This document shows positions 1 through 64,000 of a stretch of DNA of 64,000 nucleotides, in pieces. Below the pieces are notes generated by a model, which worked only from the letters and a program-made list of their open reading frames with translations, did not search any database and was not told the DNA's origin. This stretch comes from Vulcanisaeta distributa JCM 11216 (GTDB lineage Archaea; Thermoproteota; Thermoprotei; Thermoproteales; Thermocladiaceae). Both the position numbers and the translations under genes were made by a program. How positions within the stretch are numbered: the first letter of the stretch is position 1; the number at the start of each line of letters is the position of its first letter. The DNA lies in assembly GCF_001315985.1 (NCBI RefSeq), contig NZ_BBBI01000005.1, positions 62,001-126,000 on the forward strand, read 5' to 3'.

Positions 1-807
1 CATGGAAATCCTAGGCACTATTGGCGACCTCCTCTTGTGCTCAGTATTCAATACCCTACGCCACACGGTCTGCACAAGCTCAATGGGCTTACCCGTGGCC
101 TCAGCCGCCTGCTCAACGCTCATCCTATAATCAACGAGCGCGTGTAGAATCACATCAACGTCCTCATACTTAACGCCGAGCTCACCCTCAGCTGTTTGAC
201 CCTCCCAGAGCCTTGGGCTTGATGGCTTAAAGGCTATGTTATCGGGTAAACCGAGGTACTTACCCAGGTACCTGACTTGGGTCTTGTAGAGGTCGCCTAT
301 TGGTAGTATGTCAACGCCGCCATCGCCATACTTAGTGAAGTACCCAATCAATAACTCACTCTTATCCCCCCCAGTGCCTGCCACAACCTTATTGAATCTA
401 TTGGCGAAGTAATAGAGTAGTGTCATCCTGATCCTTGGGAGGAGATTGCCAACGGCTATCTTATCACCCTCATCAAACTCAGGTATTGACTCAGCAAAGG
501 CATTTCTAATCCTGCCAATATCTATGTAGTAGTACTTAATGCCCAGGGTCTCTGCGACATACTTAGCATCCCTAATGTCCTCAGGAGGCGTGGTCTTATA
601 CGGCAGTATCAAACCAATGACGCTATCCCTACCCAAGGCTCTAACGAGTAGGTATGCCGTAACACTGGAGTCAACACCACCGCTAAGCCCAATGACAGCG
701 CCTGTTGCTCCCGCATCCTTAACATACGACCTAATGAAGTCTATGATCCTCTGAGTCACGTATTCATAGTCAATACGTATTAGGTTCTCAAGGGTTATCT
801 TAGGCAC
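1..807 (-). CDS. nadE: NAD(+) synthetase, ammonia-dependent type (3' end outside window)
   Basis: Catalyses the last step of NAD synthesis, adenylation and amidation of deamido-NAD. Reading leftward from a GTG at 807, the protein opens MPKITLENLIRIDYEY. The ATP-pyrophosphatase P-loop SGGVDSS and the motif KSELLIGYFTKYGDGG are visible, and no N-terminal glutaminase domain is present, so this is the short ammonia-using form. Start choice: an AT-rich box (AATAAAAG) lies about 26 bases upstream, as in leaderless archaeal transcripts. The conserved GTGDKSE motif reads GTGGDKSE because of a G7 run near 367, one of the inflated runs found throughout the window. The gene continues past the left edge. 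The neighbouring divergent nitrilase might relate to nitrogen supply, which is only a guess. Confidence 0.92.
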   Translation of the reverse strand, partial: MPKITLENLIRIDYEYVTQRIIDFIRSYVKDAGATGAVIGLSGGVDSSVTAYLLVRALGRDSVIGLILPYKTTPPEDIRDAKYVAETLGIKYYYIDIGRIRNAFAESIPEFDEGDKIAVGNLLPRIRMTLLYYFANRFNKVVAGTGGDKSELLIGYFTKYGDGGVDILPIGDLYKTQVRYLGKYLGLPDNIAFKPSSPRLWEGQTAEGELGVKYEDVDVILHALVDYRMSVEQAAEATGKPIELVQTVWRRVLNTEHKRRSPIVPRISM

Positions 808-898
808 ATGTAACTGATAATCATGGACTTTTATTGCTTACCCAATTTGCAAAATGGGGTTTGTATTTTTAATTCCCCCCCACATGCACCACTAATTA

Positions 899-1801
899 AT
901 GCTTAGAATACACCTGCTACAGTACAGTAGCAAACTTGGCGATGTGGAATTCAACCTAAACAGGCTGATTAAGGCGATGGAAACGCTCTGCGTAGCGATG
1001 GAGCCGACCTAGTAGTAACCCCCCCCGAGCTTTACCTACCAGGCTATATGTCTAAGGACTTATTCTTTCAAATTGCTGAGCCAATAAGTGGTAGGACTAT
1101 TACGAGGCTCGTAATGGAAGCCAGGAGGAGGAATTGCCACGTTATAGTTGGATTTGCAGAGAGGAATGAGGATACTCACGTACTCTATAACACGGCGGTC
1201 GCGTGGGGCCTGATGGGGGTATTAGCCGTTTATAGGAAGAGGCACTTACCATCGTATGGTGTGTTTGATGAGTATAGGTACTTCGGTATTGGTAAGGGCG
1301 ATATACCGGTAATTAACATTAACGGTCATAAGGTAGGCATTGCAATATGCTATGATGCATTCTATCCAGAGGTTTCGAGGACTATGATGCTGAAGGGCGC
1401 CGAGGTGCACGTATACATAAGTGCTGCGCCGGACATGTCGAGGCTTCACTTCGAGACATTCATGGTGGCGAGGGCCCTTGAAAACGTGGCATACACCGTT
1501 TATGTAAACACCGTGGGGGCAATATGACGGGCTTGGGTTCTTCGGGGGCAGTCACGTGGTTAACCCACTGGGTAACGTGCTCATTAAGGCTAGGTATTAT
1601 GAGGAGGATGTTAAGACCGTGGAGATCGACCCAAGCGACATTATTAATTATAGGAGCCATAGGCCAATACTTAAGGACCTTGACCCAAGTGATGTTGACC
1701 TTGTGGTTAAGGCACTTAATGAGTATGTAAATCCGAAGCCGCCGATCATTAAACCTAGGGAGAAGGAAACGCAGCAATTGGCGATTGCAGATAATCAGTA
1801 A
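899..1801 (+). CDS. Carbon-nitrogen hydrolase (nitrilase superfamily), frame broken
   Basis: Amidase or nitrilase-fold hydrolase of unknown substrate, cytoplasmic. The catalytic triad is readable across frames: Glu in TPPELYLPGY, Lys in YRKRHLPSYG and Cys in AICYDAFYPE. The protein starts MLRIHLLQYSSKLGD at ATG 899, has about 300 residues and ends ATADNQ-like (IADNQ) at 1801, normal for the family. The frame is lost near 990 and again at the G5 run at 1514-1518, after which FFGGSHVVNPLGN resumes the fold. Run-length errors explain both breaks better than gene decay. It is divergent from nadE and shares the intergenic region with it. Relatives include the glutaminase domain fused to some NAD synthetases, so a partnership is possible but unproven. 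Confidence 0.85.
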
Positions 1802-1860
1802 TTTTAAAGTTAGAATTAATGATGAATTGGGTTTTTAATTAAATCACGGCATTGAGTTTA

Positions 1861-3111
1861 TCATTTCAATTGATCAATTATCTCTATCAATGCATCACCA
1901 AACTCCTTAGTACCCAGTGGCTGAACGCCCATAAACCTAGCCAGGTCCTGCGTGACCTTCTTCTGGTTAATGGCCTCTGTTATCGCCCTATCAATTAAGT
2001 CCGCAGCCTCCCTCCAACCCATGAACCTAAGCATTAACTCACCACCCCCCTGATTATACCCGTTGGGTTAGCCACGTTCTTACCGGCGTACTTAGGCGCT
2101 GTGCCGTGTACGGCCTCGAACATGCCGCCAGTATCGCCGACGTTCGCGCCGCCAAGCACTCCAATATCGCCTATGAGCTCCGGCGGCATCGCTTATGTAG
2201 TCGCCGTTTAGGTTTGGTGCAAGTATTACGTCATAGTTCTCGGGCCTCGTGATTATCTGCTGGAACATGTTATCGGCTATCCTATCATTAACGAGTAACT
2301 TGCCCGACGGTACCTTACCACCATAGAGCTTATTCACCTCCTCCTCAGTAACTATGTAGTCCCTGAACTCCTTAAGTGCGACCTCGTAAGCCCACTCCCT
2401 GAAGGCGCCCTCCGTGTACTTCATTATGTTGCCCTTGTGCATTATTGTTACGGACCTCCTCTTATTCTCAATGGCAAACCTAAGTGCGAACCTTGTTATC
2501 CTCTGGGTCTTATACTTACTAATTGGTTTTATGCCTATCCCAGTGTCATCCTCAAGCTCTATTTTCAACTCATCCTTAAGGAACTTCCTCAACTTAGCGG
2601 CCTCCGGACTATCCCAACTCCACTCAATGCCTCTGTATAGGTCATCGGTGTTCTCCCTAATGATTACCATATCAACCCTCTCAGGGTGCTTGAGTGGTGA
2701 TTCGAGGCCAGGCATGTACTTAACAGGCCTGACATTGGCATATGCATCCAGGATCATCCTAATGGCAACATTTATTGACCTCCAACCACCACCAATCGGG
2801 GGGGTCTCCAGTGGCCCCTTAAGGACAACCCTATACTTCGTGATTAGGTTTATGGTTTCCTCAGGGAACCTATTGCCATATATCTTCTCAGCCTCCTCGC
2901 CTGCATAGACCTTAACCCACTTGATCTCCCTTGAGCTTCCATAGGCCTTCTCAACAGCCTTATTGATCACCTTAATGGCAACATTGGTGATCTCAGGCCC
3001 TATTCCATCACCCTCGATGTAGAGTATTATTGGTTTCTTAGGTACGTTCCAAATACCACCCTGAACAACGATTGGTTCTCCATCCTCTGGTATCTTAACT
3101 CTAGATGCCAT
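1861..3111 (-). CDS. icd: Isocitrate dehydrogenase (NADP-type), frame broken near the 3' end
   Basis: Oxidative decarboxylation of isocitrate to 2-oxoglutarate in the TCA cycle. The reading starts MASRVKIPEDGEPIV at 3111. It shows the nucleotide/substrate motif YIEGDGIGPEI, the substrate loop around RSINVAIR, IIRENTDDLYRGIEW, MHKGNIMKYTEGAFR and NLNGDYISD, and then, after frame breaks near 2185 and 2045, FEAVHGTAPKYAG and GELMLRFMGW up to the stop at 1861. Total length of about 415 residues fits the family. The invariant ETPIGGG motif reads ETPPIGGG through a C7 run, and a G4 in IIRGGELM reads G6. Both are consistent with inflated homopolymers. The TATA-like TTTAAAAGC lies upstream near 3135. 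Confidence 0.93.
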
Positions 3112-3182
3112 CTATTTTTACATAACTACTACGCTTTTAAATTTTTCAATAATCGAAGAAATAATGAGGGGGGGGTAAGAAA

Positions 3183-4006
3183 ATGCCGACGCTGTACATC
3201 GTAGGTCTTGGTCTAAGCCTGGTAATATTACGACCGAGGCCTTAGGTATTATGCGGACTGCCGATTCAGTATTCCTAGAGGTCTATACGTCAAAGGGACC
3301 TGCCGAGTTTATTAATTACCTAAGGGGAATTAGGAGTGATTTTGTTCTTGTTTCAAGGGAAGACTTGGAAGATAGAAATGGCGAGGTATTAATGAGGGAA
3401 TTGGAGAAGGGACGTGATGCAGCCCTCTTAGTTATTGGTGATCCCATGATAGCTACAACACATGCGGCCATTGCTGTTATTGCCAAAAAACGAGGCTTCA
3501 AGGTTAAGGTTATTAATTCCGTGAGTATAGTTTGCGCATTAATTAGTCAACTCGGTCTATCGCCATATAAACTAGGTCCCTTGGCAACCATAACGTATCC
3601 AAGAATGGGAGTGTTGAGTATGAGGGCTTATGAGGTACTTAATGAGAATCTCAGTCGTGGGCTTCACACAATATTACTACTTGATATTAAGGATGGTGGT
3701 GGCTTCATGAATGTTCAAGAAGCCGTGGAACTCCTTAAGAAGATGGAAAATATTGGTAAGTTGGGTATTGTGAGCAATGATTTGATGGTGATCTATGCCG
3801 CCAGGGTTGGTTGGGATAACCAAGGTATTAAGATATCAACGGTAAATGACGTACCCGATATGGGTGACACGCCGCATACAATAGTTATTCCTGGCCTACT
3901 TAACCCAGTGGAGCAGGATTACCTCGTTAATATTCTAGGTGCCAATGAGGAATTGGTACGTAGACATACGGCATTTATCAGCAGATTCATTAATAAGTCT
4001 CCCTAG
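3183..4006 (+). CDS. dph5: Diphthine synthase
   Basis: S-adenosylmethionine-dependent methyltransferase that trimethylates the modified histidine of elongation factor 2 on the way to diphthamide. The start at ATG 3183 gives MPTLYIVGLGLS, and the frame breaks where agCCtgg should be agCCCtgg (SPGNITTEAL), the family's N-terminal SAM motif. The rest is continuous: LEVYTSKGP, VIGDPMIATTHA, NSVSIVCAL, LGPLATITYP and the C-terminal TIVIPGLLNPVEQDYL. About 274 residues is normal for Dph5. A purine-rich G8 run lies 10 bases upstream of the start and may be an inflated Shine-Dalgarno-like sequence. Confidence 0.93.
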
Positions 4007-4013
4007 TCACGGT

Positions 4014-4269
4014 CTAGTGCGGCACATTTCTTCGGAATATCACTGTACCATTCTTATGCCTAATCTCCACAACCCTATGGTAGTATGTACGTCTCCCTAC
4101 CACTATTATTGATGTATGTAAACCCATCTCTGCTTATTGAAATGATCCTTGATAGGTCTACAACCTCTTCATTATTTGGTGAACCCCCCCTTGATACAAA
4201 AATAACGACATAATTATCGATTTGATTAGTCCACTTGAGTTTATTCAGGATTTCCCTGATGGTTACCAT
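4014..4269 (-). CDS. UPF0248 (DUF504) small protein, frame broken
   Basis: Small conserved archaeal protein without an assigned function; members often occur beside RNA-related genes. The N-terminal part MVTIREILNKLKWTN and the motif SRGSPNNEEVV match the UPF0248 pattern (RGAPND). After a break near 4090, caused by loss of two C from a CCC codon, the typical C-terminal stretch IPYHRVVEIRHKNGTVIF follows and ends at TAG 4014. The G7 run at 4187-4193 adds one Gly to the SRG-SPN motif. The gene is convergent with dph5, about 8 bases apart. About 84 residues is standard for the family. Confidence 0.8.
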
Positions 4270-4328
4270 CTAATTCTCGGAAGGATTAGTCGCAGACATT
4301 ATTTAATACTGACTATAATTATGACACC

Positions 4329-5412
4329 GTGAAACCGAAAATATTAATTAATAAGCTGCATTACCGCATCGCAATGGTTGGGCCCTGTATTTTCATAAGT
4401 CGGAGTAACTTACCCTCCATAATATACTCAGAGCTCAATAAATTGCCTGTGGAGATCAGGATGTGGAAGGAGACAGGGCCCATGTGGAGTAGACAAGCAT
4501 CACCGCCGAGGGAAGTTTGGGTTGATGTGTTTAAAAACTGTGTGGGCGCCATCGTGACCCTGGGAGATCCCATTGATAGATCACTCATTAATGAGGCTGA
4601 TAAACTATTCATAATTAGTACATATAGTGTCGGCGTTGATCACATTGACGTAAAGGCAGCCACCGAGAAGGGGGGGATTTATGTAACGCATACGCCTGAG
4701 GTCCTTGTTGAGGCCGTGGCTGACCTAGCCATGGGCCTATTAATAGCCCTCGCCCGTAAAATAGTTCTAGGTGATAGACTCATTAGGGTAGGCGGTATAT
4801 ATGATAGGTGGGGGGGTTGGTTGCTTGGTAGTGAGGTCTATGGCGCTACCTTGGGTATAATAGGACTGGGTAATATAGGCACTGCACTGGCCAGGAGGGC
4901 AAAGGCGTTTAATATGAAGGTGATTTATTGGTCGAGGACCAGGAAACCTCAGATAGAGTTTGCCCTGGGCATTGAGTATAGGCCGTTGGAGTCCGTACTT
5001 ACTGAGTCCGATTTTGTCGTAATAACGGTGGCCGCAACCCCCCGAGACTAGGCACCTAATTAATGAGGAGCGGTTAAGGCTTATGAAGAAGACCGCTTAC
5101 TTAATAAACGTGGCTAGGGGGGGCGATATCGTAGATACCAACGCACTTGTGAAGGCACTTAGGGAGGGCTGGATAGCAGGTGCTGCGCTGGACGTGTTTG
5201 AGGAGGAACCGTTACCCAATACTCACGAGTTAACAAGGTTTGATAATGTCGTGTTAACCCCACACATAGGTTCTGCGACCTACGAGACTAGGGAGAGGAT
5301 GGCAGAGGTCGCGGTTAGGAACCTAATAAACATATTGATGGGCAAGAGACCACTTTATCTGGCTAACCCCCCCGAGGTTCTCTCGATTAGGCCACTTCAA
5401 GCCTTAATATGA
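4329..5412 (+). CDS. D-isomer-specific 2-hydroxyacid dehydrogenase, frame broken
   Basis: NAD(P)-dependent reductase of 2-oxoacids, of the glyoxylate/hydroxypyruvate reductase or phosphoglycerate dehydrogenase type. The GTG at 4329 starts MKPKILINK. The substrate domain has [15 protein letters not shown], the Rossmann motif is [17 protein letters not shown], the catalytic Arg is in INVARG, the Glu in FEEEPLP and the His in LTPHIGSAT. The frame breaks at 5036-5041, where C6 should be C5 ([13 protein letters not shown]). In-frame G7/C7 runs at 4670, 4808, 5108 and 5370 each add a residue to family motifs, for example [11 protein letters not shown]. About 360 residues. The substrate cannot be fixed from sequence. 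Confidence 0.88.
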
Positions 5413-5468
5413 TCTATGGTGAATAGTGTTTATTAGTTGGGTATAAGTAATTGGAGGTATAATATTAT

Positions 5469-6062
5469 ATGAGGTCATATAATGTGACAAAATTAAGGAG
5501 GGTCGTAAAGAGTAACACGCCAACACCGGATAATGAGCATTTGTGGGCTGCGGTTGCGGTTATTTACAACCCGTGCCTAGACGCATTCCTTATTGGTAAG
5601 AGGACCGAGAATCCTAACGATCCCTGGAGCGGCGACGCGGCATTCCCCGGCGGCAGGTTTAATCCAACTAAGGATAAGGACTTGGTTGAAACAGCGATTA
5701 GGGAGACCAGAGAGGAGGTGGGACTTGACCTTACTAATGATGCTATAATACTTGGTGTTTTGGACCCGTTTTCGCCAAGTAACGCACCCAATATTAATGT
5801 TGTCCCTGTTATCTTCTTACTAAGGGACTGCAATCCTAAATTAACGATAAATAAGGCAGAGCTATCAAAGGTTTTTTGGCTGGGTATTGGTGATGTTACG
5901 AAGCATGTTAAGTTAAATGTTAATATAAAGGGTCTTTCAAGACCTGCAATAGTAGTGGGTGATGTAACAATATGGGGGGGTATGACATATAGGATACTAC
6001 GTAAGTTATTAAGAGAGGCCTTCGGCATAGACCTACCAAAGGACCCAAGAGATCCTGACTAA
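5469..6062 (+). CDS. Nudix hydrolase, CoA-pyrophosphatase (NudL)-like
   Basis: Hydrolyses nucleoside-diphosphate-X compounds. The segment WSGDAAFPGGRF followed by VETAIRETREEVGLD is the NudL-type extended Nudix box with the REUXEE metal-binding core. Preceding it, VIYNPCLDAFLIGKR is the first strand of the fold. The family C-terminal motif IWGMTYRIL reads IWGGMTYRIL because of a G7 run at 5974-5980. The single intact frame gives 197 residues, slightly short but complete for the family. CoA specificity is inferred from the SG-x-AFPGG signature and is not demonstrated. It is independent of, and convergent with, the cyclase-family gene. Confidence 0.85.
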   Translation: MRSYNVTKLRRVVKSNTPTPDNEHLWAAVAVIYNPCLDAFLIGKRTENPNDPWSGDAAFPGGRFNPTKDKDLVETAIRETREEVGLDLTNDAIILGVLDPFSPSNAPNINVVPVIFLLRDCNPKLTINKAELSKVFWLGIGDVTKHVKLNVNIKGLSRPAIVVGDVTIWGGMTYRILRKLLREAFGIDLPKDPRDPD

Positions 6063-6070
6063 GTTATCGT

Positions 6071-6848
6071 CTATCTAGGCTCGCATAGCATTGCTAGTCG
6101 TAATGGCGAACCCTCTGCGCCCCCCCTAATCTTGAGTGGCATGAATATAAATAGGCCCTCGCCATTCCTGCAGGTGCTTAATGCGATATCTAGGTTAGTG
6201 ACGCCCTCGATTACGTACACGCCATTTGACAATAGTTTATAATGAACATAGGCAACATCATCTTTAGGAACTCTGGGTGGGTATGGGTAGCCCTCCTTAC
6301 CCGGCCAACCGGCTATGCTGAGTGCTTCAGTACCCACAGCCCTAATTCCCTTAGTGACTAGGTAATCCGCCCCTGACCTGTCCAGGTACGGCCAATTATA
6401 GAGGAATTCTTCCGTACCCCCAAGTCCTTGAGAAACCTGTGTATAGCATCACTGCATAGTCACGTTGTATCTTATCATCAAACCTCTTTAAATCATCCTC
6501 AGTAATGGCCTCACCATGCCTTTTATAACTCAGGTCGAGTATTACGCCATACGTCATGAAGTCAGTTAATGATAACGACTCTGCCGTTAAGCCATTTGGT
6601 ACAAAGTGTCGTGGTAAATCTATGTGCGTGCCACTATGTAATCCAGCGGATATCTTAGATAGTGTAGATTCACCATAGTTCTTTCCGACCTTCACATACT
6701 CATGCGTAAAAGGTGGGTCACCAGGGTAAGTGGGCATTCCATTATAAAGTTCATGTGTTAGGTCTATTACTACGATTCTCTTGGTCATTAGTTGATTAGT
6801 TAACTCCTTTAATATCTGTGACATACCATGTTTATTATATGTTTGCAT
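6071..6848 (-). CDS. Cyclase/kynurenine formamidase family metal-dependent hydrolase, frame broken
   Basis: The metal-binding signature HSGTHIDLPRHF and the opening VIDLTHELYNGMPTYPGD define the cyclase (kynurenine formamidase-like) family. The C-terminal part GTEALSIAGWPG and NLDIALSTCRNGEGLFIFMPLKI continues after a frame break at 6416-6420, where G5 should be G4 (SRTWGTEEFLYNW). About 259 residues in total. A TATA-like CTATATATG lies near 6880, placing the transcript start close to the ATG at 6848. An internal ATG at 6788 (MTKRIVVIDLTH) is the other plausible start. Members act on formamides, isatin or uncharacterised amides, so the substrate is unknown. It is convergent with the Nudix gene, 9 bases away. 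Confidence 0.82.
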
Positions 6849-6994
6849 TTAATACGCCTTTCCTTTAATGGGTAAATAACATATATAGTTGTTAAACCCC
6901 CCCTTAAAACACTTAAACATGATCTAATGAATATTAATGAATTGAAAACGCTACACATATCTGGTTTATTAGGGGGTTATCTTCATGATCCCTG

Positions 6995-8055
6995 ATGAAG
7001 GCTATTACGGTAATCCCATTGGTGAAGGACTCATTAGCATTAAGGGATATGCCAAAGCCATCACCTAAGCGTGGCCAGGTTTTACTAAGTCCAATTGAGG
7101 TTGGTGTTTGCGGCACTGATAAGGACATTATTGAGGGTAAATACGGCGCACCACCACCCGGTGAGGAGTACCTCATTCTTGGTCATGAGGCGGTTGCCGA
7201 GGTTGTGGAGCTTGGTGATGGCGTGGATAATGTGGGTGTCGGCGACATAGTCGTACCAACAGTGAGGAGACCCACGACATGCACCCTACCAATAAACGAA
7301 CTGGACTACTGCCCAAGGGGTACGTATGCGGAGCATGGCATATGGTACCTACATGGCTTCGCTGCCGAATTCGCAGTAACCGACTCCCAATACCTGGTTA
7401 GGGTTCCTAAGGAGGTGGTGGACGTCGCCGTACTCACGGAGCCCCCCCTGAGCATTGTTGAGAAGGGTGTTGATTTGGCATTAAGGCTTGGTAAGGCTAG
7501 GTTTGAGTCCTGGAATCCAAGGAGGGTTCTAATAATGGGTGCGGGGGCCCATCGGCATGCTGGCATTAATGGTCATGAGACTTAGGGGCTTCACTGATGT
7601 AACCGTAACAGCCACGAGACCTTACGATAGCCTTAAGGCGAAACTCGTTAGGGAGATAGGTGCGACCTATGTCAATACAAATGTTGACCAGGTAAGTGAG
7701 GACTTCGACATAGTGATTGAGGCCACGGGATCAACGAGCGCCGCATATGAGGCGCTAAGGCATTTGGGGGCTGACGGTGTGGCGGTGTTACTGGGGGATA
7801 TACCTGGATAGTAGGAATGTTAACATTGGGCCGTTACTTGATGACTGGAGGAGGAATAAGCTGATAATTGGTGCAACGAACGCCAGTATAAGGGCCTTTG
7901 AGATGGGTGTCTCAGACCTGGTTAAGGCTAGGTTTGAGTTCGGTGGTTGGATTAGGAAATTAATAACGAAGGAAGTAACTCTTGATGAGTATGAATATGC
8001 GTATAATTGGGGCCACGAGGATATAAAGTCTGTAATTCAAATAAGAAGTTTATGA
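6995..8055 (+). CDS. gdh: Glucose 1-dehydrogenase, zinc-dependent MDR type, frame broken
   Basis: Oxidises glucose (and probably galactose) to the lactone, the first step of the branched Entner-Doudoroff route of hyperthermophilic crenarchaea. MKAITVIPLVKDSLAL, the catalytic zinc motif VGVCGTDKDIIEGKYG, GHEAVAEV and TEPLSIVEKGV match archaeal glucose dehydrogenases. The NADP-binding GAGPIGMLALMVMRLRG spans the break at 7541-7545, where G5 should be G4. A second break at 7796 (G5 for G4) precedes LDSRNVNIGPLLDDW. TEPPLSI contains an extra Pro from a C7 run at 7442. About 350 residues. Convergent with ndk, the coding regions overlapping by a few bases. Confidence 0.9.
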
Positions 8056-8611
8056 GTAGCTTACGAATTCATTCTCACGGAAGAAGAACCTTATCTCCCT
8101 CTCAGCCTCCTTAGGGCTGTCGCTGGCATGTACCAGGTTAAATAATGCCCTCTTCTCTATATTCGCCAAGTCTGGGCTATCCACTGAGTAGTCTCCCCCC
8201 TAATCGTGCCTGGTGGTGATGAATACGGTGTAGTCGATCCTATTATCTTCCTAACAACCTCAACAGCCCTATTGCCCTCGAGAACCATTACCACTATTGG
8301 GCCCATTGACAAGTAATCGGCCAGCCAACCCCCCCTAATTATCTTCCCAATCTCCACTGGATCATCAGTGCCCAGGTCAACCTTCGGGTCCTTCCCAACC
8401 TCAGAATAAGACTTCAAGGTCTTACTACCAACTGATCTTAGCCAATTCTCATCGCTTGGGTAGAACCTGGCAGCCTCCTCCTTACTAAGTCTGATCATTT
8501 TCATGGCGATAATCCTCAGGCCGGCCCTCTCGAACCTACTTATGATCTCTCCAATCAACCCCCCCTTTTAACCGCGTCAGGCTTAATTATTACCAGGGTC
8601 CTCTCAATCAT
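8050..8611 (-). CDS. ndk: Nucleoside diphosphate kinase, frame broken twice
   Basis: Transfers the gamma-phosphate between nucleoside triphosphates and diphosphates. The true start is ATG 8611, giving MIERTLVIIKPDAVKRG. The frame then breaks at a G7 run (8560-8566) where G5 restores GLIGEIISRFERAGLRI. The second break, G6 for G4 near 8197, interrupts PGTIRGDYSVDSPDLAN. After it comes the active-site stretch NLVHASDSPKEAEREI, which carries the phosphorylated His. It ends at TAA 8050. There is an archaeal insertion (SKTLKSYSEVGKDPKV) relative to bacterial Ndk. The 3' end overlaps gdh convergently. Confidence 0.93.
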
Positions 8612-8648
8612 GTTGTGGATTGACGGCGCTCACGCCCTTTAAAGTTTT

Positions 8649-9992
8649 ATGATTATGAAGATAAAGCTTAATGATATAGCCACTTTTAAGGCCTTGATGA
8701 GTGAGTCCAGTAGGTTGTATGAGGAGGCACAGATGGTACTAGTTGGTGGTGTTAATAGCCCGGTCAGGGCGGCAATTAGGCCATACCCGTTCTTCGTGAG
8801 AGAGGGTAAGGGTCCATACCTATTCACGGTGGATGGCCAGCGATTAATAGATTACGTACTTGGTTATGGGCCATTAATCCTCGGCCATGCGCCTGAGCCT
8901 GTCGTTAAACGAATTGTGGATTATGTAAGTAGGGGGGGTTGGCTTTATGGAGCACCAACGGAAATTGAGGTTGCCCTGGCTAAGAAGATAGTGAGTCACT
9001 TCGCAAGTATTAGGAAGGTTAGGTTCGTTAATAGTGGTGGTGAGGCTGTGGCCACCGCAATTAGGCTCGCCCGTGGCTACACTAAGCGTAGGAAGATATT
9101 GAAGTTTGAGGGTTGCTACCACGGCGCTGTTGACTATGTATTGGTCAAGGCAGGCAGCGCGGCGGCGCACTTCGGCGCGCCATCATCTGCCGGCGTCCCT
9201 GATGATGTGGCTAAGTTAACGCTTGTGGCTAGGTACAACGACCTTGATAGTGTGGAGAGGATTATGAGGAGTGAGGGTAATGACGTTGCGGCGATAATAG
9301 TTGAACCCGTAATGGCTAATTACGGAGTGATACCGCCTAGGGATGGCTTTCTGAAGGGGGGGCTTAGGGAGATTGCGGACAAGTACGGAGCCTTACTCAT
9401 CCTTGACGAAGTGGTCACTGGCTATAGGCTTGGCCTTGGTGGTGCCCAGAGGTATTACGGCGTCAGTGCAGACATAACCACGCTGGGGAAGATAATTGGT
9501 GGCGGATTTCCAGTGGGCGCTGTGGGTGCCCGTGGTGAGATAATGGACTTACTGTCACCGAGGGGGGGTCCCGTCTTTAACGCCGGCACATTTAACGGCC
9601 ACCCAATATCTATGATTGCTGGATTAGCCACTATAGAGGTTCTCGAGACCACAAACGCGTATGACATAGCCATAAGCGCATCACGTAAACTGGCGGAGGG
9701 GGCTTGACGACATACTTAGCAGGTTGGGTATTGACCACGTCATTAATTGGGCACCAACAATGCTCCAGGTGTTCTTCACTAGGGGGGGCGAGGTTATTGA
9801 CCACGAAACAGCCAGTAAATCGGACGCTAAGCTATACTTAAGGCTCCATGAGGAGTTACTAAGGCGCGGAGTCTTCATAGCCCCCCCAGTCAATTTGAGG
9901 CGGTGTTCACAAGCTCAAGCCATACAAGCGACGTTATAGAGGAGACACTTAGGCAGGTTGAGGACTCCGCCAAGGCCCTAAGGCAGATCTAA
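8649..9992 (+). CDS. hemL: Glutamate-1-semialdehyde 2,1-aminomutase, frame broken
   Basis: PLP enzyme making 5-aminolevulinate, the precursor of heme and siroheme. It has [48 protein letters not shown] and the PLP lysine in [15 protein letters not shown]. The frame breaks at 9699-9703 (G5 for G4, AEGLDDIL) and at 9891-9897 (C7 for C5, [15 protein letters not shown]). Four further G7 runs (8934, 9357, 9560, 9782) add in-frame glycines to conserved motifs. It ends at TAA 9990-9992, overlapping the hemA stop convergently. The siroheme demand of DsrAB makes this pathway relevant to the sulfate island. Confidence 0.95.
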
Positions 9993-11174
9993 TTCTCGTT
10001 ATTTCCCAGGATCTCCATCAAATAAGTCTTTAACTTCCTTACAGCGTCCTCATTACCTGCCTCCGCAAGTCTCCTCATGTTCTCCAGGTAGTTATGCATG
10101 ATCTTCTTAATTAACGACCTACTCATGGCATCAATAACGGCCTCCACATCCTCACCACTTCTTAACGCATTCACGGCCTCCCTAACCTCCTCCTTCCTGA
10201 TCTCCTCAATAAACCTCATAACATCCTTAATGGCCTCATCAGCATCACTACGCATGATAAGCCTCATTATTCTCTCAGCCTCGTAATCAATTTCCGACAA
10301 CTCACCCATTACCTTGCTCTTACCATTAACGTAATTCAGGTACGGCTCTCTCAAATCCTCAAGTTTAATAACCTTCACATGCCCATTGCCCTGGACATTG
10401 ACGACACTCGGCGTTGAAACATCAATTATTAACTTTGGTAATGAATCACCTATGGGATCATCGAGGTTAATTAATGGTGACTGAACCGATATTGCGGCGA
10501 TTAGGGCATTGTATTTACCGCTTGTCAATTCACTCATTAATGAATCAAGCCTAATAGCCTTATTGAGTTACCAAATTCATACCTAAGCTTATCCGTTGTC
10601 CTATTTATTACCGTTATATTCCTATAACCATTCCGTAGAAGCTCCCTAACCACGCCCCCCCTCGCAACCTCACCACCGCCAACAATAAGTACATTGCTAT
10701 TCCTATCAATACTTCCCATTATATAATCAGATAGGAACTTAACGAAGGATATTTCGTTAAGATCATGCCTACGCCTAAAGCCCTCTCCAAACCTAATTGC
10801 TGACTCAAACAATATTCTCAGTCTCGGTGATGGCTTACCCATGGCATAAGCCTCTTGACCTGGGACAAGACCTCCCTCTCTCCCAGAAACATTGAGTCCA
10901 GGCCCGCCGTAACAAGTAATAGGTGCTTAATCGCGTCTATATCATAAAGTAACCTAGGCTTAATCCCAGCTTTCTTATAAATTAACTCAATCAGTTCTTT
11001 CTCATCTTCATTACCATCCAGGTAAAACTCAATCCTATTGCAAGTCTCCAATGCAATGATTGAATCATACGATTTATACAGCCTTGTTAATTCCTCATTT
11101 GTGAAATAAGCCTTAGCTAATGTGTTTATGTCATAATCCCGGTACGTCATAACCAATGACTTAATCCTGCCCAT
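9989..11174 (-). CDS. hemA: Glutamyl-tRNA reductase, frame broken
   Basis: Reduces glutamyl-tRNA to glutamate-1-semialdehyde, the committed step of C5 tetrapyrrole synthesis. The N-terminal part has the catalytic Cys in LETCNRIEFYL, then GLDSMFLGEREVLSQVKR. After a break near 10845 it continues AYAMGKPSPRLR, the NADP-binding VLIVGGGEVARG and INRTTDKL. After another break near 10555 the C-terminal dimerisation helices follow (YEAERIMRLIMRSDADEAI). About 395 residues overall. The G7 run at 10657 adds a Gly in ARG-VVREL. The gene sits tail-to-tail with hemL, the two stop codons overlapping, so both enzymes of the C5 pathway lie side by side. Confidence 0.93.
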
Positions 11175-11303
11175 TCAATAATCATTAAGTATCGATTACA
11201 GACGCATTTTAAGCATTGTTCCAGGTAGTAATGTAAAATAACTACGCTATGGGTTAAACCGGACATAAAATTAAATAATAATATAGTAATAGACGTATTA
11301 CCT

Positions 11304-12552
11304 ATGAGACCAAACATGGATATAAATGATATAATTAAGTACGTAGATGGGCAAAGAGAATTCGTAATTGATTTATACAGGGGCTTCATACCAATAAAGG
11401 CCCTGGCCCCCGAGAATGGTGGTGACGGGGGGGAGTGGGATAGGGCTAATTACCTATTGGATGTGGTTAGGAGGTACTTCGATGAGGTTAGAGTGATAGA
11501 AGCCCCAGATAACAGGGTTAGTAGGGGGGGTTCAAGGCCGAACATAGTAGCCTTGATAAAAGGGCTTGATAAATCAAGGACCTACTGGGTCATTGCTCAC
11601 ATGGATACTGTACCCGAGGGTGATAGGTCATTGTGGAGTTATGAGCTTTAATGTCACGGTAATTGGCGACACCATCTATGGTAGGGGTGTTGAGGATAAT
11701 GGGCAGGGAATCGTCATGGGGGGGATTACGTTGGTAAGGTGCTGAGGGAGCTCGGCATAACTCCACCGGTTAATTACGGCGTAATACTGGCCAGTGATGA
11801 GGAGGTCGGTAGTAAGTACGGTATTCAATACGTAATCAATAAAGAACCAAACCTAATAAGTGATAGGGACCTCGTGTTAGTCCCCCCCGACGCAGGTAAT
11901 GCAGATGGTACAATGATAGAGGTCGCCGAGAAGGGGATACTCTGGGTTAAGGTTACTGTTTATGGGAAGCAGGCACACGCATCACTACCTGAACTAGGCC
12001 TTAATGCCTACAGACTTGGTAGTGAGTTAACCCTTGAGATAGATAGAAAGTTACATGAGATGTTTAATTATGAGGACCCGTTGTTCATACCCCCCCAGGT
12101 CAACCTTCGAACCAACGAAGGTAGAGCTAAATGTTGGTAATGTGAATACAATACCTGGTAAGCACGTATTCTACATAGACTGTAGAATACTACCTAAGTA
12201 CAGCATTGATGAGGTCCTCAGGGTGATTAAGGATACGGCGAATAATTACTGCAATGCTCACGGTTGTAGGGTTGATGTTGAGATTGTTAGTAGGGAGGAC
12301 CCCGTACAACCAACAAGTGCGGATAGTGAAATCGTTAGGAGATTGGCTAAGGCAATAAGGATTGTGAAAGGCTTAGAACCTAAGTTGCTCGGTATCGGTG
12401 GTGGAACATATGCGCGTTACCTGAGAGCTAGGGGCATACCCGTGGCTGTCTGGATGACGTCCAAGGAAACGGCCCATGCACCTGATGAGCACGTATTCCT
12501 CAGTGACATCGTTAGCGATATAAAGACGGTAGTTGCATCATTACTTACGTAG
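11304..12552 (+). CDS. M20-family metallo-hydrolase (ArgE/DapE-like), frame broken
   Basis: Zinc-dependent deacylase or aminoacylase of undetermined substrate. Visible metal-site motifs are IAHMDTVPEGD, YGRGVEDNGQG, ASDEEVGSKYG (Glu-Glu) and DAGNADG, with a late His in ETAHAPDEHV. Dimerisation-domain residues include KQAHASLPELGLNA and STFEPTKVELN. Breaks lie near 11646 (CCC read as C), near 11718 at the G7 run, and at 12091-12097 (C7 for C6). About 410 residues. Family members include succinyl-diaminopimelate desuccinylase, acetylornithine deacetylase and carboxypeptidases; nothing nearby selects among them. A TATA-like AATAATATAG precedes the start. Confidence 0.85.
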
Positions 12553-12589
12553 CCATAATGACTTATGCCTTTTAAATACATAAGTTCTC

Positions 12590-13572
12590 ATGCAATCATT
12601 AGGTAAAATGAGGGTTTTAGTAACGTTTGAGCCATATGCAAGGAGTATAAGCCCGTATGACTTGCTATCCAGGATTAACTGCGGCCAAGTCGTTGAGTGG
12701 GGCCGTAACAAATGCGTAATTGACCTAAGCAATTGCGGTTCAAATGCCCTGGCGGTTCTTAGGGATATTAATTATGTGGCGCATGTATCAATTGTTGACC
12801 AAGTAATCAACAGGGACTTGAACACGTTACTTACGGTAGCCAGAGAGGTACTCTCAAGCCTCATTAGTAATAGGGATGGTACTTTTAAGGTCATTGTTAA
12901 GAGGATGGATAAGAAGTACCCAATGACTAGTGTTGAACTTGCGAAGAAGCTTGGTGAGTACCTATCTCAATTCGCCAGGGCTGACCTGGAGGATCCCGAT
13001 TACGTAATATACGTTGAGGTTAGGGAGGACTCCTTCATTGTGGCTCACTCGACGAGGGACTTATTCCGTAAGAGGAGGGAGGCAATACCAATGGACTGGG
13101 TGGATAGAGTGATTGGTATTGTTGAGGGTCCCAAGGAGGTTTATGAGGCCATGGACCTGATACAGCTTAGTCATGCCCTTGGGATTGAGGTCAGGTTGAT
13201 AACTAGCCCATTGCTTGTTGATAGGGCGTTGAGGGCTTTGAGGCTTAATTCCCTGCCTAGGGTTAGGGTTGTGGGTGTTGAGGAGGCGTTGAATGACGTT
13301 GACATACCCATTGTGTTGTCGATGCATGCCAACAACAATGAGAGGAAGTTGATTGAGGTGAGTAGGGAGGCGTTTAGTAGGGGTTGAGGATTGGCTTGAT
13401 ACTTGGTAATGAGTATGATGATGTTAGCCTAGCCCTGAGGAGCAGGGCTATGTATGAGGTTAGGCTTGGCCCTATGATTGGTCATCCTATGAGGACCACC
13501 ATAGCGTTGGCCTATGCCATTAGTGTTATATACACAACGTGGCTAATGAGTAGTGATGCTTCCAGAGGTTAG
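12590..13572 (+). CDS. THUMP-domain SPOUT-type RNA methyltransferase (putative)
   Basis: The N-terminal half ends in a THUMP RNA-binding domain (FKVIVKRMDKKYPMTSVELA to LEDPDYVIYVEVRED). The C-terminal half, LSMHANNNERKLIEVSREAF then RIGLILGNEYDDVSLALRSR and LGPMIGHPMRTTIALAYAI, resembles the knotted SPOUT fold that binds S-adenosylmethionine. The frame breaks at 13381-13384 (G4 for G5 at SRG-LRIG). About 327 residues. ATG 12590 follows TTTAAATAC by a leaderless distance; ATG 12608 (MRVLVTFEPYA) is the alternative. It heads a block that runs into L15e and RNase P genes, which fits a tRNA or rRNA substrate. The exact modification is unknown. Confidence 0.7.
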
Positions 13573-14088
13573 TATTGGTCGTGGAAGGTTTAAGGCGCTA
13601 CCCAATAAGTATGCATTACTATTTATGATTTGGTATTCGAAGGGCTCATCAATGGGCCTCTACAGGTTATTGCTCATAACTTACCTGGCGTCCCATGTCG
13701 TTAGGTACGTGTTCGAGAATCCACCCATCATTAGTAAGTCTGTTCTGAAGGACCTAGGTGAATTAATTAATGGAGGTTTAATTGAGTTAATGACTTTAAT
13801 GGTAGGTCGATTATTAGGGTCACGGATAGGGGGGGTAGAAGGCTAATCGGTGAGTTGTATGGTTTAGGGAATGAGTATGTACTGGTTGGTGACTACTTAG
13901 TAGTTAGGTTGAGGGATTTATTCAATGAGTTGGCTAGACTCGTTAATGCGTACCAGGACATGGATACTGCCGTGCTCCTCTCAATAGCGCTTAAGGAAGC
14001 ATCACTCAGGGAGGGTGGTGTCGAGGGTAATGTATTGAGGGACTTGGCCTTCGAGTTGAGGAGACCGTGCGAGAACGCGCTTGGCTAG
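13556..14088 (+). CDS. Conserved hypothetical protein of the L15e/RNase P block
   Basis: I do not recognise this family. The start codon overlaps the end of the THUMP-SPOUT gene. The protein (about 176 residues) has a hydrophobic N-terminal half (KYALLFMIWYSKGSSMGLYR), a middle that looks like a winged-helix wing (IIRVTDRGRRLIGELYG) and a charged helical C-terminus (RLRDLFNELARLVNAYQDMD). The frame breaks near 13785 and a G7 run near 13827 adds a Gly. Its position between an RNA methylase and ribosomal protein L15e suggests a role in translation or RNA metabolism, but no catalytic motif is visible. Confidence 0.6.
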
Positions 14089-14125
14089 CATAATGTTTTT
14101 AATACCCACCCGCAACCTGGTCTTG

Positions 14126-14703
14126 ATGGCGAAGGGACTTTACCACTATTTAGCCGAGACGTGGGCTGGGGGGGCTAAGGACGGCTGGATTTGGGATGTG
14201 GTAATGAAGCAGAGGTTGATAGAGTGGCGTAGGGAACCATCATCGTTAGGGTTGAGAAGCCCACGAGGATTAACAAGGCTAGGCAGTATGGTTATAAGGC
14301 TAAGCAGGGGGGGATAATAGTCGTTAGGGTCAGGCTCAGGAGGGGCCCATTTAACAGGAGAAGACCTAATAGTGGGAGGAGACCGAAGAGGATGGGTGTC
14401 TATGGAATAACAACCAGCAAGAGCCTTCAATTAATCGCTGAGGAAAGGGCTGCCAAGAAGCACCCGAATATGGAGGTTCTTGGTTCGTACTGGGTTGGTG
14501 AGGATGGAACATACGTGTGGTTCGAGGTAATACTCGTGGACCCAAGCCACCCAGCCATCAGGAGTGATCCAGACTTTGCCTGGCTTGTTGGTAAGGAGGA
14601 TAGGGAGGAGCGTAGGAGGAGAAGGTTGAGGGAGAGGCAGAGGAGGTTGATTGAGAGATTAAGGAAGAGAGCTGAGCAGTCTCAGAAATCTCAATCCCAG
14701 TAA
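14126..14703 (+). CDS. rpl15e: 50S ribosomal protein L15e, frame broken
   Basis: Large-subunit protein of archaeal and eukaryotic ribosomes. The start ATG 14126 gives [15 protein letters not shown], then [11 protein letters not shown]. After a break near 14240 (one missing [25 protein letters not shown]) the rest follows: [45 protein letters not shown] and a strongly basic Arg-rich tail. G7 runs at 14168 and 14307 add glycines in frame. About 190 residues, normal for the family. It is followed by a COG1325 gene and two RNase P genes with near-zero spacing, a linkage known from Crenarchaeota. Confidence 0.93.
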
Positions 14704-14705
14704 TA

Positions 14706-15128
14706 ATGGTCCTCACTTCTATGGTGATTACCCAACTAGACCTTGAGGTTAATATACACGCTACCGAGGATTTGGACAGAATCATTAATTACCTAGTTAG
14801 GTTATTAACGGATAAGGCGCCGATAGTGGTTGAGGTGCTTTATGGACATTATGGCAATCCAATATATAGGGTTAAATCATCCATTAGGGATAAGGACTTG
14901 GCTATGAGTGTTACTAGGTCCATATGTTCATCATTGGTGGATAGGGATCATCTATTAAGGACTATTGGGAATAGAATTGATAGTTCCGGGAATATCTTCC
15001 TTAGGTTTGATAAGCAGGAGTTTGTGGGAGGTCGTATTATACTTAGTGATGCGGATGATGTTATTAGGGTTAGGCTTAGGATTACAGGCGTTGATGTTGT
15101 ACAGTTTATTAATGAGGTTTGTAAGTGA
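14706..15128 (+). CDS. COG1325 exosome-associated RNA-binding protein
   Basis: Small RNA-binding protein family linked to the archaeal exosome by gene neighbourhood. The core is LDLEVNIHATEDLDRIINYL, VEVLYGHYGNPIYRVKSSIR and the C-terminal IILSDADDVIRVRLRI, in line with the dimeric ferredoxin-like fold of this family. It is 140 residues in one intact frame. It begins 3 bases after L15e stops, and an internal ATG at 14721 (MVITQLDLEV) is an alternative start. The RNase P p30 gene follows 10 bases later, so translation is probably coupled along an L15e-COG1325-Rpp30-Pop5 operon. Confidence 0.85.
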   Translation: MVLTSMVITQLDLEVNIHATEDLDRIINYLVRLLTDKAPIVVEVLYGHYGNPIYRVKSSIRDKDLAMSVTRSICSSLVDRDHLLRTIGNRIDSSGNIFLRFDKQEFVGGRIILSDADDVIRVRLRITGVDVVQFINEVCK

Positions 15129-15137
15129 GAACCTATA

Positions 15138-15733
15138 ATGTTCGTGGAACTGCACCTTAGCTCTACGGATAGGAAGCTGATTAGGCTTCTCAAGGCACTT
15201 GGTTATGGCATAGCGGCGCTGGTGGTTGGTGGTAATGACGTTGAGGAAATACCCACCTTTAGGAAGCTCGTAATTACGCAGAGGAGTGCCTGGAAGATAA
15301 GGATGTTTAAGGACTTCGACCTGGTGTCGGTGATCCCGTGGAGTAGGTTCGTACTTAATAAGTTAATAAATGACGACAGGATTGACGTAATAACGATTAA
15401 TGAGGTTAATAGGAAGGTCTTGCCATCTAAGGACCAGGCCAGGGTTATGGCTAGGGAGGGTAAGGCATTGGAGATTGTTATAAATCCAATAGTGAGTATT
15501 GGCGAGAGTGGGCTTGCGTTTCTGAGGGATTTTATTAATGAGTATTCAACAATCGATGGCCTTAGGATAATAGTATCGCAGGGCATAGGCAAGGTATCTG
15601 ATGTTAGAAACCCCCCAGGGACGTTGTGGAATTAGTGGAGGTATTAACCAATATCAATGCTAGGCCGCTAGTTAGTGAAAACCCGTATGAAGTGATTGCC
15701 GATGCTTTGTATAGAAGAGGTGTTTGTTTATGA
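15138..15733 (+). CDS. rnp3: RNase P protein subunit Rpp30, frame broken
   Basis: PHP/TIM-barrel subunit of archaeal RNase P, which forms a pair with Pop5 to activate the catalytic RNA. Readable pieces are MFVELHLSSTDRKLIRLLKALGY, IDVITINEVNRKVLPSKDQ and ALEIVINPIV. After a C6-for-C4 break at 15611 comes RNPRDVVELVEVL. The tail PLVSENPYEVIADALYRRG is typical of the family. It ends at TGA 15731-15733 in an ATGA overlap with the Pop5 start, supporting coupled translation. About 198 residues. Relatives of this lineage are known for a minimal RNase P RNA, so retention of Rpp30 and Pop5 is informative. Confidence 0.87.
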
Positions 15734-16056
15734 GGTATGTGGTGATTGATGTTTATCCGAGAGAGTACATTGAGAGGATAATCCCCCCCGAGTTAAATAG
15801 CTGGTTTAGATCCTTTGCGGGTAGGGACGCCATCGGCGTTGAACTAAAGATTGTTGCGAAGTATGGTGGTAAGGGTAGGTTAATTATTCAGGTACCTAAT
15901 AACTTACTTAAGTATTTGAGATCGGCAATTATCATGGCAGGTAGGGAAAGCGATGTGGCCGTCATTACGGTTAAGGTGACGGGTACGATGAGGAAGGCCC
16001 TGGCAATAGCATCCTCAATGCCCTATTTATTCAATGAGTTTCTTGAGCATGTTTGA
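15730..16056 (+). CDS. rnp2: RNase P protein subunit Pop5
   Basis: Partner of Rpp30 in archaeal RNase P (5' maturation of tRNA). The ATG at 15730 is chosen because it overlaps the Rpp30 stop (ATGA). The protein opens MRYVVIDVYPREYIERIIP and has LKIVAKYGGKGRLIIQVPNN and VTVKVTGTMRKAL-like strands (AVITVKVTGTMRKA), the RNP-like fold of Pop5. 108 residues in a single frame. A C7 run at 15783-15789 probably adds one Pro. This is the last gene of the operon; an A/T-rich stretch follows to 16152. Confidence 0.85.
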   Translation: MRYVVIDVYPREYIERIIPPELNSWFRSFAGRDAIGVELKIVAKYGGKGRLIIQVPNNLLKYLRSAIIMAGRESDVAVITVKVTGTMRKALAIASSMPYLFNEFLEHV

Positions 16057-16152
16057 TCAGCTCGTCGTGAGGTCCTCACGGCTCAGTTTTGATACCCATC
16101 ATCACCAGCGATATGTGTAATTCCCAGACTTAAATTGCTTTAATAACATTCA

Positions 16153-16695
16153 CTACAACGGTGTTGCCTGCCTAATGCTGTAATAACCCCCCCTATTATA
16201 GTATATCAATGGCGATTTATTACTCATTACCTGGGCATCAACAACCTCCCCAATAAATATCGTGTGGTCACCACCTGGATACTTAGCAACCACTTTACAA
16301 TCAAGATATGCAATTGCACCCTCAATTATTGGTGAACCAGTCCTTGCAGTCCTAATTCTCAATCCCTTAAACCTCTCCTCCCTCGGCGCTGTGGCGAATC
16401 TGACGGCTAAGTCCCTCATATCATCAGGTAGTATGTTAACGGCATATACATTTGACTTGTCAATGGCCTCATGACTAGCTAACCTCTTATCAATTGCTAT
16501 AAGCACTAATGGTGGATCAAGCGATAATGACGTGAAGGAGTTAACTGTTAATCCGTAATACTCATTATTATACACAGTGGTCACTATCGTGACGCCGGTC
16601 GGGTAATTCCTCATTATTACCTTAAGCAATTCTCCTGATATGGACATTACGGCATTAAGTATATTGATATTAAAATGCTTTGTGCCTCTAGTCAT
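16153..16695 (-). CDS. Flavin reductase-like FMN-binding protein
   Basis: Member of the flavin reductase/DIM6-NTAB family. Visible motifs are YPTGVTIVTTVYN, GLTVNSFTSLSLDPPLVLIAI, the loop around RFKGLRIRT, and GDHTIFIGEVVDAQV near the end. It is expected to bind FMN and to supply reduced flavin or reduce a small substrate. The ATG at 16695 forms a TAATG overlap with the preceding transporter ATPase; ATG 16647 (MSISGELLKVIMR) fits the family's usual N-terminus and is the alternative. As the last gene of an oligopeptide transporter operon its role there is unclear. Confidence 0.85.
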   Translation of the reverse strand: MTRGTKHFNINILNAVMSISGELLKVIMRNYPTGVTIVTTVYNNEYYGLTVNSFTSLSLDPPLVLIAIDKRLASHEAIDKSNVYAVNILPDDMRDLAVRFATAPREERFKGLRIRTARTGSPIIEGAIAYLDCKVVAKYPGGDHTIFIGEVVDAQVMSNKSPLIYYNRGGYYSIRQATPL

Positions 16696-17713
16696 TACCT
16701 TTTGACGTAGAGCCAGCACTTAACGAATACGCCAGGCCTCGCCTCAACAACTGGTGGCTCCTGCTTCTTGCAAATATCCATTGCAAATGGGCATCTTGGG
16801 TGGAACCTACAACCAGGTGGTGGATTAGCTAGGTTAGGTGGTTCGCCGGGAGCTACCTTCCTCTCCCTCAGCCTATTGCTTGGGTCTGGGTCCGGTATTG
16901 CCTCAATAAGTGATTGAGCATAGGATGAAGCGGGTTCTTAACCACATCCCTGAATGGGCCATACTCAGCGAATTGACCTGCATACATTATCAGTATGTAG
17001 TCACTGAAGTACTTCGCGGTTGATATGTCGTGGGTTATGTACATGAACGCCATCTTGTGCCTCTGCTGGATATCCTTAAGTATTGTCAGTATCTCAACCC
17101 TTATTGAGGCATCGAGCATTGATACGGGCTCATCAGCAACTATGAAGTCCGGATTCGTTATTATGGCCCTAGCAATCGCAATCCTCTGTCTCTGTCCACC
17201 ACTGAGCATGTGTGGGTACTTATTGATGAAGTCCTCGGGTGGCGTTAACTTAACCTCCTCGAGAGCCTTGTATATTCTTTCTTCCCTCTCCTCCCTGGAT
17301 ACTCCCTGGACCATGAGTGGCTCCTCGAGTATGAAGTGAATACTGTGGAATGGATTGAGGCTTGAGTATGGGTCTTGAAACACCATGCTAACCCTCCTTC
17401 TGAATCCTATCTTCTTCAACTCCTCCTCCTTCATGTGCGTTATATCCTTACCATCAAAGTAAATCTCGCCAGATATGGGTTCGAGGAGCCTAATGAGTGT
17501 CCTGCCCAGCGTAGTCTTTCCACTACCCGACTCACCAACGATAGCCAGTGTGATGCCCCCCCTATCAATGCTTAGGCTAATATCATCCACGGCCTTAACA
17601 TACCTTGGCTTTGCGAATAGGCCAGGCTTTATTGTATAGTACGTCCTCAATCTATGGGCAACGACAAGACTATCCTTCCTAACCCACGGCGCATCTTCAA
17701 ATACCTCAGGCAT
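16695..17713 (-). CDS. dppF: Oligopeptide ABC transporter ATP-binding protein (OppF-like), frame broken
   Basis: Cytoplasmic ATPase of a peptide/sugar-type importer. Walker A is GESGSGKTT, the Q loop FQDPYSSLNP, the signature LSGGQRQRIAIARA, Walker B FIVADEPVS and the H-loop YITHD. After a break near 16921 (CCC read as CC at HPYAQSLIEAIPDPDP) the oligopeptide-type C-terminal domain follows with NPPPGCRFHPRCPFAM and a final Cys-containing tail to TAA 16695. These cysteines may form the Fe-S site seen in this ATPase subfamily. The G7 run near 17560 adds a Gly before the Walker A strand. About 340 residues. Confidence 0.93.
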
Positions 17714-17788
17714 ATAGTGATTATGCCCTTTCAGGAATTGTTTAAAAATCTAACCTATATTTGCATTTATAATTTATTTGCATATAAA

Positions 17789-18774
17789 TTATTTATATAA
17801 CCAACAGGCCACGAGATGCTTCCTACTAGCCTTACCCTTGATTTCCACTATTGGCGGCTCCTTGGCATCGCAAAGACCCTTTAGGTAATCCCTATCCCTA
17901 TAGAATGGGCATCTTGGGTGGAACCTACAACCAGGTGGTGGATTAACCAGGCTTGGTACCTCACCGGGTATGAATGATAGTGTTTTGTCGATCCTTAACG
18001 TGGGTACGCTAGATATTAAGCCCTGGGTATATGGGTGGCTTGGGTTTCCGTAAATATCCTCAGCGCCACCTATTTCCACCATTTTCCCCGCATACATTAT
18101 GGCGACAGAGTCCGCGAGCTCGCTTGCCAGTGCTAGATCATGAGTTATGAACATGTACGACAGTTTGTACTCCCACTTAAGCTTCTTGAGTAGGTTCATT
18201 ATGTTTGCCTGCGTTATCACGTCAAGGGCTGATGTTGGTTCATCGAGAATAACCACCTTGGGATGGGCCATTATGGCCATGGCTATTATAACCCTCTGCT
18301 TCATGCCGCCACTGAGTTGGTGTGGGTACCTATATACAATGTCCCTGGGTAGCCAACGGATTCTAAGGCATCCATGGCCATCTTCAAAGCCTCATCCTTA
18401 TTGGTTCCCTGCAATAGCAATGGTTCAATCATCTGATCGCCAATCCTTATCACAGGGTTTAGGGCGTTCATTGATGCTTGAGGCACCATGGCGATCTTCT
18501 TCCACCTAATCTCCCTCCTAAACTCCTCCTCAGATATGTGGAGGACCTCCTTACCATCAAGGTAAACCTCACCATCAACAAGCGACACATTCCTCTCCCA
18601 AACCCTAACAAGCAACTTAGCTAGTGTTGACTTACCACTGCCAGACTCACCCACGACGGCTAAGGTCTCCCCCTCGTTTAACTCGAAGGATACATCATCA
18701 ATGGCTTTAACAATGCCCTTAGTAGTTGCGTAATAAAGCCTTGCATTTTTAACCTCAAGCAATGCCATGCTCAT
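17789..18774 (-). CDS. dppD: Oligopeptide ABC transporter ATP-binding protein (OppD-like), frame broken
   Basis: Second ATPase of the same importer. Walker A GESGSGKST, Q loop VPQASMNALNP, signature LSGGMKQRVIIAMA, Walker B VVILDEPTSALD, H-loop FITHD and a C-terminal Cys motif NPPPGCRFHPRCPF. The ATG at 18774 shares an ATGA overlap with the permease stop. The frame breaks near 18350, where C3 should be C4 (GYPRDIVYRYPHQ). About 328 residues. The 75-base gap to the next ATPase contains TATA-like AT-rich sequence, so a secondary promoter for dppF is possible. Confidence 0.93.
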
Positions 18775-20202
18775 CACCCATACCTAAGCCTTGGATTGAC
18801 CACGGGTTCCGAGGCCATTGCAGTTAATATAAATACTACTGCCACGAAGGCAACGAGCAGCCCTGGTGGTATAACCCACCACCAGTAACCAGATGTTAAT
18901 GCACCGAATATATCGGCGTAGTACAGGAGCATGCCCCACGTTGGGTACTCAGAGCCTGCCAGGCCAAGGAAGTTTATGGACGCCAGAGTCAGTATTGCAC
19001 CGGGCACGTTAGTAACGAGTAAGTATAGTATGTACGGAATTATCTGGGGTAATATGTGGTTCCTCAATATCCACATCCTGCTCGCTCCTGCAATCACTGC
19101 TGATTCTATGTATTGAGCACTCCTTATCTGCATGATCATTGCCCTAATAATCCTAGCCGATGCGCCCCCCCAGGACACGATTGCTAAGAACACCACAGCA
19201 TCCCAAATACTCCAGCCAAATAGGACCGAGAAAACGATTAGCAATGGGAAGGCTGGCAATAATATCACGAAGTCCGTAAGCCTCATTAATGCCTCATCAA
19301 CAAACCCACCGTAGAATCCAGCCACAATACCAATTATTACCGCTATAACCACTATTATCAATGCAGAGAGGAGGCCAATGGCGAGGTCTATTGGGAAGCC
19401 CGCCAAAAGCCCGAGCATAGGTCATGGCCCTCATTATCGGTGCCCATCAAACCATATACCTGCCCCCCCTGAAATACAATCTTTAGGTCATTCCTATTAA
19501 TAACAGTAGAATCTGCGAAAAAACATAAAATACCAGGACGAATTGATACGGTCCCTTCAATGGTACTAATTTACCGTCATCAACCGTGTAAAATAAGTAT
19601 GGGGTTGCAGATGACCCAGTAGGCACTATACTACTCATGTGATACTCATCATTATAGAATAAGTTAACCTGACTTACGACCTCTGAGGTAATCCCAAGAG
19701 CGGTTACCCTACTATTAATGGGTAATGGACCGAGCATGATTTTACTTCCATCGGGTCTATAAACTGTTATTGACAACACCGGAGGTTGGGACATACTATA
19801 TATGGCTGGGTTGTTAACTACGATGAATATTTCATTCCATGGTTTATCATACTCATAATTAACGCTAAATGTCACTGTAATATAAGTAATACCGTTTTGC
19901 CGTTGCACATTGAATGCGTAATTATTTACATAGATCTGCTGCGAATACACAGGACCTATTATTGAATCAATCCAAGCAGGTGGTGCATATTGCGGATTCA
20001 GTTCCCAATATTTCGGATTATTCCAAACACTTGCGAAGTTTGGTGGTAAGACTATGAGTGCATATATTGATACAACAACTAGGATTATGAATAATGCAGC
20101 AGCCACCTTACCTACGCTTGATGAGAAGAACTCCTTAACAATTTCACTGGGCGTCATTCCAAGGATCCTAAACTCACGCTGCTTCTTGGCCACATCCATC
20201 AC
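18774..20202 (-). CDS. dppC: Oligopeptide ABC transporter permease (DppC-like) with large N-terminal loop, frame broken
   Basis: Membrane permease subunit. The first membrane helix is at residues 33-53 (VAAALFIILVVVSIYALIVL). Then an unusually long loop of roughly 150-170 residues, presumably extracytoplasmic (PQYAPPAWIDSIIGPVYSQQ, VTVYRPDGSKIMLGPLP-like), precedes GLMGTDNEGHD and the core helices. The permease EAA-type loop is ESAVIAGASRMWILRNHILP. Breaks are near 19512 (T6 for T5) and 19420 (one G lost), which split one gene of about 475 residues into two apparent ORFs. It follows dppB without a gap and overlaps dppD. The long loop may contact the anchored binding protein. Confidence 0.88.
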
Positions 20203-20203
20203 C

Positions 20204-21322
20204 TCACTCCCTGAGCCTTGGGTCGAGTATTATATATACTATTTCCATTATAAATATTATCACAATATAAAGCAATGTTGATGCATACGTTAATGCAACA
20301 ACCACGGGTAAATCAGGCGTTGGCGATTCAACAATAGCTATATTATACACATAACCAAGACCCCCCCACCATTGAAACACCATCTCCGTGACCAGGAAAC
20401 CACCGAATATTATGAATGGTATTGTTATGAAGATACTCGTTAATATAGATGGAGCGGCTGGCCTTAGTATGTACCTATTCACAACATGGCTCTCGGGTAA
20501 CCCCCCCTTAATTTTTGCGAAGGTCACGAAATCCTCCTGGGAAATGTTAAGTACGACAGTCCTTGCGAAGTATGCCCAACTACCAATGTTAATTATTAGT
20601 ACTGTTATTAAGGGTAGTGTAAGGTGCCATAGCAGGTCAAGGACCGCCTGTGGTATTGTGAATACCTTGGCTGGGTCTGTTAGCCATAGCTCATAGTACT
20701 TAGGGCTTACTATACCACCTGTTGGGAAGTAGATTGGTGAGTGGATCTGTGCTAGATAGAATGAGAATACTATTAGCATGACAATGCCAAGCCACCACTG
20801 AGGTATACCATTAGCTAATGCCGCATAATACATAACGGCTTTATCTGACTTAGAACCGTACTTAAGGGCTGACCTGAGCCCTATTTCAATCCCTATAAAG
20901 GCACTTAGCAATATCCCTAATGTGTCGAGAAGTATAGTACCTGGTAATGCTGATAATATTATATCAACAACCTTTCCACCACCAACATTGCCGTACTCAC
21001 TTGGGAAGTATGAATAACCCCCCCAGTTAAAGACAACCATGTTATACATTATGTAGAGGGTCCTAATCGCAGGCGGTTCATTAAGACCATAGGCATTCTC
21101 TAATTCAGTCATTATCTGAGTTTGCAATTGCTGTATCTGCGTTGAGTTATAGTGACCGTGCATCATTAAAGTCCTAATTATTGACTTCGTCTCCATTAAT
21201 ATCTCATCCTTAAGTATTTGTGACGCAGGACCCGCCAGGGCAAAAGATATTACAAAAAGTACTATAAATAACAAAATAACTAATGTCGCTGCTCTAATGG
21301 CCAGCGTCCTCGCAAGACCCAT
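20204..21322 (-). CDS. dppB: Oligopeptide ABC transporter permease (DppB-like)
   Basis: Membrane permease with an N-terminal helix (LVILLFIVLFVISFALAG), a hydrophilic extracytoplasmic loop to about residue 120 and five further helices. The conserved loop reads FVTFAKIKG-LPESHVVNRY, the coupling helix for the ATPases, and the end has IVYIILDPRLRE, typical of DppB. 372 residues in one frame, thus complete. In-frame G7 runs at 20362 and 20502 put extra glycines into FQWWGLGY and KGLPE. The 120-base gap to the binding-protein gene upstream is AT-rich and may hold a promoter or processing site. Confidence 0.92.
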   Translation of the reverse strand: MGLARTLAIRAATLVILLFIVLFVISFALAGPASQILKDEILMETKSIIRTLMMHGHYNSTQIQQLQTQIMTELENAYGLNEPPAIRTLYIMYNMVVFNWGGYSYFPSEYGNVGGGKVVDIILSALPGTILLDTLGILLSAFIGIEIGLRSALKYGSKSDKAVMYYAALANGIPQWWLGIVMLIVFSFYLAQIHSPIYFPTGGIVSPKYYELWLTDPAKVFTIPQAVLDLLWHLTLPLITVLIINIGSWAYFARTVVLNISQEDFVTFAKIKGGLPESHVVNRYILRPAAPSILTSIFITIPFIIFGGFLVTEMVFQWWGGLGYVYNIAIVESPTPDLPVVVALTYASTLLYIVIIFIMEIVYIILDPRLRE

Positions 21323-21441
21323 CGAGCCTAGAAAAACTTTTGGCGTTATTTAAGTCTTACTAACATTATGTAGGTAAATCTAAAATAAATAAAGTAAGTA
21401 TAAGAAATTATTTTAAAGGAATATTATATTTACAAACTTAT

Positions 21442-24128
21442 TTATCTTCTTCTTCTAATAACTAACCAAACACCGACTGCAATTATTATTACAATTATTA
21501 CAACTATTATAGCAATTAATAGCGTTGTACTCATCGTAACAGCATGCGTGGTTACAGTCGGAGTCACAGTTGTTGGTGGAGGCGGCGACACTGTTAATGA
21601 TGTTACGTACTGAGTAGGTATCTGAACTACATTGGTGAATGCGTAGAGTAATAGTTCGTAGGTACCCGGAGTCAATGTCGCAGTTACATTGCTTGGTATA
21701 GTCACTGTTAATACGCCGGGTGTTGTCGATGATGCAAAGGTCTCATAAATAATCTGTCCAGTGGCCGGGTTGATCAAGTATACGTACGCCTCTGGGTTAC
21801 CGACAGCGCTTACTGTTACGTTCAGTACATTTGTGGTGTTAGTGTATATCGATGATGGTGATACCGCGGTTATACTCGGTATTAGATTGGTTGGCACCGA
21901 CGTGACACCCAACTTAACAAAGACCTGGTTGTACCAATACGTATAGTTATATGGATAGCCACTCCAACTAACGAGCGTTGCTGATTGTGGCGTTGCCGTG
22001 GTTATGCTCTTGAGTATGTACGGACCATTACTAATCCAGAAGTTGCCATAGGTGTTGTAGAAGTTAAGGGCATCCTCATAGTCCTGTATGGCAGTTGCGG
22101 TTGCGTTTGGACCTAAGAAGTTATAACCGTTGATTATAGCCCACGAGCCATTATCCCATATGTACCCAGTACTAATCCAGTTCTGAAGCACACTTGCCAG
22201 GTACTGATTGAACTGCAAAGTCCTGAAGTCAGCCTGTGGTATACCTAGTGACTGAGCTTCACCACTCGTGAACGCGTACTTACCCTGTTGATAAGCATAG
22301 AACTCAAGGGCGAGGTCGACCCATGGATTTGCAAATGTGGGGGGGAAGCCAGGCGCGTAGTAGGCTGCCACGAAGTTGGGGGGGTCTGGGAACCAGTAGT
22401 TACCGTAAATCACTACCGTGCCATTCGGGAAGAACTGCATACCAACGATTGAGCTTACTGTTGGTGCTATTATGCCACCAACGTCACTTGCAGTTGCTTG
22501 GTTATGACCTAAGTCTGGCGCGCCGGTTGTCGTTGTTGCTGCTAGGTCAAACCACGTGTAGTAGTAGAAGATTATGTCGGCCATGCTTATTGGCTGGCCA
22601 TCCTGCCAGTACTGGCCTAGCCAGGTGCCGTTGAAGTATAGGTAGACGATGGACTTGGCGTACTGTCCAGGCCCAACGTCCTGCCACTTCTCAGCAGTTG
22701 CATTCCAAATAACGGCATTGGGCGGTACTGGGAATATTGCTGAGCCATTCGGGCTAATTATCGCATTCCAAGCACCCCCCCTAAGTGGCATTGGTTCACC
22801 AGTGAATGGGTTGTAGTAAGCAAATGGGTCGCTTGTGAACTCCTGAATAACATCCATTGAGTAGGCATCTGGTGGTAAGAACCAGGCAATGTTGTTCCAT
22901 GGGAACTCGCTTACGTGGAACATACCGACATTGAGCACATTGGTGAACCGTTGAGTATGCGAACTTAATGCCTAGTGGCCATTCGAGACCGAAGATGCTG
23001 GGCATCCAGTTGGTTAGGTTCTGTATTGGGTATGGGAATGTGGCTGCGACGAGCCATACCCTAACGGCCTGCTGGAAGCAGTCATAGAGGGCAGTCTTCG
23101 AGTAACCCTCGAATTGCTGGAGTGATGTGAAGTTACCCGTGGCAGCCCACATGGTTAATGTATCAATTGTTGAGTTGGCGTACTGCCAGTAGCCAGTTAC
23201 GCCCCCCCAGCCAGGCATGTCTCCAGTCCATGATGCACAGAATGAAGCACCGGCGTAGGTGTCCCAGGGCTCTGGGGGGGTTATGGTCCAGGCCTCAGTG
23301 TATATTTGCCACTCCATCTGTGCTGGGTTCGAGCCATAAACCATCGTTAAAGCCTCTGATAAGTCGCCGTATATTGGCTTAACTGTAAAACCAAGGTTTT
23401 GAAGTTCCGACATGAAGAACTGCCCAATGGCGTATCTGAATGGGTCGTCCTTCCTAATGAAGAATATTATCGTGACAGGCTGCGGTGTAGTGCTATTGGG
23501 TGGTATGTAGTACCACTGGTGGTTGATGTATAGTATTCTGCCAACCCATGGGTTGTACATGCCGTCAAAGTTTGCCGTCGTGTTTATCGCCTGGAATAGG
23601 GCAAAGATTGACTGATTAACATACGTCGGGTTATAATGAATATTTGCCTGGACAATCATTGGTTGGATCAAAAGCTGGCTATCTATTGCGAAGGGCCCGG
23701 GCCAGTCATACATGGGCGTTGCATAGCCTGAGAAGACCTGGGTTATTATTGCATGTCTATCGATAGGTAGTTCATTAGGAACCTGAACTGCCAGTAGGCG
23801 AATGGGTTAAACGTGGTGTTGCTTGGGTATGGATTGAAGAGTAGGTCGTAAGCTGAGGTTACCGCTGGGCTGACCATCTGTATACCCGGCGTTGTGCTTA
23901 ACTGCGACAATATATTGGGCGGTAATGCAAATGGGTTTAGGTAAATATCTATCCTACCTGATGTGAAGTATTGAACAGCCTCGGTTGGTGTGACTTCGTA
24001 TAGGTTTACGGTTGACGGCATTGTTTGCTGAGCATTAACTATGAGACTCACCATTAGTAGGGCTGTTATTAGCACTGCTGCTGTTAGTATGAACACCTTG
24101 TTTTTTATTCCCCCCCTTGTTTGGGCAT
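21442..24128 (-). CDS. Extracellular solute-binding protein family 5, membrane-anchored, frame broken
   Basis: Substrate-binding component of the importer. The true start is ATG 24128 (MPKQGGIKNKVFIL), followed by a signal-peptide-like stretch FILTAAVLITALLMVSLIVNA. The body is rich in aromatic residues and N-glycosylation sequons. A Thr/Pro hinge (PPPPTTVTPTVTTHA) leads to a C-terminal helix (LLIAIIVVIIVIIIAVGVWL) and RRRR, the archaeal way of tethering such proteins outside the cell. Breaks lie at 24110-24116 (G7 run), near 23740 and near 22935. Roughly 890 residues, larger than bacterial family-5 proteins. The substrate (peptide or oligosaccharide) cannot be read from sequence. Confidence 0.88.
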
Positions 24129-24152
24129 ACCATGTTTTCCTGAATTAAGTTT

Positions 24153-24647
24153 TTAAGCTTTTCCATGTATATTAATTATTGATTCTATAAATCCAATTAT
24201 TAATAATGCAATTACTATTATAAATAATATTGCGAGTATTATTGTTAATACATTAATTATTTCAGGCCTATAAATACCAATTACCATAATTTCCCCATTA
24301 CCTACCGATGTTAGATTGAGCATGGTTATTGTCGTGAAGCTCAGTTCCTTTGATTGATAGGGACCTAGATCAGTTACGTTATAAAGTGTTACTGTTATAT
24401 TTGTCTCAGGTATCCATTTAGCCACTGTTATGTTTATGTCCAGGTTACTATCATTAGTTTCCAAAATGAGAAATACTGTTTCTGATGGATTTATTGTGAA
24501 TGAGCCATTAATAGGTGGTCCTTTGTAATAATAATTAACGCTAAATGGATTTATGATTAAGTATATGGCAAGTATAACCGTAACTGCACCAATAATGTAC
24601 GCGGTAACTATAAATCTGTTTCTGAAAATTTCACGAAGCATTGACAA
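24153..24647 (-). CDS. Hypothetical two-helix membrane protein
   Basis: Not recognised. It has 164 residues, a membrane helix near residues 13-32 (VTAYIIGAVTVILAIYLII), an extracytoplasmic domain of about 90 residues rich in Asn/Thr and sequons (NGSFTINPSE, NITVTLYNVTD), and a second helix near the end (VLTIILAILFIIVIALLIIG). The topology suggests a small exported beta-rich domain held by two helices. It lies 24 bases upstream of the binding-protein gene on the same strand, so it probably starts the transporter transcript and could be an accessory subunit. That link is by position only. Confidence 0.6.
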   Translation of the reverse strand: MSMLREIFRNRFIVTAYIIGAVTVILAIYLIINPFSVNYYYKGPPINGSFTINPSETVFLILETNDSNLDINITVAKWIPETNITVTLYNVTDLGPYQSKELSFTTITMLNLTSVGNGEIMVIGIYRPEIINVLTIILAILFIIVIALLIIGFIESIINIHGKA

Positions 24648-24659
24648 GCACTTTTAATA

Positions 24660-24815
24660 CTATACCTTAAGTTTTGTTCTTCTCCATAGCCTCCTGGCTG
24701 GGTTTGTTAAGACTTTTCTATCGGTCTTTGCGGTTACCCAAATTGGCGGCGCTCTGTTTGACTTACCTGCCGCCGCAAGCCTTAACTTCTTACCCAATGG
24801 CTTATTCCTGGCCAT
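24660..24815 (-). CDS. rpl39e: 50S ribosomal protein L39e
   Basis: Very small, highly basic large-subunit protein of archaea and eukaryotes lining the exit tunnel. 51 residues from ATG 24815 to TAG 24660: [17 protein letters not shown], then [15 protein letters not shown] and the tail [14 protein letters not shown], an unmistakable L39e pattern. It lies 5 bases after the PDCD5-family gene on the same strand, the usual archaeal arrangement S19e-PDCD5-L39e. Confidence 0.93.
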
Positions 24816-24820
24816 ACCCA

Positions 24821-25141
24821 TCACCTATACCTTATCCTGAACTCCCTATGGGTCTGTTTATAAATTGTTTCCAGTATCTTCTTGAGGTCTTCATCGGTTA
24901 TGGGAACCTTAATCCTGCCAGACTGGGCCAGGGCAATTAACTGCTGCTCAAGGGCGTCAACGAGTTCTGGCTTAACTACCCTTAGATTATCAAGTCTTTC
25001 GCGTGCCTCAGGCGTCAGTATTGCCCGGAGAACCGCCCTCCTTTGTGCAGCTAATTCCTGCCTCTTTTTCTCCTCCTCAATTTGCTTCTGGAGTTCCTGG
25101 ATTTTCCTCTGTCTGATGGCTTCAAGTTCATCCTCACTCAT
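24821..25141 (-). CDS. PDCD5 (TFAR19) family DNA-binding protein
   Basis: Small helical protein of the PDCD5 family found next to S19e and L39e in archaea. It has a charged N-terminal coiled-coil-like helix ([20 protein letters not shown]), the core [20 protein letters not shown], then [15 protein letters not shown] and the basic end REFRIRYR. 106 residues, complete. Archaeal members bind DNA in vitro, but their physiological role is not settled. Confidence 0.9.
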
Positions 25142-25251
25142 TTCCTGATCACCCCCCCCGTCTCCTCATAATTATCATCAATAGACATGACACACCAGAA
25201 ACAGTGAACCTATTTATTAACCTTAAACCTTTATGAGGCTATCAATTAATT

Positions 25252-25739
25252 TTACTCAGTAGTCGTATTAGGCGTTAAGTACTTAGCCAATTCAGGCTTT
25301 GCTTAGCCATCTCCTTAAGTATGTTTAGGGCTATTTTATCAAGTAGTGACCTTCCCTGGGGCGTTATAACCCTACCCTCCTTAGTCTTCGTTACAAGACC
25401 GGCAGCCTCGAGTTGATGGAGGATGTTCCTAATTATTGCGCCACCGGCCTTCCTCGTCCTCTCGCTCCTGACAGCACTACCAACCTTAGCCCTATAGCTA
25501 AATGCCATTCTCAAGCTGCCAAGTCCTACGGGGGGGCCATTTAGGTAAATTTTTCTTAAAACGGCGGCGGCCCTTATGTACCACCAATCCTCCTGCATTG
25601 GAGGCCTATCCTTATTCGGCCCGGTCTTAACAAATAATGCCCAGTCTGGCGGCTTTACCTGGGGGGGTACATTCTCTCTTAAGTACTTAGCTAGTTCCCT
25701 AATCAATAGGTCCGCTGGCACATCCTTAACGCTTACCAA
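25252..25739 (-). CDS. rps19e: 30S ribosomal protein S19e, frame broken at C-terminus
   Basis: Small-subunit protein. Motifs are VSVKDVPADLLIRELAKYL, KPPDWALFVKTG, DWWYIRAAAVLRKIYL, GPVGLGSLRMAFSYR and LEAAGLVTKTKEGRVITPQG. An A-run error near 25300 (A3 for A4) shifts the frame just before the end; the true tail is KPELAKYLTPNTTTE with the stop at 25252. A C7 run at 25530 turns the family motif GPVG into GPPVG. First gene of the S19e-PDCD5-L39e group. Confidence 0.93.
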
Positions 25740-25837
25740 GGCCGATCAGGAATACGGGGGGGTAGTTAGGGTTAATAAGCATTTACTTGGCGTGATCACT
25801 TAATCTTAACGGTGCTAATTATTTAAGTAAAGATTCA

Positions 25838-26063
25838 ATGCGGTGCATGCATCATTGGGTTTATGGTATTCTCCGTAGTGGTGACCGATGGTATCGATGC
25901 CGGCATCACCGTTGCATCTAAATTCATAGCCGTGGGCGCACAGTGTCCCAGGCACGGGCCGGCATTGGCGCGGTGGCAATGCAATAATGTAACTCATCTG
26001 GAGATTCCACATGGTTTAATAAGCCCTGAGTTTTATAAGTGGTTGACTACCGCTTGTTTCTAA
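25838..26063 (+). CDS. Possible small Cys/His-rich protein (frame uncertain)
   Basis: Not recognised. From ATG 25838 one frame gives MRCMHHWVYGILRSGDRWYR followed by CRHHRC; a second frame continues QCPRHGPALARWQCNNVTHL to a stop at 26063. The clustered Cys and His in both pieces suggest a zinc-binding miniprotein joined through one frame error near 25920, as happens repeatedly in this window. A TATA-like TTTAAGTA sits about 20 bases upstream of the ATG. With no family match and an assumed frame shift, this could also be non-coding. Confidence 0.35.
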
Positions 26064-26128
26064 ACGTATAGGTTTGTTGGTTAATGGTTAGAAGGATTAA
26101 TAAATAGGTTGTTTTGTGGATTTGTGCA

Positions 26129-26465
26129 ATGGCCATCAAATTCTGCCCGAGATGTAAAAGTATAATGGTTCTAACAAAGAAGGATGGGAAAGCCGTTTGG
26201 AGGTGCCCGAAGTGTGGTTATGAGGAGGAGGCTAATGTTAATGGTGCGAAGCTTGTTGAGAGGACCGCACCGGCCAGGAGATGATAGGCCAATAGTGCTT
26301 ACCAAGTCCGGTGAGGAGGCGCTACCCAAGGTTAGGAAGACCTGCCCAAAGTGCGGTTACGAGGAGGCGTACTTCTGGGTTCAACAGACCAGGGCAGCCG
26401 ATGAGCCACCAACCAGGTTCTACAAATGCGTTAGGTGTGGGTACGTTTGGCGTGAGTACGAGTAA
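26129..26465 (+). CDS. tfs: Transcription factor S (TFIIS/RPB9-like), frame broken
   Basis: Transcript-cleavage factor that rescues backtracked RNA polymerase. The N-terminal zinc ribbon is FCPRCKSIMVL and WRCPKCGYEEE; the C-terminal TFIIS-type ribbon is CPKCGYEEAYFWVQQTRAAD then FYKCVRCGYVWREYE, including the acidic DE pair in AADEPPT that polymerase cleavage needs. The frame breaks near 26268, where one gene was split. About 111 residues, as expected. It immediately precedes PCNA. Confidence 0.93.
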
Positions 26466-26539
26466 AACCGTAATTACTGGGTAATACTGTTTCTACTGAG
26501 GATGTAGAGTTTATATTTAAGTGGCGGTTAGGTAATTTG

Positions 26540-27294
26540 ATGTCTGAGGTAAAGATAACATATCCAGATGCGAGGGAGTTTTCGCAAATAATAGATGCAG
26601 TATCTGCGTTAATAGAGGAGGCGAGTTTTAACTTGGCTAGTGATGGTCTTAAGTTAAGGGCCTTGGACCCATCTAGGACTGCGATGATTGATTTATTAAT
26701 ACCCAGGGAGGCCTTTGAGGAGTTCCCTGAGAGCCTTAGTGAGGAGGTTAGGATTGGCGTGAACTTCGACGACTTCAAGAAGTTGCTGAGGAGGATTAAG
26801 AAGGGTGATAAACTGGGCATGGAGGTTAGCGAGGGTAAGCTTAGGGTTAGGCTTGTTGGTAAGGCCTCAAGGACGATGACATTGCCATTAATTGATATTG
26901 GCGCTGAGGAATTACCAACGCCAAAGGTTGTGTATACAGTACTCGCCAAGGTATCCAGTGATGCACTAAATGAGGCGCTTAAGGATGCGACGTAATCGCC
27001 GATGCGGTTAAATTTGATGCTAAGGATGATGGTTTATACGTGTCTGCAAGCAGTGATAAGGGTGATGTTGAGGTTAAGTTTGAGAAGGAGGGTGAGGTGA
27101 TGTTTGAGTATGATCTCAAGGAACCTGCAACGGCTAAGTACAGCCTTGATTACCTGGTGGACACGGTGTCAAAGGCATATAGGATTAGTGATATAGTCAC
27201 TATTGAGTTTGCCACGCAGAAGCCCATTGCACTTACGTTTGAGATACCAATGGGTGGTAAGTTAACGTATTACATAGCGCCAATGATTGAGTAA
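26540..27294 (+). CDS. pcn: DNA polymerase sliding clamp (PCNA), frame broken
   Basis: Ring-shaped processivity factor. From ATG 26540: MSEVKITYPDAREFSQIIDA, ALDPSRTAMIDLLIP, the interdomain region EELPTPKVVYTVLAK, and after a lost G near 26990 (KDADVIADAVKF) the second domain DDGLYVSASSDKGDVEV, YSLDYLVDTVSKA and the C-terminal tail IAPMIE. About 251 residues. Crenarchaeota usually have several PCNA paralogues forming heterotrimers; this is one of them. It is followed by primase and GINS genes, a replication cluster. Confidence 0.94.
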
Positions 27295-27378
27295 TTTAAT
27301 GCCATAAATAATTAAATAATACGTTTTTACGCTGTAAAAATGATTTTAATGTGGAAATTAATGATGTAGGTGTTTCAT

Positions 27379-28433
27379 ATGCCGGGCTTCATTGATTTAG
27401 TTAAGGTGTTATTTAGGAATTACTATAGGGGGGGTGTTGATCTATCTGAAATTAATGATTTGGAAAGAAGGGAGTTTGGTTTTCAATTCTTCGATAAGGA
27501 GGGGGGGATGGTTAGGCACATGGCCTTTAAGAATAGTGATGAATTGAGGCATTACCTGGTGAGTAATGTTCCATCCCACGTATACTACTCATCAGCCCTT
27601 TACAATGACCCGGCCAACCAGGACATGGATGCTAAGTTGGTTGGTGCCGACTTAATCTTCGATATAGACGGCGACCACCTACCTACGCAGAATTGTCAGG
27701 GCGTTGAGCTTATGACCCTTGAGTGCCTCAGTGACGCCACTGAGGAGGTTAACAAACTCGTTGATTCACTAATCGAGGATTTTGGGCTTTCCGATTCATC
27801 GATTAAGATCTTCTTCAGCGGTCATAGGGGTTATCACGTACATATTGAATTGCCCGATGTTCGGGATTTAACGGATGAGGAGAGGAGGGAGATAATCGAT
27901 TACCTGCTCCTGCGTGGCTTTGATATTGAGCGTTTAATTAGGGGGCAATACCGTCCTCATAGATGCTAGGTTAAGGGGTATTGGCGGTAGGTTGGCATCG
28001 TTAATTCATGAATTAGATCCTGAATTACTTAATAGCTTAGTAACAGGAAGAAAATAGGCAAGTACTTAATTCGAAAGCTCGGTTCCTTAAATCACGTAGT
28101 TAGTGAACGCTTGTCCACACACATCGATGAGGTTGTGACCATGGATGTCCATCGACTAATTAGGCTGCCTAACTCACTGCATGGCAAGACTGGGCTCAGG
28201 GTCATCAGGGTTAGCCCAAGCGATTTGGAGAGGGGGGGGCTGATTTCATTGTAGATAAGGCAATACAGTTTAGGAGAGGTTCATTATCGCTGAGACTCAC
28301 AAAGAAATTGCCTGTGAGGAGGGTCTTGGGTGAGGACATCAGTGGTGATGAGGGGGGGAGTGTTATTAAAGTGCCTACCTATGTCGGTATATACCTGGTA
28401 ATGAGTGGTTGGGGGGGTGAGCCAGTTGATTAG
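27379..28433 (+). CDS. priS: DNA primase small subunit PriS, frame broken
   Basis: Catalytic subunit of the archaeal/eukaryotic-type primase. The metal-binding DxD is in [12 protein letters not shown] and the second motif [16 protein letters not shown] is intact. After breaks near 27945, 28055 and at the G8 run near 28232, the C-terminal part continues ([32 protein letters not shown]) with the third conserved Asp and the HGK-type region. It ends SGW-GEPVD at TAG 28431-28433, overlapping the GINS start. About 350 residues. ATG 27379 ([12 protein letters not shown]) is preferred to the upstream GTG 27370. Confidence 0.93.
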
Positions 28434-28950
28434 TGATGTGCTTAGGAGGTTAATGGATTTCACAAAGCTTGAGGTGAGTACTGAGGAGATCCAGAGACCG
28501 CCGTTTGAGTCTTACGCTCAATTAGTACAGGAGTTAAATAGTAGGTTGTCAATGGGTGGTAATGTGCTTGATAAGGAATTGATCGAATCCGCGATGAGCA
28601 TGGTTAGGGAGACGGTGGCCATCCTCGTTAGGAAGAGGATTGAGAAGATAATGAGGTACTACCAAGCTGGTAAGGAAGTACCGCAGGATGCATTACTCCC
28701 AGAGGAGAGGAGGTTTCTTATGCCATTACTGGAACTCAAGATTACTGAAGCACCTAGGAGTGAGGTTCAGGGATCGGCAATCGTATCGTTCAAGAAGGGG
28801 TTCCCAGTACTTTATAGTGTTCGTTTGGTGACCATCGGCCCATTTTCTCAATTTGATGTTGCGGTAATGCCTAGGAGTGATGCCGAGGAACTACTGCGTA
28901 GGGGGGGGTTGTTGATATTGTGCGTTAATTCAACGGAGGTAAAAATATAA
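28417..28950 (+). CDS. GINS complex subunit (Gins15/Gins51-like)
   Basis: Part of the CMG-type replicative helicase. The GTG at 28417 ([20 protein letters not shown]) overlaps the end of priS, the neighbourhood typical of the Gins15 subunit in Crenarchaeota. Helical A-domain features are [21 protein letters not shown] and a B-domain with [12 protein letters not shown]. The extreme C-terminus depends on the G8 run at 28901-28908: as written it ends VNSTEVKI at 28950, but removing two bases gives RRGVVDIVR and a stop about 15 bases earlier, which looks more like the family. Sequence similarity in GINS is low, so subunit assignment rests partly on context. Confidence 0.78.
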
Positions 28951-28978
28951 AAGGGGGGGTCTTATCCTGTGGTACTTC

Positions 28979-29263
28979 GTGAAGTTTCCCAAGGTTGTGA
29001 GGGTTTATTGCCCAAGGTGTAATACGTACACGGAGCACACAGTGACTATTTACAGCCATGGAAAGAGGAGGGATTTGTCTGAGGGCCAGAGGAGATACTT
29101 GAGAAAGCTTAAGGGTTATGGCTCCAGCAGGAAGCCCAAGCAGAAGAGGTTTGCCAAGACTACGAAGAAGATTGTCGTTAAGCTTCAATGTAGGCAATGC
29201 GGCTATGTGTTGATGAGACCGATAGGTAGATTGAAGAAACTTGAGTTGGCTGAGACAAGGTGA
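28979..29263 (+). CDS. rpl44e: 50S ribosomal protein L44e
   Basis: Zinc-binding large-subunit protein. A GTG at 28979 starts [20 protein letters not shown]. The first zinc pair is CPRC, the second CRQCGY near the end; between them lies the basic [19 protein letters not shown] segment typical of L44e. 94 residues, complete. A G7 run at 28954-28960 just upstream probably represents an inflated Shine-Dalgarno-like GGGG. S27e follows after 7 bases, as in many archaea. Confidence 0.93.
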
Positions 29264-29270
29264 GGTGGCC

Positions 29271-29480
29271 ATGCCCACTAACTGGCGTTCGGTCCTTGTT
29301 CCAAGGCCAAGGTCAAGGTTCCTGAGGGTTAGGTGTAATAATTGCGGTAATGAGCAGGTGGTCTTTGATAGGCCGGCCATGGTTGTTAGGTGCTTGGTCT
29401 GCGGCAACGTTCTCATAGAGCCCACTGGCGGTAAGGGTAGGATTGTTGGGGGGGCAACGGTAGTGGCAACCTACGAATGA
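29271..29480 (+). CDS. rps27e: 30S ribosomal protein S27e
   Basis: Zinc-ribbon small-subunit protein. ATG 29271 gives [20 protein letters not shown] with [11 protein letters not shown] and [16 protein letters not shown], the four cysteine ligands intact. 69 residues. The G7 run at 29448-29454 may add a Gly in [11 protein letters not shown]. The family's order L44e-S27e-aIF2alpha-Nop10 is preserved here. Confidence 0.93.
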
Positions 29481-29525
29481 AAATAGTGAAAAGATATAAA
29501 TTGAGTCTCATTCCTTTCATAGACG

Positions 29526-30375
29526 ATGAGCAAGAGGGAAGAGAAGGTAGATGACATTAAGAAGAATGTATTAACGGTCAGGGTTGCAAGGAAGGAACTA
29601 CCTGACATTGGTGAACTGGTTATTGGGACAGTATATAGGATATTGGAGCATGGGGCATACGTGCTTCTGGATGAGTATGGAGGTTTAGAGGCATATGCAC
29701 CAATCAATGAGGTTGTTCAGTCCTGGTTTCACGACATTAAAGATTACTTAAGGCCTGGGCAAAAGACCGTGTTTAGAGTTATCAGGTTGATGCCAGGAGA
29801 AAACTCGTTGATGTTTCATTCAGGAAGGTTAGGGAGGAGGAGAAAAAAGAAAAACTGACCAGGTGGAAGAGAACACTCAGGGGTATTAAGCTACTTGAAC
29901 TTGTTGCCAAGAAATTAAACATACCACTTGACAAGGCCCTTCAGGAGTTTGGATGGAAACTGGAGGATTACTACGGGGGGGACTTCTTATCGATCTTCGA
30001 GAACGTGGTTAAGTACGGCCCTGATGACCTTAGGAAATTAGGCCTTAGTGATGATGTTATTAATGCCATTATGGAGATTGCCAAGGAGAGGTTGAGGTTG
30101 AGCCCATGGAGATTTCTGGAATAATTAGGGTAATTAGTATTAAGCCTGACGGTGTTAAGCATGTTAGGGACGTACTGCTCAAGGCCATGGAATTAGCCAG
30201 AAAGGAGGGTGCCGAAAGCGTTAAGATATACACAATCGGTCCCCCCCCTAGGTATAGGATAGACATTGTTGGTAAGGATCCAAAGAAGCTCGAGCAGTTA
30301 CTCAAGGACGTGGTTAACCTGGTCACCACCGAGATTAAGAAGAGGGGGGTGGTGAGGCAAGTTTCACAAGAATAA
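29526..30375 (+). CDS. eif2a: Translation initiation factor aIF2 alpha subunit, frame broken
   Basis: Subunit of the initiator-tRNA-binding factor aIF2. Domain 1 is an S1/OB fold (LPDIGELVIGTVYRILEHGA, LDEYGGLEAYAPINEV). After a break near 29805 the helical domain 2 follows (KLTRWKRTLRGIKLLELVAK, KLNIPLDKALQEFGW). After a lost G near 30095 (RVEPMEISG) domain 3 is GIIRVISIKPDGVKHVRD with IGPPPRYRIDIVGKD. About 283 residues. The C8 run at 30241 and G7 run at 29976 inflate conserved positions. Three apparent ORFs belong to one gene. Confidence 0.92.
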
Positions 30376-30398
30376 GTGAGTAGTTTTGGGTGTTGGTT

Positions 30399-30629
30399 AT
30401 GGATTCAATAATGAGGAGATGCAGGAAGTGCGGTAGGTACACAATGAGGAAGGATAAGTGCCCATACTGCGGCGGCGAACTCGAGGTACCGCATCCACCC
30501 AAGTACTCACCTGATGATAAGTACGGTAGATATAGGTTGATTATGAAGATAATGAGCGGTAAGATTAGACTTAATCAGGATATTATAAATGCAATAATTT
30601 CAGGGCCAACCGGTCCTAAAACTCAGTAA
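30399..30629 (+). CDS. nop10: H/ACA RNP component Nop10
   Basis: Small protein of the H/ACA pseudouridylation particle that bridges Cbf5 and the guide RNA. The zinc ribbon is RRCRKCGRYTMRKDKCPYCGG (Cys-x2-Cys then Cys-x2-Cys), followed by VPHPPKYSPDDKYGRYRL, the diagnostic Nop10 segment. The C-terminal extension IMSGKIRLNQDIINAIIS is longer than in most archaea. Start ATG 30399. 76 residues. It follows aIF2alpha by 23 bases. Confidence 0.92.
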   Translation: MDSIMRRCRKCGRYTMRKDKCPYCGGELEVPHPPKYSPDDKYGRYRLIMKIMSGKIRLNQDIINAIISGPTGPKTQ

Positions 30630-30630
30630 G

Positions 30631-33020
30631 TTACTGTGTCAGTGTTTGATTACGTGCTAATGCCTCAAGAACACTATAATTAATCTTATAGATTATAACC
30701 CAACCATACGGCCTAGATACATAGACCAATTGAGCCCAGGGCGGTGGTTGCAGTAGGAGGTATGGAGGTGTTGATGGCCCATTATAACCAGGTGTAGGAA
30801 AATACTCTAATTTCAGGGTGTAGTTTGCTCCCGGCATAAGCACGGGTACACTTTCAAATGCCCAAAAGGCCGGTATACCATTAGACGTACACGTGGCCCA
30901 TACGAAGTATGACGATTCAGTAACCTCTGAGTTAAACATTAGGTTGTAGAGTGTTACATTGTAAGCTGCGTAGTAATTCAACGTATCATTAGCATATGGT
31001 ACATAAATATAACTGTTTAATATACCTGGTAAATTAACTTGCCCGTACGATATGAAGTTACTAAATATGTAATTGTTAGTATAGCCGGCTATCCTAGCCA
31101 TCCAATAACTCTTTGCAAGTCGCCACCCGCCGGATACTCAGGTATGAGAATGCATAATTCCGGGTATAATGATTCTGCCCCCCCATAATAGTTGTTGTAG
31201 TAACTTGATGCGTTTACGATTATCATTGTGTATGGCTCAAAGATTAATATGTACTGGGGATCATGAAGTTCATTTAGTTTCTCCAGAACGCCCGTATAAT
31301 TATATGGGTTAGACATGAAGAAGCTACCTATTAAGGCTATCTGCGTGCTGTTTACGGTTGAATTATCAGCCAAGCTGGTCCTATTTCCTATTATTGAGAT
31401 CCAGTACCCATAATCCCACCATGAAAGCACGGTTGCGTTTGTGGGCGTGTTATAGGATAACCATCGAAGTGCATCTAACCAGTCGGGTGTTGGTATTGGC
31501 GGCGATACTGTACTAACTATTTGCTGAGGCATTATGGACATTGATAGGGCAGGCTGTATATTGACTACCAGGGCAATGGCTAGTACGACACCGAGCAGCG
31601 CCGCTATGGATAGGCCAACGAGGATGCGCCTATTTAGCGCAAGTTCCGTGAGCTTCACGAAGCCGTATGCCGTGGCAGGCACCCAGAATAGCCCGAGCAG
31701 CATGAATAGCCAGACCTCAGACGACGCGAAGTACGCAGCTGCCAAGGACCCAAGGCTAATTAGTATTGCTGGGAGTGATAGTGACATTATCGAGAGTAGT
31801 ATTGTGTATATTACGAATGGTACTGTTATTGAGACATTATACATACTTTGTTGAAGAGGTGATGGGGGGGAGTGCTCAGCAACACTTTGCACAATGGCGC
31901 TCCTGGCGAGTGGTGATAATGCACCAAGGAACTTACCACCTATCGATGTGAAGCTTAGTCCGATTACGGCAACCACGAGCACGACTATGGCTATGAGGAA
32001 GTACCTGACCACTGGAACCATGATCCTCGGGTACCTTGGGTATAGCTTAATTAGGACGTAGGCTATTATTGAAAATAGCAATGCGGCATTTGCCACACCA
32101 CCCATTCCGGATATTAATGTGTGGAAGCCGTACCTAGGCGTTATAGCTACAAAGGCCGAGAACCCAAGGTCAGTGAGTACGTAGGTTATGACTAGCTTAT
32201 CAATGGTGAATGGTAAGTTTTGTCTCCTAGCTATCCTAATGAGCAGGTAAAGTAGTATTACTATTGTGAATAAGCCGTAGAAATTCCATAGGAATACGTA
32301 GGAACCCCCCCACACCCAAGTTGTTATCCCATTAAATATTGCCGAGAGTATGGCAAAGAGAATCCAATAATTATCCTTTCTAGTTAAGGACTCAATATAG
32401 AAGGCTATACCTAAGGTGGCTATGAATTGGAATATTGGCTCAGCCGCGAACCAACCGGCTGTACCCCCCCTCTGTAGAAACATCGTGGTAAATACGGACC
32501 ATAAAGCCGCCAAAAGGCCAACGTACTTGCCACCAAGTCTATAGCCGAGGTAAAACATCGCTGGGACGACTGCCGCATTGGCTATTGCTGGGAGTAAAAT
32601 AACTGATTGTAGTAGGTCAAAGCCGAAGTGCGATAATACCTTATACGCAAGTACACCGAGCCAGGAAACACCTGGCGATAGTATTATAGTCCAATTAACA
32701 CCCCCCCATGGATACCAAAAATGCGTGAATAATGCGCCGTAGCCCTTATGAAGCCACCAGAGGAGCCCCCCCCTGATAGTTCCGTACTTAAGCATTTGCT
32801 CGGTCATGAAGAGCCTTATGTATGGGTCGAACTCGTTTATATACCAGCCATAGAGTAACACGGGGGGGTATAGCCTTAGGTAGTAGGCGAGTAATGTGAA
32901 GGAGGCTATGGCTGAGAGTATGGCAATCCACTGCGTAACCCTCACGTCAAGTGGTACGGTAGGCATTGCCTGGGTAGTAGTCTCCACCCTAGCCTTACCA
33001 GCGGTCTTCGCCTTACTCAT
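30631..33020 (-). CDS. aglB: Oligosaccharyltransferase AglB (STT3 family), frame broken once
   Basis: Transfers lipid-linked glycan to Asn of exported proteins. An N-terminal cytoplasmic tail leads to 11-13 membrane helices. The first catalytic acidic motif is INEFDPYIRL near residue 60, and the signature WWDYGYW sits in SWWDYGYWISIIGNR before the soluble C-terminal domain. The frame breaks near 31095; the remaining 155 residues (ARIAGYTNNYIFSNF onward) are the rest of that domain. G7 or C7 runs at 31182, 31864, 32306, 32465, 32700 and 32767 are in frame and add residues. About 795 residues. The many sequons in the neighbouring binding protein fit N-glycosylation in this cell. Confidence 0.92.
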
Positions 33021-33100
33021 TACGGCTTGATCAAATAATCAATTTAAAAGTATTTTTCACAGGCAGGGTACGAAAAATAAATTAGTATGCGGATGAGGCG

Positions 33101-33919
33101 TTGACTGTGGAGTGCGTCGAACTGGGTAATAATGTTTCCCAAGCCGTAATATGCAGGAGAGGTGCGTATTTACTCAAGTGGTCTGTCTTGGGTAAGGACG
33201 TGATACTGCCAGGTAATCCTGACAAACCGACGTGGAGTGGTATGGCGATAATGATACCATTCGCAAATAGGGTGAGAGGTGGGGGGGAGTACGAGTTTGA
33301 GGGTGTAAGGTATTACCTGCCCAGGAATGAGGAGGGCCACGCAATTCATGGGCTCGTCCTGAATGAGGAGTGGGACGTCATATCCATAGGTGAGGATAAT
33401 GTAGCACTTAGGTATGTTCTTAATCACCCTGGTTACCCGACTGAATTAACATCAATAATCAAGTACGCACTTAATGATGACGGTCTTAATGTTGAGATTA
33501 TTGTACGAAATACGGGACTCAGAAACGCACCGCTAGTTGTTGGTGCCCACCCATACTTCATAGTTGGTGATAATTGGAGGATGAGTGTCCAAGGAGATGT
33601 ACGGATTTGCGAGTCGATTAACAAAATACCAACTGGTAGATTAATACCATTTAACTTAGGCGATGCTGTAAGGAGGGAGTTTGATGATTGCTTCTTAATA
33701 AGTGGCGATATAACGTTAGAATCCCAATACTCAATGATAAGGATAGTAAGGCGCAACATGCCCTATGTCCAAGTATTCACGGGAGTACCCAACGCAGTTG
33801 CCATAGAGCCAATGAGCGGTGCGCCGGATGCGTACCACAATGGTATGGGATTAACCATAATAAAACCAGGTGAGGAGGGGGGGAGGTACGGCTTCACGAT
33901 AAGCGTCTTGAGGATCTAG
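33101..33919 (+). CDS. Aldose 1-epimerase family protein
   Basis: Galactose-mutarotase-like fold interconverting sugar anomers. Motifs are PFANRVRGGGEYEFEG, HAIHGLVLNEEW with the catalytic His, GAHPYFIVG with the second His, and VQVFTGVPNAVAIEPMSGAP with the catalytic Glu. It is 272 residues from the TTG at 33101; GTG 33107 is an alternative start. One intact frame, so the G7 runs at 33281 and 33878 are in frame or genuine. It fits the glucose/galactose-oxidising metabolism suggested by gdh. Confidence 0.88.
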   Translation: MTVECVELGNNVSQAVICRRGAYLLKWSVLGKDVILPGNPDKPTWSGMAIMIPFANRVRGGGEYEFEGVRYYLPRNEEGHAIHGLVLNEEWDVISIGEDNVALRYVLNHPGYPTELTSIIKYALNDDGLNVEIIVRNTGLRNAPLVVGAHPYFIVGDNWRMSVQGDVRICESINKIPTGRLIPFNLGDAVRREFDDCFLISGDITLESQYSMIRIVRRNMPYVQVFTGVPNAVAIEPMSGAPDAYHNGMGLTIIKPGEEGGRYGFTISVLRI

Positions 33920-33958
33920 ACGAGAAAAACTAAAAAATCAATAATCTACACCATACTT

Positions 33959-34039
33959 GGCCCCGTAGCTCAGCATGGATAGAGCGGCGGCCTTCTAAGC
34001 CGTAGGTCGTGGGTTCAAATCCCACCGGGGGGGCCGCCA
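33959..34039 (+). tRNA. tRNA-Arg (anticodon TCT), acceptor stem distorted by a G7 run
   Basis: All arms are visible: acceptor GGCCCCG, D-arm GCTC/GAGC, anticodon stem GCGGC/GCCGT with loop CTTCTAA (anticodon TCT, Arg), T-arm GTGGG TTCAAAT CCCAC and an encoded CCA after a G discriminator. The 3' acceptor strand should be CGGGGCC to pair with GGCCCCG, but it reads C-GGGGGGG-CC, three G too many at 34027-34033. A tRNA with that bulge would not be a normal substrate, which points to sequence error. No intron is seen. An AT-rich box lies upstream near 33930. Confidence 0.96.
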
Positions 34040-34232
34040 GTTCCTTGTTCTATTTCTTGATTGTTTCTATTCCGCCATTTATATGCTATAATAACGGGCT
34101 TCTCGTTAACCGAGTTAATTTTAATTGCCCGCACTACATGTACAATAATGGATGAAAGGTTTCTGCTCGTTGATTAGTAATGAAACCCTGCCCAACATGA
34201 TAAAGAATCAAGATACTATATTACTACAGGGA

Positions 34233-34715
34233 TTAGGTTTTATTTAGATTCTTCAAAAATTCTCTCAATTTCCCTATTAACTCAAACACAGCCTTCCTAT
34301 GCGCCTCAAATTCCTTCCTATCCATGAATTTGTGGTGGAAGTTTGTGTGTAGTCTCTCGGCCATGCTGAAGTTCGTTAGGATTGATTTATCCTTAGTCTC
34401 CTTGTACAGCCTTCCAATTATTACGTCGTAGTCCCTGTGGCTGTAGTGCTCCCAATCCCTTTGTTCAGCTATGGCGTTGAGTAAAGCCGTAACCGCACCC
34501 CCCCAGTACTTCTCGCCGGCCTGAGCTAAATCACCCTTATTGTACAACTCATCGGCAGCCTTAAGATAATCCTCGCTCAACTTTAGGTAAACCTCAAACT
34601 TACGCGGTGGGTCAAGTCTCTCCGTCACTATGTCAATTATGAATTCCTCAATATCCCTACCACCAGCCAACTCCCTAAGTAGTTCCGCAATCGTCGGTGA
34701 TAACACTAATGCCAC
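34233..34715 (-). CDS. PaREP1 family protein
   Basis: Member of the PaREP1 family, multicopy in Thermoproteales and of unknown function. Diagnostic segments are LKAADELYNKGDLAQAGEKYW, AVTALLNAIAEQRDWEHYSHRDY and MAERLHTNFHHKFMD. 160 residues, all-helical and HEPN-like in general appearance. The Trp-Gly at KYWGAVTALL carries an extra Gly from a G7 run at 34498-34504; comparison with the copy at 35155-35628 shows the true length. Clustered with a second unknown gene and another PaREP1 copy on the same strand just downstream of the tRNA gene. Confidence 0.85.
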   Translation of the reverse strand: MALVLSPTIAELLRELAGGRDIEEFIIDIVTERLDPPRKFEVYLKLSEDYLKAADELYNKGDLAQAGEKYWGGAVTALLNAIAEQRDWEHYSHRDYDVIIGRLYKETKDKSILTNFSMAERLHTNFHHKFMDRKEFEAHRKAVFELIGKLREFLKNLNKT

Positions 34716-34759
34716 AGGGATAAAATCGCTATGTTTATTTAATCCCTTTCTACATGATT

Positions 34760-35127
34760 TTACGGGCTCAGAATGAGTTCTCTCACCTCATCTATCATTT
34801 CCCTGACCTTATCCAACTCCTTCCTCACGAATTCTTCGTCGCACAGACCATCATAAAAGCAATCAATGTGTAGAAACTTCTCCCTAGCTGCGTACCTATC
34901 CCTTAGATAATCCAGGCCAAGCCTGCTCAAAGCGTCCCTTCTCTCCCTATACGTCCTGGCTTCAATACCCTTAGCTCTGAGCAAGGCCTCAATAGCCTTA
35001 CTAACTGCTAACCACCCTTCTCGGCTGCATCCCTAAGTAGCATTGGGTCTCTAGACTTGGCGTACTCATTCAATTCAGCGATGGCTGCCTCCAGCGCCTT
35101 GGCGGCATCATTTAATGACTCACTCAT
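34760..35127 (-). CDS. PaREP-associated helical protein (PaREP8-like), frame broken
   Basis: From ATG 35127: MSESLNDAAKALEAAIAELN, DPMLLRDAAEKGWLAVSKAI, and after a G4-for-G3 break near 35015 EALLRAKGIEARTYRERRDA, LHIDCFYDGLCDEEFVRKEL and a helical tail. About 122 residues, entirely helical. The EKGWLAVSKAIEALL segment resembles HEPN-type or PaREP8 proteins that accompany PaREP1; that assignment is tentative. It is sandwiched between two PaREP1 genes, same strand, small gaps, so co-expression is likely. Confidence 0.55.
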
Positions 35128-35154
35128 ACATACCATAAGGTAGTGACAGTCAAT

Positions 35155-35628
35155 TTAAGTGTTTATGTTTAGGTATGTCTTCAGTTTATTAATTAATTTA
35201 ATGGCATCCTCCCTATGGACATCAAAGGACGCCTTACCTAGTAAGCCATGGTAGAAATTTGCATGTAGAGTCTCAACACTTGAGAATAGCCTGGTGTATT
35301 CAGGATCATGGGTCACCTCTGTTAGGTAAGATGCTATTTCCCTAAGGTCCCTATGACTATAATGGGGCATTCCTAATTTCTCACCAACGATATTAAGCAG
35401 GGCCGTCACGGCACCTCAGTACTTCTCACTAGCCTGCACCAAATCGCCCTTAGCATAAAGCTCCTCGGCAACTCTAAGGTAATCTCCATGAAGCTTCAAG
35501 TACAGTTCAATCCTACGTGGAGGGTCGAGCCTCTCAGCTATTAGGTCAATGATAAACTCCTCAATATCCTTATCACCGGCCAGTGTCCTCAGTAGCTCCG
35601 TAATGGTTGGTGATAATGTTAATCCCAT
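35155..35628 (-). pseudogene. PaREP1 family protein with in-frame TGA
   Basis: Second PaREP1 copy, readable over its full length: LSPTITELLRTLAGDKDIEE, LRVAEELYAKGDLVQASEKY, a TGA where the family has Trp, then GAVTALLNIVGEKLGMPHYS and LHANFYHGLLGKASFDVHRE. Unlike other broken genes in the window, no base is gained or lost; TGG is replaced by TGA at about 35413, so the homopolymer problem does not explain it directly. It may be a young pseudogene, a strain variant or a substitution error. The rest of the coding frame is well preserved, which argues that any inactivation is recent. Confidence 0.7.
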
Positions 35629-35709
35629 GTTGTTATGAATGCCACGCCTTCGGATTTAAGCCTTCCTTACGATGCACAGCATATACCCATTAGGTGGTTG
35701 TAATGCTTT

Positions 35710-36684
35710 TCACTCGCTTATGTACTTACGCAATGCAAATAATATCCCCAGCGTTACTATTAGTACCATGAATGATGTTATGTACTCAAGATTAATTGGT
35801 AATACGAAGATACCGCCCCCTCCTGAGCCCGGATAGGAGCATTCTGTATGCTAGGTATGAGAATATTGAGAGTAGTAGTACCTTTATTGTTGATCCCCTA
35901 GCCCTGGGCAGTATGTGCGTTGACATGTTTGCGCCAATTACTATGCTATTACCGATGCCATGGCCATGAACGGCTGTATATAGCCGAAGAACCAATAAAG
36001 CGTTCCGCTGGTCGCCGCCGTCACGCCAACTATTAAGTTACTGGTTGCTGAGGCCACCTTTATCGGCAACTCGGCAGCCCAGTAAAGGGCAAGCATGTTT
36101 ATTGGCCCACCACCAATCCCGAGGAGACCCGATATCAACCCTCCAAAGAGCATCACTCCCCCCCACGCTTTCATTAAATTACTCCTTCTTACCCCCCCGT
36201 AATTGACGTAGACCTTCAATGCCTGGTCCAGGTAGGACCCAGCAATTACATAAGAATCTCTTATGCTTATTGGTAATGCGGTCATCACGTGTTGCCTAGG
36301 CCTTATTACGAGGGCCATTGCCATATACATGATGCCGCTGAATACTAGGTAAAGTACCCAGTTATAGCCTGAATTTATTATGTGATATGCCATTAATGAC
36401 CCTACTATGGCCCCTGTCGTGCTTGCCGAGCACAGTGCTATGAAAACCTTAGTGTTTGGTAATCCCATTCTTAAGAACCTGGAACCAGCCATTATTGATG
36501 TGGATATTGCAGACACGAGACTAATACCTGCGGAGTACTGAATTGGTAGATTCAACAGTATCGTTAATAGTGGTGTTAATATAACGGCACCACCAAGCCC
36601 AAGCAAACCCCCGAGCAGGCCCGCTATTAATCCGCAGGTCGCTATTAATCCCAGGGTAATCAGGGCTTGGGCGATTACGTACAT
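35710..36684 (-). CDS. TauE/SafE-family membrane transporter, frame broken near the end
   Basis: Putative exporter or importer of sulfite, organosulfonate or a related anion. The two-repeat layout is visible: LIAGLLGGLLGLGGAVILTPLL in repeat one and GGLISGLLGIGGGPINMLAL in repeat two, with SATSNLIVGVTAATSG between helices. Breaks near 35945 and 35845 precede the last helices (VLLLSIFSYLAYRMLL, then a Gly-rich loop and SFMVLIVTLGILFAL). About 325 residues. ATG 36684 lies 11 bases after the stop of the paralogous upstream gene and is preferred over ATG 36735. The sulfur-island neighbourhood suggests, without proving, a sulfur oxyanion substrate. Confidence 0.8.
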
Positions 36685-36694
36685 ATTAACCGCC

Positions 36695-38119
36695 CTACTT
36701 ATGGAGTATGAGTATAGGTAATACGAATATTGCAAGGAATAGGTTGACCAGGGTTATTGCCGCAAGTACCGTGTATAACGTATCCCTCTCCATTATAAAC
36801 CTAATAAGGTTCAACGCAACCATGATTACTGGTATCGCTATTAATATAAGTAATCCCGTTAACATTAGACTCAGCCCATCAAGCCTTAGGTCGCCATTAA
36901 TAACTTCCATTATTGTTATCATTGATGTATCAACACGACTACTCGGGTCAATGATTTTATTAAGTGGAATTCCCAACCCGCTACCATGCGCAAAGATAAG
37001 GATAAGACCTATGACCAGTAGGGCTATGCTTATGAAGACCCCCCCGTACTTTAAGAGATTACTTGTTATATTTATGAACTTAAGCTCAATCCTTCCCGGA
37101 TTCTCAGGCTGTGCTTGGTAGATGCTTAACGTGATGTCCTGAGTCTCTTTGTATTTATATGTGAAGACGAAGTATAGGGAAATAATTATTATTGATGCGA
37201 ATATCGCAGCAACTATGTTTCTCTCCATTGACGTTATTGGCAGTACGCCCTCCCTACCGAGGCCCCCCCTAAGGACCATCCTAAAGCCCAGGTAAGCCAG
37301 TATTGCGACGAAGACCCACCTCACCTGCCTATTGGTAACGTACATGAGCATCCTAGTGCCAATCCTTGAACCAAGTAGTACGCCAATTGCCGTGCATGCG
37401 GCTATGAATGGGCTTATGTAACCAAAGAACCAGTAAAGCGAGCCGCTTGTTGCCGCTGTTACTCCTATCATGAAGTTGCTTGTTGTTGTGCTCACCTTCA
37501 TGGGCAGGTTCATTCCCCAATCCATGGCGAGGACCTTGAGTGCGCCACTACCAATACCCAACAAACCACTAATAAAGCCTGCGAAGAGCATAATCAACCA
37601 ACCGAGCCACCAACGAACACCCCAGTACCTGTACCAAATCTTCAGTGCTGGGTCATAACACACACCATAGAGCCTAAACGCCTTCGTGGACCAGTCAGGA
37701 TTCCTCGGTGGCGGCAATTCACAGGTACTTCTCTGTACCGTGGGGGGGACTATTGACGCCAGGAGCACCAAACCAAATATTACGTATATTATCCAGGTGA
37801 GGTGATGAGTATATACGTAGTTCGCAGTTAACGAGCCTATTATCGCGCCCGTGGTCGTCGCCGTTACTAGGCTAATGCCTATCCTATCATTAGCCAATCT
37901 CCTCCTAACGTAAACACTAGCTGAACCGGCCGATGTGGATATTGTCGATACTAATGCAGAACCTGTGGCATATATTATCGGTACGCTCAAGAATAATGTC
38001 AGTACCGGCGTCAGGACAACACCGCCGCCAAGTCCGGCCAGGGCACCGAGTAAACCAGCCACAATGCCGGCCAATATAAACTCTAGCATCCTGAGTAAAT
38101 TAAATACGAGGCTCATCAT
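36695..38119 (-). CDS. TauE/SafE transporter fused to a DUF1634-like membrane domain
   Basis: 474 residues in a single frame. The first 280 residues are a TauE/SafE permease (LAGIVAGLLGALAGLGGGVV in repeat one, GFISGLLGIGSGALKVLAMD in repeat two, STTTSNFMIGVTAATSGSLY). Residues 290-474 add about four helices that look like DUF1634 (YGGVFISIALLVIGLILIFA, LDGLSLMLTGLLILIAIPVI), a domain normally encoded separately next to TauE genes. The promoter region has TTATATAT near 38142 and, about 45 bases from the start, GTTGTGTAACAATATT, which resembles the sulfate-island promoter element weakly. A paralogue follows directly. Probably sulfite or sulfate transport. Confidence 0.8.
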   Translation of the reverse strand: MMSLVFNLLRMLEFILAGIVAGLLGALAGLGGGVVLTPVLTLFLSVPIIYATGSALVSTISTSAGSASVYVRRRLANDRIGISLVTATTTGAIIGSLTANYVYTHHLTWIIYVIFGLVLLASIVPPTVQRSTCELPPPRNPDWSTKAFRLYGVCYDPALKIWYRYWGVRWWLGWLIMLFAGFISGLLGIGSGALKVLAMDWGMNLPMKVSTTTSNFMIGVTAATSGSLYWFFGYISPFIAACTAIGVLLGSRIGTRMLMYVTNRQVRWVFVAILAYLGFRMVLRGGLGREGVLPITSMERNIVAAIFASIIIISLYFVFTYKYKETQDITLSIYQAQPENPGRIELKFINITSNLLKYGGVFISIALLVIGLILIFAHGSGLGIPLNKIIDPSSRVDTSMITIMEVINGDLRLDGLSLMLTGLLILIAIPVIMVALNLIRFIMERDTLYTVLAAITLVNLFLAIFVLPILILHK

Positions 38120-38332
38120 TAGTCAAAAACTTGACTCCATGATATATAAATATTGTTACACAACACTGTACGTTAAACGGGAAATAATTTAATAATTATC
38201 TTGAAAATTATTGAATAATTTAATAATAATTGAATGCATTGATTAATAATTATTCATAAATAATTAATAATTAAGAGAATTGAATATAAATATGAACAGC
38301 TACTTTTATTTTTATATAACGTATTTACATCA

Positions 38333-40846
38333 TTACCTAGAAATGCCAAATCTCCCAAGCATTAACTTCGCCCTATCATTAATTGTGAAGTTAACGAATA
38401 GGCAATAGAGCGTTATTGCCGCATATTCCTGCCAGGTTATTGGTGTTAATAAATGTCCCCCCCATGGCCCAGGTAGTCCTGTCAATGCTATGAATGCGAC
38501 CACGACCATATCCACTACGGATGCTATTGTCAGCCATTTACCTGGTCTTGAAACCCAGAATGGGCCCCCTCTCCCTAACGATGAATGGCGTGAGTATGCC
38601 CATGTACATCATCGCCGTGAAGTAGTATGTATGTAGCACATGTATACTATTTATGTGGAAGTAGTCCAGGGCCAGGAATAATAAACCAAACATCTCAGCA
38701 ACCGTGAATACCCCAAGCCCAACGCCAAGCTTCACGAGCTTAGCCACATCCCACTTCTCTGGCGTTGGTGATCCCTTAGCGTTGTCTGTGGATAGGGATA
38801 TCGTGACGAAGTCTATTAGGAATAGGAAGAGGGTTACGTCGAGGGCTGAGACTGCGTATATTGGGTTATGCCAGAACAATGCCGATATTAGGAATGCCAG
38901 GGTTACGAATACGGCTATCTCAAAGGTCTTAACAATCTTATTCAATATCCACGTAACAATCCTCTGGAAGGTGGACCTACCAATCCTAACGAGCTCCACA
39001 ATTCCGGCAAGGCCCTCCACAGTCAGCACAACGCTGGCCGCAGCCTTGGCGACATCGGTTGCGTTACTGACGGCTATACCAACCTCCGCCTGCTTAAGGC
39101 TGGCGAATCGTTGACGCCGTCGCCCGTCATGCCGGTTATCTGCTTAGCTGCCTGAAGGCTCTTAACAATGAAGTACTTATCCTCTGGGTAAATCTCGGCA
39201 AACACGTCAGCCTCCTCAGCAAGCTTAGCCGCCCTCTGTGGGTCCTTCTCCAGCAATTCCTTTAATTCCTTACCTGACACCACGTTCTCACCCAAGCCTA
39301 TCATCTTAGCAATCTCCCTAGCAATGGGCTTGGCATCACCAGTCAGCATCTTAACCCTAACACCCAAGTTCCTAAGCTCCTGAATTAACTTGGGCGTATC
39401 CTCCCTGGGCATGTCATAGAGCGCCACTAAACCAACCATTTCCCAGTTATTGCCATCCTCGGACTTAGCCACACCAAGTGTCCTATAGCCACTTGCCGCG
39501 AAGGAGTTCATTACATTCTCAATATCCTCACCTAGCTTAACCTTACACAATTCCTCAGCTAAAGTCCTCACGGCCCCCCCCTTGGCTACCTTGAACATGC
39601 GACCACCGTTATTTCTATCAATTACTAGCGCTTCCGTGCGCCTAGTCGATGGGTCAAATGGCTTGAACTCCTTAATATCAAAGTCATTAATTGGAAGCTT
39701 CCTCTCCCTGGCAGCCCTTATGAAGGCAGATCTATTGGGTCCTGATTAGCCTCCTGACTCGCCAATGCACCGTAAAGCAGTACATCATCCTCAGAGTAAC
39801 CCTTCATGGGTACTACGTGGGTTACTGTGAGCCTATTATACGTCAATGTACCCGTCTTATCCGCGCAGAGTACGGTCATGGATGCCGCATCCTCGACCGC
39901 GCTGAGCTTCGTTATTAAGGCGCCTCTCCTAGCCATTTCCTGGGCTCCAACTGCCATGGTTACAGTGAACATGGCGGGTAGCGCAACCGGTACTGCGAAT
40001 ACTACTAGCATTATTGCCAGGGGCAGTACATAGTCTGCCAGGAACATTAGACTATGTAGGTAGAAGTAGGTTAGTGGGAACATGACTATTACGAGTATTG
40101 AAACCATGATCAGTAGGGCTGAGACCACCCTGGATATTATCTCCTCCATATGGAGCTTAGGCCTAGCCGTCTGAACCAACTGCACTGTCCTGCCAAAGTA
40201 CGTGTTGAGCCCCCCCGTCCTAACGACGACCGCGGTTGCCTCACCCCCCCTCCTCACTATTGAGCCGGAGTACATTACATCACCCCCCCTCTTCTTAGCC
40301 ACTGGCATACTCTCCCCCCCAGTAAGTGCCGATTGATCAACCTCAACCTCCTCATTGGTTATTATCTTAGCATCCGCAGGCACTATGTCCCCTGCCCTAA
40401 CCCTAATTACGTCGCCAGGAACTAACAACCTAGCCGGTAATGATTGCCAGGAGCCATTCCTAAGGACCCTAGCCATCACCTGAAGCCTCTGCTTAAGTAA
40501 TTCAACAGCCCTCGCAGCGTGTTCCTCATGAATGAAACCTATTAATGCATTAACGACGAGTAATGCCGCGATTATGTAGCATCGATTAACCTAGCAGGGT
40601 CTATTGTTAAGCCAAGTATTATACAAATCACCATCGCTGCTTCGAGCATCCACGCCGTGAAGCCCGTGAACTTCTTAGCGAACTTCTTCGCTGGGTGCTC
40701 CTTCTTCTCGGGTACCTCATTATAGCCGTATTTCTTAACCCTCTCACTGACCTCGGTCTCACTGAGCAGTGCTTGTTAGTGCTTAACTCTCGTAAAACCT
40801 CTTCCACGGACATAGTCTCATAATTACGAGACTTTTCAGACGACAT
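38333..40846 (-). CDS. P-type ATPase, plasma-membrane H+-ATPase (IIIA) type, frame broken several times
   Basis: Proton or cation pump. After a cytoplasmic N-terminus ([15 protein letters not shown]) and two helices come the dephosphorylation loop (LTGES read as LTGGES), [11 protein letters not shown] with the phosphorylated Asp, [16 protein letters not shown] and [12 protein letters not shown], then four to six C-terminal helices. Breaks near 40780, 40580, 40490, 39720, 39600, 39100 and 38560 split it into pieces. About 830 residues. Four G7 runs within 40207-40326 each add a Gly to invariant positions. The promoter carries ATGTGGAATAAAGTTTAT (40881-40899), related to the dsr promoter element, so co-regulation with sulfate respiration is plausible. 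Confidence 0.88.
40813..40832. promoter_or_regulatory. Inverted repeat GTCTC-N8-GAGAC at the 5' end of the P-type ATPase gene
   Basis: TAGTCTCATAATTACGAGAC is a near-perfect palindrome lying 14-33 bases inside the coding start. Nearly the same sequence occurs at 42402-42421 in the divergent promoter region of the tandem-paralogue and HTH genes. A third half-site (ATGAGACC) lies at 40870-40877. Candidate operator; being inside codons, it could also be coincidental coding constraint. Confidence 0.4.
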
Positions 40847-40880
40847 AATAAAGTTATGTTTTTGACGTAATGAGACCTTA

Positions 40881-40900
40881 TAAACTTTATTCCACATTAT
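40881..40900 (-). promoter_or_regulatory. Weak CAYGTG-type promoter element, P-type ATPase
   Basis: On the minus strand ATAATGTGGAATAAAGTTTA precedes the TATA-like TTTATAAG. It matches the GTGGAATAA core of the dsrA promoter exactly but has AATGTG instead of CACGTG. About 50 bases from the ATG at 40846, the same distance as in dsrA. Confidence 0.45.
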
Positions 40901-40979
40901 GGAAATTAAATTAATATAAAATTCAATAACATTGATAATTAATAAATAATAATGAATAGAATTGCCTAGTAAAATTCAC

Positions 40980-41735
40980 TTAACTTAACCTGACTATCGT
41001 ATTAATCAATGACGCATCCCTAAGGAGACCAAGGTAATAGTAATCCTCGTTAGCCTCAATCACCACTAAATACTCACTTACCAGTAATCTCTTGAGTATC
41101 TCATTGACAATGAAGTACTGAGTGTATGACGGTCTCCTCAATTCATTATTAAGAACCCAACTCCTCAGTCCATTGTAGAAATCGGTAATTACCGCAACCA
41201 TGTGCTTTGATAATTCATTCAGCGCCTTATCAACTTCCTTATTATCCCTTAATTCATCCCTAAATAACTTAATCACAGCGCTATTGTTCATCACCTCATC
41301 GTATGCCCAGGCAACGTGGTCAAGTACATGCCTACACACGAAGTAATTATTGAAGAATCTTAATGTCCTCATTACTAAATCAATGTAATTAATAAGCAAT
41401 TGCTCCTTATTCTTAACCTTACCCATCCTCCTACCAAGGGTTAATGAACCATCCTCATGCATGTCTAAGTACTCCTTCACACGTGCCACTGAGGGGCCTA
41501 TCAGTGCCAGGTCAATTATGTATGCACTAGGAATTATTGCACCTTTCTCTATCTTAATTAATTGATCCATTGGGACCAGGTGTATCTTAACGAAAATATC
41601 AGCCCTCTCTCTAATCAATGAGTTAGGTTCAAATAGCCTAACCTTAGTTATTGCATTCTCGATAATACTATTTACTATACTGGCATTATCCACAATAATA
41701 TTTATGTAAAGTTCTTTATTAATGCTATTCCACAA
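40980..41735 (-). CDS. Hypothetical protein, tandem paralogue A
   Basis: Not recognised. 251 residues, mostly helical. It pairs with the next gene upstream: ENAITKVRLFEPNSLIRERA here matches KNAIGLVKVYGPNSRVKENA there, IFVKIHLVP matches LFIKAHIVP, and both share a middle with a large-aromatic helix (HVLDHVAWAYDEVMNNS versus NYLIWAYDKITNSN) and an end in which hydrophobic strands finish at a YYYLGL or TYVGLY motif. No catalytic motif, signal peptide or membrane helix is seen. Its start is a TTG in TTGTGGAATAGC. It lies between the proton pump and an HTH gene at the edge of the sulfate island, so a regulatory or sensor role is possible. Confidence 0.6.
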   Translation of the reverse strand: MWNSINKELYINIIVDNASIVNSIIENAITKVRLFEPNSLIRERADIFVKIHLVPMDQLIKIEKGAIIPSAYIIDLALIGPSVARVKEYLDMHEDGSLTLGRRMGKVKNKEQLLINYIDLVMRTLRFFNNYFVCRHVLDHVAWAYDEVMNNSAVIKLFRDELRDNKEVDKALNELSKHMVAVITDFYNGLRSWVLNNELRRPSYTQYFIVNEILKRLLVSEYLVVIEANEDYYYLGLLRDASLINTIVRLS

Positions 41736-41765
41736 TTTACGTGAAACATAATGTAATGGATTAAG

Positions 41766-42394
41766 CTAGTATAGACCCACATAAGTACAGTCATCACTTA
41801 CCCTCAATAATATGAGTACTGAACCATTAATAGTTCTAAGGATTTCTTCGGGTACATTATAATTTACGTATATTTGGTTTCCCATTGAATAATTAAGTAA
41901 GTTACAAGTAACTAAATTAAATAATTCATTTAACGCCTTTATAACGGCTCTCTCCTTAATTCCATAATTAGTTAATTTACTAATAAGGTTACTATTGGTT
42001 ATCTTATCATAAGCCCATATTAAGTAGTTAAGTACATCACCACAAAGGAGGTACCCACGAAACATCATTAATAGCCTTAACTCATGATTAAGGTAGGTAC
42101 TTAGTAATGTTAGGTACTCTTTCCTTACTCGTGATTTGCATGGCTTACCATCACTTAGTACTATCAATGCCCCCCCTTAATGATTAATTTACCTTCAGTA
42201 TTAATCTTAATTTTAATAGCATTATTATTGAAATCGACAAACGCATTGATTGGTACTATATGAGCCTTGATGAATAACTCAGCATTTTCTTTAACCCTAC
42301 TATTTGGACCATACACCTTGACTAGGCCTATGGCGTTCTTAACAAGTTCATTAAGTTCATTGGGCAGATTAAGCTCTATGCATTGTTTAATCAT
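41766..42394 (-). CDS. Hypothetical protein, tandem paralogue B, frame broken
   Basis: Not recognised; a diverged copy of the downstream neighbour, about 31 bases away. The N-terminal 76 residues (ELVKNAIGLVKVYGPNSRVK) and the rest (LRLLMMFRGYLLCGDVLNYL) are joined by a break at the C7 run at 42169-42175. About 208 residues. A palindrome (42404-42421) lies immediately upstream of its ATG and is shared with the HTH gene divergently transcribed from the same region. Several cysteines (GKPCKSR, YLLCGD, VTCNLL) are not conserved in the paralogue. Function unknown; no membrane segment. Confidence 0.55.
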
Positions 42395-42401
42395 TATTGC
42401 C

Positions 42402-42421
42402 TAGTCTCATAATTGTGAGAT
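42402..42421. promoter_or_regulatory. Inverted repeat TCTCA-N6-TGAGA between divergent genes
   Basis: TAGTCTCATAATTGTGAGAT sits 8 bases upstream of the paralogue B start and about 60 bases upstream of the HTH gene. It shares 17 of 20 bases with the repeat at 40813-40832. The position between divergent genes is typical of an operator for the adjacent regulator. Confidence 0.5.
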
Positions 42422-42430
42422 TTAAAATTA

Positions 42431-42457
42431 ATTCCACGTGAAATAAGCATTTTTAAT
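42431..42457 (+). promoter_or_regulatory. CACGTG-AAATAA-TATA promoter element, HTH gene
   Basis: CCACGTGAAATAAGC is followed by TATA-like ATTTTTAATT about 27 bases before the ATG at 42479. CACGTG, the RAATAA BRE-like hexamer and the TATA box follow one another as in the dsrA and dsrC promoters, which suggests that this gene belongs to the same regulon or controls it. Confidence 0.55.
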
Positions 42458-42478
42458 TTGACTATTGGGAAATCCTAG

Positions 42479-43166
42479 ATGATGCCTGGAATTAGTATTG
42501 ACATTGTGCATCTGATGATTCTAAAACTAATACTTCATGCCGTTCGTGAGAATATGAGGGATGATGCGCCAAACCCATTATGGTTGTCATTAGCTGGGCA
42601 TATTAGTAAGGCTACATTCTACAGGAAGGTCTCTGAGCTGGAGATTATGGGATTGCTTGAGAGGGTCAGTAGGAATAAGTACTTAATAAGCGTTGGTGGT
42701 TACCTAGCTCTTCTTTTTGCGTATTTCATGCATATTGGCGATATAGACCGGGATACTGCGCAGGCAGCGATTAACGCTATTAGGGGGGGTAATTGGGGGG
42801 GGTTTAGTGGGGGGGTTTGGTGATTATGAGATTGAGAGTTACGTAAGGCTACTCTACTTGAGTAGTAAGGGGGGGAGACTTAGTAATGAATTAATGGCGC
42901 TTTACCAGGAGTATCCCAGGAACGTTCTCTTCATATTACCCAGCAATCTTAAAATGGCAACCACTGATTCATTGTATGAAGAGTTAATTAATATGTATGG
43001 GGGGGATAGGAATACCGTTAATAACGCTAGGAGGGTTATTGCCAAGGCATTGATTGAGTACTTCCCCACCACGGTCATAAATGGATGTAGGGCTGTGGCG
43101 TTCATGAGCGATGGCGAAGCTAAGGTATTAGCCATGCAGTGCGGTAATGATTACATACTTAACTAA
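42479..43166 (+). CDS. Winged-helix (HTH) DNA-binding protein, candidate regulator, frame broken
   Basis: The helix-turn-helix is at residues 35-65: WLSLAGHISKATFYRKVSEL followed by MGLLERVSRNKYLISVGGYL. The rest, after a break at the G-rich stretch 42786-42817, is a probable ligand or dimerisation domain (VRLLYLSSKG, LFILPSNLKMATTD, NNARRVIAKALIEYFPTTVI). About 225 residues. Four G6-G7 runs lie in this gene. Its promoter carries the CACGTG element of the dsr genes and an adjacent palindrome, consistent with a regulator that controls itself and the island. The 3' end overlaps cbiA/dsrN by 8 bases convergently. No exact family is recognised. Confidence 0.65.
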
Positions 43167-44548
43167 GCCGCCTATCATTTAGCAATCTCCTAATGACTCT
43201 ACCAACCACGTCATACGTGTCCGGATGAATGTGCAGGTAATGGGCATATGCATTGTTTATTTGGAATCCATCAAATCCATTTACCCCCCCGCGCCCCCCC
43301 TCTCGTACTTAATGGCGAAGTCGTAATTCCCATGCAGGATTAATGAGGAGTAATGGAATTCGTGACCCATTATTACAGTGCCGGCATCACCAATAATGGA
43401 GTCCCTAATTATCCTGGCCTTTGCGTAGCCGTACCAAACAGGTCTTTTGCGCATTATCGTTACAGCGTCTATGGCGCCTACCATCTCGTACTCCTCATTA
43501 TTGTAGACTATCGAGTTCGTCAGGTACATCAAACCACCGCACTCAGCATATAGGTACTTCCCTGAATCTATGAATCTACGTACATCAGCCCTAAGCGCCC
43601 TATTCCTCTCAAGGTATTCCCCATAAACCTCAGGAAAACCACCACCAATTAATAACAGGTCTACGTCGCCAAGTCCCTGATCAACCTCTGGGTCAATAAA
43701 CTTAATATTATTCGTGAAGGACTGTATCCTCTCTATCATCTCTGGGTAATAGAATGTAAACACCCTCCCACTTAATATGCCTACCCTTAATTCGTTGCGA
43801 ACAATGTTAGACGTCTCGGGACTTACGTCATCCCTTACGTTAAGAGGTTCTGAGTACTCCCTGGCTACCTTAATGACCTTGTTAACATCTATAAAATTCG
43901 ACGCTTCATTAAATACATCAACTAAGCGTTGCCTATTGATCTCCTCAGCATGTATCAGCCCCCCCAGGTGCCTATACTGCATTATATCCTCAATGTCATC
44001 ACTCCTTGGTACATAACCGAGGAACTCCAAGCCCTCACTCTCCACGGCAACCCTCAATTTATCAATCTGCCTCGGCGTAGTATTGGTAACTATGGCGCCC
44101 ACGATCTTCACCTCACGATCAAAATCCCTCAACCCCCCCTAATTATCGCCCTCACAGTCCTATTAATCCTCTCCCCCCCATTAATGACAAACACAATGGG
44201 CGCCCTGAGCAGCTTAGCTATTTGGGCGGTGCTACCCACCTCACTGATACCATCAACGCTATCGTAAAGCCCTGATACACCTTCGATGATAGCGATGTCT
44301 GAGTTCAGGGAATACCTATAAAACCTCGTTACTACCTTATCACCCATCAGCACGTAGTCCAGGTTCCTACTTGGCGCATTCACAATTACTGAGTGGTAGC
44401 TTGGATCTATGTAGTCAGGACCAACCTTAAACATGGATACCTTAAGCCCTGCCTTAATTAAAGCGTAAGCCAATGCTAGGGTTACTGCGGTCTTACCATT
44501 CTTACCCTTATATGAAGCCACGACAAGCCTAGGCACTGTCACCTCCAT
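43159..44548 (-). CDS. dsrN: CbiA/DsrN-type amidase (cobyrinate a,c-diamide synthase family), frame broken
   Basis: ATP- and glutamine-dependent amidase. The N-terminal P-loop-like SYKGKNGKTAVTLALAYAL, MFKVGPDYIDPSYHSV and EGVSGLYDSVDG are standard CbiA motifs. The C-terminal GATase domain has YAECGGLMYL with the Cys nucleophile and MGHEFHYSSL with the His. Breaks are at 44132-44138 and 43285-43305 (runs); the true end is VGRVIRRLLNDRRLS at TAA 43159. About 463 residues. It overlaps the SUMT gene, and no corrin-ring genes are near. With dsrAB close by, the likely product is siroheme amide, as for DsrN. Symbol by context, not by proof. Confidence 0.8.
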
Positions 44549-44553
44549 GCCTA

Positions 44554-45185
44554 TCACGCCTCAATATGAAGATGAGTGATGGGGGCCTTCACATCATCAA
44601 TGTCAGAGCCATTATTGAGTCTATGAAACTCCTCGTCTGGGTATGTAACCCTACTAACTATTAAAACCTCGTGATCACCATCTAATTTACTAATTAATTC
44701 CTTAATCATCCTCGTGCCCATGAAGACGACCTTAACGTCAGCCTTAACATCGTAGTCAATGTCTGGATACGCCATCAACGCAACCACACCCCCCCTCAAT
44801 TCAACCATGTACTTGGCTGCGGCTGCCGTAAAACTACTGACCCCCCCCGGCACTATTTCACAGGGAACACCATTACGTAGGGCATCCCTGCAAATCTCAA
44901 TTCCCCTGCCAAATATTACTGGGTCACCATTCTTGAGGAAGACCACGTTAAGTCCTTTCCTGCTAATTCTATCGCCTTAATTACGTACTCCCTATGCGCA
45001 TCGCCTCTTACATGTCCCATGAATATCTTCCTGGCATTCGGCGCATACATGCTTATTATCTCCTCATTAACTAAGGAACCGTAAAACACAACGTCAGCCC
45101 TCCTCAATACCTTAATAGCCTTCACGGTAATAAGCTCGGGATCCCAAGGACCTGCACCAACAACGTAAATCGGGATAATAATCAC
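44554..45185 (-). CDS. cobA: Uroporphyrinogen-III C-methyltransferase (SUMT), frame broken
   Basis: Makes precorrin-2, the siroheme precursor, using S-adenosylmethionine. N-terminal [20 protein letters not shown]-like glycine loop, [15 protein letters not shown], then after a lost G near 44950 [20 protein letters not shown] (the GDP-x-x-FGRG signature that separates SUMT from CbiF) and [10 protein letters not shown], here with an extra Gly from a C8 run at 44841. About 211 residues, slightly short but complete. The promoter has the CATGTG-N-AATAACC element about 50 bases from the start. Translationally coupled to the CbiA-type amidase. Confidence 0.87.
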
Positions 45186-45220
45186 CTATTACTTAACCTA
45201 TTGGTTTATGGTAATTAAAT

Positions 45221-45240
45221 AATGGTTATTACACATGGCA
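45221..45240 (-). promoter_or_regulatory. CATGTG-AATAACC promoter element, siroheme operon
   Basis: On the minus strand GCCATGTGTAATAACCATTA, then TATTTAATTA as the TATA region, about 50 bases upstream of the SUMT ATG. CATGTGTAATAACC differs from dsrA CACGTGGAATAACC at two positions. Confidence 0.6.
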
Positions 45241-45254
45241 TGTAAAATCCCAGG

Positions 45255-46049
45255 TTATTCTAAAATACGAATCTTCCTCAATTCCTTAATTTCACGTAGT
45301 AAAACACAATCATGGCAATCACTTGGTATTCGCATACCCATGCATGATTTTCCGCAAAGCCTGCACATGTAAACATACATGTTACCATCAAGGCCTATAT
45401 TAATCACGAATTTATCATTACCAATTAGGATTGATGATTTCGTAATTATACCGCCATCAATAATTAACCTATTAATTAAATAATGCATCGCTATGTTAAT
45501 TATATCATTAAGTAGATCGTACCTAATTAATGACTTTAATTGATCTCTACGCTCGAGTATTATCATCATGACTGTTCTGGGGTCATCAATTACTCTCATA
45601 ATACTGCCATCAATGCTTATCAACGCAGGTAACACATTTATTATCTTCATGACCCTTTGACAACAATAACTCCTTAGATGCCATTTTTGACATAGCTTAT
45701 TAAAAATCATACCTTCATCGTCAACGCAATTGAGGGCCAGACACGTCAATAGGCCCTTAACCGTTGATACGTACATATTTCTCTCACTATTGACTTCACC
45801 AATACTTAATGACCTTATTAGCCCATATTGAATCATTTTCCTAGCCTTCTTGTAAACCGTTGAGATGGCAAACCTCGTATTCTTGGAAATCCTGTATAAC
45901 GTCACTGGTTCGTTATAAATAATATAAGCCAATAGATCCTTGGTGGTATCGTCAATATCCATCTCGGACTGGAGACGCTGCCGTAGTAATCGAATAGTAT
46001 TAACGTGATCATCACTAATTATAGGTCTATTCATCAACATAGTGTTCAT
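45255..46049 (-). CDS. HTH protein with C-terminal Cys cluster, candidate sulfate-island regulator 1
   Basis: Not a family I can name. 264 residues. The winged-helix N-domain is ITLYRIS-like (VTLYRISKNTRFAISTVYKK) with AYIIYNE before it; a middle helical domain has VKGLLTCLALNCVDDEG. The C-terminal Cys cluster is CRLCGKSC, then CHDC 7 residues on, presumably zinc or Fe-S binding. It is paralogous to the gene at 52033-52819 throughout, including TVKGLLTCLA and CRLC. The two flank the sat-apr operon. An inverted repeat TGCATAAAATGCA lies 42-56 bases upstream of the ATG, just above the TATA box, and an almost identical one lies at the paralogue. A redox- or sulfur-sensing regulator is a reasonable inference. 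Confidence 0.65.
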   Translation of the reverse strand: MNTMLMNRPIISDDHVNTIRLLRQRLQSEMDIDDTTKDLLAYIIYNEPVTLYRISKNTRFAISTVYKKARKMIQYGLIRSLSIGEVNSERNMYVSTVKGLLTCLALNCVDDEGMIFNKLCQKWHLRSYCCQRVMKIINVLPALISIDGSIMRVIDDPRTVMMIILERRDQLKSLIRYDLLNDIINIAMHYLINRLIIDGGIITKSSILIGNDKFVINIGLDGNMYVYMCRLCGKSCMGMRIPSDCHDCVLLREIKELRKIRILE

Positions 46050-46083
46050 CAGTTACGTATATATTCAGATGAATAAATATGAT

Positions 46084-46105
46084 TTGATCAGTGCATAAAA
46101 TGCAT
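46084..46105 (-). promoter_or_regulatory. TGCA-N5-TGCA operator candidate, regulator 1
   Basis: Plus-strand bases TTGATCAGTGCATAAAATGC followed by AT. The core TGCATAAAATGCA is an inverted repeat placed immediately upstream of the TATA region CATATTTATTC. 19 of 22 bases agree with the site at 52856-52877 upstream of the paralogous gene, suggesting auto- or cross-regulation. Confidence 0.6.
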
Positions 46106-46143
46106 TAAATAAAATCCCTTATAAATAAAGGGCGTATCTCTAT

Positions 46144-46725
46144 TTAAGGATTCTTCTTAGTATTTAATATGCACGTCATTACATCTACCGTGACATTAAC
46201 ATTATCGACAAACGAATTACTCACCTCAACTAAGTAGAGGCCCGGGTCAAACCTTTGGGACCACATCACGTTATTCACGTCAAAGTAACCAACGAGTATT
46301 ACATCCTCTGCGTAATACGCATTATCACTTATGAGCTCGCCAACTCTCTTTATTAATAGGGTTACGTTGCCTAACTGCGTTAATACTGTAATTAATGAAA
46401 CACCAATGAAGTCCCTGGGTACCATTATTGGGCAGTAAATAGATTCATGCCTACGTAATTGAAACCCAACCAATCTACATGAACTAATCATCGATAAAAA
46501 CCGCCTAATATCCTCCATACCCAATGCAGCAAGCGGAGTTTCGGAAAGGACCTGGGCAATTAACCTGGCAACCTCCTTAGCCTGACCTAACGGTATGCGC
46601 CTCTTCCTCAATTCGCTTATGCACATTTTAACCTTATCAATTTGCTCATCGGTAACATTAATACCTCGATCTCTAAGCTCCTCCCTTAGTGTCTTAATGA
46701 CCTCTTCCTCGTAGTTATGAAGCAT
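46144..46725 (-). CDS. Hypothetical protein in the sulfate island
   Basis: Not recognised. 193 residues in one frame. The N-terminal half is helical and charged (EVIKTLREELRDRGINVTDE, QAKEVARLIAQVLSETPLAA), the C-terminal half more strand-like (LVGYFDVNNVMWSQRFDPGL, VNVTVDVMTCIL). It has no membrane helix and one Cys near the middle (SSCRLVG) and one in CPIMVPRD. It lies between regulator 1 and the small sat-operon gene with AT-rich flanks, and has no obvious sulfate-type promoter element. The context suggests but does not show an accessory role in sulfate metabolism. Confidence 0.55.
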   Translation of the reverse strand: MLHNYEEEVIKTLREELRDRGINVTDEQIDKVKMCISELRKRRIPLGQAKEVARLIAQVLSETPLAALGMEDIRRFLSMISSCRLVGFQLRRHESIYCPIMVPRDFIGVSLITVLTQLGNVTLLIKRVGELISDNAYYAEDVILVGYFDVNNVMWSQRFDPGLYLVEVSNSFVDNVNVTVDVMTCILNTKKNP

Positions 46726-46781
46726 AGGTAAGACCTTATAATGAAAATATTTCTATTTTTAATAAGACCAAGGTACTCTTC

Positions 46782-47160
46782 TTACTTCTCTTCAGGCAAT
46801 ATAGGTGGTGGTAAGTACTCCTCCTCCTTAGCAGATAACTCCTTAATCCTGCCTAGTCTCTCAGGCTTCAATAATTCATCGAAGACCTCCCTACCAACAC
46901 TTTTCAACTGAGCAATAACCTCAAAGAGCTCCCTCTTAAAGGCCACAGGCGTCTCCTCAATGAAGCCCCTGGCGTCAATCCTAGCCCTTGGGAATTCCTT
47001 CAAGATCCTCTGGGCAACGTCGTCGGGGGGGACCTCAAGTTCAATTACCTTAAGATAGCCACCGTATAAATCCTTAACCAACTTCTCCAGAGGCGTCCCC
47101 CCTTATCCTCTCGAGTCTCGCCTTATCCAGTATCACGGAGATCTTATAGGGCATGCCCAT
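46782..47160 (-). CDS. Small hypothetical protein at the end of the apr-sat operon, frame broken
   Basis: Not recognised with certainty. From ATG 47160: MGMPYKISVILDKARLERIR, GTPLEKLVKDLYGG, LKVIELEVPPDDVAQRILKE, ending EEEYLPPPILPEEK. About 126 residues, soluble. Translation is coupled to sat by a shared ATGA, and the frame breaks at 47097-47102 (G6 for G5). I recall that the sat-apr cluster of Archaeoglobus also carries a small unassigned ORF, which makes an accessory function in APS chemistry conceivable; I cannot verify homology here. No cysteine-rich motif is present, so an electron-carrier role looks unlikely. Confidence 0.6.
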
Positions 47161-48542
47161 CACCTCCTCAACGGCACCTCCATTGGTGGTACATCAATCT
47201 CGAGCTCCCTCTCCTTTAACTCAAGGTACTTCTTATTAACGAATGGGTAGCCGTAGACCCTCCACCACTTAACAATCACCCTATAGACCTCGGGCCTAAA
47301 GATTATTGGCGGTGGTTCAATGCCCTCAGCTATTAACCCCCTAATGAAGCTACCGCTGAACCTCTGGGCTATATCCGTGTGAGCGCACGTATCGCTATAG
47401 GTTATTTCACCGCATTTCGGGCAGTACCAGAACTCCTTGATATTGACGGGCCTTATCTTAAGACCCTTATCGAGGTCGTAAGGCGGCGCATTTAATCCGA
47501 AGCTTGGTATTCCCCCCCTCTCCCAGAGTATTTGTGTTGCGTATGGGTCGTAGTAATCACCAACGGCTGCATGGTCCCTACCAAACATGTGATGCGTGCA
47601 ACCCATGTTCTGCCTAATGATACCGTGTAATAGCGACTCGAGTGGGTTACCATACCTCATGTCCCACAGTGTGAAGGTGACTATGTGTCTCTTCGGGCTT
47701 ATGTAGCCGTACTTATTTAATGCCTCGTGGCCCTCAAGTATTGCCTCATCCACGAAGTCACCGAGTCTCTTCGCGCCGATTATGGCGTTGACGAGTATTC
47801 CATGGCACGGCTCAATATCGCTAGGTAAGCCGCGTTCTTCATCAAGTGCTCATGGCCGGTGTGTGGCACATTCCTAGTCTGGTGAGCGATCACTGTTCTC
47901 CAGCCCCCCCTCCTTTGAATCTCCTCGCGAGACTTAGCCGGTGGGTACCAGAACCTATTATACGGCTCTTTAAACACGGGTTCGTTAATTACGTACACCT
48001 TACCTGCCAATGCTGTGCCGGTCATACTCCTATATATCAACCAGCCGGGGTGTTTCTCATCAAACCTCTTCTTAACAACCTCGGGATTCCTCTCCGGCGT
48101 TCCAAACGTCCTATCAGCCAAGTCCTTGGGATCAAACCTCCAAATCTCCTCAACATCAAGTATTGCAAACGGTTGTCCCTTAAGCCTAAGTAATAACCTA
48201 TCACCCTCCTTAACACCAAGCTTTTTCAGATCATCCTCATTAATATCAAATATTATTGGGAATGGGAACAACCAACCATCGAGGAGTCTCCTCTCCCTAA
48301 GTACATTCTCAACCTCATTCCTAGTCATGAACCTATCCAGTGGGCTGAAGAAGCCATAGGCAATGGACATGATCTCCCTATACACGTTCCTAATGGGTAG
48401 GCCGCTCACTGGTCCCTAGTGGCCTTTATGTCGTAGGGTATCGCGCCGGCGGCCATGTTAATGGCCTTATCCCTATCCTTAATCACCGCATCCACCAGTT
48501 TTCCACCGTGTGGGGGGGTGGCATGTAGACCTTGAGACTCAT
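47160..48542 (-). CDS. sat: Sulfate adenylyltransferase (ATP sulfurylase), frame broken
   Basis: Activates sulfate to APS, the first step of dissimilatory sulfate reduction. From ATG 48542: MSLKVYMPPPHGGKLVDAV, then IPYDIKATRDQ. After breaks at 48510 (C7 for C5) and 48412 (G lost) come MSIAYGFFSPLDRFM, HQTRNVPHTGHEHLMKNAAY (the QTRN and HxGH nucleotide motifs) and, after a break near 47775, GRDHAAVGDYYDPYAT. The zinc-type cysteines YCPKCGEITYSDTCAH are characteristic of dissimilatory Sat. About 455 residues. It lies between aprA and a small downstream ORF in one transcript. Confidence 0.95.
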
Positions 48543-48552
48543 ACCGACCACC

Positions 48553-50460
48553 TCATGGGAACTCTATTATGTGAATCACGGGCACCTTCCATAACTCCCA
48601 CTGCCCAGTCTTTGCATCGTACCTTGAGTTAACGAATACGTGCCAATTCTCATCATCCAGCGCTGGGTAGTCCGCCCTAACGTAGTAACCAGGCCACCTG
48701 GTCTCCTTCCTAAACAGCATGTGCCTAATCACGGCCTCTGCAGTCAATATCCTATGCCAAAGCTCCCAAACCCTCATTAACTCGTGCCAGTCCTGGGCCG
48801 CTGCGTAATTCGCGAAGTCCTCCTTAAGGAACTGCAGCAGTTCCAGTGCCCTATTAAGCATCCACTCATTGGTTATGTACATTGTTGACCAACCACCTGC
48901 GTACTCATCCATGATCTTCTGAAGCCTAAACAAGCCCTGCTTCCAGTACATCTTAGTTGGGTCTATTGGGTGCATGTAGCTTGGTCCAGTGACAACGCTG
49001 TACTTACCCTTCTGGTAATGTTCTAGTGGTTCCATTACCTTGGCTATTAATGAATCGACCTGCGCCTTATCCACCTCAACCTTCTCATCACTGTGATCCA
49101 TCACGTATAATACGGCGGACTTACCCGCCAACCTGCCCTCAGTAAATGAACCACTACTAAACTTATGCGGATTAGCACCGCATGCATCACCTGCGCAGAA
49201 TAAGCCGTCCAACGTTGTCATCCTATTATAACCCCAGTAATACTGGTATCCTCTATCGTCAGGTAAACCCTCGATCTTCCTGGGCGCCAGATCCTCAGGG
49301 CCGCTGGACCATGCACCGCACTCAGTGGCGTGGCTACCCATCACGTAGGGTTCCGTGGTAATTACCTCATAGGGCCTATCGGCAGGTTCATGGTTCTGCC
49401 CAGCCATATGACTACCTGGCTTATGGTCATGTCCAGGAAGTCCTCATACGCTATGGCCTCACTCTCCGTACCCTTCTTAACGGTCTCGTCAGTCCTCATG
49501 AGGCTTGGCCCACGGCCAGCCATCCACTCAAGGCGTTGAGCGAATACCCTAAGTGTTGTTGGAGTAATGGGTAAGTCTACGTACTTACCTTTACCGCTGT
49601 ATAGCTTCCTTATCTCATCGACATGGGGGCTTCCAGAAGTCCTGGCCATACGCATTGCTGATCCTCGTCTTAAGCAATAACTGATAAGCACCAACAGGTC
49701 CATAGCCGTCCTTAAATCTTGGTACCACAAACCTGGCCTCCATCATCGTCATCACAGCGCCAGCCTCAATCAACATGCCGTAGGATGATGCCGAGGACCA
49801 CGGCGGATACCAACTCCTGCCAAGTCCCTCACCCTGGGACCTAGGCCTATAAATCTGTGAGCCACCACCTGCGGCTAGTATGGTTGCCCTTGCCTTGAAT
49901 ACGTAAAATGTGCCGTCATTAACGTTAAAGCCTATGGCGCCAACAACCCTATTGGGGTTGCCAGGGCTCTTAAGCAGGTGCGTAACCATTACCCTATTAA
50001 ATATGTTCTCATCACCAAGGGCCTTCCTGGCTGCCTCAGCAACTATCGGCTTGTAGGACTCACCATGAATCATTATTTGCCACTTACCCTCCCTAACATA
50101 GCACCCAGTCTTTGGCTCGGGCCATATTGGTAGTCCCCCCCACTCATCGAATAGGTGGACTGTTGAGTCAACATGTCTCGCATAGTCGTAAACTAGGTCC
50201 TCCCTCACAATACCCATTAAGTCACCCCTGACGTACTTAACGTAGTCCTCAACCGTGTTTTCCTTGCACTTAAGGCCAAGGTACGTGTTTATTGCCGATA
50301 GTCCCATCGCCACCGCACCGCTCCTATTAATATTCGCCTTCTCAGCCAATACAATCCTACAGTTCCTGCACCAATACCTGGCCTCCCAAGCGGCTCCACT
50401 GCCGGCCATCCCACCGCCGATTATTAGGATGTCCGCATCCACATACCTAACCCTCGTCAT
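48553..50460 (-). CDS. aprA: Adenylylsulfate reductase alpha subunit, frame broken
   Basis: FAD subunit reducing APS to sulfite and AMP. It opens with the dinucleotide-binding ILIIGGGMAGSGAAWEARYW, then the family motif EKANINRSGAVAMGLSAINT, DEWGGLPIW, and ATILAAGGGSQIYRPR. Breaks near 49625 and 49400 interrupt IRKLYSGKGKYVDLPITP and the region before TEPYVMGSHATECGAWSSGP, DGLFCAGDACGANPHKFSSG and the C-terminal helices. About 635 residues. Followed by sat, preceded by aprB with 5 bases between. Together with aprB, the membrane gene and sat, it forms one operon. Confidence 0.95.
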
Positions 50461-50464
50461 ATTC

Positions 50465-50959
50465 TCACCCCCCCCTCACCTCGACCTTAACCACCTCTGG
50501 AACCTTCATCCTTGGTAATTCAACACCGAGCTTATTACCACCAAGTTGCTCATGCTCGCAGGATAGGTACGGCGTCCTTAGGAACTCCTTGAGTGGTTCT
50601 GGGTACTCCTGCGGTGGCTTTATTGAGCCCCCCCAGGGCGTTGTCCTTATTGGGAATACGAAGTATTTAACCGTGCCATTCCTATACCTAATCGTCCAGT
50701 AAACCCTGTTCGTCTTTTCATCCCTATAAACCTCAACGGCACCACCAAGTGGTGTGAAGTCCATGTAACCCCTTATCTGAACAGCGCCCTGCGGACAATG
50801 CTTAACGCAGTTGTAACACTCCCAGCAGGACTCCGGCTCCGCGTTATACGCCTTCCTACCGAATATTCCAGACTTTGTGAACCTCATTATGTGGCTCGGG
50901 CATACGTTAACGCAGTCCCCACAACCCGTGCACTTGGCTGGGATTACGTAGGAGGGCAT
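50465..50959 (-). CDS. aprB: Adenylylsulfate reductase beta subunit
   Basis: Ferredoxin-like subunit with two [4Fe-4S] clusters that feeds electrons to AprA. The start ATG 50959 (MPSYVIPAKCTGCGDCVNVC) has a good GAGGTGGT ribosome site 8 bases before it. Cluster motifs are CTGCGDCVNVCP and CWECYNCVKHCP. The tail that wraps AprA is readable (EYPEPLKEFLRTPYLSCEHE). 164 residues. The frame remains open upstream of ATG 50959, but the start is set by the ribosome site and the family's N-terminus. C7 at 50630 and 50467 are in frame. Confidence 0.95.
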   Translation of the reverse strand: MPSYVIPAKCTGCGDCVNVCPSHIMRFTKSGIFGRKAYNAEPESCWECYNCVKHCPQGAVQIRGYMDFTPLGGAVEVYRDEKTNRVYWTIRYRNGTVKYFVFPIRTTPWGGSIKPPQEYPEPLKEFLRTPYLSCEHEQLGGNKLGVELPRMKVPEVVKVEVRGG

Positions 50960-50969
50960 GCACACCACC

Positions 50970-51827
50970 TCATGAGTGCTTCTTTGGATGGCTTGGTACG
51001 TGGGACTCAAGCGCTCTCTCGCTAACTCGCCACTCCACGGCCCAAGCAACCTAGCTCCACGCCCTTCCAGGTCCTATACCTATCGTATAACTGCCATATG
51101 TACATGTAAATCGCATGCCCAAACTTGGTCCAGGGCATTGTGGCGAACATCATGGCAACCAGGAATATGTGGATACTGAACGTCGTCGCCAATGCGTAGT
51201 AATTCATCGGCATTATTAATTCAATACCCATTAGAGCAAAGCCACTCAATGAAACGAAGAAGGCAGCCCAGAGGAAGAAGTCCGTAACCGCAGACTCACT
51301 GGTCGGCCTGGTCCCCCTGCCACCTAGCGATCATCATAAGTATAAACCCAATAACTATCAAAATACCACCAACGGCGCCAGTGCCGATGACGGCATATGG
51401 ACCCATGGGACCAAGCTTACCACCCGGTATGAAAGCCACGAGACCAGGTACGTCACTCGAAACCCACTCATCATAGATGAAGCCTAGGACCGTTGATATC
51501 GCCGCAAATACAAAGCCCCCACCAAATTAATGCATGCGCCACCGCCTTAACCCTAGGCTTCCTTAAGTATAGTGATTGTGTATGGCATGAGGTCATTGGC
51601 GCGCCATAGAATGGGTATAGGAAAGCCATGACTAAGCCGGCAATAAAGGCGCCCGCGGAGCCCCAATTCCTCGTTGGGCCCCTTATCGGTAATACCCTAC
51701 TTAAATTTGAAAGGGCCAGTACACCCCTACCTATCTCAACGGCGAAGCCAATAACCATCTCTATAACCAGCGCTATGGCTCCGTAAATTATCCATAGGTG
51801 CGGTATTGGTAGGTACAGTTCGATCAT
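50970..51827 (-). CDS. Multi-helix membrane protein with NarI/DsrM-like features, first gene of the apr-sat operon, frame broken
   Basis: About six helices: LWIIYGAIALVIEMVIGFAV, AGAFIAGLVMAFLYPFYGAP, VAHALIWWGFVFAAISTVLG, PYAVIGTGAVGGILIVIGFI, SESAVTDFFLWAAFFVSLSG and YYALATTFSIHIFLVAMMFA. Histidines in CHTQ, AHALIWW, SIHIFL and KFGHAIYM are placed like the heme b ligands of NarI, DsrM and HdrE. Breaks near 51518 (G5 for G4), 51310 and 51040; the likely end is HVPSHPKKHS at TGA 50970. About 285 residues. No qmoABC is in the window. By position this is the likely quinone-side partner of AprAB, but homology to QmoC or AprM is not shown. Confidence 0.65.
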
Positions 51828-51847
51828 CAATTTCATATTACTTTAGT

Positions 51848-51871
51848 TAAAAAATTATTTATTCCACATGG
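51848..51871 (-). promoter_or_regulatory. CATGTG-GAATAA-TATA promoter element, apr-sat operon
   Basis: On the minus strand CCATGTGGAATAAATAATTT, then TTTTAA, about 26 bases before ATG 51827 (MIELYLPIPHL), which supports that start rather than 51836. Differs from dsrA (CACGTGGAATAA) by one base in the first 12. Confidence 0.6.
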
Positions 51872-52032
51872 ATTGTGAAAGCTTATATTATGCATATAAA
51901 TTATTATATATAATAATGAATATAATTGAATATAATATTAATTCTTTATTAATACGGATATATGATTATATTATACAAGTTTCTCCAGCAAAAGTTTAGT
52001 GATTTTTCTAAAATAAAATTATTAATAATTAA

Positions 52033-52819
52033 TCATTTTATCAGATTTGATATATCTTTATTTAATTCATTAATTAATGGGCAGTTATTATTGCATGTCG
52101 TATACGTTAATACGCAGTTTTTCTCACATAATCTGCATATGTATACATAAAGCATCTTATTGTTCCTGTAGTATCCTATTAGGAATGAATTGTTACCAAG
52201 TATTATATCTGGCCTTTTAATGTTTGATGTACTATTTATTATGCTATTTACCAGGTAATAAATCGAGGTATTTTTTACGCTGGTTATTGTTGTCTCGTCA
52301 ATGAGTTTACTATTTATTGCTGAGTTATTAATTAACGTACTTAATGCCGTTATCATTAGCGTATCTATATTCTCAATTATCCTTAGCTCTCGCCCTTGAT
52401 TACATACGGTAATATCATCAGTATTGATATTAACCTATTGTTATCATAGTTCCTTAAGTTCCATTTAACCTTAAGTCTATTCAATACGGCATCATCATCG
52501 AGACATTTATAGGCTAGACACGTTAGTAATCCCTTAACTGTGGCTTCGTACATGTGCCTTCCATTTAATTTATCATCTGCTTCCTTAGCTGTTATTAAGT
52601 TGTTCTTGACCATGTATTTGGCCTTCTTGTAAATTGATGAGATACTATACGGTGTTTCTCTGGAGATCCTGTATAATGTAATTGGCCCCCCCTCATGATT
52701 ACATAGGCAAGTATGTCATTTACTACATTGTCGTACTCAACATTTACAAGCCTTCTAAGTTCTAGCCTTAAACTCTCTGGGATCGGTTTACCATAATCTA
52801 TGACGGTGTTATGCTTCAT
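52033..52819 (-). CDS. HTH protein with C-terminal Cys cluster, candidate sulfate-island regulator 2, frame broken
   Basis: Paralogue of regulator 1 (45255-46049). Readable parts: LRRLVNVEYDNVVNDILAYV, PITLYRISRETPYSISSIYK (winged helix), then TVKGLLTCLAYKCLDDD, and the C-terminal CRLCEKNC with a distant CNNNC. Breaks at 52685-52691 (G7 for G5) and near 52370. About 260 residues. ATG 52819 (MKHNTVIDYG) is preferred to 52840 because the inverted repeat and TATA box then lie at the same distances as in regulator 1. It sits upstream of, and divergent in context from, the apr operon, with 200 bases of AT-rich sequence between. Role inferred only. Confidence 0.62.
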
Positions 52820-52855
52820 TAAGTATTTACACGTATTCATTTGTTATAAAATCAG

Positions 52856-52877
52856 TTGATTAGTGCAAAAATTGCAT
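52856..52877 (-). promoter_or_regulatory. TGCA-N5-TGCA operator candidate, regulator 2
   Basis: Plus-strand TTGATTAGTGCAAAAATTGC followed by AT; core TGCAAAAATTGCA. 19 of 22 bases agree with the site of regulator 1. TATA-like GATTTTATAAC follows on the minus strand at about 52850. Confidence 0.6.
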
Positions 52878-52943
52878 GGCACATTGATAAAATATAAATG
52901 GTTGTTTTTCTACCGAAAAATATTAATTATTATTTAAATGAAT

Positions 52944-54360
52944 TTAAACAACTAGCGCCCTATAAACTAGGTCCATTAACCCCCCCGAATACTTAATCTC
53001 CTTACCATACATCTTATTCAAGTGTGGAACAACGTGACTGAGCTGAGCCTTGCATATTGAGCATGGCCTAACGACCCACTGCGCACCATGTTTAAGTACA
53101 TCTTCATACCAAAGCCTTGCGTATTGAATTGCTAGGGGGGGCAGCATTTCGTCAGCCAACATGCCTCCCTGGCCGCCGCAGCACCATGTCTTACCTCTAC
53201 TGTACTCAGGGTCCACCCATTTCTTAACTACGTGGTTCATTATGAATCTTGGTTCTTCTGTTAGGTCTCCACCCCCCCTGGCGTAGTAATCAGGGTCCTG
53301 GTAAATGTACACTATGTCGCCGTTGGCCTCCGGATTAAGCTTTATCTTGCCCCCCCCTTAATGGCATCAACCACGAGATGGAATATGTGTAATCCCTCAA
53401 TACCATACTCCCTCAACCTCGGTATCACGTAATTCTTGAATGCATGCCAACCATGACCACACTCACAGAATACGGCTAACTTAACACCCAATTCCCTTGC
53501 CGCGTTCACGTACATATCGCCAATGTACCTAAGGTGCCTTGGGTCTAGGAATAGGCCGAAGTTCGCGACCTCCAGTAATTTTGTGCTTATTGTGTAGTCC
53601 ATGCCTATGGCGTGCATGAACAATAGGTGGCCCTTAAGCGTCTCTATGTTCATGAAGAAGTCGGCAGATGACGGGAGTAATAAGGCGTAGGCCGGCTGAT
53701 CAACCTTGACCTTTACCTCAACTCCCTTCTCCTGCTTTATCTCGTTTATTACGAACTCGAGTATGTTCTTTATAGCGGCTGGTGTCAATGCCATGTTATT
53801 CCCTGTCCTCTCCATGTTATCTATTGTCGTAACCACGAATCTAGAGGCCATGCCTAACTCATACAGTATTGATCTCACAGTCCTAGTTAATGATGCTTGG
53901 TCTACGCCGAATGGGCATATGGTGGCGCACTTCCTGCATAGTAGGCATTGCCAGTAATACGTATATAGCATCTCCAGGTAGTTCTCATTAATTACCCTAA
54001 TGGCATTCACTGCCTTACCAAATAGTTTACCGCTTGGTTTTTCGGCCTTAATCACAGCCTTATTAGTTCTGCCCTACCCACGGGCGAGTTCCTAATATCG
54101 CCAGTGGTTATGTACGTGGGGCACGCCGTCAAACAAGCACCACAATGAACGCAGGTCTCTACAGCTAGCTTTACATTCCTATTATTCTCGAACTCCTCAA
54201 GTAGTCGCTTTTTGAAATACGATACCTTATCAACACCCATTGGTGGTTTAAACCCTACCCTTGCATGGAGTCTTTCGAGAAGCTTTGTATCGGCTTTATG
54301 AGGCTTTATGTTCGATGTATCCCCGAACCTGAACTCAGGTAGTTTGTGAGCCATGCTCAT
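52944..54360 (-). CDS. dsrK: DsrK, HdrD-like Fe-S subunit of the DsrMK complex, frame broken
   Basis: Cytoplasmic subunit thought to reduce the DsrC disulfide or trisulfide. Two N-terminal ferredoxin motifs CVHCGACLTACP and CLLCRKCATICP; then the CCG-domain motifs of heterodisulfide reductase, CECGHGWHAFKNYV and, after a break near 53330, WCCGGQGGMLADEMLP and PCSICKAQLSHVVPHL. A break near 54055 divides the N-terminal third. About 470 residues. Coupled to dsrM by a shared ATGA. No dsrJOP is seen, so this is the two-subunit form found in archaea. Confidence 0.9.
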
Positions 54361-55182
54361 CACCCTGGTATTGACTTAACCCTGATCTTAATTGATGGCC
54401 TGGCGATTGTGGGTGATATGTATATAAACGAGAATAGGTGCATCATCTTACCCCCATGGGAAGTAGGCTATGAATACCATGGCCAGTATTACGTGGGCTA
54501 GGGTTATCGGTGGCGCAGCCATGATGTAGCTAACCGCCTTACTTACATTAAAGGAAGCTAAGTTCCAAATCCAGGGAGCTACTGAGTACTCAAAGAATCC
54601 AGGCCTAACATACTCAAGCCATAGGGTCTGTACAAGACCTAATAATATTATTACTAGGAGTAGTGCATCTGCGAAGTAATCATCGAGGTAACTGAGGCTT
54701 CTCATTGGCAGTTTAACAACGAAGTTGCCAACCTTAACACTCCTATCAGCTAATCTCCTACTGACGAGAACTAACATTCCAATCAACGCCATGATGCCGC
54801 CTAGGCCACCAATGGCCCTAGCCAATAACACGTGCATTGCCGGTGAAATACCCATCGCCTCGAGCTGCTCAGGCGGTATTAATAAGCCGAGGTGACCCAC
54901 AAGGGCTATCCAAATACCCCCCCAGTGGAACAATAGTGAGCCCATGAACAATGTCGTGTCTGTGCCCGGTAATGTGTAAAATAGGAATATTCTCTTGAGT
55001 ATCTCAATTGTTATTTTGCCGTAGGAATCATCGTTTACCGTCGCGTTAACGTTGTAGAGCCCGGTCAGCGCCTTCGGCATTAACCACCTGATTAACCTAA
55101 ATATTATCCCCCCCGCTATGAATATCGCGACGGCAATGTATGGTATGTACCCAAACATTATTAGATACGCGTAATTCATCAT
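54360..55182 (-). CDS. dsrM: DsrM, NarI-like cytochrome b subunit of the DsrMK complex
   Basis: Membrane quinol-oxidising subunit. Helices include YIPYIAVAIFIAGGIIFRLI, SLLFHWGGIWIALVGHLGLL, ARAIGGLGGIMALIGMLVLV, ALLLVIILLGLVQTLWLEYV and LAHVILAMVFIAYFPWG. His residues in LFHW, LVGHLG, AMHVLLA and LAHVILAM are placed as heme b ligands. A break at 54453 (C5 for C4) precedes KMMHLFSFIYISPTIARPSI and the stop at 54360. About 274 residues. A weak promoter element ATACGTGTAACAGCATTTAT lies about 46 bases upstream (55215-55230). Confidence 0.9.
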
Positions 55183-55320
55183 TGTTCATACTATGGTTGG
55201 GTCATAAATAATAAATGCTGTTACACGTATGACGTGAATGACAAATAGGGCATTGTATGGTATATCACGGCTTAATGTAGAATAAGTAAGTTTAAGGGGG
55301 GGTTAATACGATACCTCTTA

Positions 55321-55836
55321 ATGGGCATTGGCGATAAAGTTACCGAGTTAGTAAGGAAAGCCCGTGATGCAGGCTTTCTCGAGTTTTACGAAGTCAATGA
55401 ATTGGTAAGGAGTATAATTGAGAGCTCCAGTGAAGTTAACGCAATACTTTATAGACCTGGTGAGATGCCTATACTCGTTAATGCTGCTAAGGAGGATGAT
55501 TATGTATCGATCGCGTTATTGGATTTGAATCTCGCTGAGGAGGTGGGTGCTAAAGACGTACCGCAGCTCATTAATGGGTTTAGGGATCTTGAGGATATAA
55601 CTACCAGAATAGGCTTTGAACTTTATGGAAGTAGATCAATAGCGCCCTTCCTGTACCCACTGTATCTAGATGAAACTAGTAAGGTTGCCCTCGTGGTCCT
55701 AGGTATAAAGTCTGCCGTAAGTAACCAATTATTTAATGAAAACTTTGTTGAAGAATTGATCGAGGATTTAAGATTCAATTCAGACGCATACATATTCCGC
55801 ATAATTGACGCACTTAGGGTTTCACCTAATAAGTGA
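55321..55836 (+). CDS. Hypothetical protein in the sulfate island
   Basis: Not recognised. 171 residues, intact frame. It has a helical start (KVTELVRKARDAGFLEFYEV) and alternating strands (PILVNAAKEDDYVSIALLDL, PFLYPLYLDETSKVALVVLG), and resembles a small alpha/beta ligand- or partner-binding domain. No Cys, no membrane segment. It is divergent from dsrMK and 39 bases upstream of the SQR-like gene. A G7 run at 55296-55302 lies just before it and may be an inflated GGGG. Function unknown; chaperone or sensor roles are open. Confidence 0.6.
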   Translation: MGIGDKVTELVRKARDAGFLEFYEVNELVRSIIESSSEVNAILYRPGEMPILVNAAKEDDYVSIALLDLNLAEEVGAKDVPQLINGFRDLEDITTRIGFELYGSRSIAPFLYPLYLDETSKVALVVLGIKSAVSNQLFNENFVEELIEDLRFNSDAYIFRIIDALRVSPNK

Positions 55837-55875
55837 AATAACCTGTAAATTCATTATCTCAAACTGCCTTGCTTA

Positions 55876-57064
55876 ATGAAGAGAATAGCCATCATGGGAG
55901 GCAACTTTTCTGGAATAGTCGTGGCTAATAAGCTCGCCAAGAGACTTAGGTGGTCTGTGGCTAAGGGTGACGTGGAAATCGCACTATTTGATAAAAGCCC
56001 TGAATACCTAATTCATGCAATGCTACCATTAATAACCTTTGGATCAATGAATGAGAAGTACGCTGTGGGCGAGAAGGCAGAGCTGCTGGATCCTAGAATT
56101 AAGTACTTCTTCGGTAAGTCAGGCGAGGTGATTAACGTTGACCTAGCCAACAGGACCTTGATTCTAGCTGATGATAGTAAATACTCCTATGACTACCTCG
56201 TGATAGCGAGCGGCGCAGACTACGCGCCTGAGGAAGTACCCGGTCTATTGAGGGACTACCACACGTATTACACACTAGAGGGAACCCTGGAACTTAGGAA
56301 TGCCCTTCAGGGGGTTCAATAGGGGTACAATTGTTGAGCTTTTTGTTGAGTCTCCAATAAAGTGTCCAATAGCGCCGTTAAAGTTTGGCTTGATGCTTGA
56401 TGATTATCTCAGGGATAGGGGTGTGCGTAGTAGTGTCGATATAGTGCTCCTTTACCCCCCCACGGATCACCTACATGCGCAGCCCGAGGTTAATAAGTTA
56501 GGTAGAATCTTACTTGAGGAACGCGGCGTTAAGTATATTTTTAACTTCTCAGTGTCTGAAATAAGACCTGAAGAAAAGGTGGTGGTTAGTGATAAGGGTG
56601 AGAGGATTAAGTATGACTTATTGATAACAATACCACCACATAGAGGCGCCAAGGCCATTAGGGATTCGGGCATTGGGGATCCATATGGTTTCGTGCCCTG
56701 TGATAGGTACACTCTACAGTACCGTAAGGGTAAAACTAAGTATGATGAGGTTTACGTAATAGGTGACGCCACGGCCCTTGAGGTTGCGAAGGCGGCGTCA
56801 GTGGCTCACTACCAATCTGACGTGGTTGTTGAGAACCTAGTCCATGATATAACCGGTGAAGGTTTGCAAATACGGTATAGGGGGGGTGAAACGATATGCC
56901 CAATGCTCACGGACCTCTATACACAGCATGGTAGGGGGGGTAGGGCTTGGCTTCCATGGTGGGATTATAAGGTTAATGAAATGCCATTCATGACGACCAG
57001 GTTTGGTTGGTGGTTCATAAGGGCATTTTATCTATCATTACCACTGACGATGAGGGGGGGTTAG
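55876..57064 (+). CDS. Sulfide:quinone oxidoreductase-like flavoprotein, frame broken
   Basis: Pyridine nucleotide-disulfide oxidoreductase fold related to SQR. N-terminal FAD motif IAIMGGNFSGIVVANKLAKR, a second motif YDYLVIASGADYAPEEVPG, and the C-terminal FAD-contact VYVIGDATALEVAKAAS. A Cys lies in PIKCPIAPLKFG, the position of a catalytic Cys in SQR and relatives, and another in ETICPMLTD. The frame breaks at 56310 (G5 for G4). About 395 residues; the end (FYLSLPLTMR) lacks a clear amphipathic anchor. It begins AGTGAAATAACC about 40 bases before the ATG, a weak form of the dsr promoter element. With DUF1641 downstream it may exchange electrons between sulfide or DsrC species and quinone. 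Confidence 0.75.
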
Positions 57065-57065
57065 C

Positions 57066-57503
57066 ATGAGTACGGAAATTCCAGCCAAGGTCATTGAGGA
57101 ATTGGTTAAGGATATGGATAAGGATAAGGCATTGATAGATATAATAAATAAACTGCTCCTCCTCTATAAATCTGGCGCGCTCGATACCGCAATTGACTTA
57201 TTAATGACGATAAAGAATATATCTTCAGTGATTACGGATAGTATGGTTGATAATGTAGCGTTAATGCTTAGGGAGTTGGCGCCATTGATTGATGCGCTGG
57301 TCAGTAGCCCGTTAGTGAAGATGCTTGGTGATTCGCTAAATGATGTGGAGGTTGATGAGGCGATAATTAAGGTGAGAGAGAAGGGAGTCGGCTTAAGTGA
57401 CGTGATTGGGCTTATGAGGAATGATGATGTACTAACGGGCTTATACTTATTCCTAACAATCATGAAGTCGTTGGGTAAGAAGGTTAAAGAACTTAAACCG
57501 TAG
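57066..57503 (+). CDS. DUF1641 family protein
   Basis: Small helical protein of the DUF1641 family, which commonly follows SQR-like flavoproteins. It has LIDIINKLLLLYKSGALDTA, IKNISSVITDSMVDNVALML and a C-terminal NDDVLTGLYLFLTIMKSLGK. 145 residues in one intact frame. It starts 2 bases after the flavoprotein stop, so the two are co-translated. Function unknown; membership in an SQR partner pair is well supported by this neighbour relation. Confidence 0.85.
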   Translation: MSTEIPAKVIEELVKDMDKDKALIDIINKLLLLYKSGALDTAIDLLMTIKNISSVITDSMVDNVALMLRELAPLIDALVSSPLVKMLGDSLNDVEVDEAIIKVREKGVGLSDVIGLMRNDDVLTGLYLFLTIMKSLGKKVKELKP

Positions 57504-57539
57504 GCGACTTCAATTGACTTACAACTGCCTTAATGTCCG

Positions 57540-57562
57540 TATCACGTGGAATAACCCTTTTC
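57540..57562 (+). promoter_or_regulatory. CACGTG-GAATAA promoter element, dsrA
   Basis: TATCACGTGGAATAACCCTT, then TTC. CACGTG at 57543-57548 is 51 bases from the dsrA ATG. The first 22 bases match the dsrC element with a single G/A difference. Confidence 0.7.
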
Positions 57563-57593
57563 AAAAATCATAGGTTATGAATAACGATAATGC

Positions 57594-58844
57594 ATGTCGA
57601 CCCAAACAAGTCAACCAAGCGACCTTGAGCGTGGCATGAAGATGCTTGAGTATCTTGAGGGTGGTCCTTGGCCTAGTTATGTGGCTGAGCTTAGGAAGAC
57701 GAAGTACCCGATTGAGGCTTACGCCGAGGGCTTGGCTAAGAAGTACACGCCTTGGTTAAGTGGGTCCTTTAGGGTTAGGTACGTATTCAGCGGAATACTA
57801 GCCAGAAGAAGCAGGGATGGAAAATTCGTCGAAATACACTTCAGGACTTACGCACCCGCCGGCAGGTTCTACTCAACTAGTTACCTGAGGAAGGTTGTCG
57901 AGGTTGCCAAGAAGTATGGAATTGGCCTAGTGGAGCTTGGCGGTAATACTGGCGCGCTAGTCCTTAACATGATTGCGGAGAAGGCTGATGAGGCTGTTGA
58001 TGCCATAAGGACGATAATGGGCAGTGACGTTGGTGGTTCAGGCGATACGTTCAGGGAATTCTACGCGTGTCCCGGTCCTGCCCTATGTGAATTCGCACTA
58101 TATGACACATTACATGCCATGGATTATGTTAGGTCACACCCAGTGATCTATAGGTACTTAAATACGCAGATGTTCCCGTATAAGATAAAGTTCAAGTTCA
58201 GTGGTTGTCCAATGGACTGCGCCACGGCAAATTCTAGGTCAGACTTTGCGCTAATTGGTACCTGGGTTGGACCGCCAGAGGTTGACCAGGGATTATTTAG
58301 GAAAATGGTTGAGGAAGGCAGGATAAATCCGAGGGAGATCGTTGAATCATGCCCGTCAAAGGCCATTACCTGGGATGAGGAGAGGAAGGAGTTGAGGATA
58401 GATGGTTCCAAGTGCCTAAAGGCTATGAACTGCATCAGAAAGGCATTCCCAGCAATTAAGCCCGGTAGGAATAGGAAAATAGCGCTTCTCGTTGGAGCGC
58501 ATGCCCAGGGCCACTTCGGCCCTAAGCTTGCTAAGGCGGTGGCACTCCTGGACTCAATAGAGGAGGTTATACCATTTGCTGAGGAATTAGTTAATAAGTA
58601 CATGGAGTTGGCACCACGTAGGCATAGGATTGGTGATATGATAATTAGGAGGGGGGGGTTCAAGGTGATTAGTGAGGTTGCTGAGAAGACATTACCGAAT
58701 AAGCCAAAGGGTACCCCCCCATCCACGCACCTAAGGATTTCCATAGGTGCGGTTTTGACTGATGATGAGAGGAGGTTGTATGAGGATTGGTCAAAGCAAC
58801 TAGTGAATGAGTACTTTGGAAGTAGTTCCAGCACGGGGGGGTGA
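57594..58844 (+). CDS. dsrA: Dissimilatory sulfite reductase alpha subunit
   Basis: Catalyses sulfite reduction with DsrB on siroheme. It has 416 residues in one frame from ATG 57594. Siroheme/[4Fe-4S] ligands: FYACPGPALCEFALYD (Cys-x5-Cys) and FSGCPMDCATANSRSD (Cys-x3-Cys). The inserted ferredoxin domain is VESCPSKAITWDEERKELRI followed by DGSKCLKAMNCIRKAF: only three of the four expected Cys ligands are present, since the usual Cys-x2-Cys-x2-Cys reads Cys-x2-Ala-x2-Cys. Three substitutions would be needed to explain this as error. The gene overlaps dsrB by 1-3 bases (TGATG). Its promoter carries the CACGTG element. Confidence 0.96.
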   Translation: MSTQTSQPSDLERGMKMLEYLEGGPWPSYVAELRKTKYPIEAYAEGLAKKYTPWLSGSFRVRYVFSGILARRSRDGKFVEIHFRTYAPAGRFYSTSYLRKVVEVAKKYGIGLVELGGNTGALVLNMIAEKADEAVDAIRTIMGSDVGGSGDTFREFYACPGPALCEFALYDTLHAMDYVRSHPVIYRYLNTQMFPYKIKFKFSGCPMDCATANSRSDFALIGTWVGPPEVDQGLFRKMVEEGRINPREIVESCPSKAITWDEERKELRIDGSKCLKAMNCIRKAFPAIKPGRNRKIALLVGAHAQGHFGPKLAKAVALLDSIEEVIPFAEELVNKYMELAPRRHRIGDMIIRRGGFKVISEVAEKTLPNKPKGTPPSTHLRISIGAVLTDDERRLYEDWSKQLVNEYFGSSSSTGG

Positions 58845-59976
58845 TGCGCATGAGTCTAGCCATAACACCTGAACCTAGGGATAGAATGAATAAGAGACTG
58901 CCTGTGCCCTTCTCCGCCCAATTACCCGAGGTAATTAGGAATAACTATGGCAAGTGGGTTGATAGGAAATTCCATGGCAATGGAATTATTGAGCATATAT
59001 CAGAGACTGGCGATAGGGTATTCACGGTGAAGGTTGGTTTACCGCCAAACAGTAGGGTAAGCATTGATACGCTTGAGAAGTTCGTAGAGATTGCTGACAA
59101 GTACGGCCTAGGTGTTGTCAGAGCCACTAGGGGTATGAATCTTGAGTTCATAACCGACAGCCTCGACAAGGCATTGAAAATAAAGGAGGAAGTTGAGAAA
59201 CTAGGCTTCCCGGTGGGAGGATGGGGGGGCATCTTTATGGCACGTAACATCATGCACGGCATACCTAACCTGCACCACAGCCGTCGTCGACGCGCCATCG
59301 ATAACCCAGGTACTTTATAACCACCTAAAGCCCTTCTTCACAGGCGAGGAGAAGTTACCTGCTAAGCTAATGATTTTTGTGGCTGGTTGCCCAAACGTAT
59401 GTGGCGGCACACTTGCCGGTGACATAGTAATTGTCGGTCATTATGGCCAGGCACCCAAGCCTGACCCAGAGAGGATAAAGTTCTGCTACCCACTAGTGCC
59501 GAGGCGCTTAAGAAGGCCGTCCCTGACGTAGCCGCAGTCTGCCCTGTTGGCGCAATTAAAGTCTTTGGTAAGCCGGATGGCTCGGTTGGCATTGAGGTGG
59601 ATGAGAGGAAGTGCATAGCCTGCAGTAGGTGTAAGAACGTGTGTGATTATTTCGATTGGGATCCGACAAAGATTGGCGTTGCAATATTCGTGGGTGGTAA
59701 GACGAGTAATACGGGCACGGGACCGAGGTTGCCCTATAAGGTGATCCCGTGGTTACCAGTTAACCCGCCTGAGTATAGGGAGATTGTAGCTGCGTGAGGA
59801 AGATAATTGATGTGTGGAGGAGGGAGGCTAAGCCAGGTGAGAGGCTTGGCGACTTTATTGATAGGATTGGTATTGATGAGTTCATGAGTATGCTTGGCGT
59901 TCCAAGGACTAGGCATAACAGGTGTGAGGAGATTTCCTGGAACTTTGGCGTTAGGCAATTCATAACATATATGTAA
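58844..59976 (+). CDS. dsrB: Dissimilatory sulfite reductase beta subunit, frame broken
   Basis: The start is the ATG in the TGATG overlap at 58844. Parts: RVSIDTLEKFVEIADKYGLG, FPVGGWG, then after a G7-for-G5 break at 59224 the siroheme motif TSCTAYLTCTTAVVDAP (Cys-x5-Cys), VAGCPNVCGGTLAGDI (Cys-x3-Cys), and after a break near 59495 the ferredoxin domain AAVCPVGAIKVF and KCIACSRCKNVC with all ligands. A final break at 59797 (G lost) separates the C-terminal helices IIDVWRREAKPGERLGDFID and IGIDEFMSMLGVP, which belong to DsrB and not to a separate small gene. About 378 residues. Confidence 0.95.
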
Positions 59977-60043
59977 TTGATTATGTCCTTGTTAAAAATA
60001 ATCAAAATTATTTCACCTTTGTTAGAAATCTCAATGAATTTAT

Positions 60044-60988
60044 GTGTTTAAAATGATAAACATAGTTTTAACTCCACCAGGGATTGAATACATTAAATAC
60101 TTAAGGGAGATTGCGTATCACTATGATACCTTCATCGCCGAGGTTCCTAACGTTGAGGGTGTTAGGCGGTATTTAAATGGTGAGATTGATTTTAATCAAT
60201 TGCTTTATGAGATTGAGTATTTTGATGTCGATTATTCCAGGGAGTTTTACGAAATGTTAAGGGGGGGGCTTATTAATAATGGCATTAATGTGGTGCCTAT
60301 TGATCCCTATGGCTCAATCAGTATGAGGATTAGGGTTAGGGCAATACTTAATGATTTGGACCATGGGTCATTAAGTAATGAGGAGAGGTACATAGCCTTC
60401 ATAGAATTGAGGATTGCCGAAGCTTATAGAGGTTATAATTCAGCGTTGCTTAGGGGGGGTAGCTTTGAGGATGCTGTGAGGTATGTCTTGAGGTATGCGA
60501 GGCTCGATGCGGAGAGGATAAAGTTTAGGTCTGAGTTGAGGGCTAGGGAGATAGTGAGGCTATTACGTAGTTTGAACGTGCATTGTGATGTATTGATACA
60601 CGCGGATCATTATAATGAGGTCCTTATGGATTACTTAAGCAGTAAATTAATGTGTAAACCAGGTGTCACAAGGCTTAGCGATGCGGTAAGTAAGAGGTTG
60701 GGAGTAAGGCCCTGGGTTCATCCAGGAGTTAAGTTAACTAATAATTACGTTTATGGGGTGCCCATGGTTAAAAACGAGGAGTATTTACTTGCGTCTCGGG
60801 CATTAATATATGCATTATTAAAGGTGAGGGTTTTTAGAAGGGTTGATAGGGGGGGAGTGCTCGGTGATAGGGCTATATTAATTGATAATTCATTAATGAG
60901 GTTGGCATATGGATTGAACATTGATGATGCTAGGAACATTTTTAAGAAGTTGATGATGCCAAGGAATATGTTTAAGATCAAGGTATAG
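60044..60988 (+). CDS. Unknown protein between dsrB and dsrC (TraB/ChaN-like fold possible)
   Basis: No confident family. 314 residues, intact frame; G7 runs at 60263 and 60456 are in frame. The arrangement EYIKYLREIAYHYDTFIAEV, then INNGINVVPIDPYGSISMRI, VRYVLRYARLDAERIKFRSE with LRAREIVRLLRSL, and DVLIHADHYNEVLMDYLSSK recalls the TraB/ChaN-type metal-hydrolase or heme-binding fold, where an E-x-R-motif helix and an H-D-H stretch contribute, but this is a visual resemblance. It has no membrane segment, and cysteines at VHCDVL and LMCKPG. The dsrB-X-dsrC position suggests a role in DsrC or siroheme handling. Confidence 0.6.
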   Translation: MFKMINIVLTPPGIEYIKYLREIAYHYDTFIAEVPNVEGVRRYLNGEIDFNQLLYEIEYFDVDYSREFYEMLRGGLINNGINVVPIDPYGSISMRIRVRAILNDLDHGSLSNEERYIAFIELRIAEAYRGYNSALLRGGSFEDAVRYVLRYARLDAERIKFRSELRAREIVRLLRSLNVHCDVLIHADHYNEVLMDYLSSKLMCKPGVTRLSDAVSKRLGVRPWVHPGVKLTNNYVYGVPMVKNEEYLLASRALIYALLKVRVFRRVDRGGVLGDRAILIDNSLMRLAYGLNIDDARNIFKKLMMPRNMFKIKV

Positions 60989-61010
60989 GTTTGTCACCAT
61001 TAATTACACA

Positions 61011-61033
61011 TATCACGTGAAATAACCCTTTTA
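61011..61033 (+). promoter_or_regulatory. CACGTG-AAATAA promoter element, dsrC
   Basis: TATCACGTGAAATAACCCTT, then TTA, nearly identical to the dsrA element. CACGTG at 61014-61019 is 53 bases from ATG 61067, matching the dsrA spacing and favouring that start; it is 35 bases from ATG 61049. Confidence 0.7.
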
Positions 61034-61066
61034 CAACATGCCACGTTTATGACATTGGTGAACAAC

Positions 61067-61401
61067 ATGCCAGTAACCTGCCCAGGTGAGTATGAGGTAA
61101 ATGGGAAGAAGGTGATACTTGATGAGGATTGTTTTTTGCAGAATCCCGAGGTTTGGGATGAGAAGGTTGCCGAGTGGATGGCTAAAAACCTCGAGGGTGT
61201 TCAGCAGATGACTGAGAGGCATTGGAAGGTTGTTAGGTACCTAAGGCAGTACTGGGAAACATACGGAGTATGCCCACCAATAAAAATGCTCCTAAAAGAA
61301 ACCGGAGAAACACTAGAGGCATATACGAACTATTCCCAGACGGACCAGCCCACGGAGCATGCAAAGTAGCAGGAGCACCAAAACCAACAGGATGCGTATA
61401 A
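61067..61401 (+). CDS. dsrC: DsrC sulfur-carrier protein, frame broken
   Basis: Substrate or co-substrate of DsrAB that carries the sulfur as a trisulfide. MPVTCPGEYEVNGKKVILDE, VWDEKVAEWMAKNLEGVQ, RHWKVVRYLRQYWETYGVCP and PIKMLLKETGETL are standard. After a C lost at 61318 the true tail is IYELFPDGPAHGACKVAGAP, then KPTGCV, with both redox Cys (10 residues between them) and stop TAA 61399-61401. About 111 residues. The start at 61067 is chosen by promoter spacing and family length; ATG 61049 would add 6 residues. The first Cys in PVTCPG is unusual for DsrC. Confidence 0.92.
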
Positions 61402-61439
61402 CGAAACCTAAAAATCCATAACATACTTAAAAATCCTCT

Positions 61440-61853
61440 TCATAACCCACCTACTTCATTAAATAACTTTTTAACCAACGAGAGAACCTTCTCAGCATCA
61501 CTAAGCGCCCGCTCAGCATCTATCCTAGTGTACAACTCCTCAGGAGGTATCCCGCTCTCCTCATCACCATACATCGAGAACTCCCCCTCCTTTCTCAAGC
61601 TCCTTGATATTGATGCCAACTCATCGATATATCCCTGAAACCACCCAGGGAACTTACTACGTTCCCTCCTAAGCACTGGTCCAACATCATGCCACCTCGG
61701 CAGCTCCACACCGACAATCCTCAACGCAGCCTTAAGCAGTAATTCAACGGCCTCCTGGCACTGTCTAACTACGTATGGATAATTACCACCGCTTAATGCT
61801 TCTCTTGCATGCTTTATCCTTTCCATAGCCTGGTTGATATAGGAACTAGCCAT
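61440..61853 (-). CDS. HEPN domain protein (antitoxin/toxin module)
   Basis: Four-helix HEPN protein, often the RNase-like toxin of MNT-HEPN pairs. ASSYINQAMERIKHAREALS, YVVRQCQEAVELLLKAALRI, then ELPRWHDVGPVLRRERSKFP and YTRIDAERALSDAEKVLSLV. The Rx4-6H catalytic motif is not obvious, so it may be a structural partner. About 137 residues from ATG 61853; a TTG at 61874 would overlap the MNT gene. Transcribed from an MNT gene upstream with 7 bases between. Confidence 0.85.
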   Translation of the reverse strand: MASSYINQAMERIKHAREALSGGNYPYVVRQCQEAVELLLKAALRIVGVELPRWHDVGPVLRRERSKFPGWFQGYIDELASISRSLRKEGEFSMYGDEESGIPPEELYTRIDAERALSDAEKVLSLVKKLFNEVGGL

Positions 61854-61860
61854 CTCAAGG

Positions 61861-62376
61861 TTATTCAATTTCAATCACCTCGCCAAATCTATAGTCCTTC
61901 TTTAGGACCAATACCAAGCCTTATCACTAACCCAGACCCTCATCGCGCCTAACTCCCTTAACCTATTGATTATTCTTGTAAGCACTCCCTCAAAAAATCC
62001 ATCCTTATCATAAACTATCACGGCATCCTCAGTCATATCCAGATAAAGCGGTGAGAATCTCCTAGCTTCCTCCCTAGTCTTTATTAATGGGGACAATGTA
62101 ATGGCATAGCCCCTATTCATTAACTCATCAAGTAATGGCTGAACCTCATCCTCGGCCCTCTCAAACATCTTAATCCTATCAGAAATGGGCTTAGGCAACT
62201 CCTCAAAAATCACCAGCATATCAATATCGCTATCCTTACGTTGATCACCTCTTGCAACGCTGCCGTAAATAATGAGTGAAACTAGGTTATCACCGTATAA
62301 CCTAATCAATGAGTTCAGTAGCTCTGAATGACCGTCCTATAGGCTCCTTAATGAGGTCAAGGCCCTTCCTAAACAT
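61861..62376 (-). CDS. MNT-type nucleotidyltransferase (HEPN partner), frame broken
   Basis: Minimal nucleotidyltransferase: LIIYGSVARGDQRKDSDIDM carries the GS-x11-DxD catalytic motif. The true start is ATG 62376 (MFRKGLDLIKEPIGRSF), with a break near 62325 before LLNSLIRLYGDN; a break near 61907 precedes VLKKDYRFGEVIEIE and the stop at 61861. About 170 residues. Such proteins adenylylate their HEPN partner or act as antitoxins. Separated by about 7 bases from the HEPN gene. It lies immediately downstream of dsrC in convergent orientation but is probably unrelated to sulfate metabolism. Confidence 0.85.
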
Positions 62377-62445
62377 TTAATTAAACCCGCCATAACTTAT
62401 TCGTAAAGACAAAATTTTAATTTAACGCCATAAAACTAACGGAGG

Positions 62446-62703
62446 CTATAGAGACCTGTAGATGCCCCTACCCTTATCTGTTATGTGAATTATCGTTGAA
62501 TAACCAATTATCTCAAGCCTAATTAGACCCAGGTCCTCAAGCCTATACAGCACGTCCATGACATCATTAATATTAAAACCAGCTATCTTAAAGCGTTCAG
62601 AAACCTCCTCGAGCTTGATACTATCCTGACCCTTCCTATCGCAGGCGTCGCCAATAATCCTCAGGACTGTCCTCTCCCTCTCGCCTAATTCTGCAGACAT
62701 CAT
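62446..62703 (-). CDS. Small winged-helix protein
   Basis: 85 residues, a single winged-helix domain: GERERTVLRIIGDACDRKG, SIKLEEVSERFKIAGFNIND, VMDVLYRLEDLGLIRLEIIG and a wing TIIHITDKGRGIYRSL. This looks like an archaeal DNA-binding regulator of the small MarR/PadR-like type, without a ligand domain. Start ATG 62703 or the second ATG at 62700. It lies about 70 bases upstream of the MNT-HEPN pair, same strand, so it could regulate that pair. No operator was recognised. Confidence 0.7.
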   Translation of the reverse strand: MMSAELGERERTVLRIIGDACDRKGQDSIKLEEVSERFKIAGFNINDVMDVLYRLEDLGLIRLEIIGYSTIIHITDKGRGIYRSL

Positions 62704-62881
62704 TTTACCTATTACATAGCACTTATTAATAAGGATTTTTATATTTAGATCAATTTAATTCAATACACATATTTAATAATGAATAATATCAAATTAATGC
62801 GATAATTCGATACAAGAACTAACTCATTGTGTCTTCGGCATAACCCTTATAAGCTTCATGGAGGTACTCCCATGATTGCCT

Positions 62882-63721
62882 ATGCCATTGAGTAAGGATA
62901 CTAAGTACATAAAATCAATAAATGGTAGGGTTTCCGTAATTGGGATGGGAACGTGGGTATAGGTGGTGGATTCTGGTCACCCGACTATTCGAATGATGAT
63001 GGTTGGGTCAGGGCGTTGAGGAGGGCATTGAGTTGGGGGGGGTGACTCTCATCGATACGGCGGAGATGTATGGTGGTGGCCATGCGGAGGAGCTAGTCGG
63101 TAGGGCGATAAAGGGCTTCCCAAGGGAGGAACTCTTTATAGTTACCAAGGTTTGGCCGAACCATGCCCGCTATGATGACGTCATTAGGTCTGCTAGGGCG
63201 AGTAGGGAGAGGCTGGGCACGTACATAGATCTCTACCTACTTCACTGGCCTGCCACTGATGTGCCTATTTGCGAGACGATGAAGGCCTTTGAGAGTTGAT
63301 AGATGATGGCTTGGTTAGGTTTGTTGGCTTGAGTAATTTTGATGTTGAGGGTATTGAGAGGGCTAGGCAGTGCTTCAGTAAGTATGACATTGCCGCTGTG
63401 GAGAATAGGTATAGCCTTCTACATAGGGTTGATGAGGCCTCGGTAATACCATACGTGCAGAGGAATGGCATGCTCTACCTGGCATATACGCCACTCGAGA
63501 AGGGTGAGTTTGCCAGTAATGATTTCCTGAGGAGGATTGGTGGGAAGTATGGTAAGACGGCAATACAGGTTGTGCTTAATTGGTACGTTGGCATTGATAA
63601 TCTGGTGCCAATACCAAAGGCAGGTAGGGTTGAGCATATTGAGGAGAATGCGGGCGCCATGGGCTGGAGGTTAAGTAAGGAGGATTGGGATTCAATAAGT
63701 AATTATTTCCGTAGGGTTTAG
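62882..63721 (+). CDS. Aldo/keto reductase, frame broken
   Basis: NAD(P)H-dependent oxidoreductase. ATG 62882 starts MPLSKDTKYIKSINGRVSVI, then GMGTW; after breaks at 62958 and 63037 (G7 run) comes LIDTAEMYGGGHAEELVGRA with catalytic Asp and Tyr, then VTKVWPNHARYDD with Lys and YLLHWPATDVP with His. A further break at 63297 is followed by VRFVGLSNFDVEGIERARQC and the C-terminal cofactor part VPIPKAGRVEHIEENAGAMG. About 280 residues. TATA-like CTTATAAGC is about 33 bases upstream. Substrate unknown. Confidence 0.88.
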
Positions 63722-63723
63722 CG

Positions 63724-64000
63724 ATGCCGAGGACCTCGACAATCATTAATTACCTGGAGATTATATCACTAATACTATTGATCATAAGTTTAGTATTGCT
63801 GGTGATACCAGTAAGTCAGGGTGCAGTCATTACATACACATGTGTAAATGGTGAGTTAAGGGGTAACACAACCTGCGTATTTCCCAGGGCGGTTGAAATT
63901 AATAATTCCGTGATTGGCAATGTATTAGTCTCGATAAATAATGGGCAACCCGAAAGGCTAAATAATGGTTCGGTAGTGGCTCGTGAAATCACGTTAATAC
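63724..64000 (+). CDS. Hypothetical secreted or membrane protein (3' end outside window)
   Basis: The ATG at 63724 begins 3 bases after the aldo/keto reductase stop. The first 35 residues are a signal-anchor (NYLEIISLILLIISLVLLVI), then a Val/Ile/Asn/Thr-rich region with sequons (LRGNTTCVFPRAVEINNSVI, RLNNGSVV). No domain is recognisable in the about 92 residues present. The pattern is of an exported, glycosylated beta-rich protein. Runs off the right edge. Confidence 0.6.
   Translation, partial: MPRTSTIINYLEIISLILLIISLVLLVIPVSQGAVITYTCVNGELRGNTTCVFPRAVEINNSVIGNVLVSINNGQPERLNNGSVVAREITLI

Follow-up and report, generated by a model that had tools for sequence, protein, structure and literature searches.

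A conserved gene between dsrB and dsrC of Vulcanisaeta encodes a putative remote relative of the TIKI superfamily

Introduction

The TIKI superfamily includes TraB/PrgY, ChaN and erythromycin esterase, and ChaN binds heme. Members of the superfamily, which has a 2His/2Glu site that some of them have lost, are often hydrolases (PMC6254334). In the passages on the archaeal Dsr pathway in PMC12948486 and PMC10504309, the pathway is thought to be ancient and its minimal set is given as DsrABCNMK; no mention of the protein described below was found in those passages. Here we describe gene X, which lies in a window of 64,000 nucleotides from Vulcanisaeta distributa JCM 11216 (contig NZ_BBBI01000005.1, positions 62,001 to 126,000). 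The gene represents a previously unmodelled family that is confined, within Thermoproteota, to dsrAB-bearing lineages, and it offers a concrete new candidate member of the Dsr pathway.

Results

A sequence-only reading of the window had pointed to an intact, conserved-looking open reading frame at 60044-60988 on the forward strand, placed between dsrB and dsrC, and both its integrity and its place were borne out (Table 1). The frame encodes 314 amino acids when read from GTG; in relatives the conserved start is an in-frame ATG, here at 60053. The copy in Vulcanisaeta sp. JCM 16159 is 91-92% identical, and the orthologues in other Vulcanisaeta are 63-69% identical. By the NG86 method, dN was 0.038 against a dS of 0.21 in the closest pair and 0.09 against 0.74 in another, which gives a dN/dS of about 0.1-0.2; gene X is therefore a genuine conserved coding gene under purifying selection. 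For identical species pairs it diverges much faster than dsrA (63% versus 89% identity), and its product has changed at several times the rate of DsrA. Neither a signal peptide nor a lipobox is visible in X.

Relative to JCM 16159, the gene in the window contains three additional GGG codons (GGGG to GGGGGGG), so that the true product is probably of about 308 amino acids. The breaks in the frame of dsrB are single-base differences from JCM 16159, and dsrC lacks one base in a GGG run, a deletion that is common to the window strain and JCM 16159 and is not found in other species. These breaks and the extra GGG codons look like sequencing or assembly errors. In view of such frame breaks and insertions, gene X was also considered as a pseudogene; this was ruled out, as it is in frame throughout and its relatives are intact.

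The intergenic gaps around gene X are of about 60-80 bases. They would allow co-transcription in a candidate dsrAB-X-dsrC operon. A stretch upstream of dsrC at 61010-61050 (ACGTGAAATAACCCTTTTA) is well conserved among Vulcanisaeta and might be dsrC's own promoter. No RNA element was found in the gene X region, and the viral, phage and plasmid collections gave no gene X match.

Table 1. Positions of gene X, its motifs and the neighbouring dsr genes in the window, and of proteins that follow dsrB in other loci (given as locus:positions).
Feature	Position	Strand	Remarks
dsrA	57594..58844	+	TIGR02064, 320.7 bits
dsrB, several broken frames in assembly	58841..59976	+	TIGR02066 pieces; tblastn
Gene X, TIKI-like family protein, type II	60053..60988	+	311 aa; GTG start of the sequence-only reading at 60044
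First-strand motif PPGIE	60074..60088	+	type I: HRxE
Second-strand motif ExP	60140..60148	+	Glu30, kept in family
Helix motif DAERIKFRSELRAR	60506..60547	+	type I: DxxRxxxRDxMRA
Last-strand motif DVLIHADHYNE	60587..60619	+	type I: VEAGxxH
dsrC, one-base frame break near 61320	61049..61401	+	PF04358, TIGR03342
Conserved 131-164 aa protein after dsrB	L064:8855-9250	-
Conserved 131-164 aa protein after dsrB	L095:9630-10025
Conserved 131-164 aa protein after dsrB	L096:6640-7035	-
Conserved 131-164 aa protein after dsrB	L097:6506-7000	-
TusA in second dsrAB-dsrC locus of G147	L098:305-550	+	opposite strand to the dsr genes

The occurrence of X was analyzed in 398 Thermoproteota genomes of 163 genera, with a single sequence and then with a profile. 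Both searches found relatives in the same numbers, 18 genomes of four genera: Vulcanisaeta (g1), g4 (of the same family as Vulcanisaeta), a single genome of g5, and g66 (family f22); three of the four g4 genomes have two copies. At a threshold of E < 1e-60, dsrA was present in 33 genomes of eight genera. It was found in 15 of the 18 genomes with X and in 18 of the 380 without it (Fisher p ~1e-15, uncorrected for kinship), and all four X genera are among the eight dsrA genera of the 163 (hypergeometric p 2.5e-6). The three X genomes without a dsrA match are all incomplete: G265 has dsrB, G296 has dsrC, and in G260 (88% complete) no dsr gene was found, while its genus mates carry dsrAB. In the class of g66 (44 genomes, 14 genera), all five g66 genomes have X and the other 39 lack it, and dsrA shows the identical pattern, being limited to g66. 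Within Thermoproteota, X thus occurs only in dsrAB-bearing genera. Homologues common in dsr-free organisms, which the sequence-only reading had named as counting against a dsr-related role, were not seen in this phylum, the scope searched.

The reverse relation does not hold. That reading had proposed to check presence or absence across the dsrAB-bearing Thermoproteales, and most of those other than the X genera lack X: in genera g2, g3, g6 and g7, and in nearly all genomes of g5, dsrAB is present and X is missing. Under tentative genus labels (Caldivirga-, Thermocladium-, Pyrobaculum- and Thermoproteus-type), X is absent from presumed Caldivirga-type and Thermocladium-type genomes and from nearly all presumed Pyrobaculum genomes, which shows that sulfite reduction can proceed without it.

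Gene order was then compared. The order dsrB-X-dsrC is found in 7 of 7 Vulcanisaeta genomes with both sides readable. In an eighth (G296) the contig ends inside X, and the X fragment lies beside dsrC; G270, whose contig ends within dsrB, has an unreadable slot and was left out of the count. Outside Vulcanisaeta, X is unlinked to dsr genes: the two g4 copies adjoin an RNA methyltransferase gene (PF02598; copy 1) and the gene for EF-2 (copy 2), the g66 gene adjoins that of the tRNA enzyme TiaS, and the gene in the g5 genome lies near a Csx1 gene, with the dsr cluster 17 kb away (about 2% by chance). The content of the dsrB-dsrC gap also varies between lineages. In Pyrobaculum/Thermoproteus-type genomes dsrB is followed by another conserved protein, one without a Pfam match, in the second dsrAB-dsrC locus of G147 the gap holds TusA in place of X, and in L093 a Nudix-like gene follows dsrB. 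A specific role, which had been suggested from the location, is thus favoured by the fixed position in Vulcanisaeta and by the restriction to dsrAB genera, but weakened by the unlinked copies, the many dsrAB genomes without X and the variable gap.

These observations bear on the possibility that X is a passenger, that is, a general or translation-related gene inserted into the variable dsrB-dsrC gap of a Vulcanisaeta ancestor, its co-occurrence with dsrAB reflecting hot habitats shared by few lineages or the small number of lineages itself. The alternative occupants of the gap, among them the 131-aa form of the Pyrobaculum/Thermoproteus-type protein, the missing dsr neighbours outside Vulcanisaeta and the conserved upstream region of dsrC, which leaves the operon putative, would all fit this. 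However, confinement to dsrAB genera in four lineages, including 1 of 14 genera in one class, is hard to obtain by chance, and we regard a passenger as doubtful.

In the tree, type II (Vulcanisaeta, the g5 genome and g4 copy 1) is separated from type I (g66 and g4 copy 2) with full support, and all dsr-linked X proteins belong to type II. The g5 copy nests among the Vulcanisaeta copies (support 98/96), which points to its acquisition by horizontal transfer. The X of G147, though located in the dsrB-dsrC slot, branches outside this cluster.

No member of the family matched a family or chain in Pfam, NCBIfam or PDB, and PDB searches with the profile and with a single sequence gave nothing. Weak PHROG, NCBIfam and Pfam matches, each to only one or two X members, were dismissed as chance. 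X resembles DsrD, DsrE/F/H, DsrN and other Dsr accessory proteins in sitting inside a dsr cluster, but it is far larger than DsrD and has no sequence match to any of them; searches of NCBIfam and Pfam up to E = 10 brought up none of the DsrD/E/F/H/N profiles, in agreement with the lack of likeness to DsrD and DsrE/F/H noted from the letters. The other impression gained there was a faint likeness to TraB/ChaN. The curated profiles of ChaN/Cofac_haem_bdg (PF04187; solved structure 2G5G) and TraB/PrgY/GumN (PF01963) matched 0 of 20 X members, and PF01963 was not found in 45 genomes of the order to which the X-bearing strain belongs. X is not a recognised member of either Pfam family.

Independent support for the impression came from profile-profile comparison by hhalign, with 12 ChaN-family and 12 TraB-family sequences. 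The best local match of the whole X family was to ChaN (score 32.7, P 0.0015, 154 columns), and the type I subset matched TraB globally (25.8, P 7e-5, 201 columns). As controls, the best of 100 column shuffles each reached 20.8 for ChaN and 7.6 for TraB global, reversed profiles peaked at 18 and 4, and the best of 19 families that lie in the same loci and are unrelated to X reached 25.2 over 30 columns and 15.9, respectively. ChaN against TraB, which are known TIKI relatives, gave a similar strength (P 1.1e-4). In contrast, hhalign in local mode gave no significant match to TraB, since 2 of 100 shuffles scored as well. In register with ChaN are the strand-2 Glu, an 'L.G.I' helix region, a D.MA helix and a 'vl.aG..H' strand, whereas that alignment leaves about 90 C-terminal residues of X unmatched. 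X further differs from ChaN in having no visible signal peptide or lipobox. The best comparisons score above shuffled, reversed and unrelated-family controls; they suggest, without being conclusive, that the X family and the TIKI superfamily share an ancestor, which we consider probable.

The likeness could instead be convergent or due to chance, and X would then have a different, perhaps new, alpha/beta fold. The lack of any Pfam or PDB profile match would be expected then, and the absolute hhalign probabilities are low (17-35%); scores above all three kinds of control, with motifs in register, speak against it, and we think such a fold rather unlikely. AlphaFold models, built from two sequences only (window and JCM 16159), had a mean pLDDT of 34 and were unusable for a fold search.

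The two types differ at the positions of the TIKI-like motifs. Type I has the motifs HRxE, LEEP, EPYL, RDxMRA and VEAGxxH; its FLAHR and RDxMRA resemble GTAH and ERNxLMA of TraB, and an approximate 2His/2Glu set is kept (H10, E31/E32, H183). Type II has, with some variation, PPxxE, xExP, DPY, R[ST]ELRAR and IH[AST]DxxN. Glu30, Glu118, Asp152, Arg155 and Arg163 persist. The catalytic 2His/2Glu constellation is not present in type II, including X: unlike in ChaN, the first-strand His is missing from all its members and the last G..H is replaced. Both His of IHAD..N are kept in most Vulcanisaeta; G147 has VQADYFN, without either. Since the type II positions change together, the site would have been remade or abandoned within a single step of descent, with no random erosion. 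A rebuilt site (IH-A-D-H-Y-N with Glu30, Arg155 and Arg159) would make X an active enzyme, a metal-dependent or His/Asp-based hydrolase or peptidase acting on a Dsr protein or a sulfur compound, as the frequent hydrolases of the superfamily, the invariant or nearly invariant Glu, Asp and Arg and the two His of most Vulcanisaeta would allow; with the first His gone throughout type II and neither later His present in G147, whose copy occupies the dsr slot, this seems improbable.

Discussion

We propose that the product of gene X is soluble and cytosolic and belongs to a small archaeal family with a remote relationship to the TIKI superfamily. TIKI-like active-site motifs are retained in type I and have been replaced in concert in type II, and a type II copy became fixed between dsrB and dsrC in Vulcanisaeta. 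The fold, the loss of hydrolase chemistry and any contact of X with Dsr proteins are inferred. Given that setting, the best guess for X is an accessory or binding protein for the DsrAB-DsrC machinery and not a classical TIKI hydrolase; it could act in DsrAB assembly, in tetrapyrrole cofactor handling or in the handling of DsrC. A cytosolic TIKI-fold protein that has given up its catalytic site and been recruited as a DsrAB/DsrC accessory or binding factor is thus our preferred but tentative reading, with a probability of roughly 0.45.

Several of the above results weigh against this reading: the location of X beside translation genes or near Csx1 outside Vulcanisaeta, the dsrAB genomes that do without it, a divergence that is unusually fast for a core subunit, the altered motif of G147, the local TraB comparison and the low quality of the AlphaFold models. 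As ChaN binds heme, a tetrapyrrole would be the natural candidate ligand of X; that X binds one is a guess by analogy. A bolder version would have X found a new class of Dsr accessory protein, with a TIKI/ChaN fold and a lost hydrolase site, that binds siroheme or DsrC to assist the archaeal sulfite reductase, and with an unlinked type I sister carrying TIKI-like motifs in other dsrAB archaea; we hold this to be unlikely. The X family would also be an example of a hydrolase-like superfamily seemingly turned to another purpose, in which the two versions can be compared directly.

Other features of the window

The Vulcanisaeta dsr loci that were read retain a 171-aa protein (55321-55836 in the window), with a sub-threshold Pfam match only, next to dsrM and an SQR-like gene. 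Homopolymer tracts of exactly 7 G or C abound across the whole window (16 per 10 kb), tracts of 6 being rare and those of 4 depleted; no tract of 7 occurs in relatives, and aligned sites show GGGG changed to GGGGGGG (+3). The excess is genome-wide in the source genome (G000, including L099-L101), is also seen in L104 (G383) and is absent from G395 and G367. It is most likely an artefact of sequencing or assembly.
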